The notes beneath the pieces are model-generated. The model made no database searches and was not told the DNA's origin. It worked only from the letters and a program-made list of their open reading frames with translations. A program made the translations under genes and the position numbers. 64,000 bases of DNA from Fibrobacter sp. UWB5 (GTDB lineage: Bacteria > Fibrobacterota > Fibrobacteria > Fibrobacterales > Fibrobacteraceae), in assembly GCF_002210295.1 (NCBI RefSeq), contig NZ_MWQH01000001.1:434001-498000 (forward strand). The letters are read 5' to 3'. This document shows, piece after piece, positions 1 to 64,000 of this stretch; position 1 is the stretch's first letter; every line of letters begins with the position of its first letter.

Positions 1-2
1 TC

Positions 3-2336
3 TTGACGGTGAATAAGGCTACGCTCAACATTAAGACTGAATCTGCTTCAAAACCCTACGACGGAACGCCTCTTGTCAGGGATGTCCCAATCGTTACTGG
101 ACTTAAGAATGGAGAAAAACCCACAATTGAGGTGACGGGTAGCCAGAAAATGGTCGGCTCTTCTACAAATGAATATAAGATTATTTGGGGCTCTGTGAAT
201 CCCAAGAACTATCAGATTGTAGAAGATCTTGGAACCCTCACGGTGACAAAGGCTGAGGCCACTATTAAGGTAAAAGATGTTGTTAAGCTTTACGGCGATG
301 CGGATCCTGCTATGTTGGGTTACGTGTCGGGACTTAAAGACGATGCCGATCTGGGCGAACTCAGGTGCTACCGCTTGAATCCGACGGTCAAGAATGCGGG
401 TGAAAATGTAGACTCCATTGCAGTGAGCTATACGCTTAACCCGAATTACGATGTGACGGTTGTTCTGGGCAAGCTGACGATTAAAAAGCGCCATGTGACA
501 TTGACCTCTGCTTCTGCAACCAAGGTGTACGATGGCACGCCGCTGACGAACGATACGGTCAAGGTGGGCGGCGATGGCTTCGCTCCCGATGAAGGCTTTA
601 TCTTTACGGTGAACGGCACGCAGACAAATGCCGGTAGCAGCAAGAATGCCTTTACCTATGTTCTTAAGGCCAGTACGGACACGGCCGCAAACTATATCAT
701 TGACGCACCGGTAATCGGTACACTTGAGGTGACCAAGTCTCCTGTGAAGGTGACTGTCAAGGGTAACACCAATACCTATGCCTATAATGGTTGGGAACAG
801 GTGATCTCGGGTTACAGCTTGAGGATTGACAACAATCTTTATTCTGTAAATGATATCGAGTTCAGCGGAGATTCTGTCATCCGCAAGACTAGAAGCGGCA
901 ATTACCCGATGGGTCTTGAAGCCAAGAACTTTACGAACAAGAATCCGAACTTCGACGTTACCTTTGACGTGACGGATGGCCGTTTGGTTATTCTCTCGCC
1001 TGAAATCGTAGTCAAGTACAACGATGCCGGCGATACAATCCGTGTGATTGTCGGCGAAAAGGATTCCGATTCCGAAGTGAACGACAAGATTAACGCCGCC
1101 CTCGAAAATCATGTGCCGCCGATTTCGCTGCCGACAAAGGCTGCTGACGACGACTCTACCTACGCCTTTGCCGGTTGGGCAAAGAACCTGGGCTCGGGCA
1201 TGTATGAACCTGTATTCGATGCCACGGTCAAGCTTGACACGGTTCAGGTGGTTTACCAGAAGAATCCTAAGGAAACGATCGGTGTCGTAATTCACGTGAC
1301 GGATACGTACAGCGAAATCGTTCAGAGAATCGATAGTACGCTTAAAGATAATGGTATCGATTTGCCGACCAAGCCGAGCGATGGTGATTCGAACTACGTG
1401 CTCGTTTGGGTGAAGGATGATTCTACCGGAGAGTATAAACCTGAATTCAAAGGCGAATTGATTGTGGAAGAAATTGTCGTGCAATACGGCGATAATCCGA
1501 CCGATACCATTCATGTGAAGATTCGTCCGAAGGATACGCACACGCAGATTACCGATAAGATCGGTAGCGCCCTTACGAACCATTTGCCGCCGATTAAGGT
1601 GACGCCTAAGGATACTTCGTACTCGCTCATCGGCTGGAAGCAAGATTCGAAGACTGGCAACTACGTTCCGATTTTCTCGAAGGATGAATTGGTCTTCAAG
1701 ATCAATTTCCACCTGCCCGATGGCGCCGAATTGGTTGAAGAATTCGAAGGCTACGTTTACGGCAAGGTCACGAAACTTCCGGATGCTGTCATGACATCGG
1801 ATACGACTTGGGTGTTCAAGGGCTGGTATACAAAGACCAAGGGCCGCGGCAACCATGTGAAGGCCATGCGTGAAGGCGATTATGGCAACAAGAGCCTGTA
1901 TCCGTACTTCATCAAGACTCTTCGTTACGACACCTATGGCGAAAAGGAAGTGAATGCCAATGGTCAGAAGGGAGAGATCGTGGTCATTTACACGGACCGT
2001 GCTGACACGACCATTGAGCGCGCCCTGCGTAGCGTTATGCCGAAGGACTTCTCCAAGAACGGTGTGAAGTACACGTTCAATGGCTGGAAACTTAACGAAG
2101 ACGTGTATACGGCGACCTTCAAGCGAGTCACGGTCCGCTTCAATGTGGTGCTCGATTCTCGCGCCTTCAGTATTGAAGAAGCGCAGATGGGTGCCCGTTA
2201 TGCCGTGTTCGACATGGATGGCCGCGTTGTAAGGCGTGGTGTGGTGTCGAATGGCTCGCAGCGTGTAGAAGTGCCTAAGTCGGGTAGTTACATGGTGCGC
2301 GTGGGCAAGGACGCCCTCCAGGTGAACGTCAAGTAG
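3..2336 (+). CDS. Secreted MBG/YDG repeat protein with C-terminal sorting-type domain (5' partial)
   Basis: The reading frame is open to the left window edge, so only the C-terminal 777 residues are visible. The first 330 residues hold MBG/YDG-type beta modules, recognisable by K(P/V)YDGTPL motifs and NPNYDVT segments. Then come three units of about 75 residues starting near residues 334, 414 and 490, each opening with (I/V)V(V/Q)(K/Q)Y and ending with a GW...Y.P.F segment. An InlB/Listeria-Bacteroides-like repeat follows (about 565-640) and a fourth, shortened unit near 658. The last 60 residues (FDMDGRVVRRG ... YMVRVGKDALQVNVK) match in style the C-terminal tails of the two xylanases in this window and look like a T9SS-type sorting domain. 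It is probably a large surface or secreted protein, adhesin-like; no catalytic motif is seen. The upstream part and signal peptide are outside the window. Confidence 0.8.
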   Translation: MTVNKATLNIKTESASKPYDGTPLVRDVPIVTGLKNGEKPTIEVTGSQKMVGSSTNEYKIIWGSVNPKNYQIVEDLGTLTVTKAEATIKVKDVVKLYGDADPAMLGYVSGLKDDADLGELRCYRLNPTVKNAGENVDSIAVSYTLNPNYDVTVVLGKLTIKKRHVTLTSASATKVYDGTPLTNDTVKVGGDGFAPDEGFIFTVNGTQTNAGSSKNAFTYVLKASTDTAANYIIDAPVIGTLEVTKSPVKVTVKGNTNTYAYNGWEQVISGYSLRIDNNLYSVNDIEFSGDSVIRKTRSGNYPMGLEAKNFTNKNPNFDVTFDVTDGRLVILSPEIVVKYNDAGDTIRVIVGEKDSDSEVNDKINAALENHVPPISLPTKAADDDSTYAFAGWAKNLGSGMYEPVFDATVKLDTVQVVYQKNPKETIGVVIHVTDTYSEIVQRIDSTLKDNGIDLPTKPSDGDSNYVLVWVKDDSTGEYKPEFKGELIVEEIVVQYGDNPTDTIHVKIRPKDTHTQITDKIGSALTNHLPPIKVTPKDTSYSLIGWKQDSKTGNYVPIFSKDELVFKINFHLPDGAELVEEFEGYVYGKVTKLPDAVMTSDTTWVFKGWYTKTKGRGNHVKAMREGDYGNKSLYPYFIKTLRYDTYGEKEVNANGQKGEIVVIYTDRADTTIERALRSVMPKDFSKNGVKYTFNGWKLNEDVYTATFKRVTVRFNVVLDSRAFSIEEAQMGARYAVFDMDGRVVRRGVVSNGSQRVEVPKSGSYMVRVGKDALQVNVK

Positions 2337-2339
2337 AAT

Positions 2340-2440
2340 GTCGTCCCGGGCGCTGACCCACTGCGGGTTCGACGCTTTCTTGTCTTCCCGGCCACCGACC
2401 CATTCTTGTCATCCCGGGCACCGACCCGGGATCTCCTTTC
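2340..2440. repeat. Three degenerate copies of a GTCATCCCGGG dispersed repeat
   Basis: Three related units start at about 2340, 2382 and 2408, each of the form GTC-NTCCCGG-N-C-(A/G)-C-TGACCC or CCGACCC. The last copy is a clean hairpin (ATCCCGGGCA...CCCGGGAT, 2411-2432). It lies between two convergent genes, where it could also terminate transcription. Confidence 0.6.
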
Positions 2441-3484
2441 TTAGCCTGATATATTTATTTTTAATCGGTGCACCTTGTAGTGCATGACTCTCGGCGAAAT
2501 GCTTAAATCCCGTGCGGCAGCAGACATGTTGCCGCCGTTTCTTTTTAGCGCCTCGCTCAGGATTTCTTTTTCGTAGGTATCCATGAGCGTCGAGAGCGGT
2601 GCAATCTGGTTCGGAAGCATGGGCTTGCGGGCCGATTCATCGGTCTGCAAGGTGGGCGGCAGGTTGTGCGAATGGATGCAGTCGTCGCTGGTGGCGAGGG
2701 CTGCGCGCTCGATGCAGTTTTCGAGTTCCTGCACGTTGCCTGGCCAGTGGTAACTCATGAGCATGTCAATCGCGGGCGTCGAGAGGCGCACCACGTGCGT
2801 GCCGTACTTGAGGTTCACTTGCGAAATAAAATGCTCCGCCAAAAGCAAGATATCGCTCTTGCGCTGTGCCAAGTCGGGGAGCGAAATCTGTACGATGTTC
2901 AGGCGGTAGAACAAGTCTTCGCGGAAAAGCTTTTGCTGCATCAGACTTTCGAGATTCTTGCTGGATGCTGCAATCAGGCGCACGTCGCTATGCAGGCGAA
3001 TGTTGCCACCTTGGCGGTAAAAGCTCTGGTCTTGCATGAACCGCAGAAGAATTTCTTGGTTCTTTGGGCTGAGTGCCGAGACATCATCCAGAAATAGCGT
3101 GCCGCCGTTCGCCACTTCGGCTTTGCCCAAGTGGCGGCTGTTTGCGCCAATGAAGGCGCCGCGTTCGTAGCCGAAGAGTTCGCTTTCGAATGTGTTCGCG
3201 GGGTTTCCGAAGCCTTCGCTCAAGTTTGCACAACCCATCACCACAAAGGGCTGTTCCTTGCGGGCAGAAAGTTCTGCGATGGTGTGGGCGGTGAGTTCCT
3301 TGCCCGTACCGTCGTTGCCATAGATAAGCACCTGTGCGTCGTTCTTGGCGCACTTCTTGATTTGCTTATAGACCTCACGCATTTCACCGCTGTTGCCGAC
3401 CATTTTGCCCGGCTTCTCGTCGATGATATTGCGCAGCTCGCGGATCTCCGCTTTCAGTCTCTCTATTTCTTCTGCTTCCGTCAT
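2441..3484 (-). CDS. Sigma-54-dependent transcriptional activator without receiver domain
   Basis: This is an enhancer-binding protein of about 347 residues. A short N-terminal coiled segment is followed by a sigma-54 AAA+ domain: Walker A GNDGTGKE near residue 57, the sigma-54 contact loop as GAFIGA near 110 (consensus GAFTGA), Walker B GGTLFLDD near 130, and the DLFYRLN and WPGNV(Q/R)EL motifs. A Fis-type helix-turn-helix lies in the last 45 residues. There is no receiver or GAF domain, so its activity must be set by a partner, by expression level or by a trans ligand. It is divergent from the type III glutamine synthetase gene, which suggests a role in nitrogen regulation (inference). An ATG at 3508 would extend it by 8 residues, but that codon lies inside a dispersed hairpin repeat and has no ribosome binding site, so 3484 is preferred. 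The T-to-I change in the GAFTGA loop is unusual. Confidence 0.85.
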   Translation of the reverse strand: MTEAEEIERLKAEIRELRNIIDEKPGKMVGNSGEMREVYKQIKKCAKNDAQVLIYGNDGTGKELTAHTIAELSARKEQPFVVMGCANLSEGFGNPANTFESELFGYERGAFIGANSRHLGKAEVANGGTLFLDDVSALSPKNQEILLRFMQDQSFYRQGGNIRLHSDVRLIAASSKNLESLMQQKLFREDLFYRLNIVQISLPDLAQRKSDILLLAEHFISQVNLKYGTHVVRLSTPAIDMLMSYHWPGNVQELENCIERAALATSDDCIHSHNLPPTLQTDESARKPMLPNQIAPLSTLMDTYEKEILSEALKRNGGNMSAAARDLSISPRVMHYKVHRLKINISG

Positions 3485-3500
3485 TGATTCTTGCCTTGTC

Positions 3501-3532
3501 GCAGTCATGCTGAACTTGGTTCAGCATCTGCA
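3501..3532. repeat. Dispersed hairpin repeat (GCTGAAC-TTG-GTTCAGC)
   Basis: The sequence ATGCTGAAC-TTG-GTTCAGCAT (3507-3527) is a perfect 9-bp stem. It has the form of the short intergenic hairpin repeats seen elsewhere in this window. It lies directly upstream of the sigma-54 activator and contains its alternative upstream ATG. Confidence 0.55.
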
Positions 3533-3558
3533 TTCTCGTGTCTGAACCTCTTATGCCA

Positions 3559-3603
3559 TTACAATAATGTAATAATATACACTAATTTTACAATATTGTA
3601 AAA
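3559..3603. promoter_or_regulatory. Two tandem TTACA-N4-TGTAA dyads between glnN and its divergent regulator
   Basis: TTACAATAATGTAA (3559-3572) and TTACAATATTGTAA (3588-3601) are two near-identical inverted repeats with centres 29 bp apart, roughly three helical turns. The second extends to a perfect 18-bp palindrome (3586-3603). They sit in the 227-bp divergent intergenic region, so they could control either gene. Two matched sites at this spacing suggest a dimeric regulator binding cooperatively. They are not GlnR/TnrA boxes (TGTNA-N7-TNACA), whose half-sites face the other way. Confidence 0.55.
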
Positions 3604-3711
3604 TATTTTGTTTCAAAACCTGTAAATTTTGGGTGCCAACCCCCGTTTTTATTCCTAATTTCCTTCCATAAATTAAAAAACAGCCGTAAAACGGCAAAAA
3701 AGAGGTTCAAA

Positions 3712-5832
3712 ATGAGCGTAAGCTACCGCAAAAAGACCATCAACGAAATCGCAAAGGCCCCTACCGCGCCCGTCAAGCCGGCCGGTCCGGTGAATGTGGA
3801 TTTCTATGGCGAAGATGTGTTCAACATCGACGCCATGCGCGAATACTTGCCCAAGGATGTCTGCGAAAAGCTGATTGCAACCATTAACGAAGGTGCCGCC
3901 CTCGATCCGAGTATCGCAGGCGATGTGGCCCACGCCATGAAGAAGTGGGCGATGGACCGCGGTGCCACGCACTTTACGCACTGGTTCCAGCCGCTCACCG
4001 GTTCCACTGCCGAAAAGCATGACTCCTTCCTTGAACCTGACGGTTGCCGCGCCATCATGGCCTTTAGCGGCAAGAACCTGATTGTCGGCGAACCGGACGC
4101 TTCTAGCTTCCCGAGCGGGGGACTCCGTTCCACGTTTGAAGCCCGCGGCTATACCGCCTGGGATCCGACCAGCCCGGCATTCCTCAAGCGCCACGGCAAC
4201 GGGGCTACGCTCTGCATCCCGACTGCATTCTGCAGCTACACCGGAGAAGCGCTCGACAAGAAGACTCCGCTCCTGCGCAGTTTGCAAGCTCTTTCTAAAT
4301 CTACCCGCCGCCTCATGACCTGCTTCAAGGCGGGTCCCAAGAAGACGACGGTCACGCTCGGTGCCGAACAGGAATATTTCTTGATTGACAAGCGTTTCTA
4401 TCTGCAACGCCCCGACCTGTACCAGGCGGGCCGCACGCTGTTCGGTGCCGCTCCCGCGAAGCATCAGCAGATGGATGACCACTACTTCGGTAGCATCCCG
4501 GCTCGCATTTTGAACTTCATGAACGAAGTGGAAATCGAACTTTGGAAGCTCGGCATTCCGGCGAAGACCCGCCACAACGAAGTGGCGCCTGCCCAGTTCG
4601 AACTCGCCCCGATGTTCGAAGAAGTGAACCTCGCTTGCGACCACAACATGCAAATCATGGAAGTGCTCCGCAACGTGGCCGACAAGAATGGCCTCGTTTG
4701 CTTGCTCCACGAAAAGCCTTTCGCAGGCGTGAACGGTTCCGGCAAGCATAACAACTGGTCTGTGTCTTACGGCAAGGGCAACCTCCTCAATCCTGGTAAG
4801 GACCCGCACCAGAACGCCGTGTTCCTCACCACGCTCTGCGCCATCATTTATGCCGTCGACACCCATGCTGACTTGCTCCGCATGACGACTGCTGGCGCCG
4901 GCAACGACCATCGCCTCGGTGCAAACGAAGCTCCTCCGGCCATTGTCTCCATGTTCCTCGGCGACCAGCTCATGGACGTCATCGAACAGATTGAACAAGG
5001 CGTGCCCAAGTCCTCTAAGCAAGCTGGCGCACTCCGCATCGGTGCCGACATGCTCCCGGCCCTCCCGCGCGATGCCACCGACCGCAACCGTACATCGCCC
5101 TTCGCCTTTACCGGCAACAAGTTCGAATTCCGTGCACCGGGCTCCAGCCAGAGCTGCTCCGAACCGAACGTGGTTCTGAACACCATCGTGGCCGAAGCGT
5201 TCGATATGATTTCTGAACAGCTCGAAAAGCTCGACGAAAAGAACTTCCACACGGGCCTGCAAAAGATCCTGCAGAAGATCGTGAAGGAACACAAGCGCGT
5301 CATCTTCAACGGTAATGGCTACACCGACGAATGGGTCGCCGAAGCCGAGCGCCGCGGACTCCCGAACATTCGCACTTCCGTGGAAGCCCTCAAGGCCCTC
5401 ACCAAGGAAGAAAATATTCAGTTGTTCGAAAAGTACGGTGTCATGAACCGCCGCGAAATGGAATCCCGCTACGAAATCAACGTTGAAGATTTCCACAAGC
5501 GCATCCACATCGAAGGCGAAGTCTGCCGCGACATGGCAAAGAATATCATTTTGCCGAAGGTCGTCGAGGCTTACTCCAGCGCCCTCAAGACAAACGAAAT
5601 GGCTCTGAACCAGGGCTTCCCTGGCGTCGATGCCTACGTGAAGTCTCTCGGCGAAGGCGTCAAGAACCTGAGTGCCGCCATCGCTACGATGGAAGAAAGC
5701 CTGAACGGCCTGCACGAAGGTATTCTCGATGCGATGGCCGCTTTGCGCAAGGTTGTTGATGGCCTCGAAAAGGTCGTCCCCGACGAAATGTGGCCTCTGC
5801 CGAAGTATCGCGAGATGTTGTTTATTTACTAG
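3712..5832 (+). CDS. glnN: Type III glutamine synthetase
   Basis: A 706-residue ammonia-assimilating enzyme that makes glutamine from glutamate, ammonia and ATP in the cytoplasm. The length is right for GSIII, much longer than GSI. Recognisable catalytic segments are [10 protein letters not shown] (metal-binding glutamates) near 217, [12 protein letters not shown] near 287, the GSGKHNNWS stretch, the ATP-loop region [14 protein letters not shown] near 400 and the [11 protein letters not shown] region near 470. The start ATG follows the purine-rich AAAAAAGAGG. A sigma-54 activator gene is divergent upstream and the two share a region with tandem dyads, so nitrogen control is likely. It is monocistronic: a dispersed repeat and a terminator follow. 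Codon use is GC-rich like the surrounding core genes. Confidence 0.96.
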
Positions 5833-5833
5833 T

Positions 5834-5876
5834 AGTGTCATCCTGAGCGAGTGAAACGAGTCGAAGGATCTCTAGT
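5834..5876. repeat. Dispersed repeat GTCATCCTGAGCGAGTG
   Basis: The intergenic sequence GTCATCCTGAGCGAG...CTCG-type, ending in GAAGGATCTC, has the form of a short dispersed repeat with imperfect dyad symmetry (CGAGTGAAACGAGTCG). It lies just after the glnN stop. Confidence 0.45.
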
Positions 5877-5894
5877 AAAATACCCTTAAATTTT

Positions 5895-5919
5895 CCCTGC
5901 CCTCGGGCGGGGATTTTTT
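5895..5919 (+). terminator. Rho-independent terminator after glnN
   Basis: The stem CCCTGCCC / GGGCGGGG with loop TC is followed two bases later by TTTTTT. It marks the end of the glnN transcript and the left boundary of the accessory island. Confidence 0.8.
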
Positions 5920-5930
5920 GTATCTGCATA

Positions 5931-5962
5931 CGACGCTAATTGTCGCATGCTCAATCTATATT
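5931..5962 (+). promoter_or_regulatory. Site A: WYL-island dyad plus TATATT, Fic promoter
   Basis: The 15-bp core CGACGCTAATTGTCG (5931-5945) is followed after exactly 11 bp by TATATT (5957-5962). The symmetry extends outward (GCATACGAC / GTCGCATGC). It is one of four such arrangements in the island; the others are at 7486, 13482 and 17486 (minus). The dyad overlaps where a -35 element would lie, which fits a repressor or class II activator site. The Fic gene starts 28 bp after TATATT. Confidence 0.75.
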
Positions 5963-5990
5963 CGTGATGTTCCCCTAAAAGGAGTGCGTC

Positions 5991-6524
5991 GTGAACAGAT
6001 TGGAAAAACTTGAAATATCGAATGTCATCGGTGATTTTCGTGCGGCCCTTGAAACTTTGGACCGCTACGACCATCAGCAACTGGAATTCCCGAAGACCGG
6101 CGTAGACTACAGCGAAACGAACGGCCCCATCACCTATGAGTTGGCGATGGAAGCGATTTCTGTGCTCAAGGAAAAATTCCGCGACAGCGGAATCTTCGGT
6201 GTCGAAAAAGATGCTTCTTTCAAGAGTTCACTCGGACAAATTTACCAGACCTTCGACGGCAAGGAACTTTATCCGACCGTGCAGATGAAGGCGGCAACAC
6301 TCCTGTATCTGCTTGTCAAGAACCATTCCTTTGTCGATGGCAATAAACGTATTGCTGCATTCATTTTCTTGTGGTACATGTCGCGCAACGATATCCTTTA
6401 TCGAGTGGACGGCTCCAAAATCGTAAGCGATGGTGCCCTGGTCGCACTCACGCTGCTCATTGCCGAAAGCAAACCCGAAGAACGTGAAACCATGACCAAA
6501 CTCGTGGTGAATTTGATTTTGTAG
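5991..6524 (+). CDS. Fic/Doc-family protein
   Basis: A 177-residue protein with the active-site loop HSFVDGNKR near residue 115. This is the Doc-like version (HxFx[D/N]GNKR), which in phage P1 Doc transfers phosphate to EF-Tu; classical AMPylating Fic proteins have HPFxxGNGR. It could modify a host protein post-translationally and act as a toxin. No Phd-like antitoxin gene is visible upstream. It resembles the C-terminal half of RhuM-type virulence proteins, so it may be a stand-alone version or a shortened one. GTG start with GGAG six bases upstream. It is followed after 9 bp by a FISUMP gene and preceded by site A of the proposed WYL regulon. The target and the antitoxin are unknown. Confidence 0.85.
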   Translation: MNRLEKLEISNVIGDFRAALETLDRYDHQQLEFPKTGVDYSETNGPITYELAMEAISVLKEKFRDSGIFGVEKDASFKSSLGQIYQTFDGKELYPTVQMKAATLLYLLVKNHSFVDGNKRIAAFIFLWYMSRNDILYRVDGSKIVSDGALVALTLLIAESKPEERETMTKLVVNLIL

Positions 6525-6533
6525 GAGGCTTTT

Positions 6534-7163
6534 ATGAAAGACTCATACTTTACAGACCCGCGAGACGGTGAAACCTACCGCACCGTGAAAATCGGAAATC
6601 GGATTTGGTTCGCCGAAAACTTGCGGCATAAATGCGAAGGTGCGCAGGCGTATGCTGGCGGCATGGGGTATCTGTGCTTGAATGGCGAAACGCCGCCTTA
6701 CGATTGGAACTGCGACCCGGATGTGAAGAAATATGGCTTGTGCTACTACTGGAAATTTGCAGAAGCCGCAGTCCCCAAAGGTTGGCGCTTGCCGAACAAT
6801 GACGATTGGCGAGACTTGTTTAATGCAGTTGGCGCAAAATGTGAAATGGGCGAGCATGGTGCCGAAACTTACCTTGGGGCGGCTCTTGCGTTAAAGTCCA
6901 AAGACGATTGGGAAGAAGACGAACTGTTCCCTGTCGGTAAAAGTACCGATGCTTTCGGTTTTACGGCGTATCCGGCAGGCTGCATGGAGGAATTCGGCTT
7001 TTGCGGAGCACGTGGCAGACACACGCGTTTCTGGAGTTCCGTCGGGCAAAACAAGTGGGCATACCGCGTTCGCCTAGACAATTGTTACGACGACGCCGTT
7101 CTCGACCGTTTTTGGAACGATTTTTCCTGCGCGAATTCAATCCGCTGCGTGAAGGACTGCTGA
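6534..7163 (+). CDS. FISUMP (Fib_succ_major) domain protein without signal peptide
   Basis: A 209-residue protein that is essentially one FISUMP domain: DPRDGETYRTVKIGNRIWFAEN at the start, then Y.WxFAExxxPKGWRLPNxxDWRDL, GFTAYPAGC, RFWSS and a final SIRCVKD. FISUMP domains are typically on exported Fibrobacter lipoproteins. This one starts directly at the domain with no signal peptide or lipobox, so it is probably cytoplasmic. It is cysteine-rich (about ten Cys). ATG follows TAGGAGG and lies 9 bp after the Fic stop, so the two are co-transcribed. A partner, substrate or antitoxin role for the Fic protein is possible but is inference. Confidence 0.85.
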   Translation: MKDSYFTDPRDGETYRTVKIGNRIWFAENLRHKCEGAQAYAGGMGYLCLNGETPPYDWNCDPDVKKYGLCYYWKFAEAAVPKGWRLPNNDDWRDLFNAVGAKCEMGEHGAETYLGAALALKSKDDWEEDELFPVGKSTDAFGFTAYPAGCMEEFGFCGARGRHTRFWSSVGQNKWAYRVRLDNCYDDAVLDRFWNDFSCANSIRCVKDC

Positions 7164-7212
7164 AAACATAAAATTGCACTTTTTAGGTAAAATTAGGCAA
7201 TAAATTATGTTT

Positions 7213-7294
7213 TAGTCCATTATGACGAACTATTTTCTGTATTTTAGTCCATTACAGTGGACTATTTACTGTATTTTTGTCCATTAGAAAGTGA
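7213..7294. repeat. Three tandem 32-bp repeats containing a TAGTCCA...TGGACTA dyad
   Basis: Units start at 7213, 7245 and 7277 with a strict 32-bp period. Each contains TAGTCCATTA (TTGTCCATTA in the third). The middle unit holds the perfect dyad TAGTCCATTACAGTGGACTA (7245-7264), and the first has a two-mismatch version. They lie between the FISUMP stop and a terminator at 7376, so they are probably in the 3' UTR of the Fic operon or are an operator cluster. There are no unique spacers, so this is not a CRISPR array. Apart from these repeats and the terminator, 7164-7485 shows no gene. Confidence 0.6.
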
Positions 7295-7375
7295 CTTGTG
7301 GATTAAAAAAGAGACTGTAGGTCTTTGAAGAGCACATAAAGAATGCATTGGAATGGAGCCTTGGTTCTGAAAAGT

Positions 7376-7408
7376 GAAAAAAGTGGTCATCGGGCCATTT
7401 TTTCTTTT
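7376..7408 (+). terminator. Terminator after the Fic-FISUMP operon
   Basis: An 11-bp stem GAAAAAAGTGG / CCATTTTTTC (one G:T wobble) with an 8-base loop is followed by TTTT. It separates the Fic transcript from site B. Confidence 0.6.
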
Positions 7409-7485
7409 GTTGGTTTCGTTGTGTAAAAAAAAGGCTTTTATAAGGTAATCGTTTTTTTTGTAGAGTCCCAACTACCAGAAGTGAA

Positions 7486-7517
7486 CGACATCTATTGTCG
7501 CCTAGTGGGTATATATT
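7486..7517 (+). promoter_or_regulatory. Site B: WYL-island dyad plus TATATT
   Basis: The core CGACATCTATTGTCG (7486-7500) is followed after 11 bp by TATATT (7512-7517), the same geometry as sites A, C and D. A transcript starting about 7 bp later would first read the small ORF at 7555 and then the DUF1232 cluster. Confidence 0.7.
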
Positions 7518-7554
7518 CATCCTTACGGCAAAACTTACGAAAATGCGAGGACCT

Positions 7555-7719
7555 ATGAAAACAAATGCAGCATGCAAAATACTAAAAGCGGATTTTGAAT
7601 CTGGAGCGAAGATTGGAGGGGCGAACTTTATAAGACGCTACTGGGCCAAAGTCAAAGACTGGGGTGCTGTGCGTTGGCTGGCGAGGCTAGGAGGGCGCCC
7701 GTTACGACATCAAAAATGA
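7555..7719 (+). CDS. Possible 54-residue small protein
   Basis: The ATG at 7555 follows GCGAGG and opens a frame of 54 codons for a basic peptide with many Lys, Arg and Trp (WAKVKDWGAVRWLARLGGR). It would be the first gene of the transcript from site B. No family is recognised. It has neither a convincing hydrophobic segment nor a known motif, and it may be a leader ORF or chance. The downstream DUF1232 gene has its own TATATT at 7781-7786. Confidence 0.3.
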   Translation: MKTNAACKILKADFESGAKIGGANFIRRYWAKVKDWGAVRWLARLGGRPLRHQK

Positions 7720-7753
7720 ATATGCGTATGGTAAAGACGTATTTTTCTTCAAA

Positions 7754-7786
7754 AAAAGTGCACTTTTGAAAAAAACAGGATATATT
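7754..7786 (+). promoter_or_regulatory. Promoter-like region of the DUF1232 gene
   Basis: The 14-bp palindrome AAAAGTGCACTTTT (7754-7767) is followed by TATATT (7781-7786), 21 bp before the DUF1232 start codon. GAGAAGG is the likely ribosome binding site. The palindrome is A/T-dominated and may be fortuitous. Confidence 0.4.
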
Positions 7787-7807
7787 TCTTTTTGAGAAGG
7801 AAAAAAT

Positions 7808-8146
7808 ATGGATAAAGAACCAGAAGTTTTAGATGTGGAGAATTTGAACGGTGCCTCGCCACTGCAAAAGGGGCTCGCCGTTTTTTTGATAATCATGTCG
7901 CTTCTGTACACCGCGTCGCCCATTGACTTGGCTCCCGATGCAATTCCCGTAGTGGGCTGGCTCGATGATGTTGGCTTCCTTGTGACTGCAACCATGAATG
8001 CGGTTCAGCAGTTCGCAAAGGATCAAAATAGCGCGTTGGTGAAAATTCTAAAATACGCCAAATGGTTTATGGTCATCGCCGTTGTAATCGCCGCGCTGCT
8101 ACTCGGCGGTTTGATTGCTGCGATTGTGGCGCTGGTGGTGAAGTAG
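7808..8146 (+). CDS. DUF1232 (YkvA-like) membrane protein
   Basis: A 112-residue protein. The core LYTASPIDLAPDAIPVVGWL followed by DD is the DUF1232/YkvA signature (xLSPIDLIPDFIPVLGxLDD). One hydrophobic segment runs just before and into this motif (about 22-50), and a second, very hydrophobic one ends the protein (about 85-111), so it is probably an inner-membrane hairpin. The molecular function of the family is not established. ATG follows GAGAAGG. It lies 14 bp before the zinc-motif miniprotein gene, with which it is probably co-transcribed. Confidence 0.85.
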   Translation: MDKEPEVLDVENLNGASPLQKGLAVFLIIMSLLYTASPIDLAPDAIPVVGWLDDVGFLVTATMNAVQQFAKDQNSALVKILKYAKWFMVIAVVIAALLLGGLIAAIVALVVK

Positions 8147-8160
8147 TCTGGAGGCTATGT

Positions 8161-8367
8161 ATGAATTTTTATTGCAAAAAATGCGGACAGTCCTACGATG
8201 CTTGGACTATTGCGAATGGTGGCTGCAGCAAAGGCGGCAAGCATGACCCTTATCGCGGTATGCAACAGGGGCCTAAATACGTGTGCGCCAAGTGTGGCTT
8301 TTCATATGATTTTTGGACAATCGCCAACTGCGGATGTAGCCGTGGCGGGAAGCATGAAGTGTTGTAG
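8161..8367 (+). CDS. Tandem CCCH zinc-motif miniprotein
   Basis: A 68-residue protein made almost only of two copies of one motif: CxxCGxSYDxWTIANxxC followed by S(K/R)GGKH. Each copy has the spacing C-x2-C-x13-C-x5-H, which suggests that each binds one zinc ion. The second copy carries an extra Cys. The spacer between the copies is about 14 residues. I do not recognise a named family, and the small size suggests a protein- or nucleic-acid-binding adaptor. The start at 8161 is supported by TGGAGG and by the motif beginning at residue 5. It lies 14 bp downstream of the DUF1232 gene. Confidence 0.75.
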   Translation: MNFYCKKCGQSYDAWTIANGGCSKGGKHDPYRGMQQGPKYVCAKCGFSYDFWTIANCGCSRGGKHEVL

Positions 8368-8384
8368 TTAAGGAAAAAAATATT

Positions 8385-8831
8385 ATGTCAAAATATTGGG
8401 AAAAAATTGAGCCGTCGAATTTGGCTAAATATGTGGATAAATTTGGCAATATGAAAATGTTTCTCCATTTTATGGAAACCGATTTGGCAAAATATAAGTC
8501 CATTCAGTCATTAGGGTTTCAACCTGGTGAGGATGTCCTTTATCTTGTTACTGATTTGAGTTGTTGGTGTAATGAACCAAATACATTCAAATTAGATTTC
8601 TATTTGTTCGAAGGCGAGTATCATCTTTGCCTAAAAAGAAATAAAGATAAAGAATTTAAAGATGAAGATGTTCCAGAAAAAATTTTTGAAATCATTAATA
8701 AAATGTTTCGTATCTATAGAAATGATTCCCTTTGCATAACATTAATGGACAATTGTGATGGAAAATTAATAGCCTCGAGATTAAAAATCTTTCTAGATGA
8801 TTTATCTGTTGCTTTGAAAAAAAGCAAATGA
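8385..8831 (+). CDS. Hypothetical protein, AT-rich, island gene
   Basis: A 148-residue soluble-looking protein rich in Lys, Asp and Phe, with no signal peptide or membrane segment. No family is recognised. It has a predicted alpha/beta pattern: an N-terminal helical stretch (EPSNLAKYVDKF), a middle beta region (VLYLVTDLSCW ... FKLDFYLFEGEYHLCLKR) and a C-terminal helix. The ATG follows AAGGAAAAAAA. It is much more AT-rich than glnN or alaS, as is the next gene, which suggests recent acquisition. It lies 17 bp after the zinc-motif gene and 24 bp before the next ORF, so it belongs to the same transcription unit. Confidence 0.7.
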   Translation: MSKYWEKIEPSNLAKYVDKFGNMKMFLHFMETDLAKYKSIQSLGFQPGEDVLYLVTDLSCWCNEPNTFKLDFYLFEGEYHLCLKRNKDKEFKDEDVPEKIFEIINKMFRIYRNDSLCITLMDNCDGKLIASRLKIFLDDLSVALKKSK

Positions 8832-8855
8832 ATTATAATTGTGGAGAATTTAACT

Positions 8856-10325
8856 ATGTCGTCATCAAAGAAATCAAGTAAACAATCTGCTTCGAAAAAA
8901 GACGCCAAACCGGTAGCAAATGAAACTACCGATAAAAAAGTTCCTTTTTGGAAAAAAGTTAATGATGGTATGGATGGAGCAAAAAAGGCTATTGATTCTG
9001 GAAAAGCTATAAACGAAAATTTGGGAAATCCTTTAAAAATTTTAAAAGACAGCTTTTTTAGTGTGTTTAGAAAATCCAAAGAAGAAGAAATAAAAAAGGA
9101 TAATCAGGAAAATGTTAGTGCAACATTAGATCAAAAGATTGTGAAATCTAGTGATGCTGAAAAACCTATTGAAGATTTTGATAAAAATGAAGTAGAAAGC
9201 GTTGATGAAAATTCTTTGAATGATGCACCTGACGAAAAAAATAGTAAAAAATCGGCATTTGAATTATTTGAAAAACAGTTGCAGGTTTGTTCGGAAAACC
9301 CGTTGTATAGTGATTCTGTAAAAAATTTGGTTGTTGCAGAATTGGGTATGTTTAAAATACTGAAATCGCCAAATTGTTTGTTGCTTCAGAATTTTAGCGA
9401 TTTAGTTATGGAACATTTATTACTCTCTTTTGAAAATATAGAAGATGAAAATGATAAAAAGAATTTCCAAAAAAATGCAGGATTGTTAATTCGTTCAATA
9501 GTAAATTATTTACAAGCGCGAATAGCTTATCTTGAAGATGATAGTGTTGGAGCTCAGGATCTTGTAGACAGTGCTTGTAGTGATATTACATCTATATCAA
9601 AGTTTATATTAGGTATTTTGACATCGAATAAAACAAAAATAGATATAGAAGGTCTTGCATTTACACCGGTTGCAGGAAAAGTTAGCAAAATCTCTATTGA
9701 GCCAGAGTTTGATTATGAATCAATAAAAAATGCTTGTGATGAACTGAAAAAAATAAAAAGCTTTGGATTCTTTGCACGACTCTTTCTTGCAAGAAAAAAA
9801 ATACAACAAGAAAAAGAAATTTTTTATTCCTTTTTAGCAGGATTGTTTGAAAATTTAAGAAAATACAGATATGTTTTTGGATGTGAAAATAGAATTTTGT
9901 CGCAACTTGTTGAACGATATGGATCGATTATTGCAGAAGAAGGTGTGTTTTCAGAAGATGATGTAATGGATGGATTTTGGAAAATAGTAGAAATAGACCC
10001 TTTGTTGATGAATGAATATCCTAAATATCCTCGACGAAAACCATTTTATATCCCTTTGATTGTAGTATTGTTTTTGACAATCATATTGGATTCGGGAATT
10101 ATATATGCAATAAGGGATACAAGCTTTTTTGTTCTATTAACAATTTTAACCATAATTATTTCAGTAATCATTGCATATTTTGTTTTGCAATTCATTGATG
10201 AAGTATATTATGGTGAAATGGCGAATAATGAATGGCGAGAAAAAGTTAATAATTTTTATAAAGAAGTTGCTTGTGTTTATTACAAAGGGTTAGCTAAGAT
10301 ATTTTATGATTTTGATAAATCCTAA
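8856..10325 (+). CDS. Large hypothetical protein with C-terminal membrane hairpin, AT-rich
   Basis: A protein of 489 residues. A Lys/Ser/Asp-rich, probably disordered N-terminus (about 1-140) precedes an all-helical middle part (about 140-390). Two adjacent transmembrane segments at about residues 392-440 (FYIPLIVVLFLTIILDSGII and a second after a short RDTS turn) are followed by a 50-residue tail. It is probably an inner-membrane protein with a large cytoplasmic part. No known domain is recognised. A GTG at 8841 would add 5 residues, but the ATG at 8856 is preferred because TGGAG lies suitably upstream. Base composition is very AT-rich compared with core genes. Soluble helical region plus terminal TM hairpin is a layout found in several defence effectors, but no effector motif is seen. 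Confidence 0.7.
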   Translation: MSSSKKSSKQSASKKDAKPVANETTDKKVPFWKKVNDGMDGAKKAIDSGKAINENLGNPLKILKDSFFSVFRKSKEEEIKKDNQENVSATLDQKIVKSSDAEKPIEDFDKNEVESVDENSLNDAPDEKNSKKSAFELFEKQLQVCSENPLYSDSVKNLVVAELGMFKILKSPNCLLLQNFSDLVMEHLLLSFENIEDENDKKNFQKNAGLLIRSIVNYLQARIAYLEDDSVGAQDLVDSACSDITSISKFILGILTSNKTKIDIEGLAFTPVAGKVSKISIEPEFDYESIKNACDELKKIKSFGFFARLFLARKKIQQEKEIFYSFLAGLFENLRKYRYVFGCENRILSQLVERYGSIIAEEGVFSEDDVMDGFWKIVEIDPLLMNEYPKYPRRKPFYIPLIVVLFLTIILDSGIIYAIRDTSFFVLLTILTIIISVIIAYFVLQFIDEVYYGEMANNEWREKVNNFYKEVACVYYKGLAKIFYDFDKS

Positions 10326-10346
10326 TTAGTTTGAAGGAACTTTTCT

Positions 10347-11027
10347 ATGACCCCGCAAGTTCAACAGCTTTACAAAGTTCTTTACGACAAGGCGAAATCT
10401 CTGCCCAATAGCGATGCTTTGGGTATTATGCCGACGCATTTTGTTGGTCCGAAAAGCCGTTTTAAGAAAGGTTTGCCGATGTTCATCGGTCGGGATACTT
10501 ATGGCCTTGGGCAGGACAAGGTTCCGTTGGTAACCGATTACGAATACGATGGACTGAATTGGCTCAAATCTAGGGATGGCTATTACTTTGATGATTCCTC
10601 GTTTTGGAGGGTGGTCGGTCATGTCCTTGAACGGGTTCGTGGTGAGTCGTATGGTTCGAATGTCTTCCATGATTTCTATTGGAGCGACTTGTATAAAATT
10701 AATTTCCGCGCGAAACAGGGAACCACACAGGGCTTAAGAAGTAATCAGATTAATGAATGCGCCCAGTTGTTGCTTGCTGAAATGGATGACCTGGATCCCT
10801 GCGTTTCTGTTTTCTTGACCGGCGTTTACGAGGGTGAGAAAAAGGGTGTCGGTCGATTCTTTGAACGCTGGGAACCTCGCGGACAACTTAAATCAAAAAA
10901 TGATTCTACAGGCGAATTTACCCTAGTTGACGGATCTGGAACAATGCATCGATGCATTGTTGTGCCGCACCCGCAAGGAAAAGTACAGGAAGAAATTATT
11001 CAGAAGATTTGCTCCCTGTGGAAATAA
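10347..11027 (+). CDS. Uracil-DNA-glycosylase-superfamily-like protein
   Basis: A 226-residue protein. Two segments recall the uracil-DNA glycosylase fold: MFIGRDTYG near residue 45 resembles the water-activating motif (GQDPYHG), and CIVVPHPQGK near 202 resembles the HPSPLS loop that contacts the DNA minor groove. The central part has DFYWSDLYKINFR, where such folds often have a N(L/M)xK-like strand. It lies 89 bp upstream of a DUF262-HNH nuclease gene, so a nucleic-acid or modified-base sensing role is plausible. The similarity is by eye only; a nucleotide- or phage-related hydrolase of other descent is possible. The ATG follows GAAGGAAC. Composition is closer to core genes than that of its AT-rich neighbours. 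Confidence 0.55.
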   Translation: MTPQVQQLYKVLYDKAKSLPNSDALGIMPTHFVGPKSRFKKGLPMFIGRDTYGLGQDKVPLVTDYEYDGLNWLKSRDGYYFDDSSFWRVVGHVLERVRGESYGSNVFHDFYWSDLYKINFRAKQGTTQGLRSNQINECAQLLLAEMDDLDPCVSVFLTGVYEGEKKGVGRFFERWEPRGQLKSKNDSTGEFTLVDGSGTMHRCIVVPHPQGKVQEEIIQKICSLWK

Positions 11028-11115
11028 ATGTTAAGAAGGTAGTCTTTCGACAATCCTATTTGAATGATTTCTGGGTGGTCTGTCGGTTATTGAATAAAAA
11101 GATGAAAAGGTGGAT

Positions 11116-13434
11116 ATGGGAAATACAAACGAATGGACTCTTCAAGAAATTGCCAATTGGTCCGATGTCAAAATAAAAATTCCTGCTATACAACGGGGAC
11201 TTGTATGGAAACCATGGCAAATTGAATTATTGTGGGATTCTATTTTAAGAGGTTTCCCCATAGGATGCTTTTTGCTTTCTGAAAATTGTGATGGCACATA
11301 TGATTTGATGGATGGACAGCAACGATTCAATGCAATAACATGTGCTTTTTCACCATTAAAGGACGATTCCCAATCAGAATTATGGATTGATATAGATCCG
11401 GAAGTGTCAGAAACAACAAGACTTTTTTGGATTAAAGTGACGACCATTGCCCATCCGTGGGGTTTTGAAAACAATGATGAATGCAAGGTGCTGCCTGCAT
11501 CAAAGAGACGGAATGCATTAGAGAAATTTGGAAAAACGCCTCACTTCAATATTTATCACGACAACGAAAGGGACAATCTCACTCTTTCAGAGTCGTTTCC
11601 TTATATGGCGAAAGCCCCGGTTCCGCTACACTATATGCTGGATGCGTGTAAAGACTCTGCGAATGAGGATGACTTTGCTGAATCCATTATCATCAAGATT
11701 AAAGAATCAAATCGTAATTTTGCAAAGAACAAACTTGTTTACGACAAGGAGAAAATCAAGATTTTTTACCCTATATTTAAAAGAATAAAACAATATAGAG
11801 TCTACTCAAATGTCATAAACGTTCTAGATAAAACGGATGGTAGGCAAGAAGACGCCTCGGGCCTAGAAATTCTTTTCAATAGACTGAACAGAAATGGAAC
11901 TCAAATTACCGCTGATGAACTCAAATATTCTGCAATAAAGGCATATTGGCCGGAAATCAGAGACATCAACAATGATTTGGCTCAAGGAATTATGCCTCCG
12001 GAAAGACTTGTTTTGATAATATTTAAATTAGTTTTAACAGAAAATAGTAGGTCTCTAAAAAATGAACCAACTATTAAGCAAATTAGAGAACTTGCAGGAG
12101 TTGATTCTATAAAAAATCTTGTTAATTGCAAATACAAACACTTCAAAAGCTACTTTGAAAAAATTAATGATTGGTTGGGGGTTGACAAAACTATTGATTC
12201 AACACCAATAATTCTTCGTTCTAGGATTATTAACAATTCTCCAGACCTGTTCTTTTTATTAGTCTTCATGGCTAGCAATTCTGTAAATACTCTCCCAAAA
12301 GAGACTGTGCGTGCATTTGTCTTTTTTATTCATTTTTTTGTAAGCAATAAATTGCATAAACAAATAATTGAAGGCTATGTACAAAACAGTTATTCTTCTA
12401 ATCCAGAGACCTTTGAAAGAATTTTTTATACGCAGATTGGTAATCTTGTGAATAAAAATTTTTTTATTCCTTCGTATAAAAGTGGTTTGCGTCTAGATGA
12501 GAATAGTATACAATCTAGCGAAAAATGGTTTGAAAATACCTTTTCTTCACACTCCGCACAGCAGATATTCAGCCTCATCAAGAACAATCGTGAAATACTC
12601 TTATTTGCCCAAAGGCGGTTTTTAAATAAGAATTTTGATATGTTTCTTTCAACGAGTGGAAAGGCATGGGAAGATCACAATGTCCCATGGGATTACGATC
12701 ACATTGTTCCCCAGGAATGGATAGCTAGTCAAAGAGGTGGAGCTATCCCGTTTTGCAAACAATGGCTTAATACCATAGGAAATCTTGCTGCTATTCCATT
12801 TGAAGTAAATCGCTCGAAGAGCAATAATGGCTGTTGGGATTTTTATGAAAACAATGCTGATGAACTTTTCTTTGATAAAGGTTTTGCTGAACAACAAATT
12901 AGAAAAAATAATCTAAAACAAGAATCGTGTGCCGTTAAATTTGCGAACTTCAGTTTGCAACGAATGCAAAAAATATACGAGCAGCTGGACAATGTCCTCA
13001 ATCCAATAGATTTCAATAAAGTGCTTTGGGACGATAATTATATTGTTAATCGGAAAAAATTTTTTGATGAAATTGAAAAATGCTCAAAGGAGCCTGCATC
13101 AAAATCTTTTTTCAATGGAGAAAGCGATGTCCAAATCTTGCATCCATTAGATTGGTGTAGACACTGGATTTCTATCGGATACAAAATCAATAATAAATAT
13201 TTTATCGCAATGACATCTCAAGGTGAAGCGTTAGATATGGAAATAGGAGTCCGAAAAATAAACAGAGAGGATTCTGAAAAATTGAATGTGACAGGCGCGT
13301 TGAAAGATTATACTGTTTATGATAATAACCCTTATTGGTTTATCTGTAAAAATATTCCGGCAGATACGATTGTTGAAATAATTGTCAAAGAATTAGAGAT
13401 GTTAAGAAAATTTGTATTAGACCATTTGTCATAA
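11116..13434 (+). CDS. DUF262-HNH endonuclease (GmrSD/SspE-like)
   Basis: A 772-residue protein. The N-terminal DUF262 domain (ParB/sulfiredoxin-like) carries LMDGQQRFNAI near residue 65, preceded by IPAIQRGLVWK. The C-terminal DUF1524-type HNH nuclease shows WDYDHIVPQEW near 521 and LNTIGNLAAIP...NRSKSN about 30 residues later. About 170 residues of unassigned sequence follow. This pair of domains defines type IV restriction enzymes such as GmrSD and the SspE effector, which use the DGQQR domain for nucleotide hydrolysis and the HNH to cut modified or phage DNA. AAAGGTGG precedes the ATG at 11116; an in-frame GTG lies 6 bases earlier. It is AT-rich. Neighbours are the UDG-like protein upstream and the WYL-linked AAA+ gene downstream. 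Confidence 0.88.
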   Translation: MGNTNEWTLQEIANWSDVKIKIPAIQRGLVWKPWQIELLWDSILRGFPIGCFLLSENCDGTYDLMDGQQRFNAITCAFSPLKDDSQSELWIDIDPEVSETTRLFWIKVTTIAHPWGFENNDECKVLPASKRRNALEKFGKTPHFNIYHDNERDNLTLSESFPYMAKAPVPLHYMLDACKDSANEDDFAESIIIKIKESNRNFAKNKLVYDKEKIKIFYPIFKRIKQYRVYSNVINVLDKTDGRQEDASGLEILFNRLNRNGTQITADELKYSAIKAYWPEIRDINNDLAQGIMPPERLVLIIFKLVLTENSRSLKNEPTIKQIRELAGVDSIKNLVNCKYKHFKSYFEKINDWLGVDKTIDSTPIILRSRIINNSPDLFFLLVFMASNSVNTLPKETVRAFVFFIHFFVSNKLHKQIIEGYVQNSYSSNPETFERIFYTQIGNLVNKNFFIPSYKSGLRLDENSIQSSEKWFENTFSSHSAQQIFSLIKNNREILLFAQRRFLNKNFDMFLSTSGKAWEDHNVPWDYDHIVPQEWIASQRGGAIPFCKQWLNTIGNLAAIPFEVNRSKSNNGCWDFYENNADELFFDKGFAEQQIRKNNLKQESCAVKFANFSLQRMQKIYEQLDNVLNPIDFNKVLWDDNYIVNRKKFFDEIEKCSKEPASKSFFNGESDVQILHPLDWCRHWISIGYKINNKYFIAMTSQGEALDMEIGVRKINREDSEKLNVTGALKDYTVYDNNPYWFICKNIPADTIVEIIVKELEMLRKFVLDHLS

Positions 13435-13481
13435 AATGTAAAAAAATATTGGTTTGATTTTTTTGTGGAGGGTGCATCGCG

Positions 13482-13513
13482 CGACATTAATTGTCGTGCG
13501 CTTCTTTTATATT
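13482..13513 (+). promoter_or_regulatory. Site C: WYL-island dyad plus TATATT, AAA+ promoter
   Basis: The core CGACATTAATTGTCG (13482-13496) is followed after 11 bp by TATATT (13508-13513), and the AAA+ start codon lies 26 bp later. GCG(C/T)-type flanks extend the dyad. Geometry is identical to sites A, B and D. Confidence 0.75.
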
Positions 13514-13539
13514 GCATAGCAGAAACAAGAGGTTTTGCT

Positions 13540-15840
13540 ATGCAGTTACATTATCAGAATTCGGCAGAGAATTATTTCGGGAATGCGCTGAATCGGTTAG
13601 AAGGGGAGTCGCCTGCGGCGAAGGCGGAGTCGAGGACTTCTTTTATCGACTTGAAGATTATGGAATACTGGGTGCGCTTTATGCGGGCGTATCCGGATGG
13701 TTGCTGTCGCAGTTTTTGTGAGAATTATTTGCCGGTCCGTTATTATGGCGAATTTGCGGACCGTGTTTACGAGATTCGCGACCAGGTTGATTTTTCGAGT
13801 ACTATCAGGGCTTCGATTGATGACAAGCATTATGGGGTACGGGAGCTTTTGGAGGCGTATCACGAAACCAGGAATGTTCGCTTTGCTCAGCAGTTTTTTG
13901 AGATTATGGCTTATTTGGAGCGCGCGAACGATTGCCTGCGACCGATTGTCGTGCAGATGATTGAAAATTGCGTAAAAGAAAAGCTGGCAAAAGGTTGCTC
14001 GTACGATGACGAAGCTTTGCAACGCGCTTTTGAATTAAAGCGTCTTTTCCATTTGTCGGATGAGGCGGTGGAACTGGTGCTTTATTTGTGGCTTCGGAAC
14101 CATCAGCGACTGTATTTGAGGCTAGAAAACATTCGGGTGAAAGAGGGGGAAACTTTTGACCCGAATGAGCGTGGAGCCTTTAGTCGGATAGCCTTGCTGA
14201 CGGGGCTTGATGGCACATCGCTTCAGGAACTTTGTTCCAAGGAGAGTCCGCTTCTTAAGTTTCAGTTGGTTCAAATGGAAGAATCGTTCCGCAATACGGA
14301 TTTGAGAATCAAACGCAAGGAATTGTACCTAGCGGACGACGTGAGCAATTATCTGTATGGTTTCTCAGATATGTCGCAGATTATGGATTTCAGACCGGCT
14401 GCAAAACCGTGTGTTCCCTATGAGCAGATTGTCAAGACGAACCCGCAGGCGTCTTTTGTTTTGCAGATGCTGAAATCGCACCAGAAGGGTTCTCCGCTGA
14501 ACATTCTTTTTTATGGTCGCGAGGGAACGGGCAAGACGGAACTTGCCAAGGCGATTGCGCAAAAGTTGAATGTTACGCTGCTTTCGGTGGGCATCGGTGA
14601 AGAATCGATGAGCGAGGAATCCCTTTTGCAGACGCGCTTGCGCTCGATGCTTTTGGCCGATTGGGAATGTGAGCGGAGTGGCGGCATCATCTTGATGGAT
14701 GAGGCGGACTTGGTCTTGAACAAGGCCGAAAAGGGATTGCTGAATATTATTTTCGAGAGCCTGAAAACGCCTGTCATCTGGATTACGAATAATATCGCGA
14801 TGATTGAAAATAGCACCCGCCGTCGTTTCGATTATTCGTTGGAATTTTTCTCGTTCAGCAAGAGTGAACGCATTGCGATTTGGCAGTCCGTACTGAAAAC
14901 GCAGCAAGCGGAATCGATGATGCGTAGCGAAGATATCGAATGTGTCGCCAAGGAAATTCCGGTGATGGCAGGTAGCGCCACTTTGGCAGTTCGGCTTGCG
15001 CAACGGATGCAGTCTCAGGAGATGTCGCCTTTGAATGTGGTTCGCGAGGTCGCATCTTCGCATGCGAAACTTTTGGGTATATCGACTTTGCCGCAGGAAT
15101 CAAGATCGGAGTATAATTTGGATTGCGTCCGTATTTCGAGTGGAGATATTCGGAATGTAGATTATGTCGTGCCGATGCTCAAGAATTTTGATGCCCGTTG
15201 GAAAGATTCGAAGGTGACGGGGCGCAGGGAAAACTTGAATATATTCCTGTATGGTCCTCCCGGTACCGGAAAATCGGCTTTTGCAAAGCATGTCGCGCAT
15301 GACATTCTAGATCGCGAGATTATCGTGAAACGGGCGAGCGATATTCTGGGGAGCCATGTGGGTGAAAGTGAACATAACGTTAGCGCCATGTTCCGTGAAG
15401 CGGAACGGAGTGATGCGATTCTGTTTATTGACGAGGCGGACAGTTTCTTTGAAAATCGTGGCAACGCGAAAAATCATTGGGAAGTGACGCTTGTGAATGA
15501 GTTCATTTGCCAGATGGATTCGTTCAATGGGATGCTGATTGCTGCGACAAACTACGAGAATGTTCTGGATTGGGCGATTCGCCGGCGCTTTCAGCTGAAA
15601 CTGGCGTTTAACTATATGGATCTGCCGCAAATTTCAAAAACATGGACGGCATTTTTCGGGGGCCATTGCCCCAAGGAAATCCTTCGCTGTGATAATGTGG
15701 CGATTAGCGACTTTCAGAATGTGCGCCGCAAGCTGGAATATGTGCCTGCCGAGTTGCGGACGAAGGAACTTATCTTGCAGAACATGCTCGAAGAACTCGC
15801 CAATAAAGACGACCATCAGGGCCGTAGGCTGGGGTTGTAG
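13540..15840 (+). CDS. Tandem AAA+ ATPase of the WYL island
   Basis: A protein of 766 residues. An N-terminal region of about 300 residues, helical and without a known domain, is followed by two AAA+ modules. Module 1 has Walker A GREGTGKT near 326, Walker B GGIILMDEAD near 381, sensor VIWITNN and a TRRRFD arginine segment. Module 2 has Walker A GPPGTGKS near 570, Walker B AILFIDEAD near 626 and RRRFQLK. Both look catalytically intact and CDC48/FtsH-like, which suggests a remodelling or unfolding motor. The ATG at 13540 follows AAGAGG; longer versions would run into site C. The PLD gene starts 26 bp downstream on the same strand. With the adjacent one-HKD protein and WYL regulator this is a candidate defence or stress module; the substrate is unknown. 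Confidence 0.85.
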   Translation: MQLHYQNSAENYFGNALNRLEGESPAAKAESRTSFIDLKIMEYWVRFMRAYPDGCCRSFCENYLPVRYYGEFADRVYEIRDQVDFSSTIRASIDDKHYGVRELLEAYHETRNVRFAQQFFEIMAYLERANDCLRPIVVQMIENCVKEKLAKGCSYDDEALQRAFELKRLFHLSDEAVELVLYLWLRNHQRLYLRLENIRVKEGETFDPNERGAFSRIALLTGLDGTSLQELCSKESPLLKFQLVQMEESFRNTDLRIKRKELYLADDVSNYLYGFSDMSQIMDFRPAAKPCVPYEQIVKTNPQASFVLQMLKSHQKGSPLNILFYGREGTGKTELAKAIAQKLNVTLLSVGIGEESMSEESLLQTRLRSMLLADWECERSGGIILMDEADLVLNKAEKGLLNIIFESLKTPVIWITNNIAMIENSTRRRFDYSLEFFSFSKSERIAIWQSVLKTQQAESMMRSEDIECVAKEIPVMAGSATLAVRLAQRMQSQEMSPLNVVREVASSHAKLLGISTLPQESRSEYNLDCVRISSGDIRNVDYVVPMLKNFDARWKDSKVTGRRENLNIFLYGPPGTGKSAFAKHVAHDILDREIIVKRASDILGSHVGESEHNVSAMFREAERSDAILFIDEADSFFENRGNAKNHWEVTLVNEFICQMDSFNGMLIAATNYENVLDWAIRRRFQLKLAFNYMDLPQISKTWTAFFGGHCPKEILRCDNVAISDFQNVRRKLEYVPAELRTKELILQNMLEELANKDDHQGRRLGL

Positions 15841-15853
15841 AGTTTAACAAATC

Positions 15854-15859
15854 TATATT
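15854..15859 (+). promoter_or_regulatory. -10 element of a predicted leaderless PLD transcript
   Basis: TATATT lies exactly 7 bp before the ATG of the PLD gene. With a start site about 7 bp after the -10, the mRNA would begin at or next to the start codon, and no Shine-Dalgarno sequence is present. Confidence 0.5.
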
Positions 15860-15866
15860 TTCCACG

Positions 15867-16388
15867 ATGTCCATCTTTACCAAATACATCCAGAACGAAG
15901 AACACTATTCCGAAGTGATTTCACGAATCATGTCGGTTCGCAATAACTTGTGGATTGGTACTGCCGACATTAAGGATGTGTATGTGAAACAGGATGGTGA
16001 GGCGATTCCGTTGCTGGGGCAGTTGGCTGCGCTTTTGAAGCGGGGGGTGGGCGTGCGTTTGATTCATGCGAAGGAGCCTGGCCCGAATTTTCGCGAGGAC
16101 TTTGACCGCTTTCCGATTCTGGTGACGGATTTGGAGCGCGTGATGTGCCCGCGAGTGCATTTCAAGATGATGATTTTTGATCTTGAAACGGCTTACATCG
16201 GGTCCGCGAATTTGACGGGTGCGGGAATCGGCATGAAAAGCTCTCTACGCCGTAACTTCGAGGCGGGAATCCTCACGAATGACCCTGCGCTTGTCGAACC
16301 TGCTATAGAACAGTTCGATACGTTGTGGATGGGCTCGCATTGCAAAAAATGTGGCCGCCAGGAATTCTGCGGTGACAGGATTAAGTAG
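15867..16388 (+). CDS. Single-HKD phospholipase-D-like protein with zinc knuckle
   Basis: A 173-residue protein. One HKD motif, HFKMMIFD near residue 99, is followed by the expected (G)SANLTGAG about 15 residues later, typical of PLD-family nucleases that dimerise to build the active site (Nuc/BfiI type). The last 20 residues carry HCKKCGRQEFC, a possible zinc knuckle for DNA or protein binding. The start is supported by TATATT seven bases upstream, giving a leaderless transcript. It lies 26 bp after the tandem AAA+ gene and ends tail to tail with the WYL gene, their stop codons overlapping by 8 bp. Likely role: nuclease partner of the AAA+ motor (inference). Confidence 0.85.
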   Translation: MSIFTKYIQNEEHYSEVISRIMSVRNNLWIGTADIKDVYVKQDGEAIPLLGQLAALLKRGVGVRLIHAKEPGPNFREDFDRFPILVTDLERVMCPRVHFKMMIFDLETAYIGSANLTGAGIGMKSSLRRNFEAGILTNDPALVEPAIEQFDTLWMGSHCKKCGRQEFCGDRIK

Positions 16389-17406
16389 ACTTTCTTTCGT
16401 ACAGGTTCACCAGTTCCTTCGCGCTGTCGAGTACCATTTGGCGGAGCTTGGCGGGCTTTAGCACCTCAGCGATAGAACCATAGTACATGATCCATTGCTT
16501 GAGCAGACCGTTCACGGCGACTTTCATGGTCACGTGTATGTCGCCGCAGTCCAGTTCCTTGATTTTCATGCTGGGGTGATAGGGGCGTTCCTGCAGAAAG
16601 TTTTTGGCGTAGCCCGGGAAATAGATGACGACTTTTTCTTCTTGTTGGTCTTGGTCGCCGGACAGCAGCGTACCGGTGCGGATTCGTTTACGGAGAATGT
16701 CGACAACTTTCGGATCTTCGACGAATTGTTCGCGCAAAAGTTTTACGGATTGAATACGGCGGAGCTTGAGGGTGTATGTTTGATCGGGGTGGTGCTGCGA
16801 TACGCAACCGATGTAGATTTCGCCCTGGTGGATGGCTACCATCAGCGGAATGCGCGGCTTGTTGGTAGGATTTCCCCAATTGTCGGTGTAGGCGATTTGC
16901 ACCTTCTGTTTTTTACGAATTGCATCAAGAATGACCGGCAGATTTTTGCCGACATTTTCGTCAACGCTCGGTGGCGTACCCATGAATAGGATGCGTCCAT
17001 TCAATTCCTTCGCGTAATATGCTAAAGTCGATTGTTCCTTAGCGGGCAAGTCCTGCGTGATTCTCTTGATCAAGTCTTCGATGAGGTTTGAAGTTGCTGG
17101 ATAAATGTTCGCGATGCGCTGCAGGAACATGAAATGCAGTAGCGTGTCGCCAAATTCCGGGAATATGAGCTTGTTCGCGCGTTCTAGCGCCACTTGGTAA
17201 TAGGTCCTGCCGCTTTCAACAGAGCGCTTGATGTAACCGCCCCCTATATTGGAAAGCGCTTGCATGTCTCGCTGAACGCTCCGTAAGTCCCCTTCACGGA
17301 AGTCTAAGTGCCGCATGATGTCTGTTACACTGTAACGGTTGTTGTAGTGCGCCATCATGTAGACGAATATCTGTATCATTCGTTCGCCGCGAGTTTGACT
17401 GGCCAT
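16381..17406 (-). CDS. WYL-domain transcriptional regulator
   Basis: A protein of 341 residues. An N-terminal winged helix-turn-helix (about 1-75; YSVTDIMRHL...RSVQRDMQAL) is followed by a WYL domain (about 140-230), with the signature region as IPLMVAIHQGEIYIGC, and a WCX-like C-terminal extension. The WYL triad is degenerate (I-Y-I). Such proteins (CapW, BrxR, PafBC, DriD) regulate defence islands or DNA-damage genes in response to ligands such as single-stranded DNA. ATG 17406 has GGAGG upstream; longer versions would run through site D. Site D, its own promoter dyad, recurs in front of three other island promoters, which fits an autoregulated regulon. It converges on the PLD gene with overlapping stops. 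Confidence 0.9.
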   Translation of the reverse strand: MASQTRGERMIQIFVYMMAHYNNRYSVTDIMRHLDFREGDLRSVQRDMQALSNIGGGYIKRSVESGRTYYQVALERANKLIFPEFGDTLLHFMFLQRIANIYPATSNLIEDLIKRITQDLPAKEQSTLAYYAKELNGRILFMGTPPSVDENVGKNLPVILDAIRKKQKVQIAYTDNWGNPTNKPRIPLMVAIHQGEIYIGCVSQHHPDQTYTLKLRRIQSVKLLREQFVEDPKVVDILRKRIRTGTLLSGDQDQQEEKVVIYFPGYAKNFLQERPYHPSMKIKELDCGDIHVTMKVAVNGLLKQWIMYYGSIAEVLKPAKLRQMVLDSAKELVNLYERKST

Positions 17407-17454
17407 AAAGCCTCCTGCAGAAGTGCAATTCTCATAAAGTGAGAAGTATTTCTT

Positions 17455-17486
17455 AATATATAAAATGTAGACGACAATAATTGTCG
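17455..17486 (-). promoter_or_regulatory. Site D: dyad plus TATATT, WYL promoter (autoregulatory site)
   Basis: The core, read on the minus strand, is CGACAATTATTGTCG (17486 down to 17472), a perfect dyad with CGACAA arms around three central bases. It extends by two more paired bases on each side. TATATT (17460-17455) follows after exactly 11 bp, as in sites A-C. Confidence 0.8.
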
Positions 17487-17577
17487 TCTTTTTATGCGAA
17501 AGCAGTTCGTTTGCCGAAGCATGGAGGCTGCTTGGCCCCTGCCAAGGAATCAGAAAAATTCTAAATTTGGCCCTGTC

Positions 17578-18531
17578 ATGTTTTTGAGGAAACATTTGGG
17601 GCTTATTTTTGGATTTGGAGTGGCGGTTATTGCGCTTGCCATGGTCTACCTTTCTACTCGTCCGCTTATCCCGTTGGTCGTTCAGGAACAGATCGAAGCC
17701 GATATTGAAAAATGTGGCGGGCAGCTGAAAGAGACTCGTTGCGCGGTAAGCGGTGTAGACGACTGGATTTTCTTGCAGGAAAGTCTTGTCAACCTGGTGG
17801 TGGACTGGAAAGAAAATTTGAATTCATTTGTGGCTTTCAACGATTCGCTGGAAGCGCGCGGTATCAAGTTGGTGGTGGTGCCTGTTCCAGACAAATTGCA
17901 AATCGAGGCGGAACATTATTCGGAAGAATTGTCGGGTGGTATCGTTGCCCCGCAATATGAAGAATGGGTAGATGCGTTGCAAGACGAAGGCATTGTCGTT
18001 GTCGATGCGGTGGAGGAGTTTCTCGAAAAGAACGAGGAAACGCCCATGTTCGAGGCGTACGAAAGCCATTATACAAGTGCCGGTCGGCAGGTTCTTGCCC
18101 AGATGATTGCCGATACCATCAACGAGATGAACTTGGATATTCCGAGAGAAGAATGGTTCCTGCGCGACACGATTGTTCCCGGCACCGGAAATCTTTATCA
18201 CTTGAAGTACAATTCTTACCCTGATTACGATGTGCGCGTGTTAAAGACCGTGGATGCGGAAGGTAAACGCTACCGCGGATCCAAAGATGCTCCCATTGTG
18301 ATAATTGGCGACAGCAATGCCGATTTTGGCTGGAACAGCTCTTCCAATATAGGCGCCTACATTGCGCAGGCGACAGGGATAGAGACGTTTACGCGTAGCC
18401 GTATTGGTGGCGGAAACTTTGGTCCGACCTTGTTCAAGGACCGTTCGGAATTCCTGGAAGGAAAAAAGATGGTGGTCTGGGTGTTTGATGGCCGTGAACT
18501 TTACGGCGATTTCAGCATGCCGGAATTCTAG
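17578..18531 (+). CDS. AlgX/AlgJ-like SGNH-fold protein, membrane-anchored
   Basis: A protein of 317 residues. An N-terminal hydrophobic anchor (about 7-26) leads into a periplasmic domain. The catalytic-type segments are VIIGDSNADFGW near 259 (the GDS block of SGNH hydrolases) and ESHYTSAG near 158, equivalent to the D-x-H-W-T box of AlgJ/AlgX O-acetyltransferases. It may O-acetylate or hydrolyse a cell-surface polysaccharide. No alginate or other exopolysaccharide genes are next to it, so the substrate is open. The start at 17578 puts the anchor right at the N-terminus; an upstream in-frame extension (from 17494) lies in the WYL promoter region and is not credible. It is convergent with tcdA. 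Confidence 0.75.
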   Translation: MFLRKHLGLIFGFGVAVIALAMVYLSTRPLIPLVVQEQIEADIEKCGGQLKETRCAVSGVDDWIFLQESLVNLVVDWKENLNSFVAFNDSLEARGIKLVVVPVPDKLQIEAEHYSEELSGGIVAPQYEEWVDALQDEGIVVVDAVEEFLEKNEETPMFEAYESHYTSAGRQVLAQMIADTINEMNLDIPREEWFLRDTIVPGTGNLYHLKYNSYPDYDVRVLKTVDAEGKRYRGSKDAPIVIIGDSNADFGWNSSSNIGAYIAQATGIETFTRSRIGGGNFGPTLFKDRSEFLEGKKMVVWVFDGRELYGDFSMPEF

Positions 18532-18535
18532 CTTT

Positions 18536-19369
18536 TTACTCCGCGCTGGCTAAGGCTTTCTTGTAGATGTCCTGCATCACGAGGCCTGCGATCATGAATC
18601 CGAAAATAGCGGTGGAGTGCGCCATGGTGCCGTTGATTTGCGCCTTGCTGCTGCACCATTCGTGATCGACCAGGTTTGCATTCTGGAGTTCGGCTTCGCT
18701 CCTTTCGTGGCGCACCTTGGGGCACATGCAGGCGTCCGTTCCGCAAGAGGAATTCTTGCCGCGGTTTTTCAGGAGTTCGTCGCTGTAGACGCATAGCACT
18801 TTTTTCTTGAGAGCCATTTTCTTTTTCTTGAACTTGTCGCGGAGCGCGCGGGCGAGCGGGCAACCGGCGACTTTCCAGAATTCGGCGACCTTGATTCGTG
18901 TGGGGTCCATCTTGAGGGCTGCCCCCATTGAAGAAAATACCGTGGCCTTGGTGCGCGTGGCGTGCCACAACAGCTGCATCTTGTTTTCGAGGCTGTCGAT
19001 GGCATCGATGATGTAGTCGAATGTGTCCAGTTGGAATTTGTCCGTATTCGCTTCTTCGTAGATGTCTTGGAGTGCTACGATGTTGGCGTGCGGGTTGATT
19101 TCGAGCAGACGATTTTTCAGTACGTCCACCTTGACTTGCCCCACGGTTTTCGTGGTGGCCATCAGTTGGCGGTTCACGTTGGTGACGCACACGCGGTCTG
19201 AATCAACGAGTACGAGTTCCTTGATGCCGGAACGCACCAGGCTTTCGGCGCACCAGCTGCCGACTCCGCCGAGACCGAAGATGATGACGCGCTTCTGGTA
19301 GATGTTGTCCATCACGTCGTCCCCGAGCAGGAGCGATGTGCGGTTAAAGATGCCTTTCTCGATTCCCAT
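18536..19369 (-). CDS. tcdA: tRNA threonylcarbamoyladenosine dehydratase
   Basis: A 277-residue E1-like/ThiF-fold enzyme that cyclises t6A37 in ANN-decoding tRNAs to ct6A using ATP. It shows the nucleotide loop FGLGGVGSWCAE near residue 31, the VDSDxVxxTNVNRQ adenylation segment near 50 and IDAIDSLENKMQL near 115. A Cys-rich part (CGTDACMC) and a hydrophobic C-terminal helix follow. It lies 11 bp downstream of a sufS-type cysteine desulfurase gene, matching the csdA-csdL association of E. coli, where desulfurase and dehydratase are linked. The t6A synthesis enzyme tsaD is at 59.4 kb in this window. ATG 19369 was chosen because it begins at the conserved N-terminal helix. Confidence 0.92.
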   Translation of the reverse strand: MGIEKGIFNRTSLLLGDDVMDNIYQKRVIIFGLGGVGSWCAESLVRSGIKELVLVDSDRVCVTNVNRQLMATTKTVGQVKVDVLKNRLLEINPHANIVALQDIYEEANTDKFQLDTFDYIIDAIDSLENKMQLLWHATRTKATVFSSMGAALKMDPTRIKVAEFWKVAGCPLARALRDKFKKKKMALKKKVLCVYSDELLKNRGKNSSCGTDACMCPKVRHERSEAELQNANLVDHEWCSSKAQINGTMAHSTAIFGFMIAGLVMQDIYKKALASAE

Positions 19370-19380
19370 ACGAGTCCCGG

Positions 19381-20607
19381 TTAACCGAAGAGTCGGAGTA
19401 CGCGCTTGATGCCGGCGATAAAGCGGTCGATGTCGCGCTTCAGGGTGTACGCGCCGAAGCTCAAACGAAGCGTGGCGTCGACGCCGAAGCGGTCCATGAC
19501 AGGTTGGGCGCAGTGGTGCCCGCTGCGGACGGCTACGTTTTCTTCGTCGAGAATCATGGCGGCGTCGCTTACGGCGATGCCGTCGAGTGTAATACTGATG
19601 AGAGCGCCGCGTTCCTTCGGGTTGCCGAGAACTTTCACTTGCGGAATCTGGGCGAGTTGTTCCAGCGCATACTGCGTAATTTCTTCTTCGTGCTTGCGGA
19701 TGTTCTCGATGCCAACCGCATTGATCCATTCGATGGCTTTGCCGAGGCCGATGACTTCGGCAATCATGGGCGTGCCAGCCTCGAAGCGTGCGGGAACGTC
19801 GGCGTAAGTCGTCTTTTCGAAGGTCACGTTCTTGATCATCTCGCCGCCGCCGTGCCAGGGGGGCATGCTGTCGAGAACTTCGTACTTGCCGTAGAGAACG
19901 CCTACGCCTGTCGGGCCGTACATCTTGTGTCCGCTGAAGGCGATAAAATCGCAGTCGAGTTTTTGCACATCAATCTTGATGTGGCTCGAACTCTGGGCGG
20001 CGTCAATCAAAATTTTTGCCTGCGGGGCAAGCTTGCGGACGGTCGCAATGATTTCTGCAATGGGGTTTACCGTGCCGACGGAATTGCTCACGTGGGCGAC
20101 GGCCACCATCTTGGTGCGTGGAGTGAGTAATCCGGGTAGTGCCGCCAAATCCAAATCGCCGTTGTCCAAAACGGGAATCACCTTGATCTTGGCGCCCTTC
20201 ATTTCGGCGACGATTTGCCAGCTCACGATGTTGGCATGGTGTTCGAGTCCGCTGATCAGAATTTCGTCGCCTGCTTCGAAGAACTTGCGGCCGTAACTCC
20301 ACGCCACCAGATTGATGCTTTCGGTGGTGCCGCGGGTGAATACGATTTCGTCTTCGGTTTTGGCGTTGATGAACTTGGCCACGTTCTTGCGGGTGGCTTC
20401 GAATGCTTCGGTGGTGCGAGCGCTCAAGCGATACACGCCGCGCTTTACGGAACTGTAGTGCTCGCGGTAAAAATCGTTCATGACGTCGATCACGCAGTCG
20501 GGCTTTTGCGTGGTGGCCGTGCTGTCGAGGAAGGCGAGCGGCTTTGCGTCCTTATCGCCTGCGACGAGCATCGGGAATTCGTTGCGGATTTTTTCAGCAT
20601 CAATCAT
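19381..20607 (-). CDS. sufS: Cysteine desulfurase, SufS/CsdA type
   Basis: A 408-residue PLP enzyme that takes sulfur from cysteine for Fe-S clusters and tRNA thiolation. It has the group II (SufS/CsdA) features: PLP lysine in SGHKMYGPTG near 226, the His stack GLEHHANIVSW near 124 and the catalytic cysteine in RSGHHCAQP near 364. No SufE/CsdE, sufB, sufC or sufD is adjacent; only tcdA follows, so a CsdA-like role is as likely. The start has no Shine-Dalgarno: TATATT lies 7 bp upstream of ATG, predicting a leaderless mRNA. Confidence 0.93.
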   Translation of the reverse strand: MIDAEKIRNEFPMLVAGDKDAKPLAFLDSTATTQKPDCVIDVMNDFYREHYSSVKRGVYRLSARTTEAFEATRKNVAKFINAKTEDEIVFTRGTTESINLVAWSYGRKFFEAGDEILISGLEHHANIVSWQIVAEMKGAKIKVIPVLDNGDLDLAALPGLLTPRTKMVAVAHVSNSVGTVNPIAEIIATVRKLAPQAKILIDAAQSSSHIKIDVQKLDCDFIAFSGHKMYGPTGVGVLYGKYEVLDSMPPWHGGGEMIKNVTFEKTTYADVPARFEAGTPMIAEVIGLGKAIEWINAVGIENIRKHEEEITQYALEQLAQIPQVKVLGNPKERGALISITLDGIAVSDAAMILDEENVAVRSGHHCAQPVMDRFGVDATLRLSFGAYTLKRDIDRFIAGIKRVLRLFG

Positions 20608-20614
20608 GCGCCCA

Positions 20615-20620
20615 AATATA
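20615..20620 (-). promoter_or_regulatory. -10 element of a predicted leaderless sufS transcript
   Basis: TATATT on the minus strand is separated by 7 bp (TGGGCGC) from the sufS start codon. Confidence 0.5.
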
Positions 20621-20684
20621 GAAAATGCAAAAAGGAATTTTCTGTACCGGGCTATATGTTTGTTTTATGGCTGGCTATAAACCG

Positions 20685-20720
20685 CTAATCACTGTCTACT
20701 TCCTACTGCCTACTTCTTAC
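20685..20720. repeat. 36-bp dispersed repeat, copy 1
   Basis: CTAATCACTGTCTACTTCC... matches the sequence at 22242-22277 at most positions. The element is made of internal ACTGTCTACTTC / CTACTGCCTACTTC half-repeats. It lies upstream of the FISUMP gene promoter (TATATT near 20727). Confidence 0.6.
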
Positions 20721-20760
20721 TTTTTCTATATTTGTGGCGGAATTTTTTGTGAGGGTTAAA

Positions 20761-22182
20761 ATGAAAATTCTTAGAGGTGTATTGTTTATAGGGGTTCTTG
20801 CTTTGGGCGCGACAACTGCTTTTGCCCAGCCGGAACTTCGCGATGCTATTGATAATGGCGATATTGCAACCGCCCAGAAAATCGTAAAAAAGGGCGCTGC
20901 CGAAGAAATCTATTGCGGCAAGCTTTCGCCTACCGATGCCGTCAAGGTTTACGAAAAGATCTTCAAGGCCATGCCTTACGAATCGTTCTCGAATTGCCAA
21001 TCGCAATTCTCTTACGGTTACGGCACCAAGGTCTGCGCCAATGCCAAGGCCATGGATGCATGTACCGAGGTGATTTCGTACCTGCTTTTGGAAGGCGAAT
21101 CGGGCAATACGAAGGCTCTTGAAACTTTGGAATCGGTGGCCAAGGTCGCCCTGAAGACGAAGGGCTATTCCAAGCCGGTCAAGGTTGATGCCGACACGAG
21201 CATTTGGGTGCCTTGCCCCAAGAAGAAGGGCGAAGCCCGTGACAAGTGCATTGAAGAATGCTATGAAAAGGCCGGCAGCCTGCGCGATACCATTCGCGAA
21301 GCTGCTTGCGCTACCAAGCCGGAACACTTTGTCGATACGACTATCAAGGTGAAGGTTCCTTCTCCGCTTTATGAAAAGCTCCGTAAGGGCTTGCTCGAAG
21401 GTTACTGGAAGACTCCGAAGAGCGCTGCTGAAAAGTATTCCAAGATCATGCAGGCCTCTGCCAAGGCTCTCTCGATTCCGGATACGGCGATCATTAACCT
21501 AGCTTACGTGAATCGCTGGGCCGACAAGCACAAGGCCGACTCTACGGCGCTCCCGGGTGGCGAACTCTTCCGTTTCTGCACGTCTTGGCAGCCGGCGGTG
21601 GACTCTATCTTGGGTGCCAAGGAATTTGAAACCCGTTGCCCGGTGTTCGAATCGTTCGTGGACAATCGCGATGGCCAGACTTACAGGGTTAAGGAAATCA
21701 ATGGCACGCGCTGGTTTGTGCAGAATCTGAACTTTGCGATTGAAGAAAACTCCATGTGCTATGACCGCGAAGAAGAAAATTGCGCTACTTACGGCCGCCT
21801 GTATACGCATGAGGCTGCTTTGACGGCTTGCCCCGAAGGCACTCGTCTTGCAACCGATGACGATTGGAAAATGCTTGAAATTTATGCCGGTGGTGCAAAT
21901 GAAGCGGCAGTCCGCCTGCGTAGCAATGGCTCTGATGATTATGCCTTTACGGCCATGTTCGGTGGCTACGCCAACAAGAACGGCATCTCGGTGATTCAGG
22001 GCGAAGGTGCTTATTTCTGGACGAGCAAGGATGTGGGTGACGGTCGCGGTATTGCACGCTCCATGTTCAACACCGACAAAGAAGTGTCTGCTATTCCGGT
22101 TGACAAAAAGTTCTGGCTCTCTGTGCGCTGCGTCGTGAATGCGGCTCCTGCAGAAGAATCCGCTCCCGCTGCTGTTGAATGA
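20761..22182 (+). CDS. Secreted FISUMP (Fib_succ_major) protein
   Basis: A protein of 473 residues. The signal peptide (MKILRGVLFIGVLALGATTAFA) has a typical AxA cleavage site near 22. The middle 280 residues are helical, with paired cysteines, and are not recognised; they may be a periplasmic repeat domain. The C-terminal FISUMP domain (about 305-455) starts with DNRDGQTYRVKEINGTRWFVQN and contains ACPEGTRLATDDDWKML, AFTAMFGGYANKNG, FWTS and LSVRCV. It ends in an Ala/Glu/Pro tail without a T9SS-type domain. Function is unknown; the domain is common in secreted Fibrobacter proteins. ATG 20761 follows GAGGG, and TATATT lies at about 20727. Confidence 0.88.
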   Translation: MKILRGVLFIGVLALGATTAFAQPELRDAIDNGDIATAQKIVKKGAAEEIYCGKLSPTDAVKVYEKIFKAMPYESFSNCQSQFSYGYGTKVCANAKAMDACTEVISYLLLEGESGNTKALETLESVAKVALKTKGYSKPVKVDADTSIWVPCPKKKGEARDKCIEECYEKAGSLRDTIREAACATKPEHFVDTTIKVKVPSPLYEKLRKGLLEGYWKTPKSAAEKYSKIMQASAKALSIPDTAIINLAYVNRWADKHKADSTALPGGELFRFCTSWQPAVDSILGAKEFETRCPVFESFVDNRDGQTYRVKEINGTRWFVQNLNFAIEENSMCYDREEENCATYGRLYTHEAALTACPEGTRLATDDDWKMLEIYAGGANEAAVRLRSNGSDDYAFTAMFGGYANKNGISVIQGEGAYFWTSKDVGDGRGIARSMFNTDKEVSAIPVDKKFWLSVRCVVNAAPAEESAPAAVE

Positions 22183-22241
22183 TGTGTAATGAGTCATGTG
22201 AAATGAGTAATGAATAATCACTCATCTCACATCTCACATCC
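22181..22241. repeat. Imperfect inverted repeat after the FISUMP gene
   Basis: GTGAAATGAGT (22198-22208) pairs with ACTCATCTCAC (22220-22230) with one mismatch. Outer GATGTG / CACATC segments extend the dyad over about 60 bp, abutting the 36-bp repeat. It is probably a dispersed element that also terminates transcription. Confidence 0.5.
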
Positions 22242-22277
22242 CTAACCACTGTCTACTTCCTACTGTCTACTTCTTCC
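22242..22277. repeat. 36-bp dispersed repeat, copy 2, abutting the epmA start codon
   Basis: CTAACCACTGTCTACTTCC... is nearly identical to the sequence at 20685-20720. It ends one base before the epmA ATG, so epmA has no recognisable Shine-Dalgarno. Confidence 0.6.
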
Positions 22278-22278
22278 T

Positions 22279-23229
22279 ATGTCTTTCAAACCGACTTGCG
22301 ACCGCGATTCTTGGGTAAAGCGCCAGGCCTTGATGAATAAGGTGCGTCGCTTCTTTGAAGGTCGCGGAGTGCTCGAAGTGGAAACGCCGACGCTTTCAAA
22401 TGCGGGCGGTACCGACCCTCAGCTAGACTACTTTGAGGTCGAGGGCAAGCATTTCATGATGACGAGCCCCGAGTTCCATATGAAGCGCTTGCTTGCGGCA
22501 GGTTTCGGCGACATTTTCCAGATTACAAAGTCTTTCCGCAAAGATGAATTCGGTGCCCACCATAACAATGAATTCAGCATGGTGGAGTGGTACCGTGTCG
22601 GCATGCCGCAAGAAAAGTTGATGGACGAAGTCGAAGCACTCGTTTCTGAAATCATCGGCAAGCCGATTAACGCTCGCCGCACGCGCTGGATTGATGCGTT
22701 TAAGAATTACGCCGGCGTGAATCCGCTGACGGCTTCGGGCGAAGAATTTGCCGCGGCCTGTACGGCCCGCGATATTCCGCTACCGGCCGATGGCACGGCC
22801 ATGTCCCGCGAAGACTGGTGGGATTACCTGATGGTGTTTGCGGTGGAACCGGTACTTGCCAAGAACGGCCCCGAGTTCATTCTGGATTACCCGCAGTCCC
22901 AGGCGGCACTTGCGCAAACGTATGTGGGCGAAGACGGCTACACTTGGGCGCGTCGATTCGAACTGTTTGTAGACCAGGTGGAACTTTGCAACGGCTACAC
23001 GGAACTCACCGATGCGGCAGAACAGCGCAGACGTTTTGCTGCCGACCTTGAAATCCGTCGCAGCATGAACAAACCGCAACCGCCGATTGACGAGAACTTC
23101 TTGGCGGCACTTGAATCGGGAATGCCCGCCTGTTCTGGCGTGGCGCTTGGTCTAGACCGATTGTTTATGCTTGCAATGGGAAAGTCCGAAATCAAGGACG
23201 TGATACTCTTCCCGAGTCCTATTGCTTAA
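22279..23229 (+). CDS. epmA: EF-P lysine ligase (EpmA/PoxA/GenX)
   Basis: A 316-residue class II lysyl-tRNA-synthetase paralogue without the anticodon-binding domain. It attaches (R)-beta-lysine to a conserved Lys of elongation factor P. Class II motif 1 lies in FEGRGVLEVETPTLSNAGGTD near 28, motif 2 in FRKDEFGAHHNNEFSMVEWY near 87, and motif 3 in GVALGLDRLFMLAMG near the C-terminus. The length equals the family's. The partner EpmB and the efp gene are not in this window. The start is directly behind a dispersed repeat with no Shine-Dalgarno. Its end overlaps the convergent TlpA-like gene by 11 bp. Confidence 0.93.
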   Translation: MSFKPTCDRDSWVKRQALMNKVRRFFEGRGVLEVETPTLSNAGGTDPQLDYFEVEGKHFMMTSPEFHMKRLLAAGFGDIFQITKSFRKDEFGAHHNNEFSMVEWYRVGMPQEKLMDEVEALVSEIIGKPINARRTRWIDAFKNYAGVNPLTASGEEFAAACTARDIPLPADGTAMSREDWWDYLMVFAVEPVLAKNGPEFILDYPQSQAALAQTYVGEDGYTWARRFELFVDQVELCNGYTELTDAAEQRRRFAADLEIRRSMNKPQPPIDENFLAALESGMPACSGVALGLDRLFMLAMGKSEIKDVILFPSPIA

Positions 23230-23749
23230 GGGCTTTCTCGATTAACTTTCGCATCTGTTTTTCGTCGAATTCACCGACGTTGATTTTCACGATGCTGTCT
23301 TGTGCGTTTACAAGATAAGTCACAGGAATCACGCCCGGATTTCCGAGAACGTTCATCATGTCGTAATTCCAGTGGAATGTGGTCCAATTGATGCCTGCGG
23401 CCTTGTTGTACTTGGCGCCGATTTTGGGGGAGTCGTCTTCGTTCACCATCAGAATCTTGAAACCCTTGTCGGCAAATTCTTCGTCAAGTTTTTTGAGGAG
23501 CGGAAGCTCGGCGCGGCAGCCGGGGCACCACGATGCGGTCAGTGCGATTAAGGTGACGGTTCCCTTTTCGGCTTGGTAGGTGGAGATGCCTCCGTCAAGG
23601 AGTTTGCCTTTGAAATCTTCGATTTTGGTGGGGGCGGTTTGGAAGTGTTCCTGCCCGCATGCAGAAAACGAGAATGCAAGTGCCAAAAGCAACGTGCAAA
23701 CCACAGAAAAAACACCTCGCGAAGAGGTTATTTTACGCCCAAGTTCCAT
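23219..23749 (-). CDS. TlpA-like thioredoxin-fold lipoprotein
   Basis: A protein of 176 residues. The N-terminal hydrophobic stretch ends in FSFSAC, a lipobox-like site near residue 31, so it is probably a lipoprotein of the periplasm. The thioredoxin fold has the redox motif WCPGC near 75, after ALTASW, with the usual TlpA/ResA downstream helix (RAELPLLKKL) and a cis-Pro VIPVTYL segment near 140. It probably reduces or forms disulfides in exported proteins. ATG 23749 was chosen because the signal sequence begins there; upstream in-frame codons would add a 14-residue extension without function. Confidence 0.85.
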   Translation of the reverse strand: MELGRKITSSRGVFSVVCTLLLALAFSFSACGQEHFQTAPTKIEDFKGKLLDGGISTYQAEKGTVTLIALTASWCPGCRAELPLLKKLDEEFADKGFKILMVNEDDSPKIGAKYNKAAGINWTTFHWNYDMMNVLGNPGVIPVTYLVNAQDSIVKINVGEFDEKQMRKLIEKALKQ

Positions 23750-23821
23750 TCTACCATAATAAAATAGCGTTTTTTTGAAAAAAATGTGCATTTTTAATGG
23801 AAATATGCCCGTTTTTTAAGT

Positions 23822-23827
23822 TATATT
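23822..23827 (+). promoter_or_regulatory. -10 element of a predicted leaderless pilT transcript
   Basis: TATATT is separated from the pilT ATG by 7 bp (CTTAAGC), with no Shine-Dalgarno. Confidence 0.5.
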
Positions 23828-23834
23828 CTTAAGC

Positions 23835-24902
23835 ATGGCATACAATATTCAAGATCTTCTTTCTGAAATGGTCCAGCGTGGCGCTTCTGACTTGCATATT
23901 ACCGCAGGTGCGCCTCCTCTCATTCGTCTTTCCGGCAAGCTTACGCCTATTGGCGAAGACAAGCTGAAACCGGACGAAACCATGCGCATGACCTACAGCT
24001 TGATGAACGAAGGCCAGAAGAAGACTTTCGAACAGCAGAAGGAATGCGACTTTTCTTTCGGTATTGCAAACCTCGCGCGTTTCCGTGCGAACGCCTATTT
24101 GCAGCGCGGTTGCGTGGCTTTGGCCTTGCGTATTATTCCGCTCGAAATCAAGACCTTTAAGGATCTCGGCCTTCCGAAAATCATGGCCGAATTTACGACC
24201 CGTCCGTCGGGCCTTGTGCTGGTGACGGGTGCTACCGGTTCCGGTAAGTCCACGACCTTGGCTGCCATGATCGACAAGATCAACAAGGAACGTCACGACC
24301 ACATTTTGACGGTGGAAGACCCGATCGAATTCTTGCACAAGCACCAGGGCTGTATGATCAACCAGCGTGAAGTCGGTAGCGATACCAACAGCTTTGCCCA
24401 GGCGCTTAAGATGGCTCTCCGTCAGGACCCTGACGTGGTGCTTATCGGCGAAATGCGTGACCTTGAAACGATTCGTGCTGCCCTTACCATTGCGGAAACC
24501 GGTCACTTGGCTTTTGCAACTTTGCATACCAACTCTTGTGTGCAGACCATTAACCGTGTGGTCGATGCGTTCCCGAAGGGCGAACAGCAGACCGTGCGTA
24601 CGCAGCTTTCGTTCGTGCTGCAGGGCGTGATATGCCAGACCCTTATGCCGCGTATTGGCGGTGGCCGCGTGATGGCTTACGAAGTCATGAACGTGACGCC
24701 GGGTATTCGTGCCCTGATTCGCGATGACAAGGTACACCAGATTGAATCCATGATTGAAATTGGCCAAAAGTTCGGCATGAACACCATGAATATGTGCTTG
24801 TGCGAATTGGTGAAGAACCACAAGGTCGACCGTTTCGATGCGCTTGCCCGTTCTCCGAGTCCGGACCAGCTGGAACAGTTGTTTGTGAAAGAAGGCGTGT
24901 AA
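23835..24902 (+). CDS. pilT: Type IV pilus retraction ATPase PilT
   Basis: A 355-residue hexameric ATPase that depolymerises type IV pili at the inner membrane. It opens with the PilT N-domain (GASDLHITAGAPPLIR). Then come Walker A GATGSGKSTT near 132, the Asp box VEDPIEFLH near 160, Walker B DPDVVLIGEMRDLETIR near 198 with catalytic Glu, and the His box ATLHTN near 230. All catalytic positions are intact, in contrast to the two PilT-like genes at 54-57 kb. pilC follows after 3 bp. The mRNA is predicted to be leaderless. Confidence 0.95.
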   Translation: MAYNIQDLLSEMVQRGASDLHITAGAPPLIRLSGKLTPIGEDKLKPDETMRMTYSLMNEGQKKTFEQQKECDFSFGIANLARFRANAYLQRGCVALALRIIPLEIKTFKDLGLPKIMAEFTTRPSGLVLVTGATGSGKSTTLAAMIDKINKERHDHILTVEDPIEFLHKHQGCMINQREVGSDTNSFAQALKMALRQDPDVVLIGEMRDLETIRAALTIAETGHLAFATLHTNSCVQTINRVVDAFPKGEQQTVRTQLSFVLQGVICQTLMPRIGGGRVMAYEVMNVTPGIRALIRDDKVHQIESMIEIGQKFGMNTMNMCLCELVKNHKVDRFDALARSPSPDQLEQLFVKEGV

Positions 24903-24905
24903 TTT

Positions 24906-26108
24906 ATGGCAGAATTCCTTTACAAGGCGACAAATAGCCAGGGTAACAATTTTGAGGGAACTCTCGAAGCGAAGGACAAGGCTGAAGCTGAAGCGCTCTT
25001 GATGCGCAGGCGCCTTATCATTGTAAGCCTCAAGAAGAAACCGACTGAAATCAAGATTAAGATTGGTTCGGGTATTAAGCCTGCAGAAATTGCACGTTTT
25101 ACCCGTATGTTCTCTTCGATGAGTTCTGCCGGTTTGCCCATGTTGCAGTGCTTGAACATTCTGGAGAACCAGTGTGAAAACCCGGAACTCAAGAATGTGG
25201 TCCACAAGATTACGCAGTCCATTAACGGTGGTTCTTCGTTGGCTGACGCTTTGTCCCAACACCCGAAGGTGTTCAGTACCCTGTATACGAACATGGTGGC
25301 GGCCGGTGAAGCGGGCGGTATCTTGGATGGTATTTTGGCCCGTTTGGCAGAAACCTTGGAAAACCAGGAACGCTTGAAACGTAAGGTGAAAAAGGCTTTG
25401 ACCTACCCGGTGATGCTTATTATCGTGGGTATCTTGGTGGTGATTGCCCTTATGACTTTCGTGGTGCCGACCTTTGCTGAACAGTTCGCAGCTTTGGATG
25501 CTGAACTCCCGGCGCCGACTCAAGCGGTGATGGGTATTTCTGACTTTATCCGTGATAACGGTGCGTTCCTGTTTATTGGTGCAATCCTCATAATAGTCGG
25601 CTTTAAGGTGGCCATGCGCGTGCCTGCGGCCAAGTTTGCCTGGGACGGCTTTATGTTGAAGGTGCCCAAGCTAGGTGACCTTCAGATTAAATCGACCACG
25701 GCAAGTTTCTCGAGAACGCTTGGTACTTTGTTGAATGCCGGTGTGTCCATCATGGATTCCTTGAAGGTGGTGGCCTCGACTGTGACGAACAAGGTGGTGG
25801 AAAAAGGTATCAACAAGATTGCCATCGGTATTGCAGGCGGTAAGAGCATTGCAGACCCGATGCAGGAAACAGGCCTGTTCCCTCCCATGGTGATTCAGAT
25901 GACTGGCGTGGGTGAAAAAACCGGTAACCTGGGCGGCATGCTTTTGAAGCTGGCAGACTTCTACGATGAAGAAGTGGACGCTGCAGTGGACGCCGTGGTG
26001 GGCATGATGGAACCGTTGATCATCGTGTTCCTCGGCGGTGCTGTCGGTGGCTTGCTGATTGCAATGTATATGCCGATGTTTTCCATGGGCGACGCGGTCA
26101 AGGGATAA
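24906..26108 (+). CDS. pilC: Type IV pilus inner-membrane platform protein PilC
   Basis: A 400-residue GspF/PilC-family polytopic membrane protein, with two copies of the T2SSF domain: about 70-190 and 270-395. Each has the conserved F(T/S)R(M/T)(F/L) and G.....A(L/M)...P.F......GE.(G/T)G.L pattern (GEAGGILDGIL and GEKTGNLGGMLL). Transmembrane segments lie at about 170-192, 220-240 and 370-395. It is the platform on which PilT and PilB act. It starts 3 bp after pilT, in one operon. A terminator follows at 26204. Confidence 0.94.
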   Translation: MAEFLYKATNSQGNNFEGTLEAKDKAEAEALLMRRRLIIVSLKKKPTEIKIKIGSGIKPAEIARFTRMFSSMSSAGLPMLQCLNILENQCENPELKNVVHKITQSINGGSSLADALSQHPKVFSTLYTNMVAAGEAGGILDGILARLAETLENQERLKRKVKKALTYPVMLIIVGILVVIALMTFVVPTFAEQFAALDAELPAPTQAVMGISDFIRDNGAFLFIGAILIIVGFKVAMRVPAAKFAWDGFMLKVPKLGDLQIKSTTASFSRTLGTLLNAGVSIMDSLKVVASTVTNKVVEKGINKIAIGIAGGKSIADPMQETGLFPPMVIQMTGVGEKTGNLGGMLLKLADFYDEEVDAAVDAVVGMMEPLIIVFLGGAVGGLLIAMYMPMFSMGDAVKG

Positions 26109-26203
26109 AATTTCGCTCGTATCCAAGCAAAATTTTTGTTGTAAGGTGTTTATCCCTTGCCTGAGAAGGTTCTCGGTAGCCTTTCGGCAAAATCTCGTAT
26201 TTG

Positions 26204-26237
26204 AAAAAAAAAGCGGACTTTGGTCCGTCTTTTTTTT
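26204..26237. terminator. Bidirectional terminator between pilC and pflA
   Basis: The stem CGGAC / GTCCG with loop TTTG is flanked by a run of A on the left and eight T on the right, so it can act for pilC (+) and pflA (-). Confidence 0.8.
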
Positions 26238-26268
26238 GTTATAGATCTTTCGTTCAGAAGCGAGAAAG

Positions 26269-27003
26269 TTAGGCGCCGAGGATTTTTTTTGCGTTAGCAA
26301 TTCTTTCGGGACTTGGCGACTTCACGTCTTTGAGCACGTAGTCGATGCCGAGTTCTTGGTACTTGGCGAGGGCGAGGGCGTGGTAGGGTAGGATTTCGAC
26401 TTTTTCGACGTTGTGGAGCGTGTCGATGAATTCGCGCGTCTTGATGAGGAGTTCGTCGTTGTCGCTCATGCCGGGGACGAGTACGTGGCGGATCCAGATG
26501 GGTTTGTGGATTTCATCCAGGTAGCGGAACATGTCGATGATGTTCTTGTTGTCGTGGCCGGTGAGTTTCTTGTGTTCTGCGGAATCGATGTTCTTGATGT
26601 CGACGAGGAGCAAGTCTGTTGCATCCATAAGGCGCTTGAACTTGCCGAAGTAGGGCTCGTTACGAACAAAGTTTACGCCGGAGGTGTCGATGCAGGTGTG
26701 TACGCCTGCGGCTTTGGCGGCTTCGAAGAACTCGATGAGAAAATCCATTTGCGCAAGCGGCTCGCCACCGCTGACTGTGATGCCGCCGTCTTTACCCCAA
26801 TAGCTCTGGTAGCGTAGGGCTTTCTTTAAAAGGTCTTGCGCAGAGATGTCGTATGCTCCGGCTTTGTCGCCTTTGAAATCCCAGGTTTCGGGGTTGTGAC
26901 AGAACTGGCAACGCATGGGACAGCCTTGCACAAACACGACAAAACGCACTCCGGGGCCGTCTACCGAGCCAAAGGTCTCTAATTTATTGATTCGTCCGAG
27001 CAT
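26269..27003 (-). CDS. pflA: Pyruvate formate-lyase activating enzyme
   Basis: A 244-residue radical-SAM enzyme that installs the glycyl radical on PflB under anoxia. The cluster-binding CxxxCxxC is CPMRCQFC (Cys 28, 32, 35), followed by the SAM-binding SGGEPLAQ near 77. The length and the single cluster fit PflA rather than glycyl-radical activases with extra ferredoxin domains. It lies about 1.4 kb downstream of pflB on the same strand, but with a GH16 gene between them on the opposite strand, so it needs its own promoter. TACATT lies about 6 bp before the start codon, near the spacing of the leaderless promoters. Confidence 0.94.
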   Translation of the reverse strand: MLGRINKLETFGSVDGPGVRFVVFVQGCPMRCQFCHNPETWDFKGDKAGAYDISAQDLLKKALRYQSYWGKDGGITVSGGEPLAQMDFLIEFFEAAKAAGVHTCIDTSGVNFVRNEPYFGKFKRLMDATDLLLVDIKNIDSAEHKKLTGHDNKNIIDMFRYLDEIHKPIWIRHVLVPGMSDNDELLIKTREFIDTLHNVEKVEILPYHALALAKYQELGIDYVLKDVKSPSPERIANAKKILGA

Positions 27004-27125
27004 ATTGTAAATGTAGAAATTTATGGATTGATACTTTTGATACAGTTGTGTTTGGTTTGCGTTTTGGACGCTACTCGGGAGCTGGAAAAGGGGGTATATT
27101 TATATTCAAAGAAACGAGGTAGTTT

Positions 27126-28262
27126 ATGAAAACGAAATTCCTTCTCCCGATTATCGCTCTTGGCCTGTTCGCCGCTTGCGGCGATGACAGCAGCTCTCAT
27201 ACTCCTGTAGCTTCTGATCCGTCCGCTGTGGTGGACCCGACTCAGAATCCGACTCAGACTGATCCTGCAACCAATCCTGCCGTGACTGACCCTGCTCAGA
27301 CGCAGACTGACCCTGCTACGACCCCGACTGATCCGGCAACGACTCCGACGGATCCTGCAACGGATCCCGCTGTGACCGATCCGACCGTGACTGACCCGAC
27401 GACTCCGACCGATCCGGCTACGGACCCGGCCGTGACTCCGGACCCGACTCAGGCTGGTGGCTGCAAGAATATTGTTCGCACGAATATCGTTGCTCCGGCA
27501 ATGGTGCCTGAAGTGAGCGCAACCGGTAGCTACAGCTACTACGGTGCTGAAGTTTCTGGTACGGATCAGTTCAAGTACGGCCGTTTCGAAGCTTGCATGA
27601 AGATGGTTTCGATTCCGGGTTCCGTGAGCTCCATGTTCCTTTACTACGATGATTCCTGGAAAAAGGAAGAAGAACCGTGGAACGAAATCGATATTGAAGT
27701 GCTCGGCAAGGGCGGTACGATGTGGCAGTCCAACATCATTACCCGCGAAGGCGATCCTTCTATCAAGAGCAACACGTCTTCTGAAAGCAAGCCGCTGCAC
27801 GAATTTGGTTTCGATGCAACTGAAGGATTCCACTTGTTTGCAATGGTTTGGACTCCGGAATACGTCTCTTGGGAAATCGACAGCGTCGAAGTTCGCCGTG
27901 ACTCGATTGGCATTACCCGCGGTACTCACGCCGATGCAGACCAGGTTGCCTTCTTGACCGAAAATCAGTCCCTGCGCTTTAACCTGTGGGCATCGAAGAG
28001 TGCCGCATGGGTGGGCAAGTTCACTGGCGACGAACTCGCCAACGGACCGCAGGTACAGTGGATTGACTACGTTCGCGTGTACTCCTACGACGAAGCTACC
28101 AAGACCTTTACTCAGACCTGGCAGGATGACTTCGATGGCGAAGACCTCTCGGATCACTGGACCGCAGGTAACTGGGAAATGGAACGCGTCATGCTCTCTC
28201 GCGATAACGTGGTCGTTGAAGGCGGCTACTGCAAGATGCTCATGACCCGCGAACCGGACTAA
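27126..28262 (+). CDS. Circularly permuted GH16 beta-glucanase lipoprotein
   Basis: A protein of 378 residues. The signal peptide ends in the lipobox LFAAC (Cys 18). A linker of about 75 residues is rich in TDPAT/TPTDP repeats. The catalytic domain carries NEIDIEVLGK near 185, with the two catalytic Glu of GH16 (ExDxE), plus WTPEYVSWEID and RFNLWASKSAAW(V)G. The strand segment TWQDDFDGEDLSDHW...LMTREP, which opens normal GH16 domains, is at the C-terminus. This is the same permuted order as the F. succinogenes 1,3-1,4-beta-glucanase (lichenase). The C-terminal Ser-rich region of that enzyme is missing; here the anchor and linker are at the N-terminus. It probably degrades mixed-linkage beta-glucan at the cell surface. 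It sits between pflB and pflA on the opposite strand. Confidence 0.9.
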   Translation: MKTKFLLPIIALGLFAACGDDSSSHTPVASDPSAVVDPTQNPTQTDPATNPAVTDPAQTQTDPATTPTDPATTPTDPATDPAVTDPTVTDPTTPTDPATDPAVTPDPTQAGGCKNIVRTNIVAPAMVPEVSATGSYSYYGAEVSGTDQFKYGRFEACMKMVSIPGSVSSMFLYYDDSWKKEEEPWNEIDIEVLGKGGTMWQSNIITREGDPSIKSNTSSESKPLHEFGFDATEGFHLFAMVWTPEYVSWEIDSVEVRRDSIGITRGTHADADQVAFLTENQSLRFNLWASKSAAWVGKFTGDELANGPQVQWIDYVRVYSYDEATKTFTQTWQDDFDGEDLSDHWTAGNWEMERVMLSRDNVVVEGGYCKMLMTREPD

Positions 28263-28310
28263 TCTAAAGTCCTCGCAGTAATAAACATTTTTGTTCTCCT
28301 CCATAAATCA

Positions 28311-28343
28311 AAACGTCCCGGATGAAAATCCGGGGCGTTTTTT
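28311..28343. terminator. Bidirectional terminator between GH16 and pflB
   Basis: The stem AAACGTCCCGGAT / ATCCGGGGCGTTT with loop GAAA is followed by a T-run. It lies between the two convergent stop codons. Confidence 0.8.
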
Positions 28344-28363
28344 ATATGCTCTTTTGCGCGCTA

Positions 28364-30622
28364 TTACAACACACCGTGGCAGGTGCGGCTGATGACGTCG
28401 TCCTGCTGTTCCTTCGTGAGCGAGAGGAACTTGACAGCGTAGCCGGAAACGCGGATGGTGAAGTTCGCGTATTCGGGCTTTTCCGGGTGCGCCTGGGCGT
28501 CGAGCAACTTTTCCACGCCGAACACGTTCACGTTCAGGTGGTGGGCGCCCTGGGCGAAGTAACCGTCCATGACGGTGACGAGCTTCTGGGCGCGTTCATC
28601 GTCGCTGTGGCCGAGAGCGTTCGGGCTGATGGTCTGCGTGTTGCTGATGCCGTCGAGTGCGTATTCGTACGGGAGCTTGGCAACAGAGTTGAGCGAGGCC
28701 AGGAGACCGTTCTTTTCGGCGCCGTAGCTCGGGTTTGCACCGGGAGCGAACGGGGCGTGAGCCGGACGACCATCGGGGAGAGCGCCCGTGGCCTTGCCGT
28801 AAACAACGTTACTGGTAATCGTAAGAATCGACGTGGTCGGTTCGGCACCGCGGTAGGTGTGGTGCTTCTTGATCTTCGCGATGAATTCCTTGAGGAGCCA
28901 GACTGCAATTTCGTCGGCGCGGTCGTCGTCGTTGCCGTATTTGGGGAAGTCGCCTTCGATCTTGAAGTCCTTCACGAGGCCGTTTTCGCCGCGAACGACG
29001 GAGACCTTTGCGTACTTGATGGCGCAGAGGCTGTCGACCACGTGGCTGAAGCCTGCGATACCCGTTGCAAACGTGCGGCGCACGTCAGTATCGATAAGGG
29101 CGAGTTCAGCAGCTTCGTAGTAGTACTTGTCGTGCATGTAGTGGATCAGGTTCAGCGTGTTCACGTAGATACCTGCGAGCCATTCGAGCATGATGTCGTA
29201 CTTGTGCATCACTTCGTCGTAGTTCAGCACGTCGCCGGTGATCGGAGCGAGTTCCGGACCAATCTGCATGCCGGGCACGAGACCGGCTTCTTCATCCTTG
29301 CCGCCGTTGATAGCGTAGAGGAGAGCCTTGGCGAGGTTGGCGCGAGCACCGAAGAACTGCATTTCCTTACCGGTCTGCGTTGCAGACACGCAGCAGCAAA
29401 TGCTGTAGTCGTCACCCCAAACCGGGCGCATCACGTCATCGTTTTCATACTGGATCGAGCTGGTCGTCACAGAAATGAAGGCGGCGTATTCCTTGAAGTT
29501 TTCAGGGAGGCGCTTGGTGTAGAGAACGGTGAGGTTGGGTTCCGGAGACGGGCCCATGTTTTCGAGGGTGTGCAAGAAACGGAAGTCGTTCTTGGTGACC
29601 ATCGGGCGGCCATCCTGGCCCATACCGCCGACTTCGAGGGTGGCCCACACCGGGTCGCCGCTGAAGAGCTGGTTGTAAGATTCGATACGGGCGAACTTGA
29701 CCATGCGGAACTTCATGACCATGTGGTCCACGAGTTCCTGGGCTTCGCTTTCGGTAAGCACGCCGTTCTTGAGGTCACGTTCGATATAAATGTCGAGGAA
29801 GGTCGAAATACGGCCAACGCTCATGGCGGCACCGTTCTGCGTCTTGATGGCAGAGAGGTAACCGAAGTAGAGCCACTGGAAGGCTTCGCGGGCGTTGGTA
29901 GCCGGCTTCGAAATGTCGAAACCGTAGCTCTGAGCCATCACCTTCATGGCCTTAAGGGCCTTGATCTGTTCGGCGACTTCTTCGCGGAGGCGAATCACAT
30001 CGTCGGTCATGGTGCCGTCACCCACGTGGGCGAGGTCGTTCTGCTTCTGCTGGATGATGTAGTCGATACCGTAAAGGGCTACGCGGCGGTAGTCACCCAC
30101 GATACGGCCACGACCGTAAGTGTCCGGAAGACCGGTCAGCAAGTGGGCCTTGCGGACGGCGCGAATTTCCGGAGTGTAGCAGTCGAACACAGCCTGGTTG
30201 TGGGTCTTGTGGTAGTCGGTAAAGATCTTGTGGAGGTCAGCGCTCGGCTTGTAGCCGTACTGCAGGCAAGATTCTTCGGCCATCTTGATGCCGCCGAACG
30301 GCATGAAGGCGCGCTTCAGCGGCTTGTCGGTCTGGAGACCCACGACCTTTTCCAGGTCCTTGAGGCTTTCGCTGATGTAGCCCGGCTTATGGCTCGTGAT
30401 GCTCGAAACGATGTCGGTGTCCATATCGAGCACGCCGCCCTTCTTGCGTTCTTCGGCCTGCAGCTTCTGGAGTTCGCCCCAGAGTTTTTCGGTGGCGTCT
30501 GTCGGGCCTGCCAAAAATTCCTTGCCGCCTTCGTATGCGGTGTAGTTGCGTTGAATAAAGTCGCGTACGTTAATCTCTTCTTGCCAACGTCCGCCCTCAA
30601 AGCCTTTCCATGCTTCGCTCAT
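28364..30622 (-). CDS. pflB: Pyruvate formate-lyase (formate C-acetyltransferase)
   Basis: A 752-residue glycyl-radical enzyme converting pyruvate and CoA into acetyl-CoA and formate, central to mixed-acid fermentation. The active-site cysteine pair is in [10 protein letters not shown] near 408, and the radical glycine is in RVSGYAVKF near 724. The start ATG at 30622 is preceded by AAGAAGGAAAA. The 5' UTR carries a long hairpin (30638-30673) after a TATATT at 30711-30706. The activating enzyme gene is separated from it by a GH16 gene on the other strand. Confidence 0.96.
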
Positions 30623-30637
30623 GATTTTCCTTCTTTG

Positions 30638-30673
30638 CTCGGCTGGCCAACGCCATAAATTCAGACAGCCGAG
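30638..30673 (-). promoter_or_regulatory. Hairpin in the pflB 5' UTR
   Basis: A perfect 8-bp stem, CTCGGCTG / CAGCCGAG, closes a 20-base loop between the predicted start site (TATATT at 30711-30706) and the ribosome binding site. It may stabilise the mRNA or affect translation. Confidence 0.5.
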
Positions 30674-30748
30674 TCTTTCTTTTTGTTGATTTTTGTTTGA
30701 ACCCCAATATAGAAAATAAGGGGGTATGCCCAAAGGGATTATTTGGAC

Positions 30749-31010
30749 TATATTTTGCTTTCTTGACGCACTTCTTTACAGATTATGTTTTTTGTAAAAG
30801 ACCTAATCCTTCGCCTATCAAGGAGTTAGGAACTTGTATGAAGGCCTCGGGTTTTAGGGCAGAGCCCTAGGAGAGGGGGTAGCGAAAGACTTGTTTCAAG
30901 GCTTTCGCGAGGGGGAAACTAACCCCTTACAAGACCGTTCGGCTCTTATGTAGACATGAAAATGTGATTTCGCCTCACTCTCGCCAACACGACTCGTTCA
31001 TACGAGTCGC
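30749..31010 (+). ncRNA. Candidate structured RNA upstream of alaS
   Basis: A TATATT at 30749-30754 precedes a stretch with several hairpins. These are CCTAATCCTT / AAGGAGTTAGG (30802-30830), TAGGGC-AGA-GCCCTA (30855-30869), GCGAAAG-A-CTTG-TTT-CAAG-G-CTTTCGC (30882-30908), and a long-range helix CTTGTA / TTACAAG (30833-30838 with 30928-30933). CGACTCG-TTCATA-CGAGTCG plus CTTTT (30990-31014) could end the transcript. No ORF with a ribosome binding site lies in it. It could be an unrecognised small RNA, a leader of alaS, or a dispersed structured repeat; it does not look like tmRNA, RNase P RNA or SRP RNA. It accounts for most of the 460-bp gap between pflB and alaS. Confidence 0.35.
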
Positions 31011-31083
31011 TTTTGGCTCACGGATTGCTGAATCTCTGCTTGATTTTTCTATCTTTGCGCTCGTAAAATAAAAGGGACACATT

Positions 31084-33729
31084 ATGCCTACTATGACTTC
31101 TGCGCAGGTGCGCGAATCTTTCATCAAGTTCTTTGAATCCAAGGGCCACCTCTTTGTGCGTTCTTCGCCGGTGGTTCCGCATGACGACCCGACGCTCATG
31201 TTCACGAACGCGGGCATGAACCAGTTCAAGGCTATCTTCCTGGGCGACAATCCGAAGGGTTGGAAGCGCGCATGCAACAGTCAGAAGTGCCTCCGCGTGT
31301 CCGGTAAGCACAACGACCTCGACGTGGTGGGCCGCGACAACTACCACCACACCTTCTTCGAGATGCTCGGCAACTGGAGCTTTGGCGACTACTACAAGAA
31401 AGAAGCTATTTCTTGGGCTTGGGAACTCTTGACCGAAGTGTGGAAGCTCCCGAAGGAACGCCTGTTCGCGACCGTGTACCAGGACGATGACGAAGCCTGG
31501 CAGATTTGGAAGGACGTGTCCGGTCTTCCGGATGATCGCATCATGCGTTTTGACGCTCACTCCAACTTCTGGGAAATGGGCGACACCGGTCCCTGCGGCC
31601 CCTGCTCCGAAATCCACTACGACCGCGGCGACCTCGCTACGCAGGCCGAAACGTTCAAGGACCCGATCAAGGGCGTGAACGGCGAAAACGACCGCTATAT
31701 TGAAATTTGGAATAACGTGTTCATGCAATACGAACGCGTGAGCGATGGCTCCCTGATTCCGCTGAAGGCCAAGAACGTCGATACCGGTATGGGTTTCGAA
31801 CGTATCTGCGCTATTCTTCAGGGCAAGACCAGCAACTACGACACTGACGTGTTCACCCCGATCATCGCTAAGATCGCTGAACTCTCTGGCGTTCCATACA
31901 ACGATGGCGAAGCCGGCACCCCGCACCGCGTGATTGCTGACCACATCCGCGCCATTTCTTTTGCTATTGCTGACGGCGCACTTCCCTCTAACGAAGGTCG
32001 TGGCTACGTGCTCCGCCGCATTCTCCGCCGCGCCAGCCGCTTTGCTCGCCTGCTTGGCCAGAAGAAGCCGTTCATTTGCCAGCTCGTTCAGGTGCTCGCC
32101 GACACGATGGGTGACGCCTTCCCGGAAATCCGCGAACGCAAGGAATTCGTTGCTAGCGTCATCAAGAGCGAAGAAGAAAGCTTTATCCGCACGCTGGACG
32201 CCGGCCTCGAACGCTTCGCCGCTATCTCTGCCGAACTCAAGAAGGGCGACAAGATTCCGGGTGACAAGGTGTTCTTGCTCTATGATACCTATGGATTCCC
32301 GCCGGACCTCACGGGCATTCTCGCCGAAGAAAAGGGCCTCCTCATCGATGAAGAAGGCTACGAGAAGTGCATGGAAGAACAGAAGGCCCGCGCCCGCGCC
32401 AACATGAAGCAGGGCATCAACACCATGGGTACCGAAGGCTGGACGCAGTACAGCGAAGAAAGCACCAAGTTCGTGGGCTATGAACTTTCCGCTTGCGAAA
32501 CGAAGGTTGTCCGCTGGCGTGAAGACAAGGGCGTGCTCAGCATCGTGCTTGAAACTTCTCCGTTCTATGCCGAAATGGGTGGCCAGGTCGGCGATAAGGG
32601 TACGCTCGTTTCTGGCGACCTCGAAATTGACGTGTTCGACACCGTGAAGGTGAACGACACTGCCCTCTGCCGTGGTAAGGTGAAGAAGGGTACGGCAAAC
32701 GAAGAAACGATGGGTGCTGTGTTCATGGCAACTGTCGATAACGACCGCCGTAACGACATCCGCAAGAACCACTCCGCCACTCACTTGCTGCAGGCCGCTC
32801 TCCGTCAGGTGCTCGGCACTCACGTGCAACAGCAGGGTAGCTTCGTTTCGAACGAACTTCTCCGCTTCGATTTCAGCCACTTCAACGCAATGACTGCCGA
32901 AGAAATTCAGAAGGTCGAAGACATCGTGAACGCGAAGGTCATGGAATGCCTGCCGGTCAACACTCAGGTGATGGGTGTGGATGAAGCTAAGGCTAGCGGT
33001 GCCATGGCACTGTTCGGCGAAAAGTATGGCGACGAAGTCCGCGTCGTGAAGATGGGCTGCGCAAACGAAGAATTCTCCAAGGAACTCTGCGGTGGCTTGC
33101 ACGTGCAGAACACCGGTAACATCGGCCTCGTGAAGATTATCAGCGAATCCAGCGTATCCGCTGGCGTGCGCCGTATCGAAGCTGTCTCTGGCCGTGGCGC
33201 TCTCTCTCTGCTCCGCGCCGGTACGCAGATTCTTACGGCTCTCCGCGAACAGCTCCGCTGCAAGGATGCCGAAGTTCTCGACCGCATTCAGCAGAGCTTC
33301 GCCAAGACGCAGAACCTCGAAAAGAGTCTGCAGTCCGTGAAGCTGGAACTTGCGACCCTTGCCGCTGCCGAACTCTTGAACGGCGGCATCAACGTGGCAG
33401 GCGTGAACCTCTACGTTCGTGAACTCTCGATTCCGGATGAAAAGTACAAGAACTTGCTGGACGGCGTTCAGAACAAGCTCGACACCGATAGCGTCGCCGT
33501 GATTGCCAATAAGGATAATGGTTCTGGCAGTATCGCCGTGTTGGTCGGCAAGGACGTGCAGGCCAAGGGCATCAAGGCCGGTGACCTCGTCAAAGACCTC
33601 GCCGCTGCTTGCGGTGGCCGCGGCGGTGGACGTCCGGACCGCGCTCAGGCCGGTACCAAGGAAGTCGACAAGATTGCCGGTGCTATCGCCAACGCCAACA
33701 ACTGGATTAGAGCGAAGCTGGGTGCGTAA
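31084..33729 (+). CDS. alaS: Alanyl-tRNA synthetase
   Basis: An 881-residue enzyme of full length. Class II motifs begin at RESFIKFFESKGHLFVRSSP and DDPTLMFTNAGMNQFK. The editing domain has HSATHLLQAALRQVLG near 562 and the zinc/editing CGGLHVQNTG near 668. The C-terminal DHHA1 domain ends in GGGRPDRAQAGTKE. The ATG follows AAAAGGGACA. It is monocistronic and closed by a strong terminator at 33753. Codon use is GC-rich and typical of highly expressed genes here. Confidence 0.97.
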   Translation: MPTMTSAQVRESFIKFFESKGHLFVRSSPVVPHDDPTLMFTNAGMNQFKAIFLGDNPKGWKRACNSQKCLRVSGKHNDLDVVGRDNYHHTFFEMLGNWSFGDYYKKEAISWAWELLTEVWKLPKERLFATVYQDDDEAWQIWKDVSGLPDDRIMRFDAHSNFWEMGDTGPCGPCSEIHYDRGDLATQAETFKDPIKGVNGENDRYIEIWNNVFMQYERVSDGSLIPLKAKNVDTGMGFERICAILQGKTSNYDTDVFTPIIAKIAELSGVPYNDGEAGTPHRVIADHIRAISFAIADGALPSNEGRGYVLRRILRRASRFARLLGQKKPFICQLVQVLADTMGDAFPEIRERKEFVASVIKSEEESFIRTLDAGLERFAAISAELKKGDKIPGDKVFLLYDTYGFPPDLTGILAEEKGLLIDEEGYEKCMEEQKARARANMKQGINTMGTEGWTQYSEESTKFVGYELSACETKVVRWREDKGVLSIVLETSPFYAEMGGQVGDKGTLVSGDLEIDVFDTVKVNDTALCRGKVKKGTANEETMGAVFMATVDNDRRNDIRKNHSATHLLQAALRQVLGTHVQQQGSFVSNELLRFDFSHFNAMTAEEIQKVEDIVNAKVMECLPVNTQVMGVDEAKASGAMALFGEKYGDEVRVVKMGCANEEFSKELCGGLHVQNTGNIGLVKIISESSVSAGVRRIEAVSGRGALSLLRAGTQILTALREQLRCKDAEVLDRIQQSFAKTQNLEKSLQSVKLELATLAAAELLNGGINVAGVNLYVRELSIPDEKYKNLLDGVQNKLDTDSVAVIANKDNGSGSIAVLVGKDVQAKGIKAGDLVKDLAAACGGRGGGRPDRAQAGTKEVDKIAGAIANANNWIRAKLGA

Positions 33730-33752
33730 ATAACGCGCAGCATCACCATTTC

Positions 33753-33790
33753 AAAAGGCGTTCCTCGCATTAGTGCGGGGCGCCTTTTTT
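33753..33790 (+). terminator. alaS terminator, also module 1 of a mosaic repeat
   Basis: The stem AAAAGGCG...CGCCTTTT with inner CGCATTAGTGCG is followed by T6. The same CCCCGCATTAGTGCGGGG block recurs at 35486-35508. Confidence 0.8.
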
Positions 33791-33822
33791 GATAAACTCC
33801 TTTCGCAGTTAAAGCACTGGAA
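33789..33822. repeat. Mosaic repeat module 2, copy 1
   Basis: TTGATAAACTCCTTTCGCAGT...CACTGGA follows the alaS terminator. It recurs at 35438-35470, there upstream of the terminator-like module instead of downstream. Confidence 0.55.
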
Positions 33823-33877
33823 GATTTAGTTTTTTTTCTAGATTGTTTCCTTAGCATTCATTTTGTTAGGAGATGCG

Positions 33878-35314
33878 ATGATTGTTGACTTTTTGAACAC
33901 CGTTGACAGCGTTCTTTATTACCCGATTCTGATTATCGTTCTTGCTGCGGCGGGAATCTATTTTAGCATTCGCACACGGTTCGTGCAAATTAGGCTTTTC
34001 GTGGAGGCGGTCTGCACGCTGATTGAAAAACCGCACGAAGCGGGTGGCGTGTCTTCGCTGCAGGCACTCTTGGTGTCGACGGCGTCGCGCGTGGGCACAG
34101 GCAACATTATCGGTGTTTCGACGGCAATTTGCCTCGGTGGCGCCGGTGCCGCTTTCTGGATGTGGGTGCTTGCTATTATCGGAGCGTCGTCGGCGTTTGT
34201 CGAAAGCACGCTTGCGCAGGTGTACAAGCATCGCGACCGTCGTACGAATGGCTGCTACGGTGGCCCTGCGTATTATATTGAAAGTGCACTGCATAGCCGC
34301 TGGCTGGGCATCGTGTTTGCGGTGTTCCTGATTTCTACTTACGCGTTCGGCTTCAATCTGCTATGCTCCTACAACTTGCAGTCGACTTTTGAAACTTACA
34401 GCTTCTACAATCCGTCGGTCACGCCATGGATTATCGGCGTAATCCTTGCGGTGTTGGTGGGCTTTTGCCTGTTCGGCGGTGGCAAGCGCATCGTAAAGAC
34501 GACGGGAATCCTTGTCCCGGTCATGGGACTTTTCTATGTGATTCTTGCGGCCATCATGCTGATTGCGCATTTCAACTTGATTCCCTCTGTGATTGTTGCG
34601 ATTATGCAAGATGCGTTCGATTTTCAGGCGATTGGCGGAGGCATCGCTGGCTCTTGCCTGATGTATGGAATCAAGCGCGGCCTTTATTCTAACGAGGCGG
34701 GCGTCGGTTCTGCCCCGAACGCGGCTGCGGCGGCTCACGTTTCGCACCCGGTAAAGCAGGGCCTTGCGCAGATGCTTTCCGTTTACATCGATACGCTTTT
34801 CCTTTGCACGGCCACGGCCCTGATGTGCCTTGTTTCTGGCGTTCCGGGAACGGCCGAGAATGCGGGCGCCATGTATGTGCAACAGGCTGTCTCGACGACG
34901 TTCGGTACGGTGGGTTCGGTGTTCATTACGGTGTCGATGACGCTGTTCGCCTTCACAACCCTTTTAGGTAACCTTTACTACGTGCATAACGCGATTGCCT
35001 ACATCAACAAGAAAAAGATGCCCGGCAAGGCCACGATGGCGGTGATCCATGTTTTGTGCAGTCTGGTGGTGCTCTTTGGCGCGGTTACTCCGATGGATGC
35101 CTGTTGGGCACTCGCTGACATTACCATGGGTGGCATGGCGCTCATCAACTTGCCCGCGTGCGTTATTCTGGGCGGGGTTGCCATCAAGGCGCTTCGCGAT
35201 TACGAATTCCAACGCAAACAAGGTCGCAATCCGGCTTTTATCGCAAGGCATATCGGCTTAGATGCTGAAAAGCTCGATTACTGGCACCATAAGGAAAGGG
35301 ACGAAAGGGAATAA
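33878..35314 (+). CDS. Sodium/alanine symporter (AGCS family)
   Basis: A 478-residue polytopic membrane protein importing alanine or glycine with Na+. AGCS signatures are ALLVSTASRVGTGNIIGVSTAI near 60, the GPAYYIE segment near 129 and RGLYSNEAGVGSAPNAAAAA near 266. About eleven hydrophobic segments are visible. ATG 33878 has GGAG five bases upstream. It directly follows alaS on the same strand, but a terminator lies between, so the alanine link is suggestive only. A terminator follows at 35342. Confidence 0.93.
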   Translation: MIVDFLNTVDSVLYYPILIIVLAAAGIYFSIRTRFVQIRLFVEAVCTLIEKPHEAGGVSSLQALLVSTASRVGTGNIIGVSTAICLGGAGAAFWMWVLAIIGASSAFVESTLAQVYKHRDRRTNGCYGGPAYYIESALHSRWLGIVFAVFLISTYAFGFNLLCSYNLQSTFETYSFYNPSVTPWIIGVILAVLVGFCLFGGGKRIVKTTGILVPVMGLFYVILAAIMLIAHFNLIPSVIVAIMQDAFDFQAIGGGIAGSCLMYGIKRGLYSNEAGVGSAPNAAAAAHVSHPVKQGLAQMLSVYIDTLFLCTATALMCLVSGVPGTAENAGAMYVQQAVSTTFGTVGSVFITVSMTLFAFTTLLGNLYYVHNAIAYINKKKMPGKATMAVIHVLCSLVVLFGAVTPMDACWALADITMGGMALINLPACVILGGVAIKALRDYEFQRKQGRNPAFIARHIGLDAEKLDYWHHKERDERE

Positions 35315-35341
35315 TCGAATTCTAAGTCATGAAATTAAAAG

Positions 35342-35370
35342 GGCTGCGAAATGAATCGCAGCCTTTTTTT
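35342..35370 (+). terminator. Terminator after the alanine symporter gene
   Basis: The stem GGCTGCG / CGCAGCC with an 8-base loop is followed by seven T. Confidence 0.85.
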
Positions 35371-35437
35371 CTTGATTTTCTGCTTTCGCATATGCCTAAT
35401 CCCGAAAATACCCCTGATGCGGAACGCCGAGCGTTCT

Positions 35438-35508
35438 TTGATAAACACCTTTCGCAACTCAAACACTGGAAACAAGTGTAAAAAAGGCGCTCCCCGCATT
35501 AGTGCGGG
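35438..35508. repeat. Mosaic repeat, copy 2 (modules in reversed order)
   Basis: TTGATAAACACCTTTCGCAACT...CACTGGA (35438-35470) is followed by AAAAAGGCGCTCCCC...GCGGGG (35480-35508). Both modules occur after alaS, but there in the opposite order. Confidence 0.55.
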
Positions 35509-35544
35509 GGGGGGACTTTTTACTTTCATCCCTGCTTTTTTGTC

Positions 35545-35564
35545 ATGCCCGCGTAGGCGGGCAT
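35545..35564. repeat. GTCATGCCCGC hairpin repeat
   Basis: ATGCCCGCGTAGGCGGGCAT is a perfect hairpin preceded by GTC. It belongs to the same family as the copies at 41904 (inside the hsdS cassette) and 52359. Confidence 0.6.
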
Positions 35565-35607
35565 TTCCTGTTTTTAGAAAATAAGTTATTTTAGGGTTTA
35601 GAAATTC

Positions 35608-38430
35608 ATGAGTGAATTAAAGCCCGAAGAAGAAGCACGCGTATTGATAGATGAAAAGCTCGCCACTGCCGGTTGGGCCGTTGTTTCGCGTTCTGAGTAT
35701 TCAGAAAAACAAAATGCGCAAGCCGTCATGGAAGCTATCACAATAGGGAAAAAAGAAGCCGATTACATTTTATTCTTGGATGGCAAAGCAATCGGCGTAT
35801 TGGAAGCAAAACGCGCAGAAAATAATTTAGGAACTCAGGTAGCAGATCAAGTTGCTGGTTATTCAATCGGGCTTCCATCTTGGTGTCAAACTTGGTCTAC
35901 GCCTCTACCATTCCTTTTCATGAGCAATGGAGACAAACTGCTGTTCTGCGACCGAAGGGATTTTGCTGCTGGCGAACCACTAGAGTTTGTTGAACTCAAA
36001 AAGATGTTCACGCCGAAAGAGCTTGCGACCCGTGCGGAACTTAAATCTGAATTTGCAAAAATGCCTGCAGTCCCCGCAGTGCAGACGAAGGCCAAAGCAG
36101 GTTTGCGCCAATGCCAGTACGATGCAATTTGCAACTTGGAACTGAGCTTTAAGCATGGCAAGAAAAAGGCTTTGATTGTTCTTGCAACGGGTGCTGGTAA
36201 AACATTTACCGCATGCACAGCGGCGTATCGTCTGCTCAATTATACCCCGGCTAAAAAAGTCTTGTTCCTGGTGGACCGCAACAACCTTGGCAAGCAGGCC
36301 GAAGGTGAGTTCGGGATGTATAAACTTACGGAAACGGGAATTCCGTTTAGCGACGAGTATGTCGTTCAGCGTCTTCACAACGTGAAGGATATCGAAAAGT
36401 CCCATGTGGTGATATCTACCATTCAGCGTCTTTATGCTGTTTTGACCGGGCAAACTTTTGTTGATACCGACGATGACGAATCAGAACTTGATGGCGACTC
36501 AACGAACGATCAGTCCTCCGTAAGTATTGAACTTCCGCAAGATTTGAAGGTTGCAAGAGATGCCTTTGATTTGATTATTGTGGATGAATGCCACCGTTCC
36601 ATTTATGGTAAATGGAAACAGGTGCTCGATTATTTCAATACGGCTCGTGTTGTTGGATTGACTGCGACTCCGACCGAAGAGGCTTACGCGTTCTTCAACA
36701 AGAATACGGTGGTGGAGTACACCCTCGAAGATTCTATCCGCGATGGCGTGAACGTACCCCCGCGCGTATTCCGAATCAAGACCCTAGTCAGTTCGCAGGG
36801 CGGGACAATCGGTCAAGGCGAACACGTAGAGCGCATTACGCTCTTGGATGGCTCCAAGCAAAAGAAAATTCAGAAAGAGGACCAAAAGTACGAAAGTACC
36901 GAATTAGACCGCAGTGTCGTGAACCCGGCACAGATTAGGCTCGTAGTTGACTCCTTTAAGCAAGCCATTTATTCGTCGCTTTACCCGGAACGTTTGAGCG
37001 ATGACCCTGTCCGCAATTGGAAATATATTCCCAAGACGCTTTTCTTTGCAAAGACCGACAGCCACGCTGACAACATCATTGAGGCCATCAAACAGTCCTT
37101 TGCCGTTGAATTTGAAAAGGTGGGGCTCAAGCTTCCCGAAAAGTTCGTGCAGAAGATTACTTGTAAAGCAGGAAATTCCAATCAGCTGATTTCCGATTTC
37201 AGGAACGAGAAGGAATTTCGCATTGCGGTGACGGTGACGCTTGTGGCGACCGGTACAGATGTGAAACCTTTGGAAGTCCTAGTGTTCATGCGCGATATCA
37301 ATTCCGCCGTACTTTACACGCAGATGAAGGGTCGCGGTTGCCGAACGATGGACGATGACAAGTTCCAGCTTGCAACTCCGAACGGAACGAGCAAGGACTG
37401 TTTTTACTTAGTCGATGCTGTTGGCGTTACCGAACACGAAATGAAGCTTCCGGGTGCGACTAGCGATGCGGAATTTCACAAGACCTTGGGACTCGAAAGA
37501 TTGATGGAACGCCTGGCCCATGGCGAAGTTCCTGATGAACACTTGAATTTGTTTGCGGGTTATCTCTCGAAAATAAACAACAAGGCGGAGCAGGAAGATT
37601 TGAGCGAAGTTAACAAGTTGCTGGCTCCAACATCCCTGTATTTCTTTGTAAGTCGAATTTATGATGCCCTCACAGGTAAGAACGAATTCTCGACGCATCC
37701 TTTACCGGAATACAAGGACATCAACGACGCTAATATTGAGCGCAGAGAATTGATTTCTGCTGTCATCAACAATGTCAAGGTTCGCAAAATTCTTCTTGAA
37801 ATCAATCGTGGCTTTATCAAGATTCAGCATGAAGGCACTGATAGTCTAGTTTACTCCGGTTTCAGCATTGATGAATCTAAAAAGTATGCGGAAATCTTTA
37901 AGGATTTTATTGAGCAGAATCGTGATGAAGTGGAAGCTCTGCGCATTATCTACAACAGCGAAGATGTTGCCATTACCTACGAAATGCTCTCGGATTTGAA
38001 GCGCAAACTCGAAAAGTTTAACCCGATGCTGAACGAGAAGAATCTTTGGACTTGCTATAAGACATTGTCCGTGAATAAAGTGGGTAAGGCCGGAAAAGTA
38101 AAGGACCTAGAAAAGGACGAAGTTGGCCTTTTGACGAACCTTATACAGTTGGTGCGTTACGCTTTGGGGCAAAAAGAGTCGCTTTATTCATTGCAAAGCA
38201 CTTCTGCCAGCCTTTTTGAATTATATTGCGGTCAAAATCAACGCGTGTTAAACGAAGATCAAAAGCAAGTGCTTAAGAGGATTGCTCAATATGTTGTGCA
38301 GAACGGTTGCGTCTCGGTGCCAATCCTGATGCAGTATGAGAAACCTCTATTCTTACAGGCGGCAAAACTCTTCGGCCCGCAAAATGTTAATACCGAAATC
38401 CAGAACCTGACAAAGTTCATGTTCCAGTAA
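35608..38430 (+). CDS. hsdR: Type I restriction enzyme, restriction subunit HsdR
   Basis: A protein of 940 residues. An N-terminal PD-(D/E)xK nuclease (ADYILFLDG...GVLEAKR, about 50-72) is followed by a SF2 translocase: Walker A LATGAGKTFT near 192, DECH box VDECHRS near 325, GLTATP near 352 and the C-terminal helicase motif VTVTLVATGTDVKPLE near 540. The last 250 residues are the HsdR C-terminal assembly region. It cuts DNA away from the recognition site when HsdM/HsdS meet unmethylated sites. hsdM follows after 6 bp. Confidence 0.96.
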   Translation: MSELKPEEEARVLIDEKLATAGWAVVSRSEYSEKQNAQAVMEAITIGKKEADYILFLDGKAIGVLEAKRAENNLGTQVADQVAGYSIGLPSWCQTWSTPLPFLFMSNGDKLLFCDRRDFAAGEPLEFVELKKMFTPKELATRAELKSEFAKMPAVPAVQTKAKAGLRQCQYDAICNLELSFKHGKKKALIVLATGAGKTFTACTAAYRLLNYTPAKKVLFLVDRNNLGKQAEGEFGMYKLTETGIPFSDEYVVQRLHNVKDIEKSHVVISTIQRLYAVLTGQTFVDTDDDESELDGDSTNDQSSVSIELPQDLKVARDAFDLIIVDECHRSIYGKWKQVLDYFNTARVVGLTATPTEEAYAFFNKNTVVEYTLEDSIRDGVNVPPRVFRIKTLVSSQGGTIGQGEHVERITLLDGSKQKKIQKEDQKYESTELDRSVVNPAQIRLVVDSFKQAIYSSLYPERLSDDPVRNWKYIPKTLFFAKTDSHADNIIEAIKQSFAVEFEKVGLKLPEKFVQKITCKAGNSNQLISDFRNEKEFRIAVTVTLVATGTDVKPLEVLVFMRDINSAVLYTQMKGRGCRTMDDDKFQLATPNGTSKDCFYLVDAVGVTEHEMKLPGATSDAEFHKTLGLERLMERLAHGEVPDEHLNLFAGYLSKINNKAEQEDLSEVNKLLAPTSLYFFVSRIYDALTGKNEFSTHPLPEYKDINDANIERRELISAVINNVKVRKILLEINRGFIKIQHEGTDSLVYSGFSIDESKKYAEIFKDFIEQNRDEVEALRIIYNSEDVAITYEMLSDLKRKLEKFNPMLNEKNLWTCYKTLSVNKVGKAGKVKDLEKDEVGLLTNLIQLVRYALGQKESLYSLQSTSASLFELYCGQNQRVLNEDQKQVLKRIAQYVVQNGCVSVPILMQYEKPLFLQAAKLFGPQNVNTEIQNLTKFMFQ

Positions 38431-41381
<2,951 letters not shown>

Positions 41382-41903
41382 CGCAGAAAACAGTTCTTCA
41401 ATCTTTGTTACAATGCGAGATTGCTCAGCTAGCGGAGGAAGTGGGATAGTGAAATCAATAAGGTTTTGTGAACTTATTGAAGGTGAATTATCGCCTTTCA
41501 TAAATTGATTTAAACCATCAACAACATAATTGCTAGTCAATAGGAAAAAACAAAAGTCAGAATTGACAATGATGGGCGAACAAACAAAGAATCCTGTTGA
41601 TGCAATACAATCATTTTCGGTAACTTTTGCAATATTACGAAGATATGGACGCACTAAAGAAAATAGTATGTCACCTTTTTTAGTAAATCGTGAAGCTCTG
41701 CTAGGTGCATTTTTTGATTCAATCATTTTTGGTGCTTTAATTCTGCAAGTGGAATTATCTATTGCATCGATATCGATATATTTAAAAAATGCTCCTTTAG
41801 GAGTTGTTGATTGCATTGGAGCAAGAATATCCCCCAATCTGCACCAAATCCAATTCTCAGGTATATCAAACGGAATTTCATCTTTGCTTATTGGAGCAAG
41901 GAG

Positions 41904-41923
41904 ATTCCCGCCTTCGCGGGAAT
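41904..41923. repeat. GTCATTCCCGC hairpin repeat inside the hsdS cassette
   Basis: ATTCCCGCCTTCGCGGGAAT is a perfect hairpin followed by GAC. In the minus frame it is read as RHSREGGN, the familiar translation of such repeats. Related copies are at 35545 and 52359. Confidence 0.65.
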
Positions 41924-41981
41924 GACGTTTGTAGTTAGAATCTCTCTCGTCTTTCGTCTCTCGTCTTTCGTCTAAACCCAT

Positions 41982-42001
41982 CTTCTCATAATGGGGGTTA
42001 T
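41982..42001 (-). repeat. hsdS inversion site, right copy (20-bp inverted repeat)
   Basis: The minus-strand sequence ATAACCCCCATTATGAGAAG is identical to 40792-40811, in the HNPHYEK codons of the silent cassette. The two copies delimit a segment of about 1.2 kb. Confidence 0.85.
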
Positions 42002-42038
42002 GTCTTACAATTTTTTTTTCAAAAAAATTCCAAACCTC

Positions 42039-42066
42039 TTGACAAATTTTTAAAATAGTGTATATT
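42039..42066 (+). promoter_or_regulatory. Strong promoter TTGACA-N16-TATATT
   Basis: TTGACA (42039-42044) and TATATT (42061-42066) are spaced 16 bp apart, 49 bp before the DUF234 ATPase start. It overlaps nothing of the silent hsdS coding part, and it reads away from the cassette. Confidence 0.75.
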
Positions 42067-42114
42067 TGTGCAGTAGTCCGTTTTTTATAGCGTGTAAACG
42101 GAGTGAGGTAGTAT

Positions 42115-43707
42115 ATGAGCAAGCAGAATGTGTCGACTTTTACCGCATCAAAATCAGCCGGCAAACTCTATTTTTCCCTAATTTTTAGTATCAAAATGCC
42201 GCAAATTTGCTCAATTTGCGAAAAAAGTGCTTATTACATGGCGGAAAGTGGGGTGAAAGGTGCACTTTCCGCAGTGCAATCGGGCATTTTTGGCGAAATT
42301 CGCTCAATTATCGGGCGTCATGAGGAGAAAAAAGTTCTCCAAAGGTGTGTGGATAGTGAAAGAGCTGAGTTTGTCGCGATATATGGTCGCAGGAGAATCG
42401 GCAAGACTTTTCTGGTAAAGCAGTTCTTTGAAAGCTCGTTTGATTTTTATACGACTGGAGTCTATCAGGTCTCTCGTTCTGAACAATTGAAAAATTGGCA
42501 AAAGCAATTACTGAAATACAGTAAACAGAGAAGGAACACGCCTAAAGATTGGTTTGAGGCTTTTGATCAGCTTCAAGAGTATCTGCAATCCTTAAAAAAG
42601 GAACGGTTTGTCGTTTTTATTGATGAATTGCCTTGGCTCGATACACCCAAATCGAATTTCCTAAAGGCTCTTGAAATGTTTTGGAACAGCTGGGGTTCTG
42701 ATTGCAATCGACTAAAGCTGATTGTTTGTGGCAGCGCCACAACCTGGATGATTAATAAACTGCTAGGTGATAAGGGCGGTTTGCACAATCGTGTGACAAT
42801 GCCGATTTGCCTTTCTCCGTTCACCTTGCACGAAACAAGTCAATACTTGACTTATATGGGCTTTGACTGGTCCGATATGGAAGTTATCGAGACTTACATG
42901 GTATTGGGTGGAGTTCCTTATTATTTGTCTCTGTTGGGCCCCTCTTTAAGTTTGCGGCAAAATATAGACAACCTGTTTTTTAAGCGTAACGCGGTGTTAA
43001 AAACGGAATATGACTTCCTTTTTAACTCGCTTTATAGCGAGGCACAAGCATACAAGAAAGTTGTGGAACTTTTATCGTCAAAAATGATTGGCATGACTCG
43101 TAGCGAGATGATGTCGAATCTTAAACTTTTGGACAATGGTTTTTTCTCGATAGTTCTTGATAACTTGGAAAAATGCGATTTTATTCGGCATTATCAATCT
43201 TTCGGAAAAAGAAAAAACGAAGCGTTATACCAGCTGACGGACATGTTCACACTGTTCTTTGTGCGGTTTGTCAAGAATTATAACGGCATGGATGAAAATG
43301 CCTGGAGTCATTTGCCCGATGGCAAACGCAATGCTTGGCTAGGTTACGCTTATGAACAGGTTTGCATACACCATATAAACCAAATAAAAAAAACTTTGGG
43401 CATATCAGGGATTGCAAGTGATGTTTGCTCATGGACTAAAAAAGGAGAGAACGGCGCACAGATAGATTTGGTTATTGATCGGAGCGATAGGGTGATTGAC
43501 TTATGCGAAATCAAGTATTGCGATCGACCGTTTGAAATCAAAAAAGATTATGCAGATTGGCTTAAAGAACGACGTGATATTTTTAGAGAGAATGTGCGAA
43601 CGAACAAGACTTTGCACCTGACCATGATTACCCCCTTTGGATTGGCTAAAGGGAAATATGAATCCTGTGTTCAAGGATGTGTGACGGCAGCAGACCTTTT
43701 TCAATAA
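42115..43707 (+). CDS. Orphan AAA ATPase with DUF234 nuclease-like domain
   Basis: A 530-residue protein of the archaeal-type ATPase family. Walker A YGRRRIGKTFLVK near 90 and Walker B RFVVFIDELPWL near 160 are followed by the CGSATTWM sensor. A winged-helix region follows at about 310-380. The C-terminal DUF234 (about 420-510) has AQIDLVIDRSD...IDLCEIKY, the PD-(D/E)xK-type D...ExK signature. Such genes are widespread in accessory regions and their role is unclear. ATG 42115 follows GAGTGAGG. The first 60 residues contain no domain; a start further in is possible. The recombinase gene follows after 18 bp. Confidence 0.85.
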   Translation: MSKQNVSTFTASKSAGKLYFSLIFSIKMPQICSICEKSAYYMAESGVKGALSAVQSGIFGEIRSIIGRHEEKKVLQRCVDSERAEFVAIYGRRRIGKTFLVKQFFESSFDFYTTGVYQVSRSEQLKNWQKQLLKYSKQRRNTPKDWFEAFDQLQEYLQSLKKERFVVFIDELPWLDTPKSNFLKALEMFWNSWGSDCNRLKLIVCGSATTWMINKLLGDKGGLHNRVTMPICLSPFTLHETSQYLTYMGFDWSDMEVIETYMVLGGVPYYLSLLGPSLSLRQNIDNLFFKRNAVLKTEYDFLFNSLYSEAQAYKKVVELLSSKMIGMTRSEMMSNLKLLDNGFFSIVLDNLEKCDFIRHYQSFGKRKNEALYQLTDMFTLFFVRFVKNYNGMDENAWSHLPDGKRNAWLGYAYEQVCIHHINQIKKTLGISGIASDVCSWTKKGENGAQIDLVIDRSDRVIDLCEIKYCDRPFEIKKDYADWLKERRDIFRENVRTNKTLHLTMITPFGLAKGKYESCVQGCVTAADLFQ

Positions 43708-43725
43708 GGAGAGGAGATACTTGCG

Positions 43726-44556
43726 ATGGATTGTTTCGTTTTCTACCTTGCCGAAAGACCTTCGTTTTACCAGTATCTGGAAGGGCAGAACCTTGCTGTC
43801 AATACGATGGATTCGTATTGCTGGACAGCGGACTTCTTCAAGTCGCATTTCGGACGGTTCGGTCGTAAGTCGCTGGCTGATTACAAGAGTTTTCTTCTGA
43901 AAAATTTCAAGCCCAAGACCGTTAATTTGCGGATCCAGGGCATCAATAAATATCTGGATTACGCAGGCAAATCAAAACTACGAGTCAAGAATGTCAAGGT
44001 TCAGCAAAAAAGTTTTCTGGAAAATGTCATTAGCGATGCCGATTACAGATTCTTGAAGACGAGTCTGCTGCAAGATGGCCAAACCAAGTGGTATTTTGTG
44101 GTGTGGTTCCTGTCGGCGACGGGCGCCCGCGTGAGCGAACTGGTGAAACTCAAGGTGGAACATGTGGAGTGCGGATATTTCGACATCTACGGAAAGGGCG
44201 GAAAGCTGCGACGGCTCTACATTCCGGAAACTTTGCAAAAAGAAGCTTTGCGCTGGTTGGAAAGTGAAGGCCGATCCAGCGGATACCTTTTCCTGAATCG
44301 TTTTGGCAAGCAGATTACTCCGCGGGGGATTGCCTCACAACTGAAAGCGTTCGCAAAGAAGTATGGCCTAGATGAAGCCGTTGTTTATCCTCATTCGTTT
44401 CGCCACCGCTTTGCTAAGAACTTTTTGGAAAAGCGAAACGACATCGCTTTGCTTGCCGACCTTATGGGGCACGAACATATCGAAACGACTCGTATTTATT
44501 TGCGCCAAACAGCAAGCGAACAGCGTGAAGTCGTGAATAAGGTGGTGACGTGGTAG
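43726..44556 (+). CDS. Tyrosine recombinase, probable hsdS invertase
   Basis: A 276-residue XerC/D-like tyrosine recombinase. Catalytic residues: Arg in SATGARVSEL near 134, HSFRHR near 222 (H-x-x-R), GHEHIETT near 246 and Tyr in TRIYLRQ near 258. The N-terminal core-binding domain is short. It is within 2.5 kb of the hsdS inverted repeats; recombinases next to split hsdS loci are known to catalyse specificity switching. No att site, phage or IS gene is near, which supports a local invertase role. It is co-transcribed with the DUF234 gene. Confidence 0.9.
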   Translation: MDCFVFYLAERPSFYQYLEGQNLAVNTMDSYCWTADFFKSHFGRFGRKSLADYKSFLLKNFKPKTVNLRIQGINKYLDYAGKSKLRVKNVKVQQKSFLENVISDADYRFLKTSLLQDGQTKWYFVVWFLSATGARVSELVKLKVEHVECGYFDIYGKGGKLRRLYIPETLQKEALRWLESEGRSSGYLFLNRFGKQITPRGIASQLKAFAKKYGLDEAVVYPHSFRHRFAKNFLEKRNDIALLADLMGHEHIETTRIYLRQTASEQREVVNKVVTW

Positions 44557-44575
44557 AACTTTTTTTTGTGTAATT

Positions 44576-45964
44576 TTACTTGACCACAATTCTCTGCATC
44601 AGACTCTTGGAGCCGTCGCGCACGCGGACTACGAATAAACCTTCGGAAAGTCCGCTGAGTTCGACGGAACCTTTCACGTCCTTTGCGCTGAATGCCGAGC
44701 GGCCCTGCATATCGAACACGTTGACCTTGGCGGCAGTGGCGCCTGCAATGGAGAGCGTGCGACCGCTGAGGTACATCGAAAGGGTGCTCGTGCCGGCAAT
44801 GCTCTTGATTGCTTCAGAGGAATCTCCGCAATTGCCGTCGCATGGCGCGTCAAATAGAGAATCTGGATACGGTGATTTTACTTCAGATGCCGGGTGTGCC
44901 TTGAGGCTGACCATAATGCTATCGTAGGCGGGCTTCGGCTTGTATTGTTTGTCGTAGAGCAGTCCTTCGGTCTTGCCTTGCTGCTCGTCGAGCCAGCTGT
45001 GAGCATCGGTGAGTCCCCAAATCACGAATTCGCCCATGTTCGGTTCTTCGAGGAAAACGTCCATGAACTGGCGGTACAGATGCCCTTGCTTCTCGTAGTC
45101 TGCGGCGGTGAGTTTGCCTGCCGATCCTTTCGGGAACCCGATGTCAAGTTCGGTGATGTTTAATGTAACGTCCAATTCTGCGAGAGCCTTGGCAAATGCG
45201 CGAACGTTCTGCGGCGTGGTTTCGTGGGCGATTTCGATATGTGTCTGCGTGCCTACGCAAGTAATAGGAATGCCATTTGCCTTCCAGCGCTTGACTTGTT
45301 CCAATACAAAACCCGCCTTGGAACCTTCGTTAATGCCCCATTCTACGGCGTAGTCGTTGTAGCAGAGCTCTGCATCGGGGTCGGCGGCATGCGCCCATAC
45401 GAATGCGGAGTCCAGGAATTCAGGGCCAATGCCTTCGTACCACACGGAACCGGTAGAACGCCAGTCGTGATTGTAGTCGTCGTTAATGGCTTCGTTTACT
45501 ACGTCCCATTCGGCGATTTTACCCTTCCAGTGACCGACCACGTTGTCGATGTGGTTCTTGAGTACGCTGAGCAACTTTTCCTTTTGACCGCTGTAGTTGT
45601 TCACCCAGCCGGGGACTTGGCTATGCCAGGCGAGGGCATGACCACGTACGCGGAGTCCGTTGGCCTGGGCGTATTCGACCATCTTGTCTCCCTTCGCGAA
45701 ATTGAATTCGTTCTCGCTCGGTTCCGTGGCGTCGAACTTCATCTCGTTTTCGGCGACGACCACGTTGAACTGGGTTTTGTGAATTTCTTCGAATTCAGGT
45801 TCAATAGCGTCGTTGAACCATTCGCTGTTCAGGATGGTCCCGATAAAGCGCCCGCGTTCTTTGGCGAGGTCTCGGATGGTTTCGTCGGCGAAGGAGTTAG
45901 AAAGGCCTGCCCCTAAAAGAGCTGCGCTAAATACAATGCGCGAAAATGACAGAGTATGTTTCAT
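44576..45964 (-). CDS. GH10 endo-xylanase with T9SS-type tail, copy 1
   Basis: A protein of 462 residues. After a signal peptide (to about 24, SNSFA) the GH10 barrel runs about 30-345, with acid/base Glu in WDVVNEAIND near 156 and nucleophile Glu in ITELDIGF near 271. It hydrolyses xylan chains. A short linker leads to the C-terminal domain VNVFDMQGRSAFS...VVRVRDGSKSLMQRIVVK, typical of T9SS-like sorting or attachment. The ATG at 45964 follows GAGGAATTT; an upstream in-frame ATG would add 5 residues. It is the paralogue of the next gene, in tandem on the same strand, about 100 bp apart. Confidence 0.95.
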   Translation of the reverse strand: MKHTLSFSRIVFSAALLGAGLSNSFADETIRDLAKERGRFIGTILNSEWFNDAIEPEFEEIHKTQFNVVVAENEMKFDATEPSENEFNFAKGDKMVEYAQANGLRVRGHALAWHSQVPGWVNNYSGQKEKLLSVLKNHIDNVVGHWKGKIAEWDVVNEAINDDYNHDWRSTGSVWYEGIGPEFLDSAFVWAHAADPDAELCYNDYAVEWGINEGSKAGFVLEQVKRWKANGIPITCVGTQTHIEIAHETTPQNVRAFAKALAELDVTLNITELDIGFPKGSAGKLTAADYEKQGHLYRQFMDVFLEEPNMGEFVIWGLTDAHSWLDEQQGKTEGLLYDKQYKPKPAYDSIMVSLKAHPASEVKSPYPDSLFDAPCDGNCGDSSEAIKSIAGTSTLSMYLSGRTLSIAGATAAKVNVFDMQGRSAFSAKDVKGSVELSGLSEGLFVVRVRDGSKSLMQRIVVK

Positions 45965-46059
45965 AAATTCCTCTATCATCCCAGTACACCGTCGCTAAAG
46001 ATAATAAAAAGGGCTAGGATATCAATCCTAGTCCTTGTGATTAGAGAGGTGTTGCAAAC

Positions 46060-47481
46060 TTACTTGATGGTGACTCTTTGCATCAGATTCTTGGAGCCGT
46101 CGCGCACGCGAACCACGTACATGCCTTCGGCAACCTTCAAGTCGACAGAACCCTTCACGTTCTTTGCGCTGAATACCGGGCGGCCCTGCATGTCGAACAC
46201 GTCGACCTTGGCGGCGGTGGCGCCTGCAATAAAGAGCGTGCGGTCAGAGAGGTGCATCGAAAGACTGCTCATGCCGGCAATGCTCTTGATTGCGATTGTG
46301 GAATCGTTCGATGTCGTGTCCTTCTTGGTGGTGTCTGTCTTGGTTGTATCCGTTTTAGTCGTGTCGGTTTTCGTAGTGTCCTGCTTTACCGTATCCTGCG
46401 GCGGTTCATACGTCTTAAGTCTCACCAAGATGCTGTCGAATGCCGGTTTCGGTTGCAAGTTGTCGTCGTAAATGAGACCCTTTTGCCTGTTCAGGCCGCC
46501 AAGCCAACTCCATTTATCAGAAACGCCCCAAATCAGGTAGGTGTCCGCATTCGGTTCTTCAAGGATAATGTCCAGGTACTGGCGGAAAGTCTGGCCTTGG
46601 CGTTCAAGATCGCTCTTGCTCACGTTGATCCCGCTCTTGAATCCGATATCGAGCTCGGTGATTTTCAGCTTGATGTTGAGTTTTGCAAGTTCCTTGGCAA
46701 GGGATCGCAGGCTGTCCGGCGAGCCGATAAAGTGCTTGTCGGTGGTGGTGTCTTCCACGTGGGTCTGCGAACCTACGCAATGGATAGGAATGCCGTTTGC
46801 GACCCAACGCTTCACCTGTTCCAGCAAGAACCCTGCCTTGGCTTTCGGGTTGACGCCCTGTTCCAAGTTGTAGTCGTTGTAGCAGAGCTCCGCGTTGGGG
46901 TCGGCGGCGTGCGCCCACACGAAGGCGGAGTCGATAAATTCGGGGCCGATTCCCTGGTACCACACGGAATAGGAACGCCATTGGGGTTCGTTGTTGCTGA
47001 TGGCCTCGTTCACCACGTCCCATTCATCCACCTGGCCTTTCCAGTGTCCGACCACGTTGTTGATGTGGTTCTTGAGAACAGAGAGCAGTTTTTTCTTGTC
47101 GTTCTTGTAGTTGTTTACCCAGTTCGGGACCTGGCTATGCCAGGCGAGGGCATGGCCACGGACACGCATGCCGTTCTGCTTTGCGTACTTGACCATCTTG
47201 TCGCCGTTGTTGTAGTTGAACCTGTTTTCGCTAGGTTCGGTGGCGTCGAACTTCATCTCGTTTTCGGCGACGACAATATTGAACTGTGTCTTGTGAATTT
47301 GTTCGTAGTTGCCTGGGAGGCCACCGCCAAACCACTGCGAATTCAGAATGGCGCCGATATAGATATTGTTTTTATCGGCCAGCGATCTAAGGGTTTCGTC
47401 TGCGGCGAAGGAGCTCGTGAATCCAGCGCCAAGAAGGGCGATGCCAATAGCAAAGCCCGAGAAGGAAAGCTTCTTTCTCAT
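46060..47481 (-). CDS. GH10 endo-xylanase with T9SS-type tail, copy 2
   Basis: A protein of 473 residues. The signal peptide ends near TSSFA. GH10 barrel: acid/base WDVVNEAISN near 152, nucleophile ITELDIGF near 277. A repetitive linker of six DTT(K)(T/K) units, (K)TDTTKTDTTK, precedes the C-terminal VDVFDMQGRPVFS...VVRVRDGSKNLMQRVTIK domain, nearly the same as in copy 1. The two genes clearly arose by duplication and differ mostly in barrel and linker. The ATG follows AAGAGGTAAAAC. A GSCFA gene follows on the same strand upstream. Confidence 0.95.
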   Translation of the reverse strand: MRKKLSFSGFAIGIALLGAGFTSSFAADETLRSLADKNNIYIGAILNSQWFGGGLPGNYEQIHKTQFNIVVAENEMKFDATEPSENRFNYNNGDKMVKYAKQNGMRVRGHALAWHSQVPNWVNNYKNDKKKLLSVLKNHINNVVGHWKGQVDEWDVVNEAISNNEPQWRSYSVWYQGIGPEFIDSAFVWAHAADPNAELCYNDYNLEQGVNPKAKAGFLLEQVKRWVANGIPIHCVGSQTHVEDTTTDKHFIGSPDSLRSLAKELAKLNIKLKITELDIGFKSGINVSKSDLERQGQTFRQYLDIILEEPNADTYLIWGVSDKWSWLGGLNRQKGLIYDDNLQPKPAFDSILVRLKTYEPPQDTVKQDTTKTDTTKTDTTKTDTTKKDTTSNDSTIAIKSIAGMSSLSMHLSDRTLFIAGATAAKVDVFDMQGRPVFSAKNVKGSVDLKVAEGMYVVRVRDGSKNLMQRVTIK

Positions 47482-47581
47482 TGTTTTACCTCTTCTGAAC
47501 CACACCACTCACTCAGCTATATAAAATAATCAAAAAATAAGCAAAGAGAGGTAAAGAAAACGAAACGAAAGGTTCCGCTTT

Positions 47582-48526
47582 TTAGCCTAATTTTAGCCCT
47601 GGGATCTGCTTTTCAAGTTCAAGTGCCTGAGCCGCAAGTTTTTTCTTGAGCTCCTGGGTGGCGGGGGAGCTCTCGTCTTGAATGCGGTGATTCGCCATTT
47701 TCAGGAACTTTTCCACTTTCGCCATGTTCTCGCGGGTGGTGCTGTCGCAGTAGGTCTCTGTCATCCGTTCAAAGATGTATTCCTCGGCGGTTTTAGACAA
47801 ATGAATCATGTCTTCGGCGTAAAAACGGTAGTCCCGCAGTTCGTCCATCACGATTTCGTAGCTCGGGAAATAATCTATGGTGGTACTGTGGATGGCGAGT
47901 TGCAATGTCGATTTAGAAAGTGTGTTGTTGTGGGCACCGTCGCTCATGTGGCGCAGCGGTGATACGGTAAAGACGATGTGGACGTTGCAATTCGTGTCGC
48001 GGAGCAGGGCGACGATTTTCTGGATGGACTGCGAGGCTTCTTCTACGGAAATCAGCCTGCGCTCAAATAGGTGGGGGTCTTGCCTGTGACAATTCGATAC
48101 GGGCTTGTCGATGTCCTTTAAATAGTAGACGAATGCGGAGCCGAGCGTGATGAAGGCGGTGTCCGCCTTTTGCAAGAATCCGCGGGCTTGTGCCGTTGCG
48201 GCATTCAGCTTTTCGATGCATTCCTCTTTTGTTGCGCCCGAAAGCGAACTGTGCGCGTCCCAGCAATGCCAAAGGCCGTCGCATCGCGTGTCCTGAAAGA
48301 CATCTTCTTCTCCGAAAATTTTTCCGTCGGCAATCGCCTTGATTTGACCTGCCAAAGAAACCGGGTTGTAGACTGTCCCGAACGGGTTTACGAGAACATG
48401 GAATTTCCTTTCCGCAAACTGAGCCGAGATATTGTCCGCAAAACAAGAACCGAAAAAGGCCAGACGGCTCGTGTAGTCGATTTTAAAATCTGCGGCGGGA
48501 ATGTCGATTTTCGTGAAGAAGTCCAT
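47582..48526 (-). CDS. GSCFA-domain protein (SGNH-like)
   Basis: A 314-residue protein with the name-giving FFGSCFADNI segment near 26, followed by NPFGTVYNPVSLA near 48, and HIVFTVSPLRHMSDG and SYEIVMDELRDYRFYA(E)DMIHL later. The Ser in GSC and the D-x-x-H near the end (DMIHL) are the likely SGNH-type catalytic residues, so it may be an acyl-esterase or acyltransferase. It has no signal peptide, so it is cytoplasmic as read. Its location next to xylanases is compatible with carbohydrate ester work but does not prove it. Confidence 0.85.
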   Translation of the reverse strand: MDFFTKIDIPAADFKIDYTSRLAFFGSCFADNISAQFAERKFHVLVNPFGTVYNPVSLAGQIKAIADGKIFGEEDVFQDTRCDGLWHCWDAHSSLSGATKEECIEKLNAATAQARGFLQKADTAFITLGSAFVYYLKDIDKPVSNCHRQDPHLFERRLISVEEASQSIQKIVALLRDTNCNVHIVFTVSPLRHMSDGAHNNTLSKSTLQLAIHSTTIDYFPSYEIVMDELRDYRFYAEDMIHLSKTAEEYIFERMTETYCDSTTRENMAKVEKFLKMANHRIQDESSPATQELKKKLAAQALELEKQIPGLKLG

Positions 48527-48570
48527 GTTACAAATTTAAGTAGAATTTTATTTGCAAGTGCTTAGGGTGT

Positions 48571-48769
48571 CACACGGATTCGAAAAAACTAACGTTTTTT
48601 CTTTTTATAATAAATATTGAAGAATTTTTTTGTCGTGCGCAATTGTTGAAAGGTGGTCTGTTAGATTTTACGTTAGTAAAATCAAATAAATGCGTAAGGC
48701 GAGTGAAGCAGGATTGCTTGCAAGCCTGTTTTTGAGCCTAGCATTTAGTACTTAAGTACAATCCGTGTG
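48571..48769. repeat. MITE-like element of about 200 bp with inverted ends
   Basis: CACACGGATT (48571-48580) and AATCCGTGTG (48760-48769) are perfect inverted ends 179 bp apart. Inside lie GATTTTAC-GTTA-GTAAAATC and GTACTTAAGTAC palindromes, with no ORF. It occupies most of the 457-bp intergenic region between the GSCFA gene and the TIGR02147 gene. Right of it, TATATT (48918-48923) is the likely promoter of the latter. Target-site duplications are not obvious. Confidence 0.35.
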
Positions 48770-48983
48770 GCATAGGGGGCGCTTGCCGTCTGATTTTAAA
48801 GAGTTTTATATTGTAGAATACGTCTAATTTTTGTGTAGAAATTGCAAAAACTTGCAAATTTTAATGAAATTCAATAAAAAATATTGTAAAACTATTGTCT
48901 TTTTAAAAATTTTATTGTATATTCATTCTTGTCCGACACATTTTGTGATGTGGGTTTAATTTGGGATCGGGCAGGAGGAATAG

Positions 48984-49817
48984 GTGGAAGACATTCTAAC
49001 TTATACGGGCTACCGCCAGTATATCGCGGATTATTACGCCGACAAAAAGGCGAAATCCGCGTTTACTTGGCAGGAGTTCGCCCGTGCGGCGGGATTCTCG
49101 TCACCTGTTTACCTAAAATACGTGAGCGAAGGACGCTTTAACTTGAGCGATGAGGCCGCATTCCGTGTGGCTGTTGCAATGCACCTTGTGGATTACGAGC
49201 AGGAATATTTCTGCGAAATGGTCAAGTTTGACCACGCCAAAAAGGATTCCGACAAAAAGGCTGCGTTCAATAAGATGCTTGCCATAGCCGAGGCGCACAA
49301 GGCAAAAATTCTGGAAGGCGAGGCTTTCCGCTTTTTCGGTGACTGGAAAAATCCAGTGCTCCGCGAGCTGGCGCCAGCCATGCCCGGGGCGAAACCCTTG
49401 GCGCTTGCGCATGCGTGTCGTGCCAAGGTGAGTGCGGCTGAAGTTACCGAGACGCTCAATTTTTTGGTGAAGGCTGGCCTGCTTCAAAAAGATGAAGACG
49501 GCAATTATAAACAGACTGAAAAGTCGGTTACGACGGGCCCCATGGAAGTGACTCCCTTGGCTGTTCGTAATTTGCATCGTCAGATGGGCGAGTTTGCTCT
49601 TGATACAATTGAGGGCGTGCCGCAAGATAAACGCCAATTCTCGGGGGTGACTGTTGGTGTGACGCGCGAAGCTTACGAAGAAATCGTGCAAGAAATTGCC
49701 GAGTTCCGTAAGCGTGTCATTGCGATTGCTACTAGGGATTCTGCGACAGACGAGGTGTATCGCCTGAATATGCAGTTTTTCCCGATGACGAACAAGGGTG
49801 AAAATAAAAAGGGTTAG
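48984..49817 (+). CDS. TIGR02147/DUF4423 family regulator
   Basis: A 277-residue protein with the Fibrobacter TIGR02147 pattern. It opens with YTGYRQYIADYYADKK, then has TWQEFARAAGFSSPVYLKYVSEGRFNLSDEA, an HTH-like N-terminal half, followed by a helical part and a second winged-helix-like segment (TETLNFLVKAGLLQKDEDGNY). The family is enriched in Fibrobacter and is thought to be regulatory; function is not proven. GTG start with AGGAGG 6 bases upstream. TATATT lies about 60 bp upstream. The FISUMP lipoprotein gene follows after 9 bp; the two gene types often lie together in Fibrobacter genomes, to my knowledge. Confidence 0.85.
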   Translation: MEDILTYTGYRQYIADYYADKKAKSAFTWQEFARAAGFSSPVYLKYVSEGRFNLSDEAAFRVAVAMHLVDYEQEYFCEMVKFDHAKKDSDKKAAFNKMLAIAEAHKAKILEGEAFRFFGDWKNPVLRELAPAMPGAKPLALAHACRAKVSAAEVTETLNFLVKAGLLQKDEDGNYKQTEKSVTTGPMEVTPLAVRNLHRQMGEFALDTIEGVPQDKRQFSGVTVGVTREAYEEIVQEIAEFRKRVIAIATRDSATDEVYRLNMQFFPMTNKGENKKG

Positions 49818-49826
49818 GAGAGTCTT

Positions 49827-51428
49827 ATGAAGTTTACAAAGGCCGGAGAATTTATCGATTACGCCTTTGCGGCTCTATTTGCCGCGACGGTGTTGACATT
49901 CTTGCTATTGACGGGCTGCTCTACGGAAGACGCGGTGCATTCGCCCGAAAAGAATGGAACGCAGATGACCGAAATGGGTGGCGCCTCGGAAGAAACGGGT
50001 ATCGCCATGCTGTACAACAATATTACGGTGAGGGGCCGTGTGGCGGAACTGTCTACGATGCTTGATTCTGCGAACAAGTATTCGGATAGCGTGTTGAGCT
50101 ACAAGACGTCTGCTGTAAGAATGTATGAACTGGATTCTGTAACGTTCGATACGGTTGGATCGGTTCATTTGGGCTATCTTCTTAATCCGCGAGGCGAGTT
50201 CCGCTTCGATAGCGTTTCCTTGAATAGTCCGTATATCTTGCTGGAAGTGAGTCCGGATCAATTTGGAGGGTACGGGGAATCTCAATTGGCGGAACGGACG
50301 GGATTGACGGCCGTTGTTGATTTGCGTGAGACGAAAGATATCGAAATCAACAAGTTGACGTGTCTGGAAGGCTATCGCCTGCGTTATTTGGTTCAGTCGG
50401 GAATGTCCATTGCCGAAGCCAGACTGCAAGCGGGGCGCGATGTACTGGATGCTTTTGGAATGTACAAGGTCGATTTTGAAACGATTAAAACGACTGAAGT
50501 CGCTGAAGGTGTAATGGCAATCGACATGTTTGAAGATTTCCTGGATCTGTTGAATTATGGCGAACTTGACGAGGTTGCCGAAAAACTGGGCGAAGAGGGA
50601 AACCTGAGCCATGTGGCCTCTTCTGTAAGTGACCGCTTTATTTATTGGACGCTTAGAGATTTGGATTATATGATTGTGAGCGAGGCGCATGGTTTCCCGA
50701 GAGACACATCTTTGAAAAAAGAAATCTACGTTAACTTTGCCGTGATTTTGCTCGGCTTAGATGATTGTGATTCCCGTAATGACGGACGTGTCGTCAGGAA
50801 TGAAGATGTCATTTTCAACTTCAAGTGCTCCGATGAAAAGTGGGACATCGTTGTTAAATCCGTTGACTATGTCGCCGATTCCCTGACCGATGCTCGTGAC
50901 GGGAAAACGTACAAGACTGCAACGTATATCATCAATGGCGAAATGCAGACTTGGATGAGCGAAAATTTGATGTTTGGCGAAGGGACTGGTGACTACCTGT
51001 TTACCGAGGTGATGAACATTGATGGGGATATCACGGATTCTTCTGGCTTCATTGATTATGACAGAGTCTATGCGATAATGGATTCTGTCCAGGCCGAGAA
51101 GGGCTATTACCAGGGCGTATGTCCTGACGGATGGCACCTCCCGAATGGTTTTGAGTGGCAGAATCTGATGAACTTTATTGAAGGCAAGTTGGATATAGAG
51201 TATGATATAGGGGTGTATCTGTTCGCTGCGGGATTTGGGGTGGTGGTAGATAGCACTGCCATGAAAGACGTGATTGTTTACGCAGTTAGGCCGGACCCCG
51301 CACGAGGTGATGTTACACTCGGGGGATCTAAGGATAATGCGCTTTATATCGATGGTGACGGAAAATGGGTCATTAGCCAGAATAATGATAATCATGTCAT
51401 GCGTGTCCGCTGCGTTAAAGATGAATAG
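49827..51428 (+). CDS. FISUMP (Fib_succ_major) lipoprotein
   Basis: A protein of 533 residues. A hydrophobic segment ends in the lipobox LLLTGC near residue 31, so it is a lipoprotein. The middle (40-340) is an all-helical and beta mixed domain of unknown type with GRVAELSTMLDSANKYSDSV and a cysteine pair (DDCD, FKCSD). The FISUMP domain begins near 352 (DARDGKTYKTATYIINGEMQ) and contains GVCPDGWHLPNGFEWQNL and a final MRVRCVKD. ATG follows TAGGAG. The gene is coupled to the TIGR02147 regulator upstream and closed by a terminator at 51464. Confidence 0.88.
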   Translation: MKFTKAGEFIDYAFAALFAATVLTFLLLTGCSTEDAVHSPEKNGTQMTEMGGASEETGIAMLYNNITVRGRVAELSTMLDSANKYSDSVLSYKTSAVRMYELDSVTFDTVGSVHLGYLLNPRGEFRFDSVSLNSPYILLEVSPDQFGGYGESQLAERTGLTAVVDLRETKDIEINKLTCLEGYRLRYLVQSGMSIAEARLQAGRDVLDAFGMYKVDFETIKTTEVAEGVMAIDMFEDFLDLLNYGELDEVAEKLGEEGNLSHVASSVSDRFIYWTLRDLDYMIVSEAHGFPRDTSLKKEIYVNFAVILLGLDDCDSRNDGRVVRNEDVIFNFKCSDEKWDIVVKSVDYVADSLTDARDGKTYKTATYIINGEMQTWMSENLMFGEGTGDYLFTEVMNIDGDITDSSGFIDYDRVYAIMDSVQAEKGYYQGVCPDGWHLPNGFEWQNLMNFIEGKLDIEYDIGVYLFAAGFGVVVDSTAMKDVIVYAVRPDPARGDVTLGGSKDNALYIDGDGKWVISQNNDNHVMRVRCVKDE

Positions 51429-51463
51429 AGAATTTGGCGGTTAGGAGAACGGGAGGTGAACGA

Positions 51464-51497
51464 GAAGGTGGGCTTCGGCCCGCCTTCTTTACTTTTT
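51464..51497 (+). terminator. Terminator after the FISUMP lipoprotein gene
   Basis: A 10-bp stem GAAGGTGGGC / GCCCGCCTTC (one T:G pair) with a TTCG tetraloop is followed by T-rich TTTACTTTTTTT. Confidence 0.85.
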
Positions 51498-51568
51498 TTG
51501 TGGCATGGAGGAAACAAATAATGTATCTTTATGGTATCTTGCGGAGTAGACGCAAGAAAAGGAATTGT

Positions 51569-52324
51569 ATGAAACCTGGGAAGACTGAACTTCGTTTGAA
51601 TGCCGAAATCGAAAAACGCGGTGCGCTTTTTGCCGTGCTGTTGGACCCCGATACGTCTGACGAAGCCGCCTTTGTGAAAGCGGGCGCTATGGCCGCCGAA
51701 AACGGTGCCGACCTTTTGTTGGTGGGCGGCTCTTACCTGGGTAACTTTACGCTGCCCAAGCAGGTGGCTGCCCTTAAGGCCAACGTGGACTTGCCCGTGG
51801 TGCTGTTCCCGGGTGGCGCTTCTCAGGTGGTGCCCGGCTTTGACGCGATGCTTTTTATGACGCTTGTGAGTGGCCGTAATCCGAATTACCTGATTGACGA
51901 ACAGGTTCGCGGTGGCGCCTTGGTGCGTGCCCTGAACATGGAAGCGATTCCGACGGCTTACCAGTTGATCAATAGCGGCAAGCGTACCACGGTTGAATAC
52001 ATTAGCGGTACCATGCCGGTGCCCGCCAACAAGCCCAAGCTCAGCATGGTGAATTCCATTGCCGCCGAACTCATGGGCATGCGCTATGTGTATCTGGAAG
52101 CCGGTAGCGGTGCCGAAGAACCCGTGCCGGTGGAACACATCGCCTACACCCGCAAGGCGACCGAAATGACCATCATTACCGGTGGCGGAATCAAGGATCC
52201 GCAGACTGCCGCTATGCGTGTGGCAGCCGGCGCGAACATTATCGTGACGGGGACTCTCTGGGAAAAGGTTGAAGACCCGAAGTTATTGGCTGAATTCGCC
52301 GCTGCTATCCATGTGAAGGGATAG
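51569..52324 (+). CDS. GGGP-synthase-like (PcrB) prenylglyceryl phosphate synthase
   Basis: A 251-residue TIM-barrel prenyltransferase that attaches a prenyl chain to sn-glycerol 1-phosphate. Motifs: FAVLLDPDTSD near 19, DLLLVGGSYLGN near 47, PVVLFPGGASQVVPGFDAMLFMTLVSGRNPNYLI near 75-108, YVYLEAGSGAEEPV near 177 and ITGGGIKDP...AGANIIVTG near 200-235. This matches the long, Bacteroidetes-type group of GGGPS. The pathway product in bacteria is not settled, but such enzymes make archaeal-type ether lipid precursors. ATG 51569 follows AAAAGGA; upstream in-frame sequence starts inside the terminator and is not used. Confidence 0.9.
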   Translation: MKPGKTELRLNAEIEKRGALFAVLLDPDTSDEAAFVKAGAMAAENGADLLLVGGSYLGNFTLPKQVAALKANVDLPVVLFPGGASQVVPGFDAMLFMTLVSGRNPNYLIDEQVRGGALVRALNMEAIPTAYQLINSGKRTTVEYISGTMPVPANKPKLSMVNSIAAELMGMRYVYLEAGSGAEEPVPVEHIAYTRKATEMTIITGGGIKDPQTAAMRVAAGANIIVTGTLWEKVEDPKLLAEFAAAIHVKG

Positions 52325-52358
52325 ACGCCTCGCTTTTGAGCCTTTGTTGTCAAATGTC

Positions 52359-52386
52359 ATGCCCGCGCAAGCGGGCATCTCCTTTT
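52359..52386. repeat. GTCATGCCCGC hairpin repeat, terminator-like
   Basis: ATGCCCGCGCAAGCGGGCAT is a perfect hairpin followed by CTCCTTTTTT, so it may also terminate the GGGPS transcript. It is the same family as 35545 and 41904. Confidence 0.65.
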
Positions 52387-52485
52387 TTATAGGCTTTTTG
52401 AGGGAGCGGCTTTTCCTTTACTCAAATATTTGTGTATTTTTCTGTTAGAAGGAATGCACCGTTTTGGTGCAGTTTTGAGGTATCT

Positions 52486-52764
52486 ATGAAAAAACTCGTG
52501 ATTGTGACTTATGTGCTCCGTGCGCTTGGCTTTGTGTTGGTGCTTTTGATGCTTTTCGGACACAGCATTGTCCTGAATATCTTCCCTGGGCTCGAGGGTC
52601 ATTCGATCAATCCGATTTTCTATACGGGCGTGGCCTGCTACGCCGTGGGTGCGATTATCCATTTCTTTATCAAGAAGCAAGAAAGGGAAGAACGCCGCAA
52701 AAGGGAAATTGAGGAAGCCTCGGAACGGGCCTTTGGTAAAAAGTCCGATGATTCGGACAAGTGA
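52486..52764 (+). CDS. Small membrane protein (two TM)
   Basis: A 92-residue protein with two transmembrane segments (about 5-30 and 40-62) and a charged Arg/Lys/Glu-rich C-terminal helix (KKQEREERRKREIEEASERAF). No family is recognised. ATG 52486 follows GAGG. A small inverted repeat, TGCACC...GGTGCA, lies 20 bp upstream (52455-52471). It opens the ABC/PilT-like operon, with 11 bp to the ABC ATPase gene; it may be an accessory subunit of that transporter. Confidence 0.7.
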   Translation: MKKLVIVTYVLRALGFVLVLLMLFGHSIVLNIFPGLEGHSINPIFYTGVACYAVGAIIHFFIKKQEREERRKREIEEASERAFGKKSDDSDK

Positions 52765-52775
52765 TTGGGGTGTTT

Positions 52776-53687
52776 ATGATTAAGATTGAACATTTGCATA
52801 AGACGTACCGCAGCGGTTTCTTGATGAAACCGAAGCTTGCGCTTAAGGATGTGAGTTTTAGTGTAGAACCGGGACAGGTGTATGGCTTTATCGGGCCGAA
52901 CGGCGCGGGCAAGTCTACGACTATCAAGGTGCTTACGGGCCTTTTGAATTTTGATTCGGGCAAGGTGCTGGTGAACGGGATTTCTCCGCGTAACGTGAAG
53001 AGCCGTCAGTTTATCGGTTACTCGCCGGAACAGCCGTACTTCTACGACTACCTCACGGGCCGTGAACTGTTGAAATTTTACGGCAAGTTGGTGGGTCTTT
53101 CTGGGACCGAACTGGACAAGCGCATCGACTGGTCGCTGGACTTGCTGCATGCGAACAAGGACTGGATCGACCGCCGCCTGCGTTCGTACTCCAAGGGTAT
53201 GATGCAGCGCGTGGGTATTGCCCAGGCAATTCTCGGCAAGCCGAAGCTTTTGATTCTCGACGAACCCATGAGCGGTCTTGACCCGATGGGTCGCCGCGAT
53301 GTGCGCGAAGCCATTATGGAACTGAACCGCACGGGGGTCACGATTTTCTATTCGAGCCACTTGCTCTCCGATGTGGAATCGATCAGCCACAAGGTGGCGA
53401 TGATTGTGGACGGCAAGATCGTTCGCGAAGGAACCGTAGACGAAATTACGGAATCTTGCGGCGTGGAATACCACGTGCGTACCCGCGAAGCGATTCCGCA
53501 GGCGGAACTGCCCGAGGGCGTAAGCCCCGCTGGCCATCCGCAGGAATGCGTGTGCGCCGACGATGCTGCCCGCGACCGCCTGTTGCGTTACTGTTTAGAT
53601 AAAGGCGTTGCCGTGGAACGTATGGACCACAAGCGCCCGAGTCTCGAAGACATTTTGACAGAGGAGATTGCCCGTGCAGACGCTTAA
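52776..53687 (+). CDS. ABC transporter ATP-binding protein
   Basis: A 303-residue ABC ATPase of the ABC-2 (DrrA/NatA-like) export type. Walker A GPNGAGKSTT near 39, Q-loop near YSPEQP, signature LRSYSKGMMQRVGIAQAI near 135 (in place of LSGGQ), Walker B KLLILDEPMSGLDPMGR near 158, and H-loop FYSSHLLSDVE near 191. The C-terminal 70 residues are a regulatory extension. ATG 52776 is preceded by TTGGGG; an upstream in-frame GTG is less likely. It is coupled to the permease by overlap. Confidence 0.93.
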   Translation: MIKIEHLHKTYRSGFLMKPKLALKDVSFSVEPGQVYGFIGPNGAGKSTTIKVLTGLLNFDSGKVLVNGISPRNVKSRQFIGYSPEQPYFYDYLTGRELLKFYGKLVGLSGTELDKRIDWSLDLLHANKDWIDRRLRSYSKGMMQRVGIAQAILGKPKLLILDEPMSGLDPMGRRDVREAIMELNRTGVTIFYSSHLLSDVESISHKVAMIVDGKIVREGTVDEITESCGVEYHVRTREAIPQAELPEGVSPAGHPQECVCADDAARDRLLRYCLDKGVAVERMDHKRPSLEDILTEEIARADA

Positions 53688-54477
53688 GCATATCGGCATC
53701 ATTGCCCTCAATACGTTCCGCGAATCCATTCGCGACAAGATTCTTTATAACATCGGCTTTTTGGCGATTGCGCTTACCTTGTTCAGCATTGTGCTTGGTG
53801 AATGGTCGGTGTTTGACCGCGCCTACGTAATCAAGTCGACGACGCTTTCGGTGATGAGCCTTTCGGGCTTGTTGATTTCGATTTTCGTGGGCATTAGCTT
53901 GGTGCAAAAGGAAATCCAGCGCAGAACAGTGCTTACGCTTTTGTCGAAGCCCATTAGCCGCGCCTCGTTCATTGTGGGCAAGTACTTTGGCTTGCTTGCA
54001 GTGGTGGCGGTTCACCTGACGCTGCTGACTGCCATTTACTACGTGATGCTGTTCCTGACGGGCTCTGCCCCGACGCTCAGCTTGCTTACGGCCATCTACC
54101 TGATTTTCTGCGAGATGGCGGTGGTGATTGCGGTGGCGCTCCTGTTCAGCAGCTTTAGCAGCACGGTGCTTAGCGCTCTCTTTACGCTGGGCGTTTACTT
54201 TGCGGGCCACTTGAGCGACCAGCTTTTGGAACAGGTTCGCTTTGCGACCCGCATGGGCGAACTGAATGGAACGTCGAGCATGCTGTTCCAGAAGGCCGCC
54301 GAAGTGATTCATGCGATTTTCCCGGGATTGTACCGCTACAATGTGACGACCTATGTGGTGCATGGCGTGGCGCTCCCCGATATGTATGTGTTCTGGAATA
54401 GCATTTATGCGCTAGGCTACATCGGCGTGTTCCTTGCAATTGCAAGCTGGTGGTTTAGCCGGAGGGACTTCTTATGA
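53674..54477 (+). CDS. ABC-2 type permease
   Basis: A membrane protein of 267 residues with six hydrophobic segments and the ABC-2 FxxRxxRDKILYNI-like N-terminus. The sequence FVGISLVQKEIQRRTVLTLLSKPI near 75-100 is the cytoplasmic coupling region of ABC-2 permeases (KE(I/Y)xxGTxxxLLSxPI). It forms the channel for the ATPase encoded just upstream. GTG 53674 has GAGGAG eight bases upstream and overlaps the ATPase gene by 14 bp; a TTG 6 bases earlier is too close to the ribosome binding site. Its stop overlaps the next start (ATGA). Confidence 0.9.
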   Translation: MQTLKHIGIIALNTFRESIRDKILYNIGFLAIALTLFSIVLGEWSVFDRAYVIKSTTLSVMSLSGLLISIFVGISLVQKEIQRRTVLTLLSKPISRASFIVGKYFGLLAVVAVHLTLLTAIYYVMLFLTGSAPTLSLLTAIYLIFCEMAVVIAVALLFSSFSSTVLSALFTLGVYFAGHLSDQLLEQVRFATRMGELNGTSSMLFQKAAEVIHAIFPGLYRYNVTTYVVHGVALPDMYVFWNSIYALGYIGVFLAIASWWFSRRDFL

Positions 54478-56093
54478 GAAACCAATACATGGCGAAAGTC
54501 CTTGTGCATAACAAGGTTGTTTCCGAGGCGCAGGTTAAGGCGCATTGGGGCGAAATTACCGACAAGAAGGATATTGGCCAGGTGCTCGTGGATGCGGGAA
54601 TTTTGCCGCCCCCGATGTATATCAAGGTGCTTGCCTTTGTGAAGAACCTTGAGGCGAAGGCTGCCGCCGAAGGCGGCGCGGCTGCTCCTGCCGCAGCACC
54701 TGCAAGTGCTGCTTCCGCGGCTCCGCAAAAGCAGTCGACCGCACGCTTCGAGGCTCCTCCGGCCTCGGCCCCGTCGGTAGCCCCTGCACAGCCCGCTCCC
54801 TCCGAAGGCTTGCAGATTGAAGGCAACAGCAGCCTGTATGGCGAAGTTTCGACCTCCAATGTGGAAGTCGAAGCGGTCGCGGGCCTGGAATCGACCAGCA
54901 TCAGCACGGTGCAGGTGCAGGCCGAAGCCGAAGAAGATGCTTCGGGCGAGGATTCCGAAAAACTGCCGAGCCGCTTTGCAATTCTGACCGGAGAAGGCAC
55001 TCCCGTCGAAGCGCCCGAAAAGATTCGTCCGATGACGAACCTGTCGCAGATCATTGCATTTGCCCGCAAGTTCGGCGCAACCGATATTTACCTGTATGCA
55101 GACCGTCCGGTGGTCATGCGTCAGTCGGGAGCACTCTTTGTGGCTTCGGACGACGCTCTGGATTTGTCCCGCATTAACGAACGCCTGGACGAGGCTTCCA
55201 AGGGCTTCTCGGACGGCTACAAGATTGTCGTCGGCAAGAATTTCAGCAAGACGATCGGTCTTGCCGGCGTTGGCCGTGCCCGTATTACGGTCACATGGAA
55301 TGGCACGAATCCGAGCGTCTCGATTCGCGTGATTCCGCAGGAATCGACCACGCTTGAAAACCTGTATTTGCCGGCGTTCTGCAACCAGTTCGTGGAACTC
55401 AATAGCGGGCTTGTGCTTGTCGCAGGCCCTGCCGCAAGCGGTCGTTCTACGACGATTTCGACTTTCGCCGAGACGATTGCCGCTAACCGCGACGTGTACA
55501 TTCAGACGGTTGAAAAACCGATCGAACGCGTTCTCCAGAATCCGCGCGGTGCAATAGCCCAGCGTGAAGTCGGCTTGCATGTGCGTTCGGGTATCGAAGG
55601 CGTCGAGTTTGCCATGCAGAGCGGTGCCGACGTGATTCTGTTCGACTACCTTGAAAATATGGATGAACTTTCGATGTTGCTGCGTGCATCGAACGCGGGC
55701 GCCTTGGTGTTCGCGGTGACCACGGGCAACAACATTCATGCTTTGCTTTCCCGCTTGCTTTCGTCGGTGCCGGCAGGAGACCGCACGGCGTTTGCAAACT
55801 CGCTGGCTGAACAGCTCAAGGGAATCATTGTGCAACACCTGATTCCGATTGTGCAGAATCAGGGCCAGGTTCTTGCGGTCGAAGCCGCCAAGATGAATTC
55901 GACGATGGCGAACATGCTTCGCCGCGGAGAAATTTCTCAGCTGTCCGCTTCGATCAGCAGTCAGAAAGATCAGGGCATTTCGCTCGACGATTCCTTGCAG
56001 AAGTGCGTGGAATCGGGCTACATTGAAGGCGCCGAGGCGTGGAAGCGCGCCTGCGACAGCCGCCGCTTTGCCGCTTACAGGGTTCAGAAATAA
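54474..56093 (+). CDS. Degenerate PilT-like ATPase with N-terminal extension
   Basis: A protein of 539 residues. An N-terminal GspE-N/MshEN-like module (about 1-60) precedes an Ala/Pro/Glu-rich linker (60-185) and a PilT-like domain (190-520). The P-loop is GPAASGRST near 325: the Walker A lysine is replaced by arginine. The Walker B segment reads DVILFDYLENMDEL where PilT has DVVLIGEMRDLETI, so the catalytic glutamate is not in place. The Asp box EDPIE is EKPIE. It is probably a non-hydrolysing regulator or structural ring component rather than a motor. ATG overlaps the permease stop; GGAGGG precedes it. It is followed after 9 bp by a second PilT-like gene. Confidence 0.85.
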   Translation: MRNQYMAKVLVHNKVVSEAQVKAHWGEITDKKDIGQVLVDAGILPPPMYIKVLAFVKNLEAKAAAEGGAAAPAAAPASAASAAPQKQSTARFEAPPASAPSVAPAQPAPSEGLQIEGNSSLYGEVSTSNVEVEAVAGLESTSISTVQVQAEAEEDASGEDSEKLPSRFAILTGEGTPVEAPEKIRPMTNLSQIIAFARKFGATDIYLYADRPVVMRQSGALFVASDDALDLSRINERLDEASKGFSDGYKIVVGKNFSKTIGLAGVGRARITVTWNGTNPSVSIRVIPQESTTLENLYLPAFCNQFVELNSGLVLVAGPAASGRSTTISTFAETIAANRDVYIQTVEKPIERVLQNPRGAIAQREVGLHVRSGIEGVEFAMQSGADVILFDYLENMDELSMLLRASNAGALVFAVTTGNNIHALLSRLLSSVPAGDRTAFANSLAEQLKGIIVQHLIPIVQNQGQVLAVEAAKMNSTMANMLRRGEISQLSASISSQKDQGISLDDSLQKCVESGYIEGAEAWKRACDSRRFAAYRVQK

Positions 56094-56102
56094 GGGGGTG
56101 CT

Positions 56103-57101
56103 ATGGCTACAGAAATTGAATCTTTGCTAGAATACACGCTGAATGTGGGCGCCTCTGAACTCGTGATTACCGAAGGCGCAGCCTCTGCAGTGCGCTTGGC
56201 GGGTAAGGTCTGCGCCATTCCCGATGCCCCTGCTGTCGAAACGGGTTCGCTTCGCAACTTCCTGAATTCCATGGAAGGCGAATCGGGCACGATTATGGGT
56301 GGCCCGTGGTGCGGTTCCAAGTGGCGCGTGCGTTACAACCGTACGGCTCTGGGTAGCTCTGCGATTTTCCGCCCGGTGCTCGATGAATGCCCGGACTTTA
56401 CGGCACTGGGCGTGCCGGATTCTTTGATGAACCTGCTCGGAATCCGTTCGGGCCTGGTCGTGTTCAGTGGTCCCGCTTGTAGCGGAAAGACGACAACGGG
56501 TACCGCTTACGTGTCTGCGCTGTGCCAGTCGGGCATTTTGCGCGTGAGCTTGCTGGACCAGGAAGCTGAAATGCCTGTGAAACAGGGTGACAGCTTGATC
56601 CTTGAAAATTCGACGGGTACGATTCCTGAAAAACTGGAGCAGGCGCTTCGCAGTGGAATCGACCTGATTTGGCTGGGCAATTTCGAAGGCCAGTCCTTGA
56701 TTCCGGTTTTGCGTGCTGCCGAAGCTGGCGCCCTGGTGGTGCTTACCGTGACGGCGGGTAACGCCGTGGGCGCGCTGGATGCGCTGCTTTCGTCGGAATC
56801 GCTTGAAAATCGTGACATGGCTTGCAATATGCTGGCTTCTGTTTTGAAGGCGGTGGTGGTGCAGCGCTTGCTGCCGGGTGCCCAGGGCGTTGTGCCTGCT
56901 TGGGAAATCCTTTACGGCACGCAGAACGTGGCCTCCAAGATTCGTAGCGGCGAATATTACGCTTTGCCCTCGATTATTGCGGCCTCTGCTTCTGAAGGCA
57001 TGATGCTCATGGACGATTGCCTTGCCGAATTGGTGAAGGCGGGGTATGTTTCTCCGGACGACGCCGTTCGCGTCGTTTCGAATCCGGCTCGCTTAGGGTA
57101 A
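56103..57101 (+). CDS. Second degenerate PilT-like ATPase
   Basis: A protein of 332 residues. It opens like PilT (IESLLEYTLNVGASELVITEGA). The P-loop GPACSGKTTTG near 121 is intact, but the Walker B region is GIDLIWLGNFEGQSLI instead of DPDVVLIGEMRDLETI, so the Glu is Asn; the His box TLHTN is TVTAGN and the Asp box is DQEAE. It probably binds but does not efficiently hydrolyse ATP. Together with the preceding paralogue it may form a hetero-oligomeric ring. ATG follows AAGGGGGTGCT. It is encoded immediately upstream of a patatin-like outer-membrane protein. Confidence 0.82.
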   Translation: MATEIESLLEYTLNVGASELVITEGAASAVRLAGKVCAIPDAPAVETGSLRNFLNSMEGESGTIMGGPWCGSKWRVRYNRTALGSSAIFRPVLDECPDFTALGVPDSLMNLLGIRSGLVVFSGPACSGKTTTGTAYVSALCQSGILRVSLLDQEAEMPVKQGDSLILENSTGTIPEKLEQALRSGIDLIWLGNFEGQSLIPVLRAAEAGALVVLTVTAGNAVGALDALLSSESLENRDMACNMLASVLKAVVVQRLLPGAQGVVPAWEILYGTQNVASKIRSGEYYALPSIIAASASEGMMLMDDCLAELVKAGYVSPDDAVRVVSNPARLG

Positions 57102-57104
57102 TTT

Positions 57105-59405
57105 GTGCAGAAAGGGTTAGGCAAATTTATAGCGATAGTTGCGCTATGCGTAACGGGGGCTTTCTCTGCCGAGAAAGGCTCTGTTGAGAAGGTGCCGTCG
57201 CTTGATTTGCTGAAAGCCTCGGTGGATTCGATTGCGGCGGCAGATACGGCGGCTGGTGAGACGGCGGTCAAGCCCGATTCTTCGCTGAAAACGGTTCTGT
57301 ACTTGGGCGGAGGCGAGCGTTCGCCATGGTTCCAGTTGGGTGTTTTCTATGCGATTGAAGAATATGGTATCCCTGTAGATTCCGTGGTGGCGACTTCTTG
57401 GGGAGCCTGGATGGCAGCCCTCTGGACTCGCGGCGTTCCGCTCGATGATATCCAGAAGATTATGCTGGATCCGGCGATTGCTCCTTTCGTGGGGCATGAC
57501 CTTGCTGCGCCTACAAACAAGGCGGGGTATCGTGAGGTGGATTCCTACGAGCTGCCGATTTCTGTTTCGGGAATTCCTTCGATGCGCAAGCGTTTTGCGC
57601 TGACCATGGATTCGGCGTTCTCGGTGCATAGCGATTCTAAATCGCTCACGCCAGATTCCATGCAGGTGGTGCGCGCTCTTGCAAAGCTCCGCTTTCAAGA
57701 AAGCCTTTACCGCCAGCGCTCCAAGATAAAGATTCCGTTTGCGGTGCAGTCTTGCGAATCGGGCAAGGCTGTGGTTATCGGGAATTCTACGCAAGAGGTA
57801 ATCGCCTCGCTTCCGCTGTGGAAGAATCCGAAAGATTCTTCGGTGAATCCGTCGGGTGAACTTTGCCCGTATTACGCGATGCCGATTGAAGATAATGCGC
57901 AGGAACTTTCGATTATTGTTGTCGCAGACCCGCTGCGCGCCCCGATTGTGGGCGATGAACGTACGCGCCTGATCAAGCAGCATGCCTCCGAGATTTTGGC
58001 AAGCCAGCCGGGAATCATTGTGCGCGCGCATACGATTCTCGATACCGCACGCTCGGTGTGGATCCAGTCCGGATTCACTTCGTTCGAAAAACAGCTTGGC
58101 AGCTTCAAGGTGCTTAATGGACGTCGTCACGCCTATTCTGCGGACCAAAAAGGAGCGATGCCTTGGTTCAAATTTGAACCCTCGTATGACAGCCTTTCGT
58201 CTGAAGTACAGAATGCGGTAAAGTCGTACTGGCTGGAGTCGGATACGGGCATGGTGGCGCCCGAAAATTTTGCGTTGAGCTTATTGCAGAATCCGGCATA
58301 CGATTCGCTGGATTTGAACATGCGCCCGAGCGGGCATGTTACGGTGGAATCTTCGGTGAAGCCGATTGTGGATTTTGCCGTGGGCGGCTTTGGCTCGAAT
58401 GCGTTTGGCCCGAATGTATACGGCGAGGCGTCGGTTCATTATGTGGACCATGTCGAAATTGAACTGGTGATGGCCGGGTTCTGGGGCGAACATTCATACG
58501 GGTTCCGCCCGCGTTTGAATATTTCGAAATTGTGGAACCGCCATTGGGATTTGCAGTTCGGTTACGATTACTTGAAGCTTGTGCCGCTGAAGGGCTTTAA
58601 CGGCAACACTCATCGCTGGCTTCGCATTTTGTCGGAAGAACGTAGCGACTTGATGATGGACCTTTTGTATACGGTCGATAGCCGCCAGCGTGTTTCTGCG
58701 GAATTCAGGTTCGGTTCCAGGTACTACGATTTGGATTCGGCATACTATGGCACTCGCGAAATGAAGGCGTATCCGGTTTCGCCGATGTTGCATTACCGCT
58801 ACTTGAATGGCGAAGACGACAACTGGTTTGCAAATAACGGCTATGCCTTGAACGTTTGGGGCGGCTTTGAATCGATTGGCTATGATGACGGCATTATCGA
58901 TGTGGTTCCCATTTACTGGAAACTTTTGGCCGATGCTCGTTATACGATTTCGCCGGTGCGCTTTGTGACATTGACGGCTGCGGCGGCGGGTGCAATCGAG
59001 CGTTACCACGACGAAGGTCATGGCTATGTCTCGCCCAAATCCTTTGACAAGCCCCCGCTGGATGTAGCGTACCGCCAGCATGCGGCTGCAACGCCTTGGT
59101 CGACTGAATGGTACGATCCGGAACTTTCTTCGCATGAATATGCCATGGTGCGCTTGAACGGCGGACTTCATGGCGATTATCTGGGTGCATGGATTTTTGG
59201 CGCTTACTACCATGACTTTGAAGAAAGCCCGTATGCAGATTTGGACGTAGACAAGTTCGTGTTCGAACCGGCGCTGCGCTTTGCGTACAAGTCGGTTACC
59301 CTGTATGCGGGCTTGAGCCGCGTAGTGGGCTACGGCACATTTGGTGACTTGACTCACCTGAGCGGATACAATTACTTTGTCCGCGTCGGAAATTACGAAT
59401 TCTAA
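57105..59405 (+). CDS. Patatin-like protein with C-terminal beta-barrel
   Basis: A protein of 766 residues. A signal peptide (cleavage near TGAFSA, residue 22) is followed by a patatin-like domain. LYLGGGERSPWFQLGVF near 66 is the oxyanion-hole segment (usually GGGGARGxxHIGVL), and ATSWGAWMAAL near 97 is the GxSxG nucleophile elbow with Ala in place of the first Gly. The last 300 residues are Tyr/Trp/Phe-rich alternating strands ending in F (VRVGNYEF), so a PlpD-like outer-membrane barrel. The catalytic Asp motif is not clear, so activity is uncertain. GTG start, 3 bp after the second PilT-like gene. It is the last gene of the operon. Confidence 0.8.
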   Translation: MQKGLGKFIAIVALCVTGAFSAEKGSVEKVPSLDLLKASVDSIAAADTAAGETAVKPDSSLKTVLYLGGGERSPWFQLGVFYAIEEYGIPVDSVVATSWGAWMAALWTRGVPLDDIQKIMLDPAIAPFVGHDLAAPTNKAGYREVDSYELPISVSGIPSMRKRFALTMDSAFSVHSDSKSLTPDSMQVVRALAKLRFQESLYRQRSKIKIPFAVQSCESGKAVVIGNSTQEVIASLPLWKNPKDSSVNPSGELCPYYAMPIEDNAQELSIIVVADPLRAPIVGDERTRLIKQHASEILASQPGIIVRAHTILDTARSVWIQSGFTSFEKQLGSFKVLNGRRHAYSADQKGAMPWFKFEPSYDSLSSEVQNAVKSYWLESDTGMVAPENFALSLLQNPAYDSLDLNMRPSGHVTVESSVKPIVDFAVGGFGSNAFGPNVYGEASVHYVDHVEIELVMAGFWGEHSYGFRPRLNISKLWNRHWDLQFGYDYLKLVPLKGFNGNTHRWLRILSEERSDLMMDLLYTVDSRQRVSAEFRFGSRYYDLDSAYYGTREMKAYPVSPMLHYRYLNGEDDNWFANNGYALNVWGGFESIGYDDGIIDVVPIYWKLLADARYTISPVRFVTLTAAAAGAIERYHDEGHGYVSPKSFDKPPLDVAYRQHAAATPWSTEWYDPELSSHEYAMVRLNGGLHGDYLGAWIFGAYYHDFEESPYADLDVDKFVFEPALRFAYKSVTLYAGLSRVVGYGTFGDLTHLSGYNYFVRVGNYEF

Positions 59406-59419
59406 ATGATTGGCGCTTG

Positions 59420-60427
59420 CTACAGGGCGAGCGGCATCCAGGGCTTGACTTCGTTGACCGAGGTCAGCTTGCTTTGCAGTTTGCGACGGATCGCAGCTGC
59501 GGCAATCATGGCGCCGTTGTCGGTGCTCAGGCTGCGTTCCGGAATGCAGAACATAATCCCGTGCTTGTCGCAGTAATCTTGCAGGCGCGTACGGAGCCAG
59601 GCGTTGGCGCTCACGCCGCCACCGACCACGAGGGTCTTCATCTTCGTCTTTTTGAGGGCGGTGATCGTCTTTGTGACAAGGCTATCGACAATGGCGTCTT
59701 CCAGGGAGGCGCAAATGTCGCCGATGTTCTTCTGGATGAATTCCGGGTCGTGTGTTTCGGTGTAGCGGAGCACGGCTGTCTTTAGGCCACTAAAAGAAAA
59801 TTCGCAGTTGTCGTGCACATGGAGGGCACGCGGAAAATCCACAAACTTGCGGTTGCCATCTTTGCCGAGGCGGCTGATGGTGGCGCCTGCCGGGTACTTG
59901 AGGCCGAGCAGTTTTCCGCATTTGTCGAATGCTTCGCCGGCGGCATCGTCGCGGGTGCGGCCGATACTGGTGTACTTGAATCCGGGTTCTTCGAGCACGA
60001 GTTCCGTGTGACCGCCCGAAACGGTAAGCGTCAGGAATGGCGGCTCGATTTCGGGGTGCGTGAGCCAGGCGGCGGCCAGGTGGCCTTCCAGGTGGTTCAT
60101 GCCGTAAGCCGGAATCTGCAAGTCGCGGGCGAGACCCTTGGCAAAGCTTGCGCCTACCAGGAGCGGTCCCATAAGGCCCGGGCCCGTGGTGTAGGCGATA
60201 GCGTCAATATCCTTGAGCTCGATGCCGGCTTCCTTGACAGCGGCTTCGGCAATCGGGGAAATCTTTTGCAAGTGCGCGCGTGCGGCAATTTCGGGAACCA
60301 CGCCGCCATAGAGGGCGTGTTCATCGATCTGGCTATAAAGCGGGTTAGAAAGGACTTTTACAGGATCGTCTTGCAGTACGGCACAGGCGGTTTCGTCGCA
60401 GCTGGATTCAATTCCAAGCCAGATCAT
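59420..60427 (-). CDS. tsaD: tRNA N6-adenosine threonylcarbamoyltransferase TsaD
   Basis: A 335-residue universal enzyme that transfers the threonylcarbamoyl group to A37 of ANN-decoding tRNAs. ASKHA fold: IESSCDETACA at the start, the metal-binding His pair in GMNHLEGHLAAAW near 110, VSGGHTELVLEE near 135, KLGLKYPAG near 172 and the C-terminal VVGGGVSANAWLR. The length is right for the family. Its start overlaps the upstream YbbR gene by 4 bp (ATGA), so they are translated together. TcdA at 18.5 kb acts on the same modification. Confidence 0.96.
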   Translation of the reverse strand: MIWLGIESSCDETACAVLQDDPVKVLSNPLYSQIDEHALYGGVVPEIAARAHLQKISPIAEAAVKEAGIELKDIDAIAYTTGPGLMGPLLVGASFAKGLARDLQIPAYGMNHLEGHLAAAWLTHPEIEPPFLTLTVSGGHTELVLEEPGFKYTSIGRTRDDAAGEAFDKCGKLLGLKYPAGATISRLGKDGNRKFVDFPRALHVHDNCEFSFSGLKTAVLRYTETHDPEFIQKNIGDICASLEDAIVDSLVTKTITALKKTKMKTLVVGGGVSANAWLRTRLQDYCDKHGIMFCIPERSLSTDNGAMIAAAAIRRKLQSKLTSVNEVKPWMPLAL

Positions 60428-61431
60428 GGAGCAACCTCTTCAAGCGAGTCTGCGGGAGCGGCAGGCTTTGTTTCTTTTTTGCGGAGCGTTACCTTTTCGG
60501 GTTTCAACTGGATTGCCTTGATAGACATTTCGCGGTTGATGTGGGCCGGGAGCGAAAGCTTGACGGTCGGTGAAAGACTGTCGGCGTCTTCGATGGCGAA
60601 TCGGTTGAATTCCATCGCCAGTTCAATGTTGTGCGAGGTAATCGAATCAAGAACGGTTTCGCCGCCAGTAATTTCGACCGAAAGGGTCTTGGGCTCCAGA
60701 GAGTAAATGCTCCTGTCGAAAAATCCGATCAGGTTTACGGGTATGCTGTCGTAAGTGCGGGTGGCCATCTTCTGGATGTTCACCGAAATCTTGACCGAGG
60801 AATCGCTGGGCGAAACGAATGCCGGGAGCATGCTGAAGTCCAGCGGAATCGTGAATTCCTGGCTTGCGTGCAGCGTGTCGTAGAAAGACGAATCGGTCGG
60901 AATGTCGATAATGCGGGTGAGCGCGTTACGGGCGCCGGAAACCATCAGCTCTTCGGGCGTAATCGTGGGCTCGTCTGCAATCAGGTAGCCCTGGGCTGCA
61001 GTGAACGTCGCTACCGACTTGATGGGAACGTTTCTGGTAATGCGGGTGTCGATGTCGAGGTCTACAAACAAAAGCTGGTTTTCAGGCTCGACAAAGCGGA
61101 TGTCGGGAAAACCGGCGGCCACAAAGTTCTTGCTGTCCAGGTGAATGCGCTTTGCGCCCAGTTCGGCTTGCTGCAGGTCTACGACCATGGCGATGGAGTT
61201 CTGCTTGGGGTCGCTTACTAGGTTGTTCAAACGGATCAAGTCCCACGACTTGCCTTCGACCGTAATGTGCAAACTATGCGGCGGTTTCGAGGCAATCGCC
61301 ATGGTTTCGGGGAGTTTCACAAAGTTCAAAGGCACGTTCACCGAAAGCTGGAAATCCTTTTGCGAGATCACCAGGAACCAGAGGGCTATGCCAAATATCA
61401 GTGCGGTTATTTTTAGAACGATGTTTCCCAT
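60424..61431 (-). CDS. YbbR/CdaR-like repeat protein
   Basis: A protein of 335 residues. A single N-terminal transmembrane anchor (about 5-22; ALIFGIALWFLVIS) is followed by three to four YbbR-like beta modules, visible as VNVPLNFVKLPETM, TRNVPIKSVATFTAAQGYLI..PTITPEELMVSGA and VSVNIQ-like strands. In Firmicutes, YbbR (CdaR) regulates the diadenylate cyclase CdaA; no cdaA is adjacent here. The protein is oriented with its repeats outside the cytoplasm. It is translationally coupled to tsaD. It shares a 44-bp divergent promoter region with ftsX. Confidence 0.85.
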   Translation of the reverse strand: MGNIVLKITALIFGIALWFLVISQKDFQLSVNVPLNFVKLPETMAIASKPPHSLHITVEGKSWDLIRLNNLVSDPKQNSIAMVVDLQQAELGAKRIHLDSKNFVAAGFPDIRFVEPENQLLFVDLDIDTRITRNVPIKSVATFTAAQGYLIADEPTITPEELMVSGARNALTRIIDIPTDSSFYDTLHASQEFTIPLDFSMLPAFVSPSDSSVKISVNIQKMATRTYDSIPVNLIGFFDRSIYSLEPKTLSVEITGGETVLDSITSHNIELAMEFNRFAIEDADSLSPTVKLSLPAHINREMSIKAIQLKPEKVTLRKKETKPAAPADSLEEVAP

Positions 61432-61462
61432 AGAACTCTCGAATGACTGCCTAAAATTTAGT

Positions 61463-61468
61463 TATAAT
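61463..61468 (+). promoter_or_regulatory. -10 element of a predicted leaderless ftsX transcript
   Basis: TATAAT lies exactly 7 bp before the GTG start of ftsX, with no Shine-Dalgarno. The region between the divergent YbbR and ftsX starts is only 44 bp. Confidence 0.55.
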
Positions 61469-61475
61469 TCACTCC

Positions 61476-62363
61476 GTGCTCGGACAACTTGGCTATTTAA
61501 TATCGGAATCTTTTCGCGGAATGCGGCAGCACCGCACGGTGATTTTACCGTCGTTTGCGACCATATTCCTGTGTTCGCTGCTTTTGGCGGCTTCGTTTAC
61601 CGCTTTCGGGGCGGTCATGCGCGTTCTTTCGATGGAAAAGAACCTGTATGCCATCGAGGCCTTTTTGCCGGAATCGGTCAGCGAGGATTCCCTGCAGGTG
61701 ATCCAGAATCGCCTGGAACACACCAAGTTCGTGGATTCCGTGACCTTCGTGAGCGCCGATTCGGCCCTAGCCGATTTCCGCAGGCATTTCTCGGGTGAAA
61801 TGCTCGACCTGGTTGAAGGAAACCCGATTCCGCCGTTTTTCAGGGTGACTCTTGACGAAGAGAACAAGAACCCTTCTACCCTTGTCGAGGTCAAGAACGC
61901 CCTTGCCCGTGAAGACATTTTCGAAGAAATCCAGGCCCCGGTCGAATGGGTCGAAAAGATTGCTGCCTGGAAGTTCCGTATGATCTTCTGGCCCATCTGC
62001 ATAAGCGTCTTGCTCCTGTTTACGCTTTCGCTCATTATATGCAACTCCGTCAGGCTTTCGCTTTTGTCTCGCAGGCTTCTTGTCGAAAACATGAAGTACG
62101 CTGGCGGCAGTCACTTCTTTATCGAGTTCCCGTTTGTGCTGCAGGGAGCCTTCCAGGGGCTGGTCGGCAGTGGCATTGCCGTGATTCTTTTGGCCATCGT
62201 GTTGAACTCGGTGGCAGATGCTTTCCCGATTGTGGCTGCAAATTTGGCTGGACTTGGAACGGGGTTGTTCCTGGTGGTTGTCTTGGTCACAGCCCTTTCG
62301 GGTTATTTTAGTTTCCGTACGGTGCGCGAATTCCTTTCGATTAAGCGCAATGAACAGGAATGA
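61476..62363 (+). CDS. ftsX: Cell-division protein FtsX
   Basis: A 295-residue permease-like protein of the FtsEX complex. Four transmembrane segments (about 25-47, 167-190, 220-247, 258-282) and a large extracytoplasmic loop (50-165) with YAIEAFLPE...FVSADSALADFRRHF...LVEGNPIPPFFRV. In FtsEX, ATP use by FtsE drives activation of peptidoglycan hydrolase regulators through this loop; envC directly downstream fits that role. ftsE is not next to it. GTG start; the transcript is predicted to be leaderless. The envC start overlaps its stop (ATGA). Confidence 0.92.
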   Translation: MLGQLGYLISESFRGMRQHRTVILPSFATIFLCSLLLAASFTAFGAVMRVLSMEKNLYAIEAFLPESVSEDSLQVIQNRLEHTKFVDSVTFVSADSALADFRRHFSGEMLDLVEGNPIPPFFRVTLDEENKNPSTLVEVKNALAREDIFEEIQAPVEWVEKIAAWKFRMIFWPICISVLLLFTLSLIICNSVRLSLLSRRLLVENMKYAGGSHFFIEFPFVLQGAFQGLVGSGIAVILLAIVLNSVADAFPIVAANLAGLGTGLFLVVVLVTALSGYFSFRTVREFLSIKRNEQE

Positions 62364-63733
62364 TGATGCGTCTTGTCGTCTTGCTGTTTTGCTTGCTGCT
62401 TGGGCTCGGTGCTGAAAACGCCTATGCAAAGCCTGCTGCAAAAAACGCCAAGAGCACGCCTGCGAAAACGACAAGTAAAAAGCCGACCAAGGCTTCTGTA
62501 AAGGCTTCGTCGAAGAACGCCTCCAAGTCGGTGACCAAGAAGACGGACGCCCAGATTAGCGAACAGAAAAACGCCCTTAAGAAGTTGGAGTCGGACCTTG
62601 CGAAAAAGCGCCAGGAACTGGCCCTCCTCGAAACCGAAGAAAAGGGCGTGCTCAATACGATTTCGATTCTCGACCAGAACTTGAACCAGACCCGCACCTA
62701 CCTCTCGGAACTGACCAAGAGCGAGGTCATGCTGGAACGGGCGCTTGTGCAACTGACGGCGGATATCGATTCCTTGGACCGTAAAATCGAGACTAGGCGC
62801 GAGGCCATGAAAAAGCGAATCCGCACGCTCTACGTGAGCGGACGCAACAGCGAAGCCCGTGTGCTTTACAGCCTGCTCACCCAACAAGGCAACCCCGACC
62901 GCCAAGTGTATTGGGTGCATCACATTCTGAACCAGGACCAGCAAGAAGTCGAAGCCTTGCAACAGCTGGTGCAAGAACGCGACGAGAAAAAGCAGATGGA
63001 AAGCGATCACCTTTCCGACTTGAAGCAGATGCGTTCCAAGAAGGCGGCCGAAGAAAAGGGCCTTGTTTCGCAGATGAGCGGACAAGAAAAAATGTTGCAA
63101 TCCTTGAAGCATGACCAGAACATGCAACGCCGCGCCCTCAAGGAATTCGAACAGAACCAGAAGACCATGCTAGCGCTTATCAAGAAACTCGAGGAAAAGC
63201 GCAAGAAAGAAATCGAACAGGCCAAGAAAGACGAGGCTGCCCGCAAGGCAAAGGAAAAGGCCGACAAGGGCAAAAAGAAAGATACGAAGGCGCCTGCCAA
63301 GAAGGTGGAAAAACCGAAGGTCACGGTGGCCGAATCGGTAAAGGGCCCCAAGTGCACTCCGCTCAAGGGAAATATTATCAGCCAATACGGCTTGCAGGAA
63401 CACCCGGTGCTCCACATTATGACTCGTAACCTGGGTGTCGAAATTCGCGGAAAACGGGGCGATGCCGTCCGTGCCGCAGCGGCAGGTTCAGTCGTCATGG
63501 TGGGCGAAATCGACGGCCGCGGACCCTCGGTGATTATCGAACACGAGGGCGGAACTTACTCCGTTTATGGCCACCTCAAGTCAATTCGCGTGCAAGAAGG
63601 CAAAGAAGTGCGAAATTGCGAAGAAATTGGCGAAGTGGGCGATGTTGCATCGCTAAATGGAATTAAATTGTACTTCCAAGTGAGCGAGGGTACACAGACC
63701 GTGGACCCCTTGCAGTGGTTAAAGCAGAAATGA
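62360..63733 (+). CDS. envC: EnvC-like murein hydrolase activator
   Basis: A protein of 457 residues. A signal peptide (about 1-22) precedes a Lys/Ala-rich stretch and a long coiled coil (about 55-320). A C-terminal LytM/M23 domain follows (about 335-457), with LKGNIISQYGLQEHPVLHIMT, IRGKRGDAVRAAAAGSVV and YSVYGHLKSIRVQEG. The zinc ligands of active M23 peptidases are not all present (NLGVE instead of HxxxD; GHL in place of HxH), as in EnvC, which activates amidases rather than cutting itself. It is paired with FtsX, its known activator. Confidence 0.9.
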   Translation: MMMRLVVLLFCLLLGLGAENAYAKPAAKNAKSTPAKTTSKKPTKASVKASSKNASKSVTKKTDAQISEQKNALKKLESDLAKKRQELALLETEEKGVLNTISILDQNLNQTRTYLSELTKSEVMLERALVQLTADIDSLDRKIETRREAMKKRIRTLYVSGRNSEARVLYSLLTQQGNPDRQVYWVHHILNQDQQEVEALQQLVQERDEKKQMESDHLSDLKQMRSKKAAEEKGLVSQMSGQEKMLQSLKHDQNMQRRALKEFEQNQKTMLALIKKLEEKRKKEIEQAKKDEAARKAKEKADKGKKKDTKAPAKKVEKPKVTVAESVKGPKCTPLKGNIISQYGLQEHPVLHIMTRNLGVEIRGKRGDAVRAAAAGSVVMVGEIDGRGPSVIIEHEGGTYSVYGHLKSIRVQEGKEVRNCEEIGEVGDVASLNGIKLYFQVSEGTQTVDPLQWLKQK

Positions 63734-64000
63734 TCGAATATACGTTAAATGGTCCCGCCTCTCAAGAACGCGCCCGCATCCGCTTGATGTCGGCGCTCCG
63801 TGAGAACCGCTTTCCGCAGGCGATTTTGATTGATGGCCCTGCTGGAATCGGCAAGAAAAGGCTCGCGATGGAAATCGCGAAGGCGCTCCAGTGTACCGAT
63901 CCGAACATGCGCCCCTGCGGTCATTGTTTTGGTTGCCGTATGGCCGACGACAGCGGTGCCACCGATGGCTGGGTCGTGCCCATGGAATCGGCCGAGGCCC
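63730..64000 (+). CDS. holB: DNA polymerase III delta' subunit (3' partial)
   Basis: The ATG at 63730 overlaps the envC stop (ATGA). About 90 codons are visible before the window ends. The frame shows RFPQAILIDGPAGIGKKRLAME, a P-loop typical of the clamp-loader AAA+ fold, followed by a zinc-binding CGHCFGC segment. The order P-loop then Cys cluster fits HolB or DnaX N-termini; with so little sequence HolB is preferred for the short N-terminal lead-in. The rest lies outside the window. Confidence 0.7.
   Translation, partial: MIEYTLNGPASQERARIRLMSALRENRFPQAILIDGPAGIGKKRLAMEIAKALQCTDPNMRPCGHCFGCRMADDSGATDGWVVPMESAEA

What the first reader, a model, noticed from the sequence alone, without database searches (positions are those of the whole stretch)
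13482..17486. Tandem AAA+ ATPase, one-HKD PLD protein and convergent WYL regulator as an undescribed module
Seen: an intact double AAA+ protein with an unrecognised 300-residue N-terminus, directly followed by a small HKD protein with a C-terminal zinc knuckle, and a convergent WYL gene whose stop overlaps the PLD stop. Established: HKD nucleases and AAA+ motors occur together in several defence systems, and WYL repressors guard such systems. I do not recognise this exact combination as a named system. It may be an anti-phage or DNA-damage-response module.
Basis: partly seen in the sequence, partly recalled or inferred. Interest (0 to 1): 0.72.

Follow-up and report, generated by a model that had tools for sequence, protein, structure and literature searches.

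The report
WYL-controlled AAA+ gene in defence hotspot
In a Fibrobacter-like bacterium, a double-motor AAA+ protein and a WYL-family gene switch form the real inherited pair; the switch's predicted DNA-binding site precedes the motor gene, the switch gene and many exchangeable defence genes at this spot, while the small nuclease between them is an older resident gene.

Summary
They are not one conserved module. The single-HKD gene is a resident gene: 37 of 40 good genus genomes carry it, usually without this AAA clade, and genome G015 has it next to glnA with no island. The heritable unit is AAA+WYL: 21/21 close AAA copies have the WYL within about 10 kb, distant AAA-WYL pairs are adjacent and co-diverge (r 0.78; deep 0.91), and the pair recurs in other phyla and on plasmids, often beside PD-(D/E)XK nucleases or R-M genes. 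New: the palindrome CGACAATwATTGTCG, exactly 11 nt upstream of a TAyATT -10, precedes AAA, WYL and many variable cargo cassettes. It occurs four times in this 3.36-Mb genome, all in this island, and in 28/28 genus genomes with a close WYL versus 3/52 others. The geometry TTGTCG-N11-TAnnnT equals the published mycobacterial PafBC (WYL activator, DNA damage) promoter tTGTCRgtg-N8-TAnnnT. Most likely the WYL protein switches a defence island built around a p97-like unfoldase; DNA-damage-type activation is favoured over repression but unproven. Regulatory linkage rests on strong sequence evidence; the defence function is inferred. No named system matches.

The parts
13482..13496 (+). Predicted WYL operator of the AAA promoter, CGACATTAATTGTCG
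   Evidence: 1 mismatch to CGACAATNATTGTCG; same site upstream of AAA in the close orthologues and in G011
13508..13513 (+). -10 box TATATT of the AAA promoter, exactly 11 nt after the palindrome
   Evidence: sequence; 56 of 59 palindromes in such loci have TA[TC]ATT at exactly 11 nt, random positions 0.9%
13540..15840 (+). Tandem AAA+ ATPase, 766 aa from ATG 13540 (ORF open from GTG 13465); about 300-residue N-terminus with weak winged-helix resemblance before AAA1, then two complete AAA modules, p97/Cdc48/Rix7-like
15867..16388 (+). Single-HKD PLD-family protein, 173 aa, with conserved C-terminal Cx2Cx5C; resident gene, here 26 bp behind AAA
16381..17406 (-). wHTH-WYL-WCX transcription regulator, 341 aa
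   Evidence: Pfam WCX 9.3e-10, WYL 7e-6; PADLOC WYL 5.6e-21; co-inheritance with AAA
17472..17486 (-). Perfect operator palindrome of the WYL gene's own promoter (-10 TATATT at 17455-17460 on the minus strand)
5931..5945 (+). Operator-promoter at the left end of the island, upstream of the Fic-like gene 5991-6524 (TATATT at 11 nt)
   Evidence: 8 bp inside the island's left junction
7486..7500 (+). Operator-promoter of the inner cargo genes (TATATT at 11 nt)
5924..15853 (+). 9.93-kb island absent from G015, where glnA is followed directly by PLD
   Evidence: G015 bases that align to window 5923 and 15854 are adjacent
16390..17538 (-). Segment holding WYL, absent from G015, where a DUF1232-like gene lies between PLD and AlgX
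11110..13434 (+). GmrSD-like DUF262 protein, variable cargo
   Evidence: GmrSD_N 6e-23
10347..11027 (+). Weakly UDG-like protein, variable cargo
   Evidence: UDG E=0.016, below the Pfam cut-off; relative in L062
8841..10325 (+). Unrecognised cargo protein with C-terminal membrane helices
   Evidence: no family match

Best explanation
The functional unit is a WYL-controlled regulon at a chromosomal defence hotspot, with the tandem AAA+ as its constant member. (1) Shown by sequence: the WYL gene is co-inherited with the AAA, and a palindrome CGACAATwATTGTCG, 11 nt upstream of a TAyATT -10, stands before AAA, WYL and exchangeable cargo genes. (2) Inferred: the WYL homodimer binds this palindrome and autoregulates. 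(3) Inferred, moderate: it is an activator of the PafBC type. The site replaces the -35 and does not cover the -10, and TTGTCG-N11-TAnnnT equals the PafBC promoter tTGTCRgtg-N8-TAnnnT, so the signal may be a nucleic-acid product of DNA damage or infection. (4) Inferred: the induced AAA+ forms a p97-like double-ring unfoldase whose N-terminus selects a target, and it acts against invading elements together with whichever cargo nuclease is present. (5) The PLD is an older resident gene drawn into the regulon: behind its own operator in the sister clade, and read through from the AAA promoter here.
For: AAA-WYL: 21/21 close AAA copies have WYL within 10.2 kb, AAA v WYL p=4e-13; WYL within two genes of distant AAA copies, 18/211 v 3/522 genes farther off, p=6e-8, and in other phyla 9/164 v 3/353, p=0.002; mirror-tree r=0.78, deep 0.91, no permutation of 5000 as high; WYL within two genes of AAA in 5 of 7 annotated plasmid hits. 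Operator; 4 sites in the genome, all here, 0 in the reversed control; none at <=2 mismatches in 12 WYL-less Fibrobacter PLD loci; same core upstream of AAA or WYL in distant Fibrobacterota with TA..T at 11 nt as the dominant distance, 39 occurrences against at most 4, and in Marinobacterium, Rheinheimera, Thiodictyon and Diaphorobacter. PafBC consensus: PMC5656591. Defence hotspot: LeoA 8e-167, LeoB 1e-147, BnzB 8e-55, PDC-S26, DUF262 nucleases, PIN; type III R-M beside AAA-WYL in L199. Fold.
Against: No binding, expression or phage data. Counts in relatives are not independent by descent. PADLOC hits around AAA were only modestly more than around AAA-less PLD genes (families in roughly 10 against 5 of 67 proteins, my reading of truncated tables). 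CapW and BrxR, the studied defence WYLs, are repressors (PMC9122588, PMC9122601). PafBC is a heterodimer with a non-palindromic site. Only 5 exact core sites lie in the 859 kb of other-phylum loci against about 1 by chance. AAA subfamilies without WYL exist.
Confidence: 0.62

Rival explanations
1. Repressor version: the WYL protein silences AAA and cargo in uninfected cells and a ligand releases it, as for CapW and BrxR.
For: WYL wHTH-WYL-WCX architecture. Palindrome of about 21 bp with 5-bp spacer resembles BrxR repeats (10-11 bp arms, 5-bp spacer, PMC9122601). Defence WYLs studied so far repress.
Against: CapW sites overlap the -10 (PMC9122588); here the site always ends 11 nt before the -10, at the exact PafBC spacing, with no clear -35 box.
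Confidence: 0.35
2. First reader's module: AAA, PLD and WYL work together as one three-gene defence system, with the HKD protein as nuclease effector.
For: 26-bp AAA-PLD gap; PLD-WYL overlap; PLD adjacent to WYL even without AAA (G086, G111, G146); operator directly upstream of PLD in the sister clade.
Against: PLD occurs without close AAA or WYL in 29 genomes and in distant families of the phylum; AAA+WYL occur without PLD in G084, G154, G011, G094 and everywhere outside the genus; variable genes sit between AAA and PLD.
Confidence: 0.13
3. The palindrome is a cassette-exchange (recombination) site rather than an operator.
For: Homology blocks with other genomes begin at it (window 13477, 5930) and each cassette carries one.
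Against: Fixed 11-nt distance to a -10 in 56/59; present at the WYL gene's own promoter; presence follows the WYL gene, not a recombinase; no integrase seen nearby.
Confidence: 0.07
4. The AAA is a housekeeping unfoldase or assembly factor that merely sits in a variable region.
For: p97/Rix7-like fold; several paralogues per genome, some in stable neighbourhoods without WYL.
Against: Patchy distribution: this clade is in 21 of 80 genus genomes; found on conjugative plasmids beside nucleases.
Confidence: 0.18

Closest known systems
PafBC / RecA-NDp regulon of mycobacteria (WYL activator of the DNA-damage response)
   Same: WYL regulator; TTGTCR placed 11 nt before TAnnnT; genes of nucleic-acid conflict or repair.
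   Different: PafBC is a heterodimer with a non-palindromic site and controls housekeeping DNA repair genome-wide; here one gene, a palindrome, and four sites confined to one island.
BrxR / CapW family of defence-associated WYL regulators
   Same: Domain layout, palindromic site of about 20 bp with 5-bp spacer, location in defence islands.
   Different: Those are repressors of BREX or CBASS, with CapW sites on the -10. No BREX or CBASS component here; operator repeated on several unrelated cassettes; partner is a tandem AAA+.
IetAS (AAA ATPase + S8 protease)
   Same: AAA2 gives the best PADLOC and NCBIfam match, to IetA.
   Different: IetA has one AAA module, ours two; score 134 v cut-off 510; no S8 protease partner.
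DISARM DrmC
   Same: PLD fold, weak similarity (6e-10 to NF038319).
   Different: Single short domain, 39 v 133 bits cut-off; no drmA/drmB nearby.
p97/Cdc48, NVL, Rix7, Drg1 type II AAA+ unfoldases
   Same: Two complete AAA modules, same fold.
   Different: Different N-terminus with winged-helix-like part; bacterial, partnered with WYL.

Membership tests
IetAS | IetA above NCBIfam cut-off (510 bits) | tested here: not met
   134 bits
IetAS | Adjacent S8 protease IetS | tested here: not met
   none in window 8.7-18.5 kb or as a constant neighbour of the AAA in relatives
DISARM | DrmC above cut-off with DrmA/DrmB | tested here: not met
   39 v 133 bits; no DrmA/DrmB among the neighbours scanned
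BrxR/CapW-type defence WYL regulator | WYL+WCX domains | tested here: met
BrxR/CapW-type defence WYL regulator | Palindromic site in its own and its target promoter | tested here: met
   17472 and 13482; binding itself not tested
BrxR/CapW-type defence WYL regulator | Represses a BREX, CBASS or similar system | not testable with these tools
   needs expression assay; no BREX or CBASS gene among the neighbours scanned
PafBC-type WYL activator | tTGTCRgtg-N8-TAnnnT promoter geometry | tested here: met
   TTGTCG-N11-TATATT at the four window sites; the consensus is from PMC5656591. The gtg positions are not matched letter for letter
PafBC-type WYL activator | Two WYL subunits (heterodimer), non-palindromic site | tested here: not met
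   one WYL gene at the locus; palindromic site
PafBC-type WYL activator | Activates upon DNA damage | not testable with these tools
   needs mitomycin C RNA-seq
Type II AAA+ (p97/Cdc48-like) | Two AAA modules with Walker A/B and Arg finger | tested here: met
   VIA Z 18.1-18.4 over 440-456 residues to Cdc48/NVL, rmsd 5.4-5.5
Anti-phage defence system | Protects against phage | not tested
   experiment needed

The most novel reading that the evidence does not exclude
A DNA-damage- or nucleic-acid-activated WYL switch of the PafBC type governs an entire exchangeable defence island: each incoming cassette carries (or acquires) the same operator-promoter and is thereby enrolled into one inducible regulon, with a p97-like AAA+ unfoldase as constant effector. 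The same WYL-operator-AAA circuit is ancient and shared by Fibrobacterota and Proteobacteria.
Probability: 0.3. Interest if true: 0.82.

Novelty: new variant of a known kind. Interest (0 to 1): 0.64.

Why it matters
Defence islands are usually described as heaps of independent systems with at most one regulated operon. Here a single regulator's predicted operator is stamped on unrelated cassettes that differ between strains, which gives a testable route by which new defence genes come under common control. It also gives a marker (operator plus AAA-WYL) to find further unnamed defence genes, and links two WYL worlds, DNA-damage activation (PafBC) and defence control (BrxR/CapW), by promoter geometry. 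Picton et al. (PMC9122601) proposed that genes constantly found beside such WYL regulators may be core genes of undiscovered systems; the tandem AAA+ is such a candidate.

Tried and rejected
AAA+PLD as the conserved pair: rejected. IetAS and DISARM membership: rejected on score and missing partners. AAA in phages: one remote hit only; PLD in annotated phages: none. N-terminal domain alone: Foldseek gave nothing with E below 0.001; VIA-align's best rows are winged-helix proteins at Z 6.5-7.8, below the level that could be trusted; kept as a hint only. PADLOC enrichment of neighbours: weak and only partly readable because the tables were truncated; not used as proof. An exact palindrome elsewhere in the genome (C5:75783) lies inside a coding region without a -10 at 11 nt: taken as chance. 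Literature searches for a named AAA+WYL system found none in the held library. In the operator count the one locus at 49% WYL identity with a site (G156) and the one without (G063) are both left out of the 28/28 figure. The 29-v-51 table (29/29 against 2/51, p=9e-20) kept G156 and dropped G063; adding G063 gives 29/30 against 2/50.

Full report
What is there. The window is part of contig C1 of a 3.36-Mb genome whose close relatives are Fibrobacter (record titles). The described genes exist at the stated place. The AAA protein has two complete AAA modules and matches p97/Cdc48, NVL and Rix7 in sequence and in its predicted fold. Its N-terminus has no Pfam match. Folded alone (pLDDT 87) its second half resembles winged-helix proteins, but only at Z 6.5-7.8, which is within what unrelated models reach.

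The PLD is a different story. A relative of 84-99% identity occurs in 37 of 40 good genus genomes, and relatives of 42-56% occur in other families of the phylum. Only 21 of 80 genus genomes carry the AAA clade. In G015 the bases matching window 5923 and 15854 are adjacent: glnA is followed directly by PLD, and neither the 9.93-kb island nor the WYL is there. Other genomes carry the PLD in other neighbourhoods without AAA or WYL. G094 has AAA and WYL but no PLD in its assembly (89% complete; the AAA-WYL interval itself is contiguous). Variable genes (a PIN-type pair, a gyrase-A-like gene) stand between AAA and PLD in several strains. So AAA-PLD adjacency is local.

AAA and WYL belong together. 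All 21 close AAA copies have the matching WYL within 10.2 kb (p=4e-13). G084, G154 and G011 show the bare divergent pair WYL-AAA with gaps of 56-79 bp. In distant Fibrobacterota copies WYL genes lie within two genes of AAA far more often than farther away (18/211 v 3/522; p=6e-8), and the same holds in other phyla (9/164 v 3/353; p=0.002). Distances in the AAA and WYL trees correlate (r=0.78 for all 37 pairs, 0.91 for the 20 deep ones). Annotated plasmids confirm it independently: a WYL gene lies within two genes of the AAA in Desulfosarcina, Leisingera, Thiodictyon, Novosphingobium and Diaphorobacter, with PD-(D/E)XK, DUF2779 or ADP-ribosylglycohydrolase genes beside several of them. A DUF2779 protein recurs with AAA-WYL in both Fibrobacterota and Diaphorobacter.

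The operator. Across the close-clade loci it stands before AAA, before WYL and before many variable cargo genes. In 56 of 59 cases TAyATT begins exactly 11 nt after it; random positions give 0.9%. With the -10 attached, the element occurs four times in this genome, all in this island (window 5931, 7486, 13482, 17472), in 28 of 28 genus genomes with a WYL of 53% identity or more, in 3 of 52 others, and never in the reversed control. It is absent from the 12 WYL-less Fibrobacter PLD loci (L221-L232). In the sister clade the PLD itself has this promoter (L060, L061, L063, L064, L066). Distant AAA-WYL pairs carry the core CGACA-N5-TGTCG upstream of AAA or WYL, with the -10 again most often at 11 nt (39 occurrences, next most frequent 4). 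Exact cores also precede AAA in Marinobacterium (34 bp) and Rheinheimera (45 bp), WYL in Thiodictyon (15 bp), and the gene before AAA in Diaphorobacter (89 bp).

How it most likely works. The palindrome is the binding site of the WYL homodimer (inferred). Its position, ending 11 nt before the -10 and taking the place of the -35, differs from CapW, whose sites cover the -10 (PMC9122588). It equals the geometry of the PafBC-activated promoter, tTGTCRgtg-N8-TAnnnT (PMC5656591). I therefore favour activation, possibly by a nucleic-acid signal of DNA damage or infection, over repression, at roughly 60:40. The induced product is a double-ring unfoldase; defence is inferred from the company it keeps: LeoA/LeoB, BnzB-like, DUF262 nucleases, PDC-S26 and a PIN toxin-like gene at the same spot, and a type III R-M system with a DrmD-like helicase beside AAA-WYL in Marinobacterium. 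I have no direct evidence for phage protection.

Relation to known systems. No named system fits (literature, limited to the held open-access library). WYL control of defence islands is known (BrxR, CapW); what is new is the tandem AAA+ as constant partner, the repetition of one operator-promoter on exchangeable cassettes, and the PafBC-like geometry. Hence 'new variant of a known kind'.

Limits. Close-relative counts share descent. The WYL profile used for other phyla misses some annotated WYL genes (Novosphingobium L245), so those counts are low. ORFs in fetched loci were called by a simple longest-ORF rule. E-values and model scores are predictions, not measurements.

Noticed in passing
window 15867-16388; L249, L250-L252: The PLD family has a 62-65% identical relative on a Segatella hominis plasmid next to an IetAS-like ATPase + S8 peptidase pair, and on three IMG/VR contigs, one beside a UDG-like gene; an HKD family with invariant Cx2Cx5C tail that seems to move between Bacteroidota and Fibrobacterota.
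   Followed up: partly
G007, G069, G087, G123, G130: Decayed or truncated second copies of the PLD gene; G130 has an intact copy and a broken one on either side of the AAA segment, as if cargo were exchanged by recombination through PLD.
   Followed up: no
L058:8370-9383, L069: A short gyrase/topoisomerase IV subunit A-like protein (337 aa, Pfam 1.5e-52) inserted between AAA and PLD with its own copy of the WYL operator; possibly a decoy or target variant.
   Followed up: no
window 5991-6524: Fic/Doc-like protein (recognised by eye, VDGNKRIA motif) behind an operator-promoter at the island's left junction.
   Followed up: no
L060, L061, L063, L064, L066 between WYL and PLD: A second, everted repeat ATTGTCG-NN-CGACAAT overlaps the divergent WYL/PLD promoters in the sister clade.
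   Followed up: no
G000:C1:126242-128647 (L037): A second tandem AAA (about 41%) in the same genome without WYL, in a neighbourhood conserved among relatives (clusters c10-c13): a probably different subfamily.
   Followed up: no
G000:C1:284240-285247 (L038): A second WYL gene (43%) with its own palindrome-like site upstream but no AAA next to it.
   Followed up: partly
L245 (Novosphingobium humi plasmid): WYL-AAA pair flanked by PD-(D/E)XK and UvrD-helicase genes (AddAB-like), suggesting a nuclease-helicase partner.
   Followed up: no
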